Assembly (NCBI GenBank): GCA_013816615.1
Contig: JACDED010000031.1
Coordinates: forward strand, 456 to 35,262
From: Bacteroidota bacterium
GTDB lineage: Bacteria > Bacteroidota > Bacteroidia > B-17B0 > Aurantibacillaceae
Direction of reading: 5' to 3'
DNA length: 34,807 bases
Shown in pieces: positions 1 to 34,807 of this stretch. The notes under the pieces are model-generated. The model saw only the letters and a program-made list of their open reading frames with translations. It was not told where the DNA came from and did no database searches. A program made the position numbers and the translations under genes. Within the stretch, counting starts at the first letter, position 1. Each line of letters opens with the position of its first letter.

Positions 1-105
1 TAAAAAGACTGTTTACGCAGGCCTCGCAGTGCCTTGGGTAAATTAATGACAGGAAGTCGTTAATAAGTGTCATACAATTAGTACTAAAATACACTTTTTG
101 TGTAT

Positions 106-113
106 TATTTTTG
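106..113 (+). promoter_or_regulatory. Bacteroidota -7 promoter box (TATTTTTG)
   Basis: The box matches the TAnnTTTG consensus and ends four bases before the ATG at 118. In Bacteroidota transcription starts about 4-7 bases after this box, so the predicted mRNA starts at or next to the start codon. No clear TTTG -33 element lies at the usual 19-base spacing, which lowers certainty. Confidence 0.5.
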
Positions 114-117
114 CATT

Positions 118-1038
118 ATGAGTGAAGAAAAAGAAAATTCAAACAAAAAACGAGGTATTATTTTATGGATAATCATTGGGCTTTTAATGGGCACCAATGG
201 TTACACCATTTGGTTACTCTCAAAAGAGCAGAACCGGGTTGTTGAGCAAAAAATAGTTACCGAAACTATTATTGTAGAACGTGATAATGTAAAATCTGAC
301 CTTTTAGTGTTACAAAAAGATTATGACGGGCTTGTGGCTAAAGATGCCATAATGCAAAAAGATATTGATGAGAAAAAAGCCCGCATCGAAGAATTAATAA
401 AAGAAGCCGAAAAACACAAAGGCGATGCTTATATGCTTTCTAAATTAAGAAAGGAAGCTGAAACTTTACGCTCAATTATGCAGGGTTATGTAAGAACAAT
501 TGATTCGTTAAATACTTTAAATCAAAGCCTGGTTGCTGAAAAGAAAACCGTTTTAAAACAACTCGATGTAGAGAAAGAAAAACAAAACACCCTTATAAAA
601 GAAAAAGAAGAATTAAAAAGCACTATTGTTAAAGGAAGTATTTTAACCTGCTTTAATATTGCAGCAAAAGGTGTAGCATTTAAAAAAGGCGGCAAAAAAG
701 AAATAGAAACAACTAAAGCGCGTAAAACGGAAAAGATAAAAGTAACGTTTAGCTTAGGCGAGAATAAAATTGCGAAGGCCGGCGAAAAAACAGTGTACAT
801 ACGTATTATGACACCGGATGGAAAAGAAATGGCTAAGAGCTATGATGAGACCTACAAATTTATATTTAATAAAAGCAGTGGTTATTATGCCGGAAAAGAA
901 ACGCTTAACTACGCCAACACCGAAATTACAGGTGTAACGTATTGCGAAGGCAATGGTGAATTAGTACCCGGTAATTATACTATTGAAATTACCTGTGATG
1001 GTGTTGTAATAGGCAGCAGCGCCGTAAAATTAAATTAA
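118..1038 (+). CDS. Membrane-anchored coiled-coil protein of unknown function
   Basis: This 306-residue protein has a short charged N-terminus, one hydrophobic segment (about residues 14-35), a long Lys/Glu-rich coiled-coil region (about 36-175) and a C-terminal part (about 176-306) rich in beta-strand-like sequence. The layout suggests a single-pass inner-membrane protein whose coiled coil and beta domain face the periplasm; the topology is inferred. An upstream in-frame GTG at 100 exists, but the ATG at 118 is preferred because it is followed at once by MSEEKENS and lies just behind a TAnnTTTG box. I recognise no named family and assign no function. It stands alone and ends before a terminator shared with queA on the opposite strand. 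Confidence 0.85.
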   Translation: MSEEKENSNKKRGIILWIIIGLLMGTNGYTIWLLSKEQNRVVEQKIVTETIIVERDNVKSDLLVLQKDYDGLVAKDAIMQKDIDEKKARIEELIKEAEKHKGDAYMLSKLRKEAETLRSIMQGYVRTIDSLNTLNQSLVAEKKTVLKQLDVEKEKQNTLIKEKEELKSTIVKGSILTCFNIAAKGVAFKKGGKKEIETTKARKTEKIKVTFSLGENKIAKAGEKTVYIRIMTPDGKEMAKSYDETYKFIFNKSSGYYAGKETLNYANTEITGVTYCEGNGELVPGNYTIEITCDGVVIGSSAVKLN

Positions 1039-1050
1039 AAAATTGTTGTT

Positions 1051-1077
1051 GTCATTCCCGTATTGAGACGGAATCTC
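1051..1077. repeat. GTCATTCC...GGAATCTC interspersed repeat, copy 1
   Basis: GTCATTCC at 1051-1058 and GGAATCTC at 1070-1077 enclose an imperfect hairpin (ATTCCCGT pairing with ACGGAAT, one bulged C). The same outer octamers recur at 23215-23239 with a different centre. Short GTCATTCC...GGAATCTC elements are common between genes in Bacteroidota, usually unannotated. This copy lies directly behind a stop codon. Confidence 0.6.
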
Positions 1078-1100
1078 TGTACTGACAAAAAAGAAAACAA

Positions 1101-1136
1101 AAAAGCCCTTTACCAAAAAGTAAAGGGCTTTTTTTA
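1101..1136. terminator. Bidirectional intrinsic terminator
   Basis: AAAAGCCCTTTA at 1101-1112 pairs with TAAAGGGCTTTT at 1121-1132 around an 8-base loop, and a T run follows. The A run on the left gives a U tract for the minus strand as well. It sits between two convergent genes, the coiled-coil protein and queA, and can serve both. Confidence 0.9.
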
Positions 1137-1151
1137 TGCATTGTCTTTTTA

Positions 1152-2201
1152 TTAAATGATCAGCATCGCATCACCATAAGAATAAAAACGGTATTTTTCT
1201 TTTATTGCTTCTTTGTAAGCTTTGGTAATAAGATCGTATCCGCCAAAAGCGCTCACCATCATTAATAAAGTACTTTCGGGCATATGAAAATTAGTGATCA
1301 TACAATTAGCAACACTAAATTCGTATGGCGGAAAAATAAATTTATTTGTCCAGCCAACATATGGATTTAATTGCCCTGTTGTAGAAACAGACGATTCAAT
1401 ACCACGCATTACAGTTGTACCAACTGCACATACTCTTTTCTTTTTTTCTTTTGCGCTGTTTACAATTTTACAAGCATCGCTGGATATCAGAGCTTCTTCA
1501 CTTTCCATTTTATGCTTTGTAAGATCTTCTACTTCAACAGTCCTGAATGTTCCTAAACCAACATGCAAAGTTAAAGGTGCAAATTGCACGCCTTTAATTT
1601 CTAAACGCTTTAATAATTCACGACTAAAGTGTAAGCCTGCTGTTGGCGCAGCAACCGCACCTTCATTTTTAGCAAATACAGTTTGGTAACGTTCAGTATC
1701 TTCAGGCTCATTAGCACGTTTAATATATTTTGGTAAGGGGGTTTCACCAAGATCGTATAATACTTTTCTAAATTCTTCGTAGCTGCCATCGTATAAGAAA
1801 CGAAGAGTACGGCCGCGAGACGTTGTGTTATCAATTACCTCAGCAACTAAATTATCATTCTCGCCAAAATATAATTTATTACCAATACGGATCTTACGTG
1901 CAGGATCAACTAATACATCCCATAAACGGCTCTCCGCGTTTAATTCGCGTAATAAGAATACTTCAATTTTAGCACCTGTCTTTTCTTTATTTCCATACAT
2001 ACGTGCAGGAAATACTTTTGTATCGTTCAATACTAAAACATCACCATCATCAAAATAATTAATAATGTCTTTAAATTTTTTGTGTGAAATTTTTCCGGTT
2101 GCGCGCTCAACTACCATTAATCGTGAATCTTCGCGGTTCTTTGCCGGATGCTCTGCTATAAGTTCTTTAGGCAGATTAAATTTAAACATGGATAACTTCA
2201 T
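1152..2201 (-). CDS. queA: S-adenosylmethionine:tRNA ribosyltransferase-isomerase
   Basis: QueA transfers and isomerises the ribosyl part of S-adenosylmethionine onto 7-aminomethyl-7-deazaguanine at tRNA position 34, giving epoxyqueuosine; it is a cytosolic enzyme. The 349-residue length is normal. Family hallmarks are visible: the N-terminal [13 protein letters not shown] stretch, [14 protein letters not shown], the highly conserved [10 protein letters not shown] region, [11 protein letters not shown] and [19 protein letters not shown] codons at residues 1 and 5 are both possible; the family usually starts a few residues before the F-x-LP motif, so they cannot be separated. No other queuosine gene is nearby. 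A leader of about 130 bases with a hairpin separates the likely promoter from the start. Confidence 0.97.
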
Positions 2202-2258
2202 AGTTCTCTCTTTCTTTGTTTTTATGCAAGAAAATGAAATGTGATTTTTTGTAGAAGT

Positions 2259-2287
2259 GAGCCCTGTGTAAATACAGTATCCGGCTC
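2259..2287 (-). other. Hairpin in the queA leader
   Basis: Read on the minus strand, GAGCC (2287-2283) pairs with GGCTC (2263-2259), and inside it CTGT (2277-2274) pairs with ACAG (2267-2264). The 9-bp stem has a five-base one-sided bulge and a six-base loop. It lies in the untranslated leader between the predicted queA promoter and start codon. I could not match it to a known riboswitch. Confidence 0.5.
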
Positions 2288-2341
2288 AAGCATACTGACT
2301 AAAAAATAAATGTCATAATCTTACGGGATTAATTCGGAGGG

Positions 2342-2349
2342 CAAAGATA
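2342..2349 (-). promoter_or_regulatory. -7 promoter box for queA (TATCTTTG on minus)
   Basis: The plus-strand CAAAGATA is TATCTTTG on the minus strand, a full match to TAnnTTTG. Transcription would start near 2337, leaving a leader of about 135 bases before queA. No convincing -33 TTTG was found. Confidence 0.55.
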
Positions 2350-2456
2350 AAGTATTTTTCGGCGGTTTTTACTAAAAAAGCATAAAAAATTAGCCAAATC
2401 CCTATAATCCGGCCCTTAACTGAACAATTTTAATTAATTTAGGTTGTTATTTTACT

Positions 2457-4157
2457 ATGATCCTTGTGAAGAAAAGCATAAAAAAATGGGCTGCCGGCCT
2501 GTTACTTACCGCCACCATCATTATAGGTGCTGCCTATACTCCTGACTATTTTGAGATAAGTAAGAACCTGGATATTTTTAACGCTGTTTACCGCGAACTA
2601 AATGTGGCTTATGTTGATGAAACAAAGCCCGGCCAATTAATGAAAACCAGCATTGACGCTATGCTTGGCTCTTTAGATCCTTACACTGTTTATTATACCG
2701 AAAATGATATAGAAGATTACCGTTTTCAAACAACGGGTGAGTACGGCGGCATTGGCGCACAGGTAAACGATATTGACGGAAAACTGATAATTGGCGATCC
2801 ATACGAAGGTTTTGCTGCTTATAAAGCAGGTATCAGGGCCGGAGACCAGATAATTGGAATTAATGGCAATAATGTTGAAGGTAAACACAGCGATAATATT
2901 TCGGGCTTACTAAAAGGTAATGCCGGCACACCTATAAAATTAAAACTGCTTAAAGCCGGACAAACAACACCAATAGAAATAAACTTAGTTCGCGAAGAAA
3001 TTAAAGCTAAAGCGGTACCCTATTATGGCATGTTGCCTAATGGCGAAACAGGCTATATAAAATTGGTTTCGTTTACCGAAAATTGCAGCGGCGAAGTAAA
3101 AGAAGCTTTATTAGATCTTAAAAATAAAGGTTGTAAAAATATTGTGTTGGATCTGAGAGAGAATCTTGGTGGCTTATTACACGAAGCTGTGAACATCGTT
3201 AACTTCTTTGTTGAAAAAGGGCAAGAAGTTGTATTTACAAAAGGAAAAGTTCCTGATTGGGATAAAACTTATTTAGCAGTTAATAATCCAATTGATACAC
3301 AAATTCCATTGGTAGTTTTAGTAAATGAAAATTCAGCATCAGCATCTGAAATTGTGAGTGGTGCCTTACAGGATCTTGATCGCGCTTTAATAATTGGCAA
3401 ACGTACTTACGGTAAAGGTTTAGTGCAGCAAACAAAACCATTGATATATGGTGCGCAAATAAAAATTACGGTTGCAAAATATTATATTCCAAGTGGTCGT
3501 TGTGTGCAGGCATTAGATTATTCGAATAAAGATGAAGAGGGCCGTGTAGACAAAGTGCCGGATAGTTTAATTACAGCATTTAAAACCAAAGGTGGAAGAA
3601 TTGTTTACGATGGAGCAGGTATTATGCCCGATATAAAAACAGTAGATGAAAAGTATAGTAATGTTTTAATTTCACTGATCTCTAAAAATCATATTTTTAA
3701 TTACGGTACAAAATATTATTTAGCACACCAGCAATTAGCAACACCGGCAGCATTTAACTTAACAGATGCTGAGTATAATGACTTTGTTGATTACTTAAAA
3801 GATAAAGATTACAAATACAAAACTAAAAGCGAGGTTGAATTAGAAGATCTTAAAAAGAATGCTGAAGAAGAAAAATATTATGCTGATATTAAAGCTGAGT
3901 TTGATGTGTTATTAAACAAAATGACATCCAACAAAAAAGATGATCTTGTAAAACATAAAGCTCAGATCAAGCGTTACCTTGAAGAAGAAATAACATCACG
4001 CTATTATTTCCAAAAAGGCAGAATTGAGTTTTCGCTTAAAAATGATGATGATCTTAAAGAAGGTGTCAGATTACTGAGCGATCAAAACAAGGTTAAGATC
4101 ATTTTAACCAGTAGCGAAAAAGCTACCAAGCCTTTTAACAGCAAAAAGAAATTCTAA
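2457..4157 (+). CDS. S41 family carboxy-terminal processing protease with PDZ domain
   Basis: This 566-residue protein is a CtpA/CtpB-type serine protease. An N-terminal hydrophobic segment (about residues 11-26) serves as signal peptide or anchor, so it acts in the periplasm. A PDZ domain spans about 92-170 and the S41 core about 190-390. The catalytic residues fit the family: Ser295 in SASASEI, Lys320 in GKRTYGKG and Gln324, with the Ser-Lys distance of 25 seen in CtpB. Behind the core is a charged tail of about 165 residues, longer than in minimal Ctp enzymes but usual for Bacteroidota members. Substrates are unknown; such enzymes trim or degrade envelope proteins from the C-terminus. It stands alone, divergent from queA. 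Confidence 0.95.
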   Translation: MILVKKSIKKWAAGLLLTATIIIGAAYTPDYFEISKNLDIFNAVYRELNVAYVDETKPGQLMKTSIDAMLGSLDPYTVYYTENDIEDYRFQTTGEYGGIGAQVNDIDGKLIIGDPYEGFAAYKAGIRAGDQIIGINGNNVEGKHSDNISGLLKGNAGTPIKLKLLKAGQTTPIEINLVREEIKAKAVPYYGMLPNGETGYIKLVSFTENCSGEVKEALLDLKNKGCKNIVLDLRENLGGLLHEAVNIVNFFVEKGQEVVFTKGKVPDWDKTYLAVNNPIDTQIPLVVLVNENSASASEIVSGALQDLDRALIIGKRTYGKGLVQQTKPLIYGAQIKITVAKYYIPSGRCVQALDYSNKDEEGRVDKVPDSLITAFKTKGGRIVYDGAGIMPDIKTVDEKYSNVLISLISKNHIFNYGTKYYLAHQQLATPAAFNLTDAEYNDFVDYLKDKDYKYKTKSEVELEDLKKNAEEEKYYADIKAEFDVLLNKMTSNKKDDLVKHKAQIKRYLEEEITSRYYFQKGRIEFSLKNDDDLKEGVRLLSDQNKVKIILTSSEKATKPFNSKKKF

Positions 4158-4255
4158 GCCGCAGATTTCACAGATCGCACAGATTAAAAGGATTTTCCTT
4201 CTTGATTAATTGTTTTATGAAATAGTGTTTCTGTGTAATTTGCGAAATCTGTGGC
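4158..4255. repeat. CACAGATT-type large inverted repeat, copy 1
   Basis: The left arm at 4158-4182 and right arm at 4231-4255 are imperfect reverse complements (about 20 of 25 bases). The left arm contains a roughly 10-base internal periodicity of the form CACAGATT. A second copy is at 18549-18645. Elements with this GCCACAGATTTCACAGATT theme are widespread intergenic repeats in Bacteroidota and other phyla. This copy starts at the first base after the protease stop codon. Confidence 0.8.
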
Positions 4256-4270
4256 ATAAAAATTAAGATT

Positions 4271-4858
4271 CTAAAACCCTGCAACAAACCCAAATTGTAT
4301 AATGGGATTTGGGTATATAGATAACCTATGGGGCATAAGATTAAGTAAAATGGATGTTGTTGCCCTTGCGTTTTTTCCAACATCAATGCTATAACCCCCA
4401 CCCACTAAAAGATAATCTACCCAAACTTTTTCTTCGGGATTATTAAAATTGAATACATTCGATTGTCTTAGTTTATCAAACTGTACCTGTCCAAAAAAAT
4501 TGTCGTTAAAAGCATATTTTGCATAACATAGGCCGCCAACTGCCGATTGCTGATAGCGTCCGTACCCATTATAGTTTACACTTGAATAAAAATAAATAAA
4601 ACCAACACCTACGTTTAAGCGCTCCATAGGTGAATACCCAATTGTTGGGGCAAGGTCAACAAACGTAAAATTACCGCTAAAATATAGTTGCGTATTACCG
4701 CCATAGGTAAATTGTTTTAACCATTCTGTATTCCTTGGTGTTTTAGTCTTGTGGTTATTATCCTTGGGTGTGTTTCCGTAATAAACACTATCTGTTTGCG
4801 CCTTACTTTGCAAACAAATAAATACCAAAAAAACTAAGCCAAAAATCCTTTTTTTCAT
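4271..4858 (-). CDS. Small outer-membrane beta-barrel protein, function unknown
   Basis: The 195-residue product starts with a signal peptide (MKKRIFGLVFLVFICLQSKAQ) and continues as alternating aromatic/polar strands (for example LYFSGNFTF, VGVGFIYFYSS, FFGQVQFDKL), ending in a terminal Phe, the usual C-terminal signal of outer-membrane barrels. An upstream in-frame ATG at 4885 would add nine charged residues before the signal peptide and would overlap the promoter box, so 4858 is chosen. Its length suggests an eight-stranded barrel, which is inference. The gene is divergent from the SDR operon, sharing a short promoter region. Confidence 0.85.
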   Translation of the reverse strand: MKKRIFGLVFLVFICLQSKAQTDSVYYGNTPKDNNHKTKTPRNTEWLKQFTYGGNTQLYFSGNFTFVDLAPTIGYSPMERLNVGVGFIYFYSSVNYNGYGRYQQSAVGGLCYAKYAFNDNFFGQVQFDKLRQSNVFNFNNPEEKVWVDYLLVGGGYSIDVGKNARATTSILLNLMPHRLSIYPNPIIQFGFVAGF

Positions 4859-4870
4859 GCGCTTTATAAG

Positions 4871-4878
4871 TATCTTCG
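4871..4878 (+). promoter_or_regulatory. -7 promoter box for the SDR operon (TATCTTCG)
   Basis: TATCTTCG differs at one position from TAnnTTTG and lies 18 bases before the SDR start at 4897. It is only four bases from the oppositely oriented box at 4883-4890, so the two promoters probably overlap and may compete. Confidence 0.45.
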
Positions 4879-4882
4879 TATA

Positions 4883-4890
4883 CAAATTTA
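4883..4890 (-). promoter_or_regulatory. -7 promoter box for the small barrel gene (TAAATTTG on minus)
   Basis: The plus-strand CAAATTTA reads TAAATTTG on the minus strand, a full TAnnTTTG match. Transcription would begin near 4878, about 20 bases before the ATG at 4858. It also supports choosing 4858 over the upstream ATG at 4885. Confidence 0.5.
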
Positions 4891-4896
4891 CAAAAT

Positions 4897-5595
4897 ATGA
4901 CCATACTTATTACAGGCGCATCAAAAGGAATTGGGTTTGAAATGATGAAATTATTTTCGCAGAACCCCAATGCACTTGTAATTGCTGTGTCACGCAATAT
5001 TGAGCCCATCACAAAACTTGTTAATCAAAAAAACACGCACTCTATTTTACCCGTTAAAGCGGATATTACAAATGCAGCCGATCAAAAAAAGATCCTTAAA
5101 ACATTAAAAGCATTAGGTTTAAAGATTGATGTTTTAATAAATAATGCCGGGGAAATAGTAAACAAGCCTTTTGAAAAAATAACCTCTAAAGAGCTGCAAT
5201 CTGTTTATACTACAAATGTATTTGGCCCTTTTACTTTAATACAATCGTTATTACCTTTTTTTAATAAAAAAGCCAAAGTGCACATTGTAAATATTGGCAG
5301 TATGGGCGGTTTTCAGGGCAGTTCTAAATTTCCGGGGCTAAGTGCATACACCAGCAGTAAATCTGCTTTAAGTGGGTTAACTGAATGCCTGGCCGAAGAA
5401 TTAAAACCAAGAAATATTTCGGTTAATTGTTTAGCTATTGGCTCTGTACAAACCGAAATGCTTAATAAGGCTTTTCCAGGATATAAAGCACCTTTAAAAG
5501 CAAATCAAATGGCAGAGTTTATTTGTAATTTTGCATTAACGGGCCATAATTATTTTAACGGAAAAATTATTCCAGTATCATCATCAACGCCATAA
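4897..5595 (+). CDS. Short-chain dehydrogenase/reductase (SDR)
   Basis: A 232-residue cytosolic oxidoreductase with a single Rossmann fold. The cofactor motif TGASKGIG is at residues 6-13, NNAG at 82-85, and the catalytic triad is Ser135, Tyr151 and Lys155 (YTSSK). The substrate cannot be read from sequence. It is first in a tight operon: its stop is two bases from the next start at 5598. The final residues are short and Ser/Thr/Pro rich, without an extra domain. It resembles the 3-oxoacyl-reductase-like and sepiapterin-reductase-like group, but no specific name is justified. Confidence 0.95.
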   Translation: MTILITGASKGIGFEMMKLFSQNPNALVIAVSRNIEPITKLVNQKNTHSILPVKADITNAADQKKILKTLKALGLKIDVLINNAGEIVNKPFEKITSKELQSVYTTNVFGPFTLIQSLLPFFNKKAKVHIVNIGSMGGFQGSSKFPGLSAYTSSKSALSGLTECLAEELKPRNISVNCLAIGSVQTEMLNKAFPGYKAPLKANQMAEFICNFALTGHNYFNGKIIPVSSSTP

Positions 5596-5597
5596 CA

Positions 5598-6086
5598 ATG
5601 AATAAATTATTATTTGCTTTTTGTTTATGCTTATCCATTTTTTGCCAGGCGCAAAGAATTAAGCTTGAAATTGAATTTAGATATGGCTTACCCGATTGCA
5701 GTGGTAAATGTAAAACAGATGCCGAGATCCAGAATTCTAAAATTGATAAACCTTTGGCTAAACAACGTTTCTATATTTACCAAAGCGGCATTTGCGTTGA
5801 TAGCATCAGAACAAACGATAGCGGACTTGTAATTATCAAATATCCTCCGGGAAGGTATTATTTATATGAGCCCTGGAAACATTTTAAAAGAACACCGGAT
5901 AATTCGCCAATGACAGATTTTTTTCCGGATTGTTTGGCTAAAGAATGGGTGAAGCCTAATTATTATTTAACAATTGAAATGGATGGCCAATATAAAATGA
6001 CCTATAACGAAATAAGTGCAAGCCGTTGTCCTTTTCAATATGCCTGTTTAAAAGTGCGTCATTTACCAACGCTAATTAAAAAATAA
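5598..6086 (+). CDS. Small secreted Cys-patterned protein (paralog of the gene at 11652)
   Basis: A 162-residue protein with a signal peptide ending in CQAQ. It shares a clear pattern with the lipoprotein at 11652-12143: a Cys-Gly/Ser-Gly segment near residue 35 (DCSGKC), a strand motif ending in GRYYLYEPW, DCLAKEW, and a C-terminal CPFQYAC. The shared half-cystines suggest disulphides in the periplasm or at the cell surface. The central part looks like a small beta-sandwich, similar to prealbumin-like regulatory domains; that is inference. It sits two bases after the SDR gene and its stop codon directly abuts the start of the TonB receptor at 6087, so co-translation is likely. Function unknown. 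Confidence 0.85.
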   Translation: MNKLLFAFCLCLSIFCQAQRIKLEIEFRYGLPDCSGKCKTDAEIQNSKIDKPLAKQRFYIYQSGICVDSIRTNDSGLVIIKYPPGRYYLYEPWKHFKRTPDNSPMTDFFPDCLAKEWVKPNYYLTIEMDGQYKMTYNEISASRCPFQYACLKVRHLPTLIKK

Positions 6087-8453
6087 ATGAAAAAATATTT
6101 TTTTATACTCTTTTCCTTTCTCCTTTCAAATTTTTATTCCCAAACAATTACACAAACCATTAAAGGTGTTGTAATTGACAAACAAAGTCAAACTCCAATT
6201 CCGGGAGCAATTGTTCAGGTTTTAAATTCAGATCCCTTACTCGGAACAAGCACAAATGAAAAAGGTGAATTCAAAATTCAAAATGTACCTATTGGTCGCT
6301 GGCAATTAAAATTCCAGGTAATAAGCTATAAAGAAAAATACATTACCGTAATTTTAAATGCCGGTAAAGAATCTGTTTCAAATATTGAGATGGAAGAAAG
6401 CGTTATACAAGGTGAGGAAGTAGTTGTTATTGCCGAACAGGATAAAACAAAAACAAATAATAAGATGAGCACTGTAAGCTCACGTGTATTCAGCGCCGAA
6501 GAAGCAGCGCGTTATGCCGGAAGCAGAAATGATCCTGCGCGTATGGCAGCTAACTTTGCCGGTGTAAGTGGAGCAAACGATTCACGAAATGATATTATTA
6601 TAAGGGGAAATTCTCCAATTGGTATTTTATGGCGCCTGAACGGTTTGGATATACCAAATCCAAATCATTTTGGTAATGCCGGTTCAACCGGAGGTCCGGT
6701 AAGCATTTTAAATAATAATACTTTAGATAATTCTGATTTTATGAGCGGTGCTTTTGCTGCAGATTACGGCAATGCTACTTCGGGTGTATTTGATCTTCGT
6801 ATGCGCAAAGGCAATAACGAGAAGCATGAGTTTTTAGTACAAATGGGATTTAACGGTTTCGAGCTTGGCGCAGAAGGCCCATTTAGTAAAAAGAAAAACG
6901 CCTCTTTTTTATTTAATTACCGCTACTCTACACTTGCTGTATTTAAAGCGTTGAACATTGATTTTGGTACGGGTTCCGCTGTTCCACAATACCAGGATAT
7001 TACTTTTAAAACCGATATTGCTACTCAAAAAGCAGGCACATTTTCTTTTTGGGGTGTTGGCGGCTTAAGTTACATAGCATTGCTTGATAGCGATAAAAAA
7101 GAAGGGCAGGATCTTGTAGGTTACAGCGCACGCGATACCTACTTCCGCTCTAATGTTGGCGCTGCGGGTGCTTCACATACCTACCTTTTTAAAAACAATG
7201 CGTATATAAAAACAAATATCGGTGTGAGTGGGCAATACAATAATGTTATAGCTGATAGAATTGACACCGCTTTTCATACACCCAAAAATTTAAAACCCGA
7301 ATACAGGCAAACAACTCAAACTATTCGTTACTCACTAAATACTACATATAATAAAAAATTTAATTCGCGTAATTTTGTAAACTGTGGTATTTATTCTGAA
7401 TTATATAACACACTTTTTATAGACAGTACTGATAATTTATTTGGTAACAATACATTTATTACTTTGCGTGATTATAAGGGCAGTACAGCTTTACTTCGCG
7501 GCTTTGCTCAATGGCAACATAAATTCACTGATAATTTTTTAATCAATGTTGGCGTAAGTGATCAGTTTTTTTTACTGAACAATTCCAATGCAATTGAGCC
7601 GCGTATCGGTTTAAAATATTCTATCAATAGCAAACAATCTTTAAGTCTTGGTGGTGGCTTACATAGCCAACTGCAGCCAATTTATATTTATTTTGCAACA
7701 GATTCCTTAAACGGTAAGCGCATTGAAACAAATCGTTCGTTAGACTTTACAAGAGCCGCGCATGGTATTTTAGCTTACGACATTAGTTTTGCAACTAACT
7801 TTAGATTAAAGGCCGAATTGTATTACCAGTATATTTATAATGCACCCGTTCAAAGTTATCCGAGTTATTTTTCAGCATTAAATTTAGGTGCCGATTTTAA
7901 TAGTCCTAACGTAAATAATTTAGTAAGTAAAGGTACCGGCGAAAATTACGGTGTTGAATTGACCCTTGAAAAATTTTACAGTAAGGGTTATTACATTTTA
8001 TTTACTACAAGCGTATTTGAAAGCAAATATAAGGGCAGCGATCATATTACGCGCAACACTGCTTTTAATGGCAATTACGTACTTAATTTATTGGGAGGAA
8101 AAGAGTTTAAGATCAATCAAAAACATGTTTTGACACTTGATGTAAGATCAACTTATGCCGGTGGTAAACGCTATACACCAATTGATCTGAATGCAAGTAT
8201 TGCTTATGGCGACGAGGTAAGGGATGGTTCGCGCGCTTACGAATTACAATATCCTGATTATTTTAGAATGGATGTAAAACCCGGTTACCGTTATAATTCA
8301 AAAAAAGTAACACATGAATTTACAATTGACATTCAAAATGTAACCAGGAATGAAAATGTATTTCAGCAATCTTACGATATTAAAAATAAAAGCATAAAAA
8401 CTGATTATCAATTGCGTTTTTTTGTGATCCCACAATACCGTTTGCTATTCTAG
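6087..8453 (+). CDS. TonB-dependent receptor with carboxypeptidase-regulatory-like domain
   Basis: A 788-residue outer-membrane transporter. It begins with a signal peptide (about residues 1-18), then a CarboxypepD_reg-like domain (about 24-108; typical VVIDKQSQTPIPGAIV start and GEFKIQNVPIG), a plug domain (about 115-250, with DIIIRGNSPIGILWRLNG) and a C-terminal barrel ending in Phe. Substrates are taken up with energy from TonB/ExbBD, none of which is here. No SusD-like partner is adjacent, so it is not a classical polysaccharide-utilisation locus. It is the last gene of the SDR operon, with no base between the preceding stop and its ATG. The ligand is unknown. Confidence 0.95.
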   Translation: MKKYFFILFSFLLSNFYSQTITQTIKGVVIDKQSQTPIPGAIVQVLNSDPLLGTSTNEKGEFKIQNVPIGRWQLKFQVISYKEKYITVILNAGKESVSNIEMEESVIQGEEVVVIAEQDKTKTNNKMSTVSSRVFSAEEAARYAGSRNDPARMAANFAGVSGANDSRNDIIIRGNSPIGILWRLNGLDIPNPNHFGNAGSTGGPVSILNNNTLDNSDFMSGAFAADYGNATSGVFDLRMRKGNNEKHEFLVQMGFNGFELGAEGPFSKKKNASFLFNYRYSTLAVFKALNIDFGTGSAVPQYQDITFKTDIATQKAGTFSFWGVGGLSYIALLDSDKKEGQDLVGYSARDTYFRSNVGAAGASHTYLFKNNAYIKTNIGVSGQYNNVIADRIDTAFHTPKNLKPEYRQTTQTIRYSLNTTYNKKFNSRNFVNCGIYSELYNTLFIDSTDNLFGNNTFITLRDYKGSTALLRGFAQWQHKFTDNFLINVGVSDQFFLLNNSNAIEPRIGLKYSINSKQSLSLGGGLHSQLQPIYIYFATDSLNGKRIETNRSLDFTRAAHGILAYDISFATNFRLKAELYYQYIYNAPVQSYPSYFSALNLGADFNSPNVNNLVSKGTGENYGVELTLEKFYSKGYYILFTTSVFESKYKGSDHITRNTAFNGNYVLNLLGGKEFKINQKHVLTLDVRSTYAGGKRYTPIDLNASIAYGDEVRDGSRAYELQYPDYFRMDVKPGYRYNSKKVTHEFTIDIQNVTRNENVFQQSYDIKNKSIKTDYQLRFFVIPQYRLLF

Positions 8454-8462
8454 CAAATAAAA

Positions 8463-8490
8463 AAACCACGCTGGTTAAGCGTGGTTTAAA
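8463..8490. terminator. Bidirectional terminator hairpin
   Basis: AAACCACGCT at 8463-8472 pairs perfectly with AGCGTGGTTT at 8478-8487 around a five-base loop. An A run lies on the left and a T-rich stretch on the right, so it can end both the TonB-receptor operon and the convergent T9SS gene. Confidence 0.9.
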
Positions 8491-8508
8491 TTATAATTTT
8501 TGATTCAC

Positions 8509-11500
8509 TTACTGCTTTACAATTTTTAAAGTTTGTGAGCTTCCTGCTTTTGAAACTACTTTTAAATTATACACGCCTGTTGCCAGTGAAGAAATATTTA
8601 GCTTATATTCTGTTTTATCTTTTGTAAAACCAGCGCCTTGTTTTATCACTAATTTGCCGGCAATATCATATAATTCAATATTCACATCCATATTTTTGCC
8701 TTCGTTTATTTTTAATACAACATTATCCACCGAAGGATTGGGATATACTTTAAAGCTTGTATTATTTTCTCCTATCTCAACTATTCCCACACAATTAATA
8801 ATGGACACAGCAACCGTTTGTGTTGAAACACAACCGCCATTTGCACCTGTTACCGTATAAGTAAAATCTATACCAAATGTATAAGTAGCAGTAGCGCTAT
8901 TTCCACCTCCATTACTCCATGTATATGTTGTTGCGCCCGAAGCTGTAACAGTTACAGGATCCTGATCACAAGAAACAACACTGTTTGTAGATAATATTAT
9001 ATTTGGGATCGTTTCTACTAAAATAGTTTGAGTGCTTACTGGTCCCTGGCCAAAACTATTTCCTGAAATCATAGAGACAGTATAAACACCTGCCGTTGTA
9101 AAATTCATAGTTGGTGTTTGAACAGAGGTTGAGTTGAATGTAACGCCTGTTGATGGTGTTATTGTCCAGCTCCAGCTTGTAGGTGTATTGCTCGAATTAT
9201 CCACCAATATTTTATTCACACCTACACATAAAGATCCATAATAAGAAAAATTAGGTACTGGTGCAGCTGTGGTTGATATTACATCTGCCTCATAAACACC
9301 GCGACCATATGTAGCTGCATATATTTTTCCGGGTGCAGCTGGTGTCATTTCCATATCCATAATTGCTACGTTTGGTAAACCCGCATTATACATTGTCCAG
9401 TTAGTGGATGAATTATCTTTGTAATAAATTCCAACATCCATACCAATATAAATTCTATCATTTGATCCTGGTTCATATACCGAACAATTTGCCGGTAAAT
9501 TTGGAAGATTAGAAGAAATGTTCATCCAGGTTACACCACCATCAACTGTATGAAAAACCTTATTACCTGCATTGTACCCACTAACTGTTACCCATACTTT
9601 GTTAGGGTCAGTAGGAGAGACCGTAATAAATGTAAGTGCGCCACCCGATGCGGCAGTGCCGGTTGCGTTAGTCCAGGTAGTACCGCCATCAATTGTTTTT
9701 CTGATAGATCCACCATAAAGAGTATAAATTACCTGGTTGTTTGATGGTGCAATTGCAAATTCAACCATAGAACCGCCACCACCTGTAGTGCCCAGCTGCG
9801 TCCAGCTTGTACCATAATTTGTAGATTTAAAAAATTGGTTACGCCCTGTATATATTGTTGCTGCCACTGTAGGGTCCTGTTTCCATGGCGTAACCCATGC
9901 ACCTGTGCCACTAACACCTGCCGAAATGTTTGTCCAACTCGTACCGCCATTTGTTGATCTGTATATGGTGCCATTAAATTGTTCACCGAACATATAATTA
10001 TCATTTGTACGGTCAATAAAGCAATCCATACCGTCTCCCGCTAAACTTGCAGTATAATTTACACCATTTTTAATATTTGTGCCATTATCCTGGTGTCCTG
10101 TAATCCACTTATTTGCGGTTAAGCCCGAAAGACCAATTTTATATATTTGCGCAATATTTCTTTGAGCGGTTATATCCGTCCAGGCATTAGTGCCATTATA
10201 AATAAACATTCCGCCATCGTTTGCTGAATATAGCGTACCGTTAGAAGCATACTCCAATTCGTGTATGTCTGCGTGAATATATGGGCTTGCCGAATTCCAG
10301 CAACCAATCATCGTCCAGTTAGTACCATCATTTGCAGAACGCCAAACATTTACACCACCAACAACAATTTCGCCTGGATTAGTTGGTGAAGCAGCAATTG
10401 CAAGATCGTACCATCCCTGGCCCTGGCCTGTTGATGAGCCAGCACATGAATTACCAAGAATATTTGGAGATGTAGACATGGTTGAAAAACCTGTGCCATC
10501 ATTTGTAGAACGGTAAACGCCTAAAAACTGGCTATCAGAACTTTTACTTGCTAACACATAAACATAAGAAGGATTTGTTGGCGTAACCGCAATTGCCATC
10601 CTGTTGCTTCCTGAGGTTGGAATACCCGTTGACACGATCGCGAAGCTTGTACCGCTATTTGTTGATCTGTAGAATGAGGTGCCACATGCATAAACAATAG
10701 TTGGATTTGTAGGATGAAATTTAATATCCCACGTATTTACAGTATTAACAACAGCCCATGTAGTGCCTCCATTTGTACTTTTATAAATACCCGCATTTGT
10801 TCCGGCAAATATTATTTGTGAATTTGTTGGATCTAAAACCAACCTGTGTATTACACGGCCTTGCGAAACCGAAAAGGTTAAACCGCAGGGTGTCCATGTT
10901 GCACCGGCATCTGTTGTTTTATAAACACCGTCTGAACTCACAGGAAAAGCAGATAAAATATCATCTCCTCCACCTGTGGCAAGGTACATTACGTTAGTGT
11001 TTGTTGGATCGATAACTAGATCAGAAACTGCCGTAACAGGTAAATTATCTGTATTAGTTATCCAGGATGTTCCACCGTTGGTAGTTTCCCACAAACCACC
11101 ACCTGCAGCGCCTGCATAAAACGCAGTTGGATTTGTTGGATGAAAAGTAATAAAATTATCGCGCCCTGCTTTACGCGGCAAGCCACCTACAAGCCCTGTT
11201 GGCGCACCCATTGGACCTACCGGTACCCATGTTGCAGACATTACAGAGTTTGAGCTTGAGAATTTACCCGCACCATTAGTTGGATTATTATAATTCTTTA
11301 AAAAATCAGAATAATTTTTCGAGGTTTGACTTAACAAAGAAAGATCGCCTGTTGGATAAACGCGTGGTTCAACAAAATTTTCCCAACGTTTAAAAACTTT
11401 GTAACCTGTACTTTTAATGGAAAGGTCTTTTCCTTCAAAAGATTTATAAAACTCTTTTTGTATTTCGTAAAGATTAGCGGCTGGTTTACCAGCCATTTCT

Positions 11501-11568
11501 ATCCATTCTTGTGAAAAATAATTGTTTGATGCTAATATTGCACCGAATAAGAGTAGTGTTTTTTTCAT
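8509..11568 (-). CDS. T9SS-exported Asp-box (sortilin/VPS10-like) protein with PKD domain
   Basis: A 1019-residue secreted protein. A signal peptide occupies about residues 1-19. From about 110 to 770 there are many Asp-box (BNR) units such as STNGGTSW, TTDAGATW and STNGGTTW, which build beta-propeller blades as in sortilin/VPS10-type or glycosidase-like proteins. A PKD-type domain follows (about 775-855), then a second Ig/SprB-like domain (about 860-935), and a type IX sorting domain (about 940-1019: KVYPNPSVDNV ... LYDIAGKLV ... GVYNLKV). It should be exported through the type IX system and held at the surface or released. No catalytic residues identify an enzyme, so an adhesin or binding role is as likely. 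The gene stands alone. Confidence 0.95.
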   Translation of the reverse strand: MKKTLLLFGAILASNNYFSQEWIEMAGKPAANLYEIQKEFYKSFEGKDLSIKSTGYKVFKRWENFVEPRVYPTGDLSLLSQTSKNYSDFLKNYNNPTNGAGKFSSSNSVMSATWVPVGPMGAPTGLVGGLPRKAGRDNFITFHPTNPTAFYAGAAGGGLWETTNGGTSWITNTDNLPVTAVSDLVIDPTNTNVMYLATGGGDDILSAFPVSSDGVYKTTDAGATWTPCGLTFSVSQGRVIHRLVLDPTNSQIIFAGTNAGIYKSTNGGTTWAVVNTVNTWDIKFHPTNPTIVYACGTSFYRSTNSGTSFAIVSTGIPTSGSNRMAIAVTPTNPSYVYVLASKSSDSQFLGVYRSTNDGTGFSTMSTSPNILGNSCAGSSTGQGQGWYDLAIAASPTNPGEIVVGGVNVWRSANDGTNWTMIGCWNSASPYIHADIHELEYASNGTLYSANDGGMFIYNGTNAWTDITAQRNIAQIYKIGLSGLTANKWITGHQDNGTNIKNGVNYTASLAGDGMDCFIDRTNDNYMFGEQFNGTIYRSTNGGTSWTNISAGVSGTGAWVTPWKQDPTVAATIYTGRNQFFKSTNYGTSWTQLGTTGGGGSMVEFAIAPSNNQVIYTLYGGSIRKTIDGGTTWTNATGTAASGGALTFITVSPTDPNKVWVTVSGYNAGNKVFHTVDGGVTWMNISSNLPNLPANCSVYEPGSNDRIYIGMDVGIYYKDNSSTNWTMYNAGLPNVAIMDMEMTPAAPGKIYAATYGRGVYEADVISTTAAPVPNFSYYGSLCVGVNKILVDNSSNTPTSWSWTITPSTGVTFNSTSVQTPTMNFTTAGVYTVSMISGNSFGQGPVSTQTILVETIPNIILSTNSVVSCDQDPVTVTASGATTYTWSNGGGNSATATYTFGIDFTYTVTGANGGCVSTQTVAVSIINCVGIVEIGENNTSFKVYPNPSVDNVVLKINEGKNMDVNIELYDIAGKLVIKQGAGFTKDKTEYKLNISSLATGVYNLKVVSKAGSSQTLKIVKQ

Positions 11569-11587
11569 GATAAAATTTATAAGATAA

Positions 11588-11618
11588 CTAAACTAATAAA
11601 AAAAATCGTTAGGTCAAA
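11588..11618 (-). promoter_or_regulatory. Promoter of the T9SS Asp-box gene
   Basis: On the minus strand TTTG (11618-11615) is followed after 19 bases by TAGTTTAG (11595-11588), a one-mismatch match to TAnnTTTG. The spacing is the one expected for the primary sigma factor of Bacteroidota. The start codon at 11568 lies about 20 bases downstream of the box. Confidence 0.6.
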
Positions 11619-11640
11619 GTTTTTTAACAACTAAAGCCCG

Positions 11641-11648
11641 TATATTTG
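11641..11648 (+). promoter_or_regulatory. -7 promoter box directly before a start codon (TATATTTG)
   Basis: A full TAnnTTTG match whose final G is only three bases before the ATG at 11652. The transcript is predicted to start at or inside the start codon. Confidence 0.5.
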
Positions 11649-11651
11649 ATT

Positions 11652-12143
11652 ATGAACATTTTTAGGAAAACACTGCTTTTTTTTACTGTCTTTTCAACGC
11701 TGCTATCCTGCTCGCAAAAAAAACTGGTTAGTACACAAATTAATTTTATGCAGCCATACTGTGGTGGTGCCAGACCAACCCCGGAAATATTAAAAGAATC
11801 TGAAAAGCCAAAACCGTACGCAAACAAAACCATTGTTTTTGTTTCATCAACCGGAAAAATAGATTCAGCAAAAACAAATAATACCGGATCGCTTAGTGCA
11901 AAATTAAAAATTGGCGATTATAAATTATATGAAGCGTGGCGATATTATAAAAAAGCAGATGGCGGTTTTGTAGTTAGTGATTTTGATGCAGAATGTTTAA
12001 AAGCAGAATGGCAAAAAGAAATAAAAATTGTTACTGTTACAAAAACAGAAGTAAAAATTTCTGAAAAGAATGAAATAGTAGAAGTTTGTCCGTGGACATT
12101 GCCTTGCTTTTTAGAATCGCGTAGGCCACCGGCAAGAGAATAA
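11652..12143 (+). CDS. Lipoprotein, Cys-patterned paralog of the gene at 5598
   Basis: A 163-residue protein with a lipoprotein signal peptide (lipobox LLSC, Cys near residue 19), so it is expected to be anchored to a membrane. Its body follows the same order as the 5598 product: PYCGGARPTPEI, a strand region with KTNNTGSL, YKLYEAWRYYKK, ECLKAEW and CPWTLPC. An in-frame TTG at 11646 would overlap the promoter box; ATG at 11652 is preferred. The family is common in Bacteroidota but I know of no function. It is convergent with the STAS-like gene, only four bases separating the stop codons. The pair of paralogs flanks the receptor and the T9SS gene. Confidence 0.85.
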   Translation: MNIFRKTLLFFTVFSTLLSCSQKKLVSTQINFMQPYCGGARPTPEILKESEKPKPYANKTIVFVSSTGKIDSAKTNNTGSLSAKLKIGDYKLYEAWRYYKKADGGFVVSDFDAECLKAEWQKEIKIVTVTKTEVKISEKNEIVEVCPWTLPCFLESRRPPARE

Positions 12144-12147
12144 GTAA

Positions 12148-12543
12148 TTATTGTTTATTTACAAACTCTAAAAGCCATTTAACAGCGGCTTCTTCGCGCG
12201 TAAATACTTTTGATGGATGACGGCTTTTACCGATCTTAATAAAAAAATTAGCCATTATACGTTGCGGAAGACTTTTTATTAATAAAGCTTCTGCTAATTT
12301 TAAATGGCGGTAGGGATTATTTTTTCCGGCGTAAGTTCTGGCTTCAGGAGACAGATTTTTTTTTCCGTTTCTTACATCAATTAAAACCGGCGTGGCTTTC
12401 CCTTCTGTAATTATAAAACAGGCATCAACCTGTTGTTTGATCTCATCAAAATCAATTTCATCATCCGTATCGTTAAAGGCAATTCGTAAAAAGCCTCTCT
12501 CGTCATAGTTAATTTCTGAATTATATGTTTTTAAAGATCTCAC
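12148..12543 (-). CDS. STAS-like small protein, likely partner of the adjacent phosphatase
   Basis: A 131-residue soluble protein without signal peptide. The alternation of strands and helices, with FIITEGKATPVLIDVRNGKK followed by helical stretches, resembles the SpoIIAA/STAS-like fold found in Bacteroidota beside PP2C phosphatases; this is a fold-level impression. The only possible start is GTG at 12543: an in-frame TGA lies four codons upstream and the first Met is far inside. A TATCTTTG box ends 10 bases before the GTG, so the leader is very short. It is transcribed in the same direction as the upstream TPR/SpoIIE gene, 83 bases away, but with its own promoter. A regulatory partner role is inferred. 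Confidence 0.75.
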   Translation of the reverse strand: MRSLKTYNSEINYDERGFLRIAFNDTDDEIDFDEIKQQVDACFIITEGKATPVLIDVRNGKKNLSPEARTYAGKNNPYRHLKLAEALLIKSLPQRIMANFFIKIGKSRHPSKVFTREEAAVKWLLEFVNKQ

Positions 12544-12553
12544 TCTAATACGT

Positions 12554-12582
12554 CAAAGATATTATACTATCAAATATACAAA
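12554..12582 (-). promoter_or_regulatory. Promoter of the STAS-like gene
   Basis: On the minus strand TTTG (12582-12579) is followed after 17 bases by TATCTTTG (12561-12554). The GTG start at 12543 is 10 bases further, predicting a leader of roughly five bases. A second TATATTTG sits at 12578-12571 on the same strand and could be an alternative start. Confidence 0.6.
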
Positions 12583-12626
12583 ACCGTTTTTGAGAGCGCA
12601 ACTATTTAAGGTCTATTCCTAAAACC

Positions 12627-14723
12627 TTATAATTTTATGCCGGCAATACATACATCATCAATTTGTTCGAGCCTGCCCTTCCAATTGCTAAATGTCTTGT
12701 CTATCAAGGCCAGCTGGCCTTCAGTTGAAAGATCCTTCATTTCAAAAAATAATTGAGATAATCGCTTACGCATAAATTTTTTACCGCTCGCCCCTACTTT
12801 ATCTCCACCAAACTGATCATAATAACCATCAGTAGAAAAATACAGGGTATCGCCGTTAATCAGATCAAGAGTTTGGGTAGTAAATGGCTTACTATGTTCA
12901 GAAAGACCTATTGGTTGTTTGTTTGCCGTTAATTCTTTTATTTCGTTATTGTGAATGTACCACAACGAATTATTAGCGCCGGCCCATTTAATAGTTATAG
13001 AATTGTTATTGCGCTGGATAGAACACAATGAAATATCCATACCATCCTTTACATTTTGACTTGTTTTTGAAAATGTTTCTAAAACTATTTCTCTTGTTTT
13101 GTCAAGTATTTTTCCGGGATCGGTTAAATTATATTCTTTCACCGCAGTATCTAATGCATTGCTACAAACAACGCTTACCAAGGCTCCCGGCACACCATGC
13201 CCTGTACAATCTGCAACGGCAAATAAAACGGTTTCTTTTGTTTTGTAAAGCCAATAAAAATCGCCGGCAATAATGTCTTTTGGTTTGTAATAAATAAAAC
13301 TATCTCCCAACTCTTGTTTTATTTTCGTGATTGGTGGTAGAATAGCCTGCTGCAAATTTTTCGCATAATTAATGCTGTCAATAATATCTTTCTTTTGCGA
13401 CTCGATCAGATCATTTTTTTGTTGCAATACTAAATTATCTTTTTTCTTTTGCCTGTTATTTTTTAAAACCAATACCACTAAACCAAGCAATAATACAAGC
13501 GCTATCATTGCCGCATAGATCAAAAGTTGTTTACGCTCTAACGCATTTTTTGTTTCAAGTTCTTTTTTTAATTGCTCGCTTTTTATTACTTCTTGTTCTT
13601 TATCGAACTGGTATTGCATTTCATAACGCGTTATTTGAGAAGATTTTGTTGTATTAAAAAGTGAGTCTTTAAAAACTTCTGCTTTAAGGCGGTTATTAAA
13701 AGTAGAATCAATGTTTTTGAGGCCATAAAAACACAGCGATTTAGAATAATATAAAGTTACCAGACGACTGATGTCGTTATTAAGATCTGCATATTTAACA
13801 GATTTGTTATATTCGTTTATGGCTTCTTGAAATTTTCGTTTTCGTTTTAAAATATCTCCTTTGTTCTCGTAAAAATGAGACAGCATAAAAGGGTTTGATT
13901 TTTCGTTCAATAATTTTTCGGTGATCTTTAAATATTTTTCGGCAGAATCTAATTGATTTTTCTTGATATATTCTCCGGTAAAATTATTGTATGTTAATGC
14001 TTTTCGTGAATCGGGTACTCCCAATTTCTCATTCATGTAAATTGCTTTTGAATAATAAACAATTGCCGAATCGTCTTTATTTATATTTGAAAAATAATTA
14101 GCCATGTTGGCATAAGACAAAGCAAGGCCTTTCTCATCTTTTTGTTCGAGGCGTAATTTTAAAGCTTTACGAAAAAGTTCTCCCGATTTTTCATTTTGTC
14201 CAAGATCTGAGTATACATTTGCAAGATTAGAATAATTACCCGCTAATTCTTTTCTTCCAATTGCTTCATTGATCTTAATAGATTCCTGCAAATAATAAAT
14301 AGCTTTTGGATAATTACCCAGCTTACGGTAAAGAATGGCAATGTTGCCAAATGAGCCTGCAATATCTGATGAGTCAGCCTTTCTTAGATCATAATTAAGT
14401 AACTCGTTAGAAATATCAAGACACTTTTGTACATCACCTTTATAAAAATAAAAAGTTGTTTGATCTGCAAGATATGATCTGTAATAAACCGAATCTGAAT
14501 ATTTTTTTATAAGAGTGCTTGCAAGCGCTTTTTGTTTCTTAAATACTTTAGCGGCCCCTTCAAAATCATCTGTTTTATAATAACAATCCTGTAAACGCCT
14601 GTATTTTTTATATCTCAGCGTGTCGCTCTTTTCGGCATCCACCAACTTAAATTCATTATCGCACTGTGCCGATATTATTTTAGCAGTAAATAAAAATAAT
14701 ATCAACCAGGCAATTTTTTTCAT
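12627..14723 (-). CDS. TPR sensor with SpoIIE-type PP2C serine phosphatase
   Basis: A 698-residue membrane signalling protein. Signal peptide at about residues 1-19, tetratricopeptide repeats at about 35-350 in the periplasm, a coiled region, one transmembrane helix at about 400-421, a second coiled region, then a cytosolic SpoIIE/PP2C phosphatase domain (about 455-698). Metal ligands are present: Asp488 in AGDFYW, Asp505 in VADCTGHG, Asp632 in STDGYYD and Asp689/Asp690 near the end. The enzyme should remove phosphate from serine of a STAS-type partner, and the next gene downstream is a candidate. It starts 33 bases after pntB and may be transcribed with pntA-pntB. The signal sensed by the TPR part is unknown. 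Confidence 0.93.
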   Translation of the reverse strand: MKKIAWLILFLFTAKIISAQCDNEFKLVDAEKSDTLRYKKYRRLQDCYYKTDDFEGAAKVFKKQKALASTLIKKYSDSVYYRSYLADQTTFYFYKGDVQKCLDISNELLNYDLRKADSSDIAGSFGNIAILYRKLGNYPKAIYYLQESIKINEAIGRKELAGNYSNLANVYSDLGQNEKSGELFRKALKLRLEQKDEKGLALSYANMANYFSNINKDDSAIVYYSKAIYMNEKLGVPDSRKALTYNNFTGEYIKKNQLDSAEKYLKITEKLLNEKSNPFMLSHFYENKGDILKRKRKFQEAINEYNKSVKYADLNNDISRLVTLYYSKSLCFYGLKNIDSTFNNRLKAEVFKDSLFNTTKSSQITRYEMQYQFDKEQEVIKSEQLKKELETKNALERKQLLIYAAMIALVLLLGLVVLVLKNNRQKKKDNLVLQQKNDLIESQKKDIIDSINYAKNLQQAILPPITKIKQELGDSFIYYKPKDIIAGDFYWLYKTKETVLFAVADCTGHGVPGALVSVVCSNALDTAVKEYNLTDPGKILDKTREIVLETFSKTSQNVKDGMDISLCSIQRNNNSITIKWAGANNSLWYIHNNEIKELTANKQPIGLSEHSKPFTTQTLDLINGDTLYFSTDGYYDQFGGDKVGASGKKFMRKRLSQLFFEMKDLSTEGQLALIDKTFSNWKGRLEQIDDVCIAGIKL

Positions 14724-14756
14724 TAAAATTTTGTAAAAAAAGTTTACTTAAAAAGC

Positions 14757-16157
14757 TTATGCTTTTAAAAAGCTCATAATCTTTTCAACGCTCGCTTTTG
14801 CATCACCATATAACATTTCTGAATTTGGTTTGTAGAACAAAGGATTATCTTCACCTGAGTAACCGGCAGACATTGAGCGTTTCATGATAATTACTTTCTC
14901 CGCTTTCCATGCTTCAATTACCGGCATACCATAAATTGAACATCCGGGATCGTCTTGTGCGCTTGGGTTCACCACATCGTTTGCGCCAATTACCATCACC
15001 ACATCTGTGTCAGGCATATCAGGATTTATTTCATCCATTTCCATAACAATATCGTACGATACATTCGCTTCCGCCAATAACACATTCATGTGTCCCGGTA
15101 AACGGCCTGCTACAGGATGAATTGCAAACCTTACTTTTTTACCTGCTTTTTGTAATGTTTGAACCATTTCATGAATAGGATACTGTGCTTTTGCAACCGC
15201 CATACCATAACCCGGTACAATTACAATGGATTTTGCTTCTTTTAATAAGCCTGCAACCTCTTCGTGATTTAATGCTGTTACTTCTCCTTCTATTGCTTTT
15301 TTCTCACCGGTTCTGGCTCCCAAACTTGAGCTTGCAAATATTACTGAGAAGAAAGAGCGATTCATGGCTTCACACATATGCATAGAAAGTATAGCGCCTG
15401 AACTTCCTACCAAAGCACCGGTAACAATTAAAAGATCATTGCCTAACATAAAACCAGCAGCAGATGCGGCCCAACCTGAATAAGAATTTAACATAGAAAC
15501 TACCACCGGCATGTCTCCGCCACCAATAGCCATAACCAGAACAACGCCAATAAAAGAAGCAATTGCAGTCATGATACCAAGATAAAGCATACCATCTGTA
15601 CCTTCTGCTTTACAGAATAAAACACCACAAACAACACAAGCTGTAAGCAATATTAAATTCATCAGTTGAAGTCCTGCAAAGCTCCATGGCTTAGAAGGAA
15701 TTTTGCCATCCAGTTTTCCCCAGGCAATAATAGAACCTGTGAATGTAATGGCACCAATAAAAATTCCAACAAAAACTTCCACTAAATGGATAGTATGTTC
15801 TGCTCCTGATAAAGCTTGAGTACTGGGATCCAGATAAGAACCAATACCAACTAAAACGGCCGCTAATCCTACAAAACTATGAAGAATAGCAACTAATTGT
15901 GGCATGGCAGTCATCTCCACTTTTCTTGCCAGCATAATTCCAATACCAGATGCAACTGCAATTGCACCAATAATGTAAGCATGGCCTTCTACACCTTGTC
16001 CCATTACAGTAGCAATAATTGCTATGATCATTCCAACGATCCCAAAGAGAACGCCACGTTTTGCAGATGCCTGAGAAGATAATCCACTTAAACTTAAAAT
16101 AAACAGGATACTGGCAAATAAGTATGCGGCTGTTTGTATTTCTTTAACTATAAACAT
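14757..16157 (-). CDS. pntB: NAD(P) transhydrogenase subunit beta
   Basis: PntB provides most of the proton-conducting membrane domain and the NADP(H)-binding domain III of proton-translocating transhydrogenase, which makes NADPH from NADH at the expense of the proton gradient. The 466 residues match the usual length. About residues 1-265 form a series of membrane helices; the C-terminal part (about 285-466) carries [27 protein letters not shown] and [10 protein letters not shown], all typical of domain III. It follows pntA by 62 bases in the same direction. A small hairpin (14751-14766) has the stop codon in its loop, but lacks a good U tract. Confidence 0.97.
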
Positions 16158-16197
16158 AATTTAGTTCTTTATTATTATTTTAATATTTTGTTTAAAA

Positions 16198-16219
16198 GGT
16201 TGCTGAGCTAGTCGAAGCA
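16198..16219. repeat. CTGAGC...GTCGAAG-type short interspersed element
   Basis: The sequence between pntA and pntB contains GGTTGCTGAGCTAGTCGAAG, ending immediately next to the pntA stop codon. It closely resembles the short CTGAGC-x-AGTCGAAG intergenic elements I know from many Bacteroidota genomes. TGCT/AGCA could pair as a minimal stem. Only one copy was noticed here, so the assignment rests on recollection of the motif. Confidence 0.45.
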
Positions 16220-17764
16220 TTATTTTTTAAACATTTTCAACATACGGTGTGTAACTACAAATCCACCAACAATATTAATACTGGCTATCAAAATTGCTAC
16301 AGCAGCAAGAATGGTCATGGTATTACCTATATCATTTTTAGTTTGCAATAAACCTCCAATAACAATGATACCGCTAATGGCATTAGTAACTGCCATCAGT
16401 GGAGTGTGTAAAGCATGAGATACATTGCTGATAACCTGCCAGCCAACGAAAATAGCTAACACAAATACAGTAAAGTGCTGAATAAAAGCAGAAGGGGCGA
16501 ATGCACCAACTAATAATAACAAAACACCAATAACTGCGATGCTGATCCAGGTTGATGTTGCTTTTTTCTTTGCAATTTCATCCTGAGATTTTTTTGTTTC
16601 CTCTACAGTAGGAGGAATCACTTTTGCTTTTCCACCGGCAGTTGGACTAACAGGAAGCGGTGCAGGAGGCCAATTGATCTTGCCATCATACGTTACCATT
16701 GCTCTTGAAACAACGGCATCTTCCATATCAATTTTAAATTTTTCTGCTTTGCCCATGTCATCTAATAAGTGACATAAGTTATTGCCATATAATTGTGATG
16801 CCTGACTAGGCAATTGATTTAATTTACCAACGATCGTTACACCGTTTGGAGTTGTATATACTTCTCCGTTTTTAGTATAAGCACAATTTCCTCCGGTAGA
16901 AGCAGCAAGATCAACAATTACTGATCCCGGTTTCATTGCATCTACGTGGTAATCCATCCATAATTTAGGCGCTGGTTTGCCCGGAATTTGTGCGGTAGTA
17001 ATTACAATATCAACTTCTTTAGCTTGTTCTAAGAACAATTTCATCTCAGCCTCAATAAATTCTTTACTCATTTCTTTTGAGTAACCAGATGATGTTGCTC
17101 CATCCTCTTCTATTTCTACCGTTAAGAATTGCGCACCCATGGATTCAATTTGTTCTGCAACTTCTTTACGTGTATCAAATGCTCTTACAATTGCGCCTAA
17201 TGAGTTAGCAGCGCCAATAGCCGCTAAACCCGCAACGCCGGCACCAATTACCAATACTTTTGCAGGATCTACTTTACCTGCTGCAGTAATTTGCCCATTT
17301 AAAAATCTTCCGAAATGATAAGAACCTTCAATAACAGATCTGTATCCTGCAATGTTAGCCATCGATGATAACACATCCATTTTTTGTGCGCGTGAGATAC
17401 GAGGGATCGCATCCATTGCAATGGCATTTACTTTTTGCTCTGCTAATTTTTTAAGCAGGTCTTGATTTTGCGCCGGCCATAAATAGCTTAACATTACCAA
17501 ACCTTCTTTCATCATATGCACTTCTTCTAAAGAAGGCTCTTTTACTTTAAGAACTATATCAGAGCTGCTATAAATATCTGCAGCAGTATTAACGATCTTA
17601 GCGCCTGCTTCTTCAAATTCTTTATCAGAAAAATTTGCTTTTATGCCTGCACCTTTTTGAATTTGAACTTCAAACCCTTGCTTTTGCAAACGCTTAACAG
17701 TTTTAGGAGTTGCGGCTACCCTTAGTTCATTTGGGGATATTTCCGCTGGAATTCCAACTTTCAT
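16220..17764 (-). CDS. pntA: NAD(P) transhydrogenase subunit alpha (full-length)
   Basis: PntA binds NAD(H) and contributes membrane helices to the proton-translocating transhydrogenase. The 514-residue protein is the fused, E. coli-like form: N-terminal alanine-dehydrogenase-like domain I (starting [17 protein letters not shown]) with the nucleotide-binding stretch [20 protein letters not shown] and FDTRKEV, a Pro-rich linker at about 370-395, and four membrane helices at about 405-510. Some Bacteroidota split this gene into two; here it is intact. It is followed by pntB and preceded by trmD on the same strand (72-base gap). Confidence 0.97.
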
Positions 17765-17836
17765 AGATTAAATTTTAGGAACCCAAATAACGCAAAATTT
17801 TCGGGAAATTAAAAGGGATTTTAAACAAGTTTTGCC

Positions 17837-18511
17837 CTATTTGAGCAGATCGGGCCTTCTCAATTTTGTGCGTTCTACGCTTTGCTCATGGCGCCACTTA
17901 TCAATGTTGGCGCTGTGCCCGCTTAATAAGATCTCGGGTATTGCCCAGCCATTAAACTCAGCAGGCCTTGTGTAAACAGGTGGTGCCAATAAATTATCCT
18001 GGAAAGAATCGCTTAAGGCAGAAGTCTCATCATTTAAGACTCCGGGCAACAAGCGAATAACAGCATCGCTAAATACAGCTGCAGGAATTTCTCCTCCGCT
18101 TAAAACATAATCGCCAATGCTAATTTCCTTGGTGATCAAATGCTGACGCACGCGCTCATCAACACCCTTATAATGACCACAAAGAATAATAATATTTTTA
18201 AGAAGCGAATATTGATTGCAAAGTTTTTGACTAAGCAATTCGCCATCAGGACTCATATAAATAACTTCATCATATTGGCGCTTCGACTTAAGATCTGCAA
18301 GGCAGGCAGCAATTGGCTCAATTGACAAAACCATTCCGGCGCCTCCGCCAAAAGCGTAATCATCAATTTGCTTTTGCTTATTGGTTGAATAATCGCGCAG
18401 GTTAATGAGATTGACCTCTACTAACTTATTATTTATAGCCCTTTTTAAGATAGAGTGGCTAAAAGAGCTTGTCATAAGATCTGGAACCGCACTGATAATA
18501 TCAATTCTCAT
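17837..18511 (-). CDS. trmD: tRNA (guanine37-N1)-methyltransferase
   Basis: TrmD methylates G37 next to the anticodon of several tRNAs with S-adenosylmethionine, preventing +1 frameshifting; it is usually essential. The 224-residue protein has the SPOUT trefoil-knot signatures: [35 protein letters not shown], and [20 protein letters not shown], plus the PGVL segment. It is a little shorter than the E. coli enzyme but complete. The usual rpsP-rimM-trmD-rplS context is absent. A full TATCTTTG box lies four bases before its ATG, so it is predicted to be leaderless. Confidence 0.97.
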
Positions 18512-18515
18512 GGGC

Positions 18516-18523
18516 CAAAGATA
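18516..18523 (-). promoter_or_regulatory. -7 promoter box of trmD (TATCTTTG on minus)
   Basis: The plus-strand CAAAGATA is a full TAnnTTTG match on the minus strand. Only four bases (GCCC) lie between its last G and the trmD ATG, so transcription should begin at the start codon. No clear -33 TTTG at the right distance was found. Confidence 0.55.
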
Positions 18524-18548
18524 GGGATTTTAACAAATCAGTACGTTT

Positions 18549-18645
18549 AAAGCCACAGATTTCACAGATCACACAGATTATGCAATTAAGCTGAAAAAAA
18601 TATCTATGCTAATCAATCAGTGAAATCTGCGTAATCTGTGGCTTT
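18549..18645. repeat. CACAGATT-type large inverted repeat, copy 2
   Basis: The left arm at 18549-18579 and right arm at 18615-18645 match as reverse complements at 26 of 31 positions, starting AAAGCCACAGATT. The arms show internal CACAGATT units. The element lies between the divergent trmD and the gene at 18725. It is clearly related to the copy at 4158-4255. Confidence 0.85.
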
Positions 18646-18724
18646 TTGCAAACAAATCTCATCTTAACCATTTAGTAACATTAACCTAAAGATTTAAAGA
18701 AGGTGTGATCTTAATTTTATATCA

Positions 18725-19060
18725 ATGAAAAAACTACTTTACATATTTTTATTTATAAGTTTTAGCGCTGTTTCTTTTTCAGGAAATAGTGATAAAGAAA
18801 AAAAAGTTATTGCTACAACGCAAAAAACGTTGGCAGGTAAAATCACAGATGTTACAGGCGAATCTATTGCAGGTGCAAAAATTACGATCAACGAAACCGG
18901 CGAAACTTTTTTTGCAGATCTTGAAGGTAACTTTAAGCTTACGGTAAAAACCGATAAGGTATATTCTATCTCCATTAATACAATTGGTTTTCAACCTTTA
19001 GAGGTAAAATCAAATACGCTTTCGTTATTTTCTGATCTTTCTCTTAAAGAACTTAACTAG
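18725..19060 (+). CDS. Secreted carboxypeptidase-regulatory-like domain protein
   Basis: A 111-residue protein with a signal peptide (about residues 1-19, ending FSG) and a single CarboxypepD_reg-like beta-sandwich (about 35-108): LAGKITDVTGESIAGAKITI, FFADLEGNFKLTV and INTIGFQPLEV are the standard strands. No other domain is attached, unlike receptors where this unit is N-terminal. It is presumably a small periplasmic or surface protein; a function is not known. It is separated from the next gene by about 155 bases that contain a promoter, so it is probably a single-gene unit. Confidence 0.85.
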   Translation: MKKLLYIFLFISFSAVSFSGNSDKEKKVIATTQKTLAGKITDVTGESIAGAKITINETGETFFADLEGNFKLTVKTDKVYSISINTIGFQPLEVKSNTLSLFSDLSLKELN

Positions 19061-19147
19061 TTAACGTTTACACGCCTTTATTCACAAGGTATTCACGCTT
19101 TTTAACGACACTAAAAGTAAAGTTAAAGTTAAATCTGCATTACGTCA

Positions 19148-19178
19148 TTGTTTCCTAAGTGTTATCTTAATATCTTTG
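19148..19178 (+). promoter_or_regulatory. Promoter of the YwqK-like gene
   Basis: TTG at 19148-19150 is followed after 20 bases by TATCTTTG at 19171-19178, matching both the -33 and -7 elements of Bacteroidota. The start codon at 19217 lies 38 bases after the box. Confidence 0.65.
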
Positions 19179-19216
19179 ATTAAGAAATTGATCAATCATT
19201 TTTAAAACAAACAATT

Positions 19217-19675
19217 ATGAAAAAGTTAGTAGTAATAGTTTTATCGGTTTTAATAACAGGCGTTACAAACGCTCAAATACAAAACGAAAAAGGTTTATAT
19301 ATAGATAGTGAAGGGGCTTTATTTAATGGCACCATTCAAAAAACAGAAAACAATATTAAGACAGATTTTAATGTAAAAGAAGGTGTAATTAATGGTGAGG
19401 CAACTTATTATTATGCGTCGGGTAATAAAATGGAAACCGGTATGTTTACCAAAGGGGAAAAAGACCTTAAATGGACACGCTATACCGAAAACGGAACACT
19501 TGTAGCAGTTGCTTTTTATAAATTAGGTAAGAAAGATGGTACCTGGTTAGTGTATGACGAAAATGGCCACAAACGTTTTGAAATGAATTACAATAACGGC
19601 GAAAAGACAGGCATTTGGACCAGTTGGGATGAGAAGGGCGCGGTTGCAGGAACAAAAAGTTATAATGCTGATTAA
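19217..19675 (+). CDS. Secreted YwqK/MORN-like repeat protein
   Basis: A 152-residue protein with a signal peptide (about residues 1-20, ending NAQ). The rest is built of repeats of about 21-23 residues with the pattern Y-x-x-G-x-K-x-G-x-W-x-x-Y-x-x-x-G (for example KLGKKDGTWLVYDENGHKRF and NGEKTGIWTSWDEKG). Such repeats are annotated as MORN-like or YwqK-family and form extended beta-sheets. Database names often call the family an antitoxin component, but no toxin is adjacent and a secreted protein is unlikely to be one. Function unknown. A good terminator follows at 19699. Confidence 0.85.
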   Translation: MKKLVVIVLSVLITGVTNAQIQNEKGLYIDSEGALFNGTIQKTENNIKTDFNVKEGVINGEATYYYASGNKMETGMFTKGEKDLKWTRYTENGTLVAVAFYKLGKKDGTWLVYDENGHKRFEMNYNNGEKTGIWTSWDEKGAVAGTKSYNAD

Positions 19676-19698
19676 TTTTAACTTAAGATTTTATTTCT

Positions 19699-19724
19699 AA
19701 TCCCGGTAATTGCCGGGATTTTTT
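19699..19724 (+). terminator. Intrinsic terminator of the YwqK-like gene
   Basis: AATCCCGG at 19699-19706 pairs with CCGGGATT at 19713-19720 around a six-base loop and is followed by a T run. It lies 23 bases after the stop codon. Confidence 0.9.
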
Positions 19725-19767
19725 GTTTGGTTAAAACCAAATCATTTAGTGGAACTACAGTCACATT

Positions 19768-19884
19768 CTAAAGCCTTCTTGTAAGCTTTATCAACTTCAT
19801 TAACATGTAAAACCGCTCAGTATGTGTAGTTTGAAGATGAAGCCTTAATTTTTCTTCTTCCGTAATAAATATTTTTTTTATCAC
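19768..19884 (-). CDS. Small helical ORF, possibly a truncated remnant
   Basis: A 38-codon reading frame starting at GTG (19884) and ending at TAG encodes a strongly amphipathic helix-like peptide, with FITEEEKLRLHLQTT followed by HTERFYMLMKLIKLTRRL. The E-R-F-x-x-L-M-x-L-I-K pattern is like small Bacteroidota proteins of about 60-70 residues that I recall near nucleotidyltransferase genes; this is memory, not a search result. If so, this copy lacks the usual C-terminal end and its partner, and is a relic. It lies alone in the gap between the YwqK-like gene and the AT-rich island. Confidence 0.4.
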   Translation of the reverse strand: MIKKIFITEEEKLRLHLQTTHTERFYMLMKLIKLTRRL

Positions 19885-19934
19885 TCATTTGTTGTTTAAA
19901 GATATGAAAAAGCCTTAAAACAAAAAACAAGACT

Positions 19935-19968
19935 AAAAACTATCTACTGCTGGCAGTAGGTAGTTTTT
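19935..19968. terminator. Strong hairpin with A and T tracts, terminator-like
   Basis: A 15-base arm at 19935-19949 pairs with 19954-19968 around the loop CTGG; the only non-Watson-Crick pair is one G-T. The arms begin with AAAAA and end with TTTTT, so it can terminate on either strand. No recognised gene ends right before it: on the minus strand it would precede the small ORF at 19768-19884, on the plus strand it borders the AT-rich island. It may insulate the island. Confidence 0.7.
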
Positions 19969-19983
19969 GTTTAAAATACTTTG

Positions 19984-19991
19984 TAGTTTTG
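19984..19991 (+). promoter_or_regulatory. -7 promoter box for the DUF3667 gene (TAGTTTTG)
   Basis: A full TAnnTTTG match 16 bases after the strong hairpin. TTTG at 19966-19969 is present but only 14 bases upstream, shorter than usual. Transcription from here would give a leader of about 100 bases before the ATG at 20100. Confidence 0.4.
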
Positions 19992-20099
19992 CACCAACAA
20001 CAAACGTTTATAAACAATTAAAATGCCTAAGTAGCGCTTAGCGATTAGTTAGTGGCAATTTTACCGAACCGACAGTAAAAAAACAAATAGACCAAATAA

Positions 20100-20816
20100 A
20101 TGGATTGTAAAAACTGTAATAAAGAGATAAATTCAAAATTTTGCCCAAACTGTGGGCAGCCAACAAGCCTAAAAAGAATTGACGGACATTATATTGCTCA
20201 CGAAATTGAACACGTTTTACATTTTGAACGTGGAATTTTATATACAATTAGAGAACTTATAACAAAACCGGGACAAAACATAAGAAACTATCTTTCAGAA
20301 AATAGAAGCCGACTTGTAAAACCAGTAATTTTTATAATAGTAACATCATTAATTTACACCTTAATAAGCCATTTCTTTCATATTGAAGAAGAATATGTAA
20401 ACTTTAAAGGATTAGAAAAATCGGCTAGTGGAAGCATTTTAGAATGGATACATGGAAATTACGGATATGCAAGTATACTGACAGGAATATTTATTGCAAT
20501 TTGTCTAAAAGTGTTTTTTAAAAAATATAAGTATAATTTTTATGAATTAGTTATAATGTTATGTTTTGTGCAAGGAATTTCAATGTTGATTTTTGCTATT
20601 TTTGCACTTTTAGAAGGTATTTTCCATATAAAATTATTAAGTTTTGCAGGAACACTCGGGGTTCTTTATATGACCTGGGCAATAGGAAATTTCTTTGAAG
20701 AAAGGAAGTTTTGGAATTATGGAAAAGCATTAATTTCCTTTCTTTTAGGGACAATAACATTGTATATTATAATTTTTGCAATTGGAATAACAATTGACAT
20801 ACTAACAAAACATTAA
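20100..20816 (+). CDS. DUF3667-type zinc-ribbon membrane protein
   Basis: A 238-residue protein with an N-terminal zinc ribbon of four cysteines (C3, C6, C15, C18: CKNCNKE and FCPNCGQ), followed by the conserved stretch with FERGILYTIRELITKPGQNI and then about five hydrophobic helices between residues 75 and 235. This is the layout of DUF3667 proteins of Bacteroidota; no function is known for them. Codon use and base composition are markedly more AT-rich than in flanking genes, suggesting recent acquisition. The next gene begins six bases after its stop. It is part of the island bounded by the TAGCGCTTA repeats. Confidence 0.88.
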   Translation: MDCKNCNKEINSKFCPNCGQPTSLKRIDGHYIAHEIEHVLHFERGILYTIRELITKPGQNIRNYLSENRSRLVKPVIFIIVTSLIYTLISHFFHIEEEYVNFKGLEKSASGSILEWIHGNYGYASILTGIFIAICLKVFFKKYKYNFYELVIMLCFVQGISMLIFAIFALLEGIFHIKLLSFAGTLGVLYMTWAIGNFFEERKFWNYGKALISFLLGTITLYIIIFAIGITIDILTKH

Positions 20817-20822
20817 AAAAAT

Positions 20823-21014
20823 ATGGACAATAAAAAAGGAATAAACTTATTTTTTATATTTATTGCATTTACAATAGGCTTGACATTGTTTAAACATATA
20901 GATTTTAAAAATCTTACATTAAAAGAACCTGCCTTAGATATTTTGTACATAATTGTATTTGTAATATCAATTTTCTTTATCATAAAGGACAATAAAAAAC
21001 GAACTGAAAAATAA
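20823..21014 (+). CDS. Small two-helix membrane protein
   Basis: A 63-residue protein with two hydrophobic helices (about residues 8-22 and 40-54), a positively charged start and a Lys/Arg-rich end, which favours both termini in the cytosol. It has the same AT-rich codon use as the DUF3667 gene six bases upstream and is surely co-transcribed with it. I recognise no family. It may be an accessory subunit of its neighbour, which is inference from spacing only. Confidence 0.7.
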   Translation: MDNKKGINLFFIFIAFTIGLTLFKHIDFKNLTLKEPALDILYIIVFVISIFFIIKDNKKRTEK

Positions 21015-21059
21015 AAACTGCCACAATTACCCTCAAAACCATAACTGGTAATTTTTCTC

Positions 21060-21100
21060 TAGAGCTTATGCTGAAGTTATGTAGAGCTTATACAGTTATG
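21060..21100. repeat. Imperfect 22-base tandem repeat
   Basis: TAGAGCTTA at 21060-21068 recurs at 21082-21090, and AGTTATG at 21075-21081 recurs at 21094-21100. The second unit is three bases shorter. It lies in the gene-free end of the AT-rich island, between the small membrane protein and the ABC-F gene. Confidence 0.6.
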
Positions 21101-21260
21101 TTGAGGTTAGGATGTCCTACAGTAATAATTAGCGCTTAACTTTTTTAACAATTTTGCTTCTTTTTTAGCCACCTCCTGGCTGCGCCTACTTAAGACCACA
21201 AAAAACCAATGGCTTACTGCCTAAAATAAACAAAAATGCGCCAATTTGTTAAAAAGGCCG

Positions 21261-21268
21261 TACCTTTG
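21261..21268 (+). promoter_or_regulatory. -7 promoter box of the ABC-F gene (TACCTTTG)
   Basis: A full TAnnTTTG match. Transcription would start near 21273, leaving about 34 bases before the ATG at 21307. TTTG at 21245-21248 is only 12 bases upstream, so the -33 element is uncertain. Confidence 0.6.
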
Positions 21269-21306
21269 CCGCCGTGAAATAACTATATTTCAAACTATTA
21301 CAAAAA

Positions 21307-23208
21307 ATGAATTTACTCTCAATAAACAACCTTTCTAAAGCCTACGGCGCAAAAAAGTTATTTAATAAAATAAGCTTCGGTATTAACTATGGCGAAAAAG
21401 TAGCCCTTGTTGCAAAAAACGGTTCCGGCAAAACAACACTTTTTAAAATTTTAAAAGGAATTGAAATTGCCGATGAAGGCGAAGTTGTTTTTAGGAAAGA
21501 TATTACTATCGGATTTCTTGATCAGAATTTTACGTTTGATGAATCGTTAAGCATTCAACAATTAATTGATACTGCAGATAATAAATTTGTAAAAGCAATT
21601 AAAGAATACGACGCAGTAATTAAATTAAGCGAAACATCTATGGATGCGAAAGTGGCGGATAGAATGGAAGAAGCTTTGAATTTGATGAACGAGATAGAAG
21701 CATGGGATTATGAAAAAAATATTTTAGAAATTCTTTCACGTTTAGAAATAAGAGACACAACACAAATTGCAAAAACACTTTCGGGTGGACAAAAAAAACG
21801 CGTTGCACTTGCTTTAACATTAATTAATCGTCCGAATTTAATTATTATGGATGAGCCAACTAACCACCTGGATATTGACATGATAGAGTGGTTAGAGAAT
21901 TATTTACAGGACGCATCTTTAAGTATTTTATTAGTTACCCACGATCGTTATTTTTTAGATGAGGTGTGTGATAAGATTATTGAAATTGATAATTATAAAT
22001 TATACGAATACAACGGCAACTTTGATTATTATTTGGAAAAGAAAGCCGAGCGGGAGCAAATTTCAGATGCTGAAATTGACAAAGCGCGTAATTTGTACCG
22101 TAAAGAAGTTGTTTGGGTACGTAAGATGCCAAAAGCCCGTGGCACTAAATCAAAATCACGTGTGGATGCTTTTTATGAAATAGAAAAGAAAGCAAAACAA
22201 AAACGGGTTGAGAAAAAAATTGAGCTAACAGTGAAGATGGAACGCATGGGTTCTAAAATTGTAGAGCTTCATGATATCACAAAAAACTATCCTAACAAAA
22301 CTATTTTATCAGATCCGTTTACTTACACCTTTATTCCGGGAGAAAAAATTGGAGTGGTTGGAAAGAACGGTGTTGGTAAAACAACCTTATTAAATATCAT
22401 TCAAGGTAAAGAAACTGTTGATAAAGGCAAAGTATCTTTAGGAGATACGATCGTTTTCGGTTACTACTCACAAGGCGGCATGATCATTAATACCGATAAA
22501 CGTATTATTGAGATTGTTCAGGATATTGCAGAGCATATTCCTTTAGCCAATGGCGCCAGTTTATCAGCATCGCAATTATTAACGCGTTTTAATTTTACAC
22601 CGGCTGTACAATTTAGTTACGCCCATACATTAAGTGGTGGCGAAAAAAGAAGATTGTATCTGTTAACGATCTTAATGAAAAATCCAAATTTTTTAATTCT
22701 CGATGAGCCAACGAACGATCTTGACATTGTTACATTACAAACATTGGAAGATTTTTTAGAAGAATTTAAAGGTTGCGTTTTAATTGTATCTCATGATCGA
22801 TATTTTATTGACAGGTTAGTTGATCATACATTTGTTTTAGAAGGCGATGGCGCTATTAAAGATTTTCCTGGCAACTATACAGAATATCGTGAATGGAAAG
22901 CGAATAAAAAAGATGAGAAGTTTCCGGAACTGAAAATTGAAATTCCCGTTGAACAAAAAGTTGTTGTCGAAAAAAAAGTTACTGAAGCTCCGGCAAAAAA
23001 ATTATCCTACAAAACACAACGCGAGCTGGAAATTATAGAAGCAGAAATTCCGAAACTGGAAGCGAAGAAACTGGAACTTGAAAACAAACTGGCATCCGGT
23101 ATTACAGAATATAACGAGATCCAAAAAATTAGCGATGAGCTAAAAGTAATTGCAAAAGATCTGGATGAAAAATCTGTACGTTGGCTGGAAATACAAGAAG
23201 AAGTTTAA
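21307..23208 (+). CDS. ABC-F family ATPase, Uup-like
   Basis: A 633-residue soluble protein with two ABC domains and no membrane segment. Domain 1: Walker A AKNGSGKT (residues 36-43; Ala replaces the usual first Gly), signature LSGGQKKR, Walker B with MDEPTNHLD. Domain 2: GKNGVGKT, LSGGEKRR, LDEPTNDLD. A linker rich in basic residues joins them, and a C-terminal coiled coil (about 565-633) is typical of Uup. ABC-F proteins act on the ribosome or, for Uup, also on DNA branch structures; they are not transporters. The gene appears monocistronic. Confidence 0.93.
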   Translation: MNLLSINNLSKAYGAKKLFNKISFGINYGEKVALVAKNGSGKTTLFKILKGIEIADEGEVVFRKDITIGFLDQNFTFDESLSIQQLIDTADNKFVKAIKEYDAVIKLSETSMDAKVADRMEEALNLMNEIEAWDYEKNILEILSRLEIRDTTQIAKTLSGGQKKRVALALTLINRPNLIIMDEPTNHLDIDMIEWLENYLQDASLSILLVTHDRYFLDEVCDKIIEIDNYKLYEYNGNFDYYLEKKAEREQISDAEIDKARNLYRKEVVWVRKMPKARGTKSKSRVDAFYEIEKKAKQKRVEKKIELTVKMERMGSKIVELHDITKNYPNKTILSDPFTYTFIPGEKIGVVGKNGVGKTTLLNIIQGKETVDKGKVSLGDTIVFGYYSQGGMIINTDKRIIEIVQDIAEHIPLANGASLSASQLLTRFNFTPAVQFSYAHTLSGGEKRRLYLLTILMKNPNFLILDEPTNDLDIVTLQTLEDFLEEFKGCVLIVSHDRYFIDRLVDHTFVLEGDGAIKDFPGNYTEYREWKANKKDEKFPELKIEIPVEQKVVVEKKVTEAPAKKLSYKTQRELEIIEAEIPKLEAKKLELENKLASGITEYNEIQKISDELKVIAKDLDEKSVRWLEIQEEV

Positions 23209-23214
23209 TTAATT

Positions 23215-23239
23215 GTCATTCCGAGGAACGAGGAATCTC
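23215..23239. repeat. GTCATTCC...GGAATCTC interspersed repeat, copy 2
   Basis: GTCATTCC at 23215-23222 and GGAATCTC at 23232-23239 enclose a small palindrome (ATTCC pairing with GGAAT). The outer octamers are identical to those at 1051-1077. As there, it follows closely behind a plus-strand stop codon. Confidence 0.65.
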
Positions 23240-23295
23240 TAAAAGATACTTTCTTCATTAGCATGGCAATTTATTTTATTCTCAAATCCGTTTGT

Positions 23296-23507
23296 TTTTG
23301 GGCGTGCCCCTTCGGGTCGGGCTTTCGCCACTCGCTTTTTTTATTTGCCTTTCAGGCGCACAAAAAAGAGCTCAAACAATGGCTCTATCCCTCACGCAGC
23401 TAAACAGATTTCCGGTTTGCGTTAGGGATTGCAACGTAAAGCCCGCAATGAAACGAAGTGGAATGAGGACTTGAAGTGAAAAGCCCGGCCGAAGGCAACG
23501 CCCAAAA
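23296..23507. repeat. Roughly 210-base foldable repeat element
   Basis: The ends are long imperfect inverted repeats: TTTTTGGGCGT followed by a C-rich/TTCGG/CGGGC segment (23296-23321), mirrored by GCCCGGCCGAAGGCAACGCC plus an A run (23483-23507). Inside is a second hairpin at 23387-23429: ATCCCT pairs with AGGGAT, ACGC with GCGT, and AAAC with GTTT, with one mismatch and a four-base bulge. A third small hairpin (TTGCC...GGCGCA) lies at 23345-23360. Elements with this GGGCGTGCCCC...CCCTCACGCA...AACGCCC pattern recur in Bacteroidota genomes as I recall them. It may be a repeat, a structured RNA, or a terminator for both neighbours. Confidence 0.7.
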
Positions 23508-23543
23508 AAAAGAGATTTAGAATTTTTGATTTTTTAAAAGAAA

Positions 23544-24302
23544 TTATTTTTTTTGAGAGCCTAACACCTGTTTCATAAATTCGCTTGCAAAAACAAAATC
23601 AAATAATTCCTGGTTATCTGTTTTAAGAATTTGTGATTTATTGCCTGTCCACCAGTTTTCCCCTTTATGAACAAACATAATATTATCGCCTATTTCTATC
23701 ACACTATTCATATCATGCGTAACTATAATAGTAGTAATATTAAATTCCTGGGTAATATTTCTTATCAGGTTGTCAATTACAATTGAGGTTTTTGGATCTA
23801 AACCTGAGTTAGGTTCATCGCAAAATAAATAACTTGGGTTATTAGCAATAGCACGGGCAAGCGCCGCACGTTTTTTCATACCACCGCTTAGCTCGGCAGG
23901 ATACAGTTTATTCTTACCAACCAACTGCACTTTTTCAAGGCAAAAATTAACGCGTTCCAGTTTTTCTTCTTTAGTAAGATCTGTAAACATATCTAAAGGA
24001 AACTGAACATTCTCTTCCAACGTTTGCGAATCAAATAAAGCACCACCCTGGAAAAGCATACCAATCTTTTTACGAACGTTTTGCTGCTCTATCACCGAAA
24101 GTTTTGGAAAATTTTGACCATCGTATAAGATTTCGCCACTATCAACCTGGTGCAAGCCCACCATTAATTTTAAAATAGTTGTTTTACCGCAACCGCTTTC
24201 GCCAATAATTAAATTTGTTTTGCCTTTATAAAAAGTAAACGATACATCTTTTACAACCTGCCTGTCGCCAAATGTTTTATTAATATTTTTTATTTCGATC
24301 AA
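23544..24302 (-). CDS. mlaF: MlaF-type lipid ABC transporter ATPase
   Basis: A 252-residue ATPase that powers an MCE-type phospholipid transporter between inner and outer membrane. Motifs: Walker A GESGCGKT (residues 34-41), signature LSGGMKKRAALARA, Walker B CDEPNSGLD (Asn replacing the more common Thr), and the switch His in VTHDM. It overlaps the permease gene by four bases (ATGA), so the two are translationally coupled. Downstream there is no MCE (MlaD) gene; instead the folded repeat element lies 36 bases beyond the stop. Confidence 0.93.
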   Translation of the reverse strand: MIEIKNINKTFGDRQVVKDVSFTFYKGKTNLIIGESGCGKTTILKLMVGLHQVDSGEILYDGQNFPKLSVIEQQNVRKKIGMLFQGGALFDSQTLEENVQFPLDMFTDLTKEEKLERVNFCLEKVQLVGKNKLYPAELSGGMKKRAALARAIANNPSYLFCDEPNSGLDPKTSIVIDNLIRNITQEFNITTIIVTHDMNSVIEIGDNIMFVHKGENWWTGNKSQILKTDNQELFDFVFASEFMKQVLGSQKK

Positions 24303-25042
24303 CGGTTAAAAAATAAATTAGTGAGGATCAATCCAAATAATAAAATTAAAATACTGCTGTATACAACGGCATTGGTGCTGCTTTTACCAACTTCTAAAGC
24401 GCCCCCGCTGGTATTGTATCCAAAATACGCAGATACAGAGGTAATTATAAATGCAAACACAACAACTTTTGTAAATGAATAATATAATTTCCAGGGTTCA
24501 AAAAATGCCTGGATGCCGAAAATATATTCGTACTCGGTACATGCGCCTGAAGCCACGCCCATAAAGTAACCGCCCCAAATTCCTAAAAACATACTTAAGG
24601 CAATTAAGAAAGGAAAAATAATAACCGCTGCTGCTATTTTTGGAAATATTAAATAACCAGCCGAGTTAATTCCCATTATTTCCAAAGCATCAATCTGTTC
24701 TGTAATACGCATAGCGCCAATTTCGGAAGCAATGTTAGATCCAACTTTTCCGGCAAGAATTAAACATACAATGGTTGGACTGAACTCTAACATTATGCTT
24801 TCGCGTGTTGTAAAACCAACTGCGTATAATGGCACCCACGGACTGTTAAAACCAAAGGCGGCTTGTATTGTAATAATACCACCCATAAAAACGGAGATGA
24901 TAGCAATAATTGGTAAAGAAGAAATACCAATATTATTTATTTCGAAAATTATCTGGCGTATATAAACACTTAATTTTTGGGGTTTGCTAAACACCCTGAA
25001 CAAAAGCATGAAATAGCGGCCTATGTGAAAAAAGAGGTTCAT
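24299..25042 (-). CDS. mlaE: MlaE-type lipid ABC transporter permease
   Basis: A 247-residue integral membrane protein with about five to six helices. It has the MlaE signature LAGKVGSNIASEIGAMRITE followed by QIDAL, and the upstream VFMGGIITIQ segment. With MlaF it forms the inner-membrane core of an MCE transport system that keeps outer-membrane lipid asymmetry. It is the first gene of a two-gene operon and is divergent from the 49-residue lipoprotein gene, with a 52-base gap. Confidence 0.95.
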   Translation of the reverse strand: MNLFFHIGRYFMLLFRVFSKPQKLSVYIRQIIFEINNIGISSLPIIAIISVFMGGIITIQAAFGFNSPWVPLYAVGFTTRESIMLEFSPTIVCLILAGKVGSNIASEIGAMRITEQIDALEIMGINSAGYLIFPKIAAAVIIFPFLIALSMFLGIWGGYFMGVASGACTEYEYIFGIQAFFEPWKLYYSFTKVVVFAFIITSVSAYFGYNTSGGALEVGKSSTNAVVYSSILILLFGLILTNLFFNR

Positions 25043-25074
25043 TTTAGAAGTCTAAAAATACTAAAATATTCCCG

Positions 25075-25082
25075 TATATTTG
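25075..25082 (+). promoter_or_regulatory. -7 promoter box of the 49-residue lipoprotein (TATATTTG)
   Basis: A full TAnnTTTG match 12 bases before the ATG at 25095. It supports the idea that this short reading frame is expressed. Confidence 0.55.
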
Positions 25083-25094
25083 TAATACTAAATT

Positions 25095-25244
25095 ATGTTT
25101 AAACGCGGTCTTATACTACTCTCGATCCTGGCCATAGTGGCCACCACAATGGAAAGCTGTCTTTTTCACAAAAATAAATGTGATGGCTGCCCGGGTTTGG
25201 TTAAAAATAAAAAAGTAAGAAGGTCGAGCAAAGGCTCCATTTAA
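25095..25244 (+). CDS. 49-residue lipoprotein
   Basis: A short frame with a lipoprotein signal peptide: FKRGLILLSILAIVATT followed by the lipobox MESC (Cys22). The mature part of 28 residues has a C-x2-C-P motif (NKCDGCPG) and a basic end (KVRRSSKG). A TATATTTG promoter box lies 12 bases upstream. Its stop codon ends at 25244 and the convergent gene's stop begins at 25245, with no base between. The Cys-rich mature part may be oxidised or bind metal, which is speculation. I know of small Bacteroidota lipoproteins of this style but no function. Confidence 0.75.
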   Translation: MFKRGLILLSILAIVATTMESCLFHKNKCDGCPGLVKNKKVRRSSKGSI

Positions 25245-26054
25245 CTAGTACGCAATTTCAGCGTGCAAACCTACACCCACAGCAATTTTATGCCAATCGC
25301 CCTGGCTTGCCTGGCGAAAATAGGTTGGACTGCCAACTAATTTTGACGAAAAATACAAACCTTTTACGTCACCAAGATCTTTGATCCATTCTATTGAAAT
25401 AAATACATCGTCATCTACATAAATATTATACGGTGTAAGATCTAATTCAATTAACCCGGTTTTTTCTTTTACCTCAATAATTATATTCTCTTTTAAAATA
25501 TTTTCGTTGGGATCTCCATTTTTATCTTTGTTATAAACATTAAATCTAAAAATTGGTTTTTCGATAGAATTCTTTGCAATATTCAGGTAAAACTTTCGCA
25601 AATGTGTTTTAGGATTTTTGATGTTTAATTTTATCGCGAGTTCTGCGCCAAGGTTATTTTTAACGAAGCCCGCCGAAACATGCGTGGTTTTGGTATCATT
25701 TCCCAGGATCTTTATTTTTGTTTTTTTAGCGGAGACAGATACTTCATTTAAATTGGTTATTGATTGCTCTAACAAAATTTTACCTTGCCCGGAAATAACT
25801 GCTAAAGAAAGTGTTTTAGACTTATACCCCACCATCGAAACTTTAATTGTTTCGTTTGCTAAACTATCCGGCACAGTAAAATTAAATTCACCACGCTCAT
25901 TTGTAACAGTTCCAAATCCTTTTCCTAAAATACCAATGTTTGCAAATTCAACAGGTGTGTTATTTGTATTATCAAGCACAACGCCTTTGCAAATTTTTTG
26001 TGCGAAAAAAGAATTAAACATTAAGTTTAAAAAAAGTAAAGAAAGTATTCTCAT
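25245..26054 (-). CDS. Secreted carboxypeptidase-regulatory-like domain protein
   Basis: A 269-residue protein with a signal peptide (MRILSLLFLNLMFNSFFAQ); the in-frame ATG three codons upstream is less likely because it only lengthens that signal. A CarboxypepD_reg-like domain follows (about residues 20-105: KGVVLDNTNNTPVEFANIGI, TVTNERGEFNFTV, VSMVGYKSKTL, LNEVSVSAKK). The start resembles a TonB receptor but the rest (about 110-269) has no plug or barrel; it looks like a second all-beta domain (FYLNIAK, FRFNVYNK, LIELDLTPYNI, VFISIEWI). The family is common in Bacteroidota with no known role. Confidence 0.88.
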   Translation of the reverse strand: MRILSLLFLNLMFNSFFAQKICKGVVLDNTNNTPVEFANIGILGKGFGTVTNERGEFNFTVPDSLANETIKVSMVGYKSKTLSLAVISGQGKILLEQSITNLNEVSVSAKKTKIKILGNDTKTTHVSAGFVKNNLGAELAIKLNIKNPKTHLRKFYLNIAKNSIEKPIFRFNVYNKDKNGDPNENILKENIIIEVKEKTGLIELDLTPYNIYVDDDVFISIEWIKDLGDVKGLYFSSKLVGSPTYFRQASQGDWHKIAVGVGLHAEIAY

Positions 26055-26101
26055 AAATAACATTTAAACTTAAGACGTTTGAACCATTAAAAAGTTACAG
26101 G

Positions 26102-26983
26102 TTAGTATTTAGCACCGCCAATACCAATATTTTCAACCGGGTGCCAGGTAGTTTTTATTTCCTGCAGATCGAGAATTAAATATGGATTTTGATTTTCATC
26201 TTTTAGCCAGTCTTTATTCCAGTTAAAAGAGCGTTTTACATTTAAAGAAGCGTTCTCTGAAATAACTTTTGCTTCTTCTTTATTATTTCTGCAATAAATA
26301 ACTGCGTTCACATCCATGTGTGAAGAAAAATGACCGTGTAATTCCTTTGAAGTACCTGTAAGAATATTTATTACACCGCCCGGAAGATCAGATGTTGCAA
26401 GCACTTCGGCAAAGGTAACAGCGCATAAAGGCAAAGTGTTTGAAGCAAGAACAACACAGGTATTACCGCCGCAAATAATGGGCGCAATAACACTTACTAA
26501 TCCAATTAAAGCAGAATCTTCAGGTGCAATAACGGATACAACACCAGTTGGTTCAGGTACTGAAAAATTAAAATGAGAGGAGGCAACTGGGTTTACAGAA
26601 CTGAACAAGGCCAAATATTTATCGCACCAGCCTGCATAATACACTAACCTATCTATACTCTGCAACACTTCTATTTCTGCAGTTTTTTTTGTAATACCTT
26701 GCAAAACCAATTCTTCAATAAATTGTGATTTTCTTCCTTCCAGCATTTCGGCAATACGGTATAAGATCTGGCTGCGGTTAAAAGCGGTCTTACCACTCCA
26801 TCCTGCAACAGCTGCACGAGCAGCAACTACAGCATTTCTAAGGTCTTTGCGGGATGATAAACAAACGTTAGCGATAGAATCGCCTTTTTTATTAAGAAGT
26901 GAATAATACCTTCCACTTTCGGTGCGGGGAAATTGTCCGCCGATATATATTTTGTAAGTTTTTAAAACGTTTAAACGCGACAT
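26102..26983 (-). CDS. Aldehyde dehydrogenase-like protein lacking the catalytic domain
   Basis: The 293 residues match the N-terminal, cofactor-binding half of aldehyde dehydrogenases: YKIYIGGQFPRTESGRYYSL start, WSGKTAFNRSQILYRIAEML, PTGVVSVIAPEDSALIGL, and DLPGGVINILTG. The sequence continues past the point where VxLELGGK would carry the general-base Glu, but there it reads SFNWNKDW, and the Cys-containing catalytic domain is missing altogether. A normal enzyme has about 480 residues. Bacteroidota often encode such a short form next to a full-length aldehyde dehydrogenase, but none is in this window. It may be a structural partner. There is no stop or frameshift that would mark a recent pseudogene. 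Confidence 0.85.
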   Translation of the reverse strand: MSRLNVLKTYKIYIGGQFPRTESGRYYSLLNKKGDSIANVCLSSRKDLRNAVVAARAAVAGWSGKTAFNRSQILYRIAEMLEGRKSQFIEELVLQGITKKTAEIEVLQSIDRLVYYAGWCDKYLALFSSVNPVASSHFNFSVPEPTGVVSVIAPEDSALIGLVSVIAPIICGGNTCVVLASNTLPLCAVTFAEVLATSDLPGGVINILTGTSKELHGHFSSHMDVNAVIYCRNNKEEAKVISENASLNVKRSFNWNKDWLKDENQNPYLILDLQEIKTTWHPVENIGIGGAKY

Positions 26984-26994
26984 GGTCTTAATTT

Positions 26995-27024
26995 ATAGAA
27001 TAAGTAAATTTAAGCATATTCTAT
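26995..27024. repeat. Inverted repeat before the short aldehyde dehydrogenase gene
   Basis: ATAGAATA at 26995-27002 is the reverse complement of TATTCTAT at 27017-27024, with a 14-base loop. It lies 12 bases before the ATG at 26983 and just after the lipoprotein stop. On the minus strand no U tract follows, so it is not a standard terminator. Confidence 0.5.
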
Positions 27025-27032
27025 GAAATAAA

Positions 27033-27404
27033 TTAATAGCTTTTTTCGGCCGAAATAATCTCTACGCGCTCAAAATTTATACCTTTCCCAACAAAGATCT
27101 TTTCCTGATAAGTAGCACTGCCGTTGGCCGTAACGGGTACACCCAGTTTAAAATTATAATAGTTTTGTTGTTTTGTAACTGTATTATATACAAACCCTCT
27201 TAGCTGAACATTATCAATTTTAAACCTATTGTTGTTTTCTACTTTTCCTGAAAAATTACAAAAATTCAGTAAACCTATTGAAGAATAATCACGGAGATAA
27301 ATGTTTTTTAAGATCTCTTCTTTTGGAATAACCGTATTTACAAAGCAAGAATGAAAAAGAAAAGAAGTTAAGAAAAACGCACAAACGATGATTAATTTTC
27401 TCAT
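27033..27404 (-). CDS. Lipoprotein of unknown function
   Basis: A 123-residue protein beginning MRKLIIVCAFFLTSFLFHSC, a lipoprotein signal peptide with lipobox FHSC. The mature part resembles a small beta-sandwich: SIGLLNFCNFSGKV, FKIDNVQLRGFVYNT, and VERVEI-like ends. A start at 27431 would overlap the upstream barrel gene and give a charged extension before the signal peptide, so 27404 is chosen; this leaves 13 bases after the barrel gene's stop. It is probably the third gene of an operon with the TPR protein and the barrel, and may be a small outer-membrane partner of them. Confidence 0.8.
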   Translation of the reverse strand: MRKLIIVCAFFLTSFLFHSCFVNTVIPKEEILKNIYLRDYSSIGLLNFCNFSGKVENNNRFKIDNVQLRGFVYNTVTKQQNYYNFKLGVPVTANGSATYQEKIFVGKGINFERVEIISAEKSY

Positions 27405-27417
27405 AAGCACATATGGC

Positions 27418-29160
27418 TTAAAACGGTACAAATGTTACACCAAACATAAAATTAAAGCGTTGGCTTGGATATTGATCCCATTTATAATACCGCTGGTTAG
27501 CAATATTGTTAAGCTGAACAAAAAAGCTTAGCATTTTACTGTAACGGTATTCTGCACCAAGGTTTGCATCTACATAACCCTTTAACTGTTTTGGAACATA
27601 ACTAACAAAACCAGTATCCGTTTTTTGTGTAAGGGCCCATTGTTGGCCAACAAAAAAGATATCGGCTTTTACAATAATTTTACTTTTTAAATTATATAAA
27701 GCAGAAAATGTAAGATCGTAATCGGGCTTTTGATACGCGCGCGTTAAATTTTTTGGTTTATATAAATAATAATTTCCTTTAGCTACAATGTTTAATTTTT
27801 CTTTAAGCTGATATCTAAGCTGTCCGCTAACAGTTAACAAAGTAGTGTTATCATACACCACATCAAAACGATTATACACCTGGTTAATGCCGCTGTAATC
27901 GATCACAAAAAAATGCATATTATCGTATTGTGCGTAACTTACTTTAGCATCATAAGATGTTTTGCTGCTTAAATTTCCTCTTAACCCAATAAAGGCATTG
28001 TATTTATTATTTGTGTTTGCGTAATTGATTGTAGTATCTACAAACCTGTTCTCTTTACTTAAACTTCTGAAACTGTTTTTTATTAAACCACCATTTACAC
28101 CCGCATATGGAATGATCACATTTTCATACACATTATAAAAAACATTTAGCTTTGGGAAAAAATAAAAACGGGTCTTATCTTTAAAATTATCTAAGGTTCC
28201 TGTTAAACCAATATCTGCATGCCATGTATTATTACCTGCTTCAAATGATGGACTTAAACTTACTATCAGGTCATTTACAGTATCGTTAGCTTGTTTGTGA
28301 TTATAATAATCAGTTAAAAAACCCACATTCAGTTTTTCTTTGTTAATGAACATAGTTCCCAATGCGTTGAATTTTATATTATTCTCCGTTTCACGGTTTA
28401 AATTTTGCAAATTATAATAGCTCAATCCAAGATCATGATTAATGTGTGTACTATCTGTATAATGGCTTTGCAACCTTAATTTCGGTTCAAACAATTGATA
28501 ACGTTGGCGTGTAAAATCATTTTCAAGCTTATTTAAACTTGTATCGTATCCGTAATAATGGATCACGTTTCTTTCGTAATTAAAATCGCCGGTTAGTGTA
28601 TGCTTTTTGTAAAATTGTTTGGCAAATAAATTTATTTCGTTATCGCTGTATCCACCATAACCTACATCTTCCAAATGCGGCGTACCTGAAAAATGTTTTA
28701 GGTGTGCACCATAATTGGTTTCGCGTGATCGTGTATTAGCTATCCAGAATTCGCCATAAGGCATATTATAAATTGGCCCGTAACCAACTTTTAATAAGGA
28801 GTGGTATAATTTATTTAAAGGCTCATTTTGCAATTTGGCCTGCGCAATGGGTTGCACCTGGTATTTAGGAAATAATGGTATACTTGTAATACCGTATTTT
28901 AAATTTTGTATGCGTTTAACGGTATCTTTAATTTCAGGAACATCAGAAAACTTAGACGCATCCTTTATAGTTGGTTGAAATTCGCTTGGTACATTGTAAT
29001 TAAGATCATTAACGCCAGAAGGTTGTTGTGCCATTACAGCAACTGTGTATCCTAAAACGATTAAAAGAATTAAAGCCCATTCTAACTGACGCTTACGACG
29101 TTTAGCAAGCGGCTCCTTTTTCTTATCAGCCTTTTGTTTTGGTATGTCAAGTACACTCAT
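27418..29160 (-). CDS. TonB-receptor-like outer-membrane beta-barrel without plug
   Basis: A 580-residue barrel protein. The N-terminus is unusual: about 27 residues rich in Lys and Arg (KQKADKKKEPLAKRRKRQ) before the hydrophobic signal core WALILLIVLGYTVAVMAQQ. Behind it are alternating aromatic strands characteristic of outer-membrane barrels, ending in Phe (FGVTFVPF). A region at about residues 50-110 lacks plug motifs, so it is not a normal TonB-dependent receptor. It starts eight bases after the TPR gene's stop. A joint role with the TPR protein in the envelope is inferred from coupling. Confidence 0.88.
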   Translation of the reverse strand: MSVLDIPKQKADKKKEPLAKRRKRQLEWALILLIVLGYTVAVMAQQPSGVNDLNYNVPSEFQPTIKDASKFSDVPEIKDTVKRIQNLKYGITSIPLFPKYQVQPIAQAKLQNEPLNKLYHSLLKVGYGPIYNMPYGEFWIANTRSRETNYGAHLKHFSGTPHLEDVGYGGYSDNEINLFAKQFYKKHTLTGDFNYERNVIHYYGYDTSLNKLENDFTRQRYQLFEPKLRLQSHYTDSTHINHDLGLSYYNLQNLNRETENNIKFNALGTMFINKEKLNVGFLTDYYNHKQANDTVNDLIVSLSPSFEAGNNTWHADIGLTGTLDNFKDKTRFYFFPKLNVFYNVYENVIIPYAGVNGGLIKNSFRSLSKENRFVDTTINYANTNNKYNAFIGLRGNLSSKTSYDAKVSYAQYDNMHFFVIDYSGINQVYNRFDVVYDNTTLLTVSGQLRYQLKEKLNIVAKGNYYLYKPKNLTRAYQKPDYDLTFSALYNLKSKIIVKADIFFVGQQWALTQKTDTGFVSYVPKQLKGYVDANLGAEYRYSKMLSFFVQLNNIANQRYYKWDQYPSQRFNFMFGVTFVPF

Positions 29161-29168
29161 TGTTGCTG

Positions 29169-32100
29169 TTATTTTGGTTGTATACTATTTGTAGAATCGG
29201 CGGGAGCGTTTGATCCTTCAGCTTCCATTTTTATTTCCTGCATAAGGTTCGCGTCCTTGTTTGTTTCGTAAAACTTAACTTTCATATCGCCGTACGACAT
29301 TTTTTTCTGCGTTTCTTCTTTCGCAGCCTGCCTGGCTTTTAATTCTTCCAAACGCTTTTTAGCTTCATCAATATATTCCTGCTTGGCCTTATTATCTATA
29401 AGTGTTTCAAGTATAACTTGCGCATCTGCATCTTCGCCTTTTGCCATGTAAGCATCGGCCAATAGCAACATACCTTTGTTGTTCCAATCATCATTACTGT
29501 ATTCGTAACTAATTAATTTATTAATTGTTTTTTCTACTTCCTTATATTCTTTTTTATTGAATTGGATCTTAGCAATGTGGTAATATGCTTCGGCGCCCGT
29601 CCTGTTTTTTGATGCTTTTGTCATGGCTTTAAACTCAAGCATGGCATCATCATAACGACCGGTTTCGTAAAGCGATTTTGCTTTAATATATTTTGCTTCT
29701 GTTGTTTGTTGAGGCGTTAGCTTTTCAATCGTTAAAACTTTATTTGCTTCTGTTAAAGAAGTTTCAAACTGATTAAGGTAAAATGAGCAACGCATAGCAC
29801 CCAGCTTTGCCAGGTTTTTATTAGAAGGCGTTTCTGCCATCTCCTGCAATTGCATATATAAAGGCAAGGCCTCAGTGTACTTTTTATCTTTATAATATAA
29901 ATAAGATGCTTTTGAAAGCGACACTTCGCTATAAATACTTCTTGGTTTTTGGATCACAAATAAATAACCGGGTAATGCTTTTTCAAACGTACCTTTATCA
30001 TATGCGCACTCAGACAAACTAAATTGTGCTTCGTTAATATATTTTCCATTTGGAAATTTAGTGATGTACGCTTCCCATTTTGGCATAGCGGCATTACAAT
30101 CCTTTTGTGTATAAAAAGCATCATATGCCGCAAGGTAAGTGGCTTTTTCTATTTGATTTTCTGATAAAGGATTTCCTAAGGCTAAGAAGTATTTTTCCAT
30201 CTCATCTATCTTTCCCTTTTCGGTGAAGATCTTTTTAATGATCTCTAATACATCTTTTGCTGCATCGCTTTTTGAATCATACTTTACAAATTTGTCAAAA
30301 TATTCAAAGGCCTTATCATCCTGCTTGCGTTCATAATAAATATTTCCTAATTGTGCATTAGCGTTAGCAGTAAACGAGGAGTTAGGATAATTTTTTAAGA
30401 TCTTATTATAATATACAATTGCATTTTCGGCATCCTTAACATTATTATAATAGGTCTCTGCAATTTCGTTTAAAGCAGCGCTTAAATAATTAGAGCCAGG
30501 ATAACGTGTTTCTATTTTTTTTAGCTCCGCTATTTTTTCAGTATAATTTTTATTCAAGCCATCGCATAATGCTTTTTGATACAAGCAATAATCTACATCC
30601 AGTTTATTCTTCGCAATGGCAATTTTATAATTATCTGATGCCTGTGCAAAATCGCGGTTCATAAAATAACTATCACCTACACGAATATGCGCGTCTGTTA
30701 TTTTATTTTCATTGTACTGGACCTTCGTTAATAAGAATTTACGGAAGGAAATATTTGCATTTGTGTAATCATCTTTTTCTTTACGTTGAAAATATGAATA
30801 ACCTAAAGCGTAATTACTAAGGTCGTATTCCACCAATTGTAAAGCGCCATCCATAACCTGGAATTTTTTCCAGAGGTCGATAGAGGTTGTATAATCTTTA
30901 CGGATATAAGAGATCTCGCCTAACCAATATTGGTTCAATGCATTTAATTTAAGATCGGTATTTTGTTGCAACGATTTTTTAAATTGTTTCTCAGCATTAT
31001 TAAGATCATTATTATTAAAATACTCAACGCCATGAAAATAAATTAATTTTTGATAGGTTACTTTCAAAATAGGATCGATGGTGCCAATGGCTTCAATACT
31101 TTTAATGGCCAGATCATAATTTTTTGTTGTAGAGTAAACATTAATTAAAAAATTATAACACTCTTCTTTACGCGGTGAGTTTGGATACTCTTTTAAATAT
31201 TTTGTAAACGCTTTCACCGCTTCGTTAAACGGCGAAAAATCCAACTCGTAGCTTAATTTAGCAAAACCGAATAAAGCATCTTCTGTAATCTTCTTATCAA
31301 GATTTATCTGATAGGCACTGTAATAAGCATTTTTGGCTTTTAATTTTTCGTTCAGCTTTACATAACAATCTGCCATATGATACCAGGCGTTTTGTGCTAA
31401 CGAATCTTTATTTACCGTTACTTTTTCTAAACTAATTACCGCATTGGCACAATCGCCAATTTTATAATAACAATAACCCAAAGCATAACTTCCTTGTGGC
31501 GTGTTTGAATTTGTTTTCTTTAAATAAGTTAAGGCATTGGTATAATCTTTTAAATTAAAATAACTTTCGCCGATCATCCGGTTGATCTCATCTTCCTTTT
31601 GTACATTAGTACTGTCGTCTAAAAGTGCAGGCGCTTCTTTTACTACTTTATCGTACTTGCCTTGTATAAAATATATTTGGGTAATGTAATAGGGCACAAC
31701 GCTACCAAAGGTTTCGTTACCTACCAGGCGGTTAAAACCCTGCAAGGCTGTTTCGTAATTTTTTTCTTTATAAGCAATATGCGAGTAATAGTAATTTGCC
31801 GGAAAAGCATATTTATTATCTACATCTTTAATTTCGTAAAGGTCTGTTTTTGCTTTTTCATCCTTACCGGTTTCTAAATAACTGTAACCGCGTTTAAAAT
31901 ACAGTTCTGCTAATTGCTCTTTATCCAGTTTATAAATATCTACCTTCTCTAAAAATTCGATGGTCTCAGGATATTTTTTCTTTCTGAAGTTTGATTTTCC
32001 TAAATAAAAGTTAGCGCTGTTGATCTTGTTGCTCTCAGGATGTTTTTCTACAAACTGTTTCATTTGCCATTCGCCATCTTTATTAAACAACTCAATAGCG

Positions 32101-32333
32101 CAAGCAGCAGAATAATACAAGGCATCTGTTTTTAAGATCTTCGAAGTACTAACGGCAACATAATCTAAAAAACTTTTTTGTGCCTGCACATATTGTTTTT
32201 TATCAAACAAGTCTAAACCCTGCTTAAACAGGGCGTCTTTATCAGTAAAAATTGCAGTTTTTTGCGCCAAAAAAGTGGAACTAAAAAATACAAAGAGCGC
32301 CAGGACACTTATTTTTATTACGTGCTTCATCAA
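29169..32333 (-). CDS. Large periplasmic TPR-repeat protein
   Basis: A 1054-residue protein with a signal peptide (about residues 1-24, ending FLAQ) followed almost entirely by tetratricopeptide-like helical pairs (for example ALFKQGLDLFDKKQYVQAQK, AYYNNVKDAENAIVYYNKIL, AEAYYHIAKIQFNKKEYKEV). Such proteins are scaffolds for protein complexes. The last about 65 residues form a Lys/Glu-rich stretch and a disordered tail. In Bacteroidota a long TPR protein next to a barrel gene is a recurring pair, in my recollection. The gene is divergent from ftsE with a 157-base gap. The interacting partner is unknown. Confidence 0.92.
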   Translation of the reverse strand: MMKHVIKISVLALFVFFSSTFLAQKTAIFTDKDALFKQGLDLFDKKQYVQAQKSFLDYVAVSTSKILKTDALYYSAACAIELFNKDGEWQMKQFVEKHPESNKINSANFYLGKSNFRKKKYPETIEFLEKVDIYKLDKEQLAELYFKRGYSYLETGKDEKAKTDLYEIKDVDNKYAFPANYYYSHIAYKEKNYETALQGFNRLVGNETFGSVVPYYITQIYFIQGKYDKVVKEAPALLDDSTNVQKEDEINRMIGESYFNLKDYTNALTYLKKTNSNTPQGSYALGYCYYKIGDCANAVISLEKVTVNKDSLAQNAWYHMADCYVKLNEKLKAKNAYYSAYQINLDKKITEDALFGFAKLSYELDFSPFNEAVKAFTKYLKEYPNSPRKEECYNFLINVYSTTKNYDLAIKSIEAIGTIDPILKVTYQKLIYFHGVEYFNNNDLNNAEKQFKKSLQQNTDLKLNALNQYWLGEISYIRKDYTTSIDLWKKFQVMDGALQLVEYDLSNYALGYSYFQRKEKDDYTNANISFRKFLLTKVQYNENKITDAHIRVGDSYFMNRDFAQASDNYKIAIAKNKLDVDYCLYQKALCDGLNKNYTEKIAELKKIETRYPGSNYLSAALNEIAETYYNNVKDAENAIVYYNKILKNYPNSSFTANANAQLGNIYYERKQDDKAFEYFDKFVKYDSKSDAAKDVLEIIKKIFTEKGKIDEMEKYFLALGNPLSENQIEKATYLAAYDAFYTQKDCNAAMPKWEAYITKFPNGKYINEAQFSLSECAYDKGTFEKALPGYLFVIQKPRSIYSEVSLSKASYLYYKDKKYTEALPLYMQLQEMAETPSNKNLAKLGAMRCSFYLNQFETSLTEANKVLTIEKLTPQQTTEAKYIKAKSLYETGRYDDAMLEFKAMTKASKNRTGAEAYYHIAKIQFNKKEYKEVEKTINKLISYEYSNDDWNNKGMLLLADAYMAKGEDADAQVILETLIDNKAKQEYIDEAKKRLEELKARQAAKEETQKKMSYGDMKVKFYETNKDANLMQEIKMEAEGSNAPADSTNSIQPK

Positions 32334-32490
32334 TTAAATTACCAATTTTTTATCACACTAAATTTACCTTTAGCAGGTTAACACTTTGGAGCGGCGTTAA
32401 TGCAGTTATTAACCCTGCCGTGTTGATATTGGAATAACTCTTATTAGAATAAAAGTTACATTAGATCTAACTTAGTAACTTGTATCGGCC

Positions 32491-33159
32491 ATGAGTGAAT
32501 TAATAAAATTTGAGAACGTAACTATCTTCCAGGACGACCGCCCTGTTGTAGGTAACCTAAGCGTTGAAGTAAAAAAAGGCGAGTTCGTTTACTTGCTTGG
32601 TAAGACAGGCAGCGGCAAGAGTAGTTTCTTAAAAACAATATACGGCGATTTAACATTAAATAACGGAACAGCTAAGGTGTGCGGTTTTTTATTGCATGAC
32701 CTGAAGCAAAAAGAAATTCCTTTTTTGAGAAGAAGATTAGGAATTGTTTTCCAGGATTTTCAATTGCTTGGTGATAGAAGTGTTTTCGAGAATTTAAAAT
32801 TCGTAATGAAAGCAACCGGCTGGAAAGAAGAGGCAAAAATTAAAGAGCGCGTGTTAGATGTGCTTAAAAAAGTAAACTTAGACGGTAAAGAAAATAAAAT
32901 GCCTCATGAGCTGTCGGGTGGCGAGCAACAACGTGTAAGCATTGCGCGCGCATTGGTAAACAACCCCGAACTAATTTTAGCTGATGAGCCAACCGGAAAT
33001 TTAGATCCACAAACTTCAGAAGAAATTTTAGTGCTCTTAAAACAATTAAGCGAAAGTGGTTGTGCTGTGCTTTTCGCCACACACGATATGTTGGTGTACA
33101 ACAAATTTAAATCACGCACTTTGCTTTTCGAAAACGGAAAAGTGATAGAACAGAATTAG
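32491..33159 (+). CDS. ftsE: Cell division ABC ATPase FtsE
   Basis: A 222-residue ATPase which with FtsX activates cell-wall hydrolases at the division site. Walker A GKTGSGKS is at residues 37-44, then the signature LSGGEQQRVSIARAL, Walker B ADEPTGNLD, and switch ATHDM. The length and the FQDFQLLGDRSVFENL segment fit FtsE rather than a lipoprotein-release ATPase. FtsX is not adjacent, as is common in Bacteroidota where the two genes are separated. The start at 32491 is the only ATG near the beginning of the domain. The gene is convergent with the M1 peptidase, 25 bases apart. Confidence 0.93.
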   Translation: MSELIKFENVTIFQDDRPVVGNLSVEVKKGEFVYLLGKTGSGKSSFLKTIYGDLTLNNGTAKVCGFLLHDLKQKEIPFLRRRLGIVFQDFQLLGDRSVFENLKFVMKATGWKEEAKIKERVLDVLKKVNLDGKENKMPHELSGGEQQRVSIARALVNNPELILADEPTGNLDPQTSEEILVLLKQLSESGCAVLFATHDMLVYNKFKSRTLLFENGKVIEQN

Positions 33160-33184
33160 AATTGGTATGGCAGACTTTACTAAC

Positions 33185-34768
33185 CTAATCTTGAGCCTTG
33201 TAATAAAGATCCAGATTTAGCTTGTTTCCAAAATAACACTCGCGATCAGAAAAAATAACCGACTTCCCAAAAGTAGCATCAGTCTTTATTTTTTGAAGTT
33301 CTGTGTTTGGATAAATGGTTTTTGAAATATTTCCAAATTCAAGTTTTACAGGTAATCTATTAAAATCATTTTCTGTTTCAGCCCACTTGTAATAAAAAAA
33401 TCCGCCTGTCCAACAATATTCAAGAATGGGTGCTTCCCGTTTGTATAAATATTGTTTAAAGAACCAATTATAATCTGTTTTTGTTTTTTTATTTACAAGA
33501 TCAATAAATGTATTTGAATAAATTTGTTTCAAATGATTTTCGGTTCTGAATGTTTTTAAAATATCAAAAAACACAGAATCGTTATTTATTGTATTTCTTA
33601 AGGTATGTAAAACCCATGCGCCTTTCATATAAACATCTTCATCGCTAGGCGAAAAAAATCTCAAATTTTGGCGTCTTACAACCGGCAATTTATTTTTTAT
33701 CGTCAAACGTTCCCAGTACATGTACTCTGTATAGGCTTCAGGGCCCTTAGTATCCTCTACAAACAAGGCTTCTGAATAGGTAGCAAACCCTTCCTGTAAC
33801 CATACGTCTGAAAGGTCGGCGGCAGTAACGCTATTACCCCACCACTCATGTGCGGTTTCGTGTAATAGAATGTAATCAAAACCATCTACACCATTTTTAT
33901 ATTTATTACCATACGCAATTGCGGTTTGATGTTCCATACCTTCGTAGGGTGATTCAATTAATTTAAAGCCATCCTTTGGCCAGGGATAATTACCAAATAC
34001 CTTTTCGTAAAATTCAATGTGCTTTTTTACCTGTTGAAAATGCGCCTTTGCGATATTATAATTTTTCGGTAAAACATAATAGCTCATCTTAATTACTTTC
34101 TGATCTTGTTTACTTACAAAAGTATCTTCAATTAATTTATAATCTCCCACATAAAAAGTTACGTTATAATTATTGATCGGATAAGAAATATGCCAATGAA
34201 CTCTTTTTGTTCCCTGCTCTTTTAATTTTGTTTCTTTACAAACACCGTTGCTGATAGCATTTAATTTTTCAGGCACGGTAAGATAAACATCTATACTATC
34301 TGCTTCATCGGCAACATCATCCTTATTTGGCCACCAAAGACTAGCGCCATCTGATTCGCAAGCCACGCCGGCCCATACATTTCCGCTTTTATCTTTTTTC
34401 CAAACAGTTCCGCCATTCCAGGGTGGATTTTTTGCCTCTCTTGGTTTTCCGCTATAATTAATTTCCAAACTAAAAAGATCTCCAGAATTAATGCTTTCCG
34501 GTAGTTTTATAAACACTGCACCTTCTACTCTTTTAAAATTTACTTTTTTTTCTTTTAATATAATAGAATCGATCTTTAAATTTTGATACAGATCTATTTG
34601 AATACTGTCGTTTTTTGAAAGTAATAAAGATGTGATAGTAACTTTGCCGTCAATAAATTTTTTATCCGGTACAATTTTCAGATCGAGATTATAATACTTA
34701 ACGAGAGCGCTGCAAAACTCCGATAAGTTTTTTTTGATTTTGTTTCGCGACAAAAATTTTAAAATCAT
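33185..34768 (-). CDS. M1 family aminopeptidase, no signal peptide at this start
   Basis: A 527-residue zinc metallopeptidase. The zinc site is HETAH (His303, His307) with Glu326 19 residues further on; the exopeptidase motif is GMEHQ (the usual GxMEN in variant form), and DVYMKGA carries the likely transition-state Tyr. Domain order is N-terminal beta-sandwich (about 25-230), catalytic domain (about 235-430), then a short C-terminal part. Most Bacteroidota relatives have a signal peptide; here the first 24 residues are basic and not hydrophobic, and no better start or frame is seen within the 39 bases left before the window edge. It could be cytosolic, or the true start could be altered. It ends convergent with ftsE. 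Confidence 0.9.
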   Translation of the reverse strand: MILKFLSRNKIKKNLSEFCSALVKYYNLDLKIVPDKKFIDGKVTITSLLLSKNDSIQIDLYQNLKIDSIILKEKKVNFKRVEGAVFIKLPESINSGDLFSLEINYSGKPREAKNPPWNGGTVWKKDKSGNVWAGVACESDGASLWWPNKDDVADEADSIDVYLTVPEKLNAISNGVCKETKLKEQGTKRVHWHISYPINNYNVTFYVGDYKLIEDTFVSKQDQKVIKMSYYVLPKNYNIAKAHFQQVKKHIEFYEKVFGNYPWPKDGFKLIESPYEGMEHQTAIAYGNKYKNGVDGFDYILLHETAHEWWGNSVTAADLSDVWLQEGFATYSEALFVEDTKGPEAYTEYMYWERLTIKNKLPVVRRQNLRFFSPSDEDVYMKGAWVLHTLRNTINNDSVFFDILKTFRTENHLKQIYSNTFIDLVNKKTKTDYNWFFKQYLYKREAPILEYCWTGGFFYYKWAETENDFNRLPVKLEFGNISKTIYPNTELQKIKTDATFGKSVIFSDRECYFGNKLNLDLYYKAQD

Positions 34769-34807
34769 AGACAGTATTTTGTCGTTTTAGTCCTAAACCT
34801 TTGAGTT

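What the first reader, a model, noticed from the sequence alone, without database searches (positions are those of the whole stretch)
23296..23507. About 210-base element with nested hairpins, candidate structured RNA or non-coding mobile repeat
Outer imperfect arms of about 25 bases, an inner 14-bp stem with defined bulge, and smaller hairpins are organised as a multi-branch fold. It is much more GC-rich than its surroundings, carries no believable gene, and its ends have T and A runs. The pattern is familiar to me from other Bacteroidota intergenic regions but I know of no assigned function.
Basis: partly seen in the sequence, partly recalled or inferred. Interest (0 to 1): 0.65.

Follow-up and report, generated by a model that had tools for sequence, protein, structure and literature searches.

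The report
Dispersed repeat of paired Flavo-1 hairpins
This stretch between two genes is one copy of a repeat scattered through the genome; it is built from two mirror-image folded units related to Flavo-1, a supposed small RNA of unknown role, and it suggests that Flavo-1 may be better read as part of a spreading DNA repeat.

Summary
In detail: a GC-rich, gene-free, strongly folding intergenic element. But it is not one multibranch RNA. It is an inverted doublet of two units (left 23300-23397, right 23419-23503) around a 21-nt loop. Each unit folds on its own, and compensatory changes lie within a unit rather than between partners. At least 85 such units lie in this genome (two models, type 2 not modelled); all 20 close neighbour pairs found face the same way. 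The element is missing between the same two genes in seven relatives whose gap I read. Units of this repeat with another module score as Rfam Flavo-1 RNA (RF01705) above threshold; the window's right unit matches below threshold. Related units occur across Bacteroidota. A published transcriptome could not explain Flavo-1 because its hits ignore strand. I read the family as a REP/REPIN-like foldback DNA repeat. The mobilising enzyme is not identified: RAYT genes are not enriched nearby, and copies here lack target-site duplications; in one relative, units ride inside a terminal-inverted-repeat element with 9-bp duplications. An RNA-level function is not excluded. New variant of a known kind; moderate interest.

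The parts
23295..23299 (.). T-run before the left unit
   Evidence: Sequence. In 23 own two-ended elements T-runs of 0-9 nt, 3 of 23 with none
23300..23397 (+). Left unit, type 1 module (Flavo-1 sense is the minus strand)
   Evidence: Model R2, 106.3 bits at 23301-23397; it is one of the sequences R2 was built from
23302..23306 (+). P1 5' arm GCGTG of the left unit, pairs with 23393-23397 (CACGC)
   Evidence: minimum-energy fold of the unit alone
23307..23318 (+). P2 side hairpin of the left unit
   Evidence: many sequences in other copies, mostly still able to fold (by reading)
23319..23321 (+). P3 GGG, pairs with CCC 23389-23391
23327..23329 (+). GCC, pairs with GGC 23381-23383; middle pair switches CG to GC among copies
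   Evidence: CG 28, GC 27, other 1 of 56 rows
23398..23418 (.). Central loop, 21 nt; 11-29 nt in 20 own pairs
23419..23503 (-). Right unit, type 4 module (Flavo-1 sense is the plus strand)
   Evidence: Model R1, 90.3 bits at 23419-23502 (it is one of the sequences R1 was built from); Rfam RF01705 24.9 bits at 23416-23494 plus strand, below its threshold of 42
23419..23423 (+). P1 arm GCGTT of the right unit, pairs with 23497-23501 (AACGC)
23488..23496 (+). P2 hairpin GCC-GAA-GGC of the right unit (GNA triloop on the Flavo-1 strand)
23504..23511 (.). A-run after the right unit
   Evidence: Sequence; A-runs of 0-8 nt in 23 own elements, 2 of 23 with none

Best explanation
It is one copy of a dispersed, non-coding, modular element: two Flavo-1-superfamily units in inverted orientation, 3' arms facing, around a short variable loop. 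Shown: each unit folds independently (covariation within units); units occur singly and as doublets, mostly between genes; the element is present here and missing at the same site in relatives. Inferred: the family works like REPs/REPINs (BIMEs), that is, non-autonomous DNA whose units fold when single-stranded and are copied in trans by a hairpin-recognising enzyme, or are carried inside other mobile elements, and which settles at gene ends where it does least harm. Doublets stay heterotypic, plausibly because long perfect palindromes are unstable. Not shown: the enzyme that spread it in this genome.
For: Copies: 51 matching pieces in the own genome, 85 units by two models. Polarity: 20 of 20 neighbour pairs within 60 nt are tail-to-tail; 17 of 60 type-1 loci of other genomes have a modelled partner, 17 of 17 tail-to-tail. 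Covariation: scores 0.451 against 0.208 and 0.215 against 0.073 shuffled, 0 of 500 shuffles as high in each. Missing at the same site: five relatives with 3-48 nt between the aligned flanks and two with other material. Placement: 14 of 34 own loci between convergent ORFs against 3 of 44 baseline gaps, P 0.0006; 3 of 40 overlap an ORF. No strand preference relative to neighbours in 49 type-1 loci: ++ 15, +- 14, -- 12, -+ 8. Heterotypic pairing: 1 of 23 homotypic, 6.1 expected, P 0.007. Hitch-hiking in a relative: carrier with 9-bp target duplications, 7.0 of 9 positions agree against 2.97 shuffled. Published: Flavo-1 hits lie in sense or antisense of transcribed regions and many lie outside them (PMC9723704, passages).
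Against: No target-site duplication at 23 own elements, so no direct trace of insertion. RAYT genes: 1 of 40 loci has a unit by R1 or R2, 1 of 25 control loci does by R1, and by R2 again that locus plus two weaker hits; co-occurrence 8 of 18 against 2 of 7, P 0.66. The right unit alone folds no better than shuffles (183 of 200 RNA, 104 of 200 DNA at least as stable). Two covariation measures on A1 are weak: pairs changed on both sides reached by 9 of 500 shuffles, further pair types by 495 of 500. Strong sequence conservation of type 1 across the phylum, and units kept at matching places in Flavobacterium, suggest selection for some use. Pairing statistics come from loci collected by similarity to this copy.
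Confidence: 0.62

Rival explanations
1. A true non-coding RNA family (Flavo-1 sense): the units are transcribed and act as RNA hairpins, for instance as binding or processing elements at mRNA ends; the repeat character is secondary.
For: Rfam classes Flavo-1 as sRNA and the 2010 study marks it probably an RNA (PMC2864571, Table 1 passage). Covariation. 109 of 123 units are more stable in the Flavo-1 sense with RNA parameters. In Flavobacterium type-1 units sit at matching places upstream of the same gene in several loci. Several structured 5' regions of F. psychrophilum coincide with Flavo-1.
Against: Strand-blind placement. The same 109 of 123 is found with DNA parameters, so the fold does not single out RNA. 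Doublets carry one sense and one antisense unit. Copy numbers are those of a repeat.
Confidence: 0.2
2. REPINs proper: mobilised by a Y1 transposase of tnpAREP subclass 2.6 (a RAYT), in trans.
For: The genome has such a Y1 gene (L069, 188 aa, HSHLH / WQ / YIHTNP), close to but not identical with the published 2.6 motifs. A type-2 unit lies about 0.5 kb downstream of it and a unit adjoins the RAYT of G010. In L114 an ORF that I read as RAYT-like by motif lies 113 nt after a type-1 match. The literature says subclass 2.6 genes are flanked by atypical structures with copies elsewhere (PMC6006769, section 25).
Against: Proximity is no commoner at RAYT than at control loci and there is no co-occurrence in 25 genomes.
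Confidence: 0.18
3. Miniature TIR element (MITE) spread by a DDE transposase.
For: In relative G018, 16 of 20 fetched copies carry a common carrier with terminal inverted repeats and 9-bp target duplications.
Against: That carrier was not seen around own-genome copies (reading), which show no target duplication; the outer pairing GGGCG/CGCCC varies with unit type.
Confidence: 0.08
4. Bidirectional intrinsic terminators that happen to share a repeat ancestry.
For: Convergent placement; the type-1 unit read on its minus strand has a GAGC..GCTC hairpin before a T-run (sequence).
Against: That hairpin is not what is conserved: a helix incompatible with it switches as a pair (CG 28, GC 27, other 1 of 56), which breaks the terminator stem in about half of the units. 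The outer T-runs lie on the 5' side of each unit. 27 of 49 type-1 loci elsewhere lie between codirectional ORFs.
Confidence: 0.05

Closest known systems
Flavo-1 RNA, Rfam RF01705 (Weinberg 2010, PMC2864571: Table 1 passage seen)
   Same: Same unit architecture and sense; 25 own-genome matches by its model, best 69.3 bits. Of the 23 own places printed, 12 coincide with places matched by the window element, 11 of those 12 above threshold
   Different: The window's right unit scores 24.9, below threshold. Rfam models one unit as an RNA; here units form inverted doublets with several module types. In ten loci of genus g22 (unnamed; I take it for Flavobacterium) the unit stands alone with another foot (by reading)
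REPIN / BIME (Bertels and Rainey 2011, PMC3116915: abstract and outline seen)
   Same: Inverted doublets of foldback units with a variable spacer, extragenic, singlets also present
   Different: Units about 80-130 nt with side hairpins, no GTAG-type foot seen, RAYT link not supported
tnpAREP subclass 2.6 'atypical secondary structures' of Bacteroidetes (PMC6006769: section 25 and passages seen)
   Same: Bacteroidetes, structures without the GT[AG]G foot, copies elsewhere in the genome
   Different: Their sequences are in a supplement that could not be opened here; physical linkage tested here is weak
TIR-bearing miniature elements (MITEs)
   Same: Non-coding, dispersed, inverted ends; one relative carries units inside such an element
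   Different: No terminal repeat with target duplication at own copies

Membership tests
Flavo-1 RNA (RF01705) | Covariance-model score at or above gathering (42 bits) | tested here: not met
   Right unit 24.9 bits, left unit 14 bits. Sibling units with module 3 do reach it
Flavo-1 RNA (RF01705) | Full-length match with the same helix order | tested here: met
   Right unit matches model positions 1-76 of 76
Flavo-1 RNA (RF01705) | Transcribed as an RNA | not testable with these tools
   No expression data for this genome
REPIN / BIME | Two inverted units with a short variable spacer, many copies | tested here: met
   20 of 20 pairs in one polarity, loops 11-29 nt in the 20 pairs
REPIN / BIME | Extragenic placement | tested here: met
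   3 of 40 own loci overlap an ORF of 80 aa or more
REPIN / BIME | GT[AG]G tetranucleotide at the foot | tested here: not met
   Foot is T-run-GG-GC[GA]NN in the units parsed (by reading); no scan for GTAG was run
REPIN / BIME | Linked to a RAYT gene | tested here: inconclusive
   Two physical links in this genus but no enrichment: 1 of 40 RAYT loci against 1 of 25 control loci by R1 (by R2)
REPIN / BIME | Transposition demonstrated or intermediates seen | not testable with these tools
   Needs reads or experiments
MITE of a DDE transposon | Terminal inverted repeats with target-site duplication | tested here: not met
   Own 23 elements: mean best flank repeat 0.83 against 1.13 shuffled. Met only by the separate carrier in G018

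The most novel reading that the evidence does not exclude
Flavo-1, filed as an sRNA family, is not an RNA gene family but one module of a phylum-wide class of modular foldback DNA repeats of Bacteroidota. These exchange arms, pair in one polarity and avoid like-with-like pairs, and are spread by an unidentified enzyme that recognises the folded single strand (the strand favoured by folding energies and by c(GNA)g triloops).
Probability: 0.35. Interest if true: 0.8.

Novelty: new variant of a known kind. Interest (0 to 1): 0.55.

Why it matters
It gives Flavo-1, whose role has been open since 2010, a concrete and testable identity, would explain why its hits ignore transcription direction, and warns that RNA-family annotation in Bacteroidota may be counting copies of a dispersed repeat as sRNA genes. 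It also offers a comparative system (swappable modules, one polarity, heterotypic pairs) for how structured repeats spread and survive palindrome instability.

Tried and rejected
One 210-nt fold as the functional structure: rejected, because the arms of the two halves differ in 15 of 20 pairs while 28 of those 30 units match themselves.

Rfam at gathering threshold: no match in the window; only the permissive run showed Flavo-1. The other permissive hits are below threshold and I took them as chance.

Riboswitch or 5' leader: several Flavobacterium type-1 units precede biosynthesis genes (purA-, purT-, hisA- and kynU-like by my reading of the N-termini), but over 49 loci there is no orientation preference; rejected as a general rule.

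Integron attC site: considered from a recalled core motif, which the centre does not fit; no test was run.

RAYT as mobiliser: tested by co-occurrence, by BLAST of flanks and by models; not supported. Phage records: no match. Plasmids: 22 records, 21 at 60-80% identity and one, a Moraxella record not listed, at 95-99%; the best listed covers 41% of the query. IMG/VR: 0 exact matches to the type-1 pattern.

Energy alone as evidence: rejected for single units (7, 183 and 104 of 200 shuffles fold at least as well).

G-U against A-C pairs as a test of strand: looked at on A1 and A2 and dropped, because a conserved bulge leaves the register ambiguous.

A second control was added.

Full report
WHAT IS THERE. 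The stretch 23300-23503 lies between a plus-strand ORF ending at 23208 and a minus-strand ORF ending at 23544. It is GC-rich (0.525 against 0.31 and 0.27 beside it) and folds better than all 200 shuffles on either strand. As a DNA query it gives 51 matching pieces in its own genome of 4.68 Mb (40 of 77 candidates scored) and matches in 18 of 41 genomes, own included.

ANATOMY. Forty own-genome loci were fetched and read. The fuller copies share a plan: T-run, GG, unit, loop, inverted unit, CC, A-run. A unit reads GCGNN - P2 hairpin - GGG - module - CCC - T - NNCGC. By my reading four module types recur (1: CACTCGCTTTTT...AAAAAGAGCTC; 2: CTTCGCT...GCAAAAGAGCTAAACCC and variants; 3: CAATCTTTTTG...CAAAAAGGATT; 4: CAAGTCCTC...GCGGGCTT) and combine in many ways. 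The window copy is type 1 plus type 4. P2 and the module tip vary in sequence but mostly remain hairpins.

THE UNIT, NOT THE WHOLE, IS THE CONSERVED STRUCTURE. The foot P1 occurs as GCGTG/CACGC, GCGTT/AACGC, GCGCC/GGCGC, GCGTA/TACGC, GCATA/TATGC, GCGCG/CGCGC, GCGCT/AGCGC and GCGCA/TGCGC. For type-1 units of other genomes, with the 5' end chosen without looking at the 3' end, 41 of 51 pair 5 of 5, against a shuffled mean of 15.0 and a maximum of 25 in 2000 shuffles. These 51 come from 60 pattern loci; 9 were lost in parsing or by length. Of the ten misses, some have a wrongly placed 5' end and two are broken by an insertion (L136, L137).

In 20 own pairs the partners' outer arms differ in 15, and 28 of those 30 units still match themselves; over all 20 pairs it is 36 of 40. 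That own set is biased: the 3' end was chosen for best pairing, and of 93 candidate halves 72 were kept, those with at least 4 of 5 pairs and at most 150 nt.

On alignment A1 (25 type 3/4 units) 98.1% of cells pair and the covariation score is 0.451 against 0.208 shuffled; the four P1 pairs counted there never vary, 'pairs changed on both sides' was reached by 9 of 500 shuffles and 'further pair types' by 495 of 500. On A2 (59 of 83 type-1 units; 24 left out by hand, mostly long or misparsed; 56 distinct rows, some places reached twice) it is 97.3% and 0.215 against 0.073. In both, 0 of 500 shuffles reach the score and sliding the partners destroys it. One pair inside type 1 is CG in 28 and GC in 27 of 56 rows; in the pattern hits 56 of 56 parsed (of 60) agree, and the 3' side was not in the search pattern.

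Folding the window units alone returns P1, P2 and P3. The left unit's energy is modestly better than shuffles (z -2.13), the right unit's is not (RNA z +1.24, DNA +0.06).

POLARITY AND PAIRING. Two covariance models give 62 and 48 matches in the own genome (150 of several thousand candidates scored, so lower bounds), 85 distinct units. All 20 pairs of neighbours within 60 nt are plus-then-minus, 3' ends inward. Type 2 was not modelled, so pairs are undercounted. Single units also exist by my reading (L059, L192, L233, L234). Among 60 type-1 loci of other genomes, 17 have a modelled partner within 120 nt, all 17 tail-to-tail, with loops of 14-112 nt; in L118 two doublets follow each other. The seven loci whose record names Flavobacterium (L101, L102, L121, L126, L138, L152, L157) have none. 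In 23 own two-ended elements 1 is homotypic (two variants of type 2) against 6.1 expected, P 0.007; loci were collected by similarity to this copy, so this is a lead.

WHAT IT BELONGS TO. At gathering threshold Rfam gives nothing in the window. With permissive filters the right unit matches Flavo-1 RNA, RF01705, over the full model (24.9 bits; E 0.0061 on 601 nt, 0.00098 on 97 nt; gathering 42); the left unit gives 14 bits (E 6.2) in the same relative sense. The Flavo-1 model finds 25 places in this genome, best 69.3 bits, and matches in 26 of 41 genomes, 19 above threshold. Of the 23 own places printed, 12 coincide with places, 11 of these above threshold. In a phylum sample 57 of 395 genomes match, 46 above threshold, with counts per genome capped at 11. 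So the window element is an inverted pair of Flavo-1-superfamily units, but by score neither of its own two units is a Flavo-1 member.

DISTRIBUTION AND MOVEMENT. Between the same two genes there are 335 nt here. In five relatives only 3, 19, 20, 35 and 48 nt separate the aligned flanks (L163, L161, L164, L178, L172); L162 holds a different repeat and L166 other material. Neither model finds a unit in these gaps at E up to 1. Own copies lack target-site duplications: mean best match 0.83 against 1.13 for shuffled flanks, or 1.09 against 1.62 when T- and A-runs are stripped.

In relative G018, 20 of 41 Flavo-1 matches were fetched; 16 of 20 show a common carrier with terminal inverted repeats, and their 9-nt flanks agree at 7.0 of 9 positions against 2.97 shuffled. 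Units can therefore hitch-hike, but I did not see that carrier at own copies. Own elements overlap an ORF in 3 of 40 loci and lie between convergent ORFs in 14 of 34 against 3 of 44 baseline gaps.

MOBILISER. The genome has six Y1 matches, five above cut-off. One (L069) resembles subclass 2.6 of PMC6006769. A unit lies about 0.5 kb from it and one adjoins the RAYT of G010. Against this, by model 1 of 40 RAYT loci has a unit, while of 25 control loci 1 does by R1 and 3 by R2, two of them weak, and there is no co-occurrence in 25 genomes (8 of 18 against 2 of 7, P 0.66). I leave the mobiliser open.

DNA OR RNA. 109 of 123 units are more stable in the Flavo-1 sense, with RNA and with DNA parameters alike; 50 of 69 short P2 hairpins have a c(TNC)g triloop, that is c(GNA)g on the Flavo-1 strand. 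The d(GNA) triloop with a C-G closing pair is described as a stable DNA loop that behaves like the RNA GNRA loop (PMC5815330, passages). This points to a folding strand, not to a polymer. Placement is strand-blind here and in F. [quoted passage not shown]

LITERATURE. Searches for Flavo-1 (3 papers), RF01705 (4), REPIN with RAYT and Bacteroidetes (2), dispersed palindromic repeats in Bacteroidetes (3) and Flavobacterium palindromic repeats (32, 20 listed) showed, in the listings and passages I saw, no statement that Flavo-1 is a dispersed repeat or part of a doublet. I read no paper in full; the library lacks most subscription papers and no supplement could be opened.

VERDICT. A real, multi-copy, structured, REP-like element built of Flavo-1-type units. 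Firm: dispersal, unit structure, polarity in the pairs found, link to Flavo-1. Inferred: DNA-level foldback and spread in trans. Open: the enzyme, and any benefit to the host.

Noticed in passing
L276, L278 (=L051), L280 (=L046), L277 (=L137), L279 (=L136): An insertion end of over 85 nt (GTATGTTTGTATTCATTAAATTT...) sits directly after ATCCCTC, in the P1 3' arm of a unit, in all five full-length matches in two genomes; a sixth match of 23 nt is not beside a unit. All five lie at contig ends, so the element behind it is unknown. It looks like a site-specific insertion sequence that targets these repeats.
   Followed up: partly
L211-L229 (genome G018): A terminal-inverted-repeat element (ends GATCAATCGGAA... 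/ ...TTCCGCTTGACCC, about 230-360 nt, 9-bp target duplications) carries one Flavo-1-type unit as cargo.
   Followed up: partly
window 23214-23237: A second short dispersed motif (GTCATTCCGAGGAACGAGGAATCT) just upstream of the element; one further copy (up to 3 mismatches) in L231 among the own loci scanned.
   Followed up: no
L034, L042, L049, L029, L037, L064: Tips or loops of units are replaced by other small foldback repeats (GAAGTTTATCCTGAGC..GACGAAGGGC; GCAGCCTGCGCTGAGC..GACGAAGC; ACACAAGCTAACACA..), as if they insert into hairpin tips; a related piece occurs in the otherwise unit-free gap of L166.
   Followed up: no
L190 4001-4078; L191 4001-4084: Type-4-like units on Bacteroides and Phocaeicola plasmids; in most listed records the match touches the end of a 'recombinase family protein' gene.
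   Followed up: partly
L162, gap between the two orthologous genes: In relative G021 the same intergenic site holds a different repeat (TCGTCCCTACGGGAC and variants), so the site collects repeats.
   Followed up: no
L101, L138, L145, L157; L102, L126; L147, L152: In Flavobacterium and relatives, type-1 units sit at matching places before the same gene (purA-, purT- and kynU-like, my reading of N-termini), with module tips that differ; long retention would suggest a local use.
   Followed up: no
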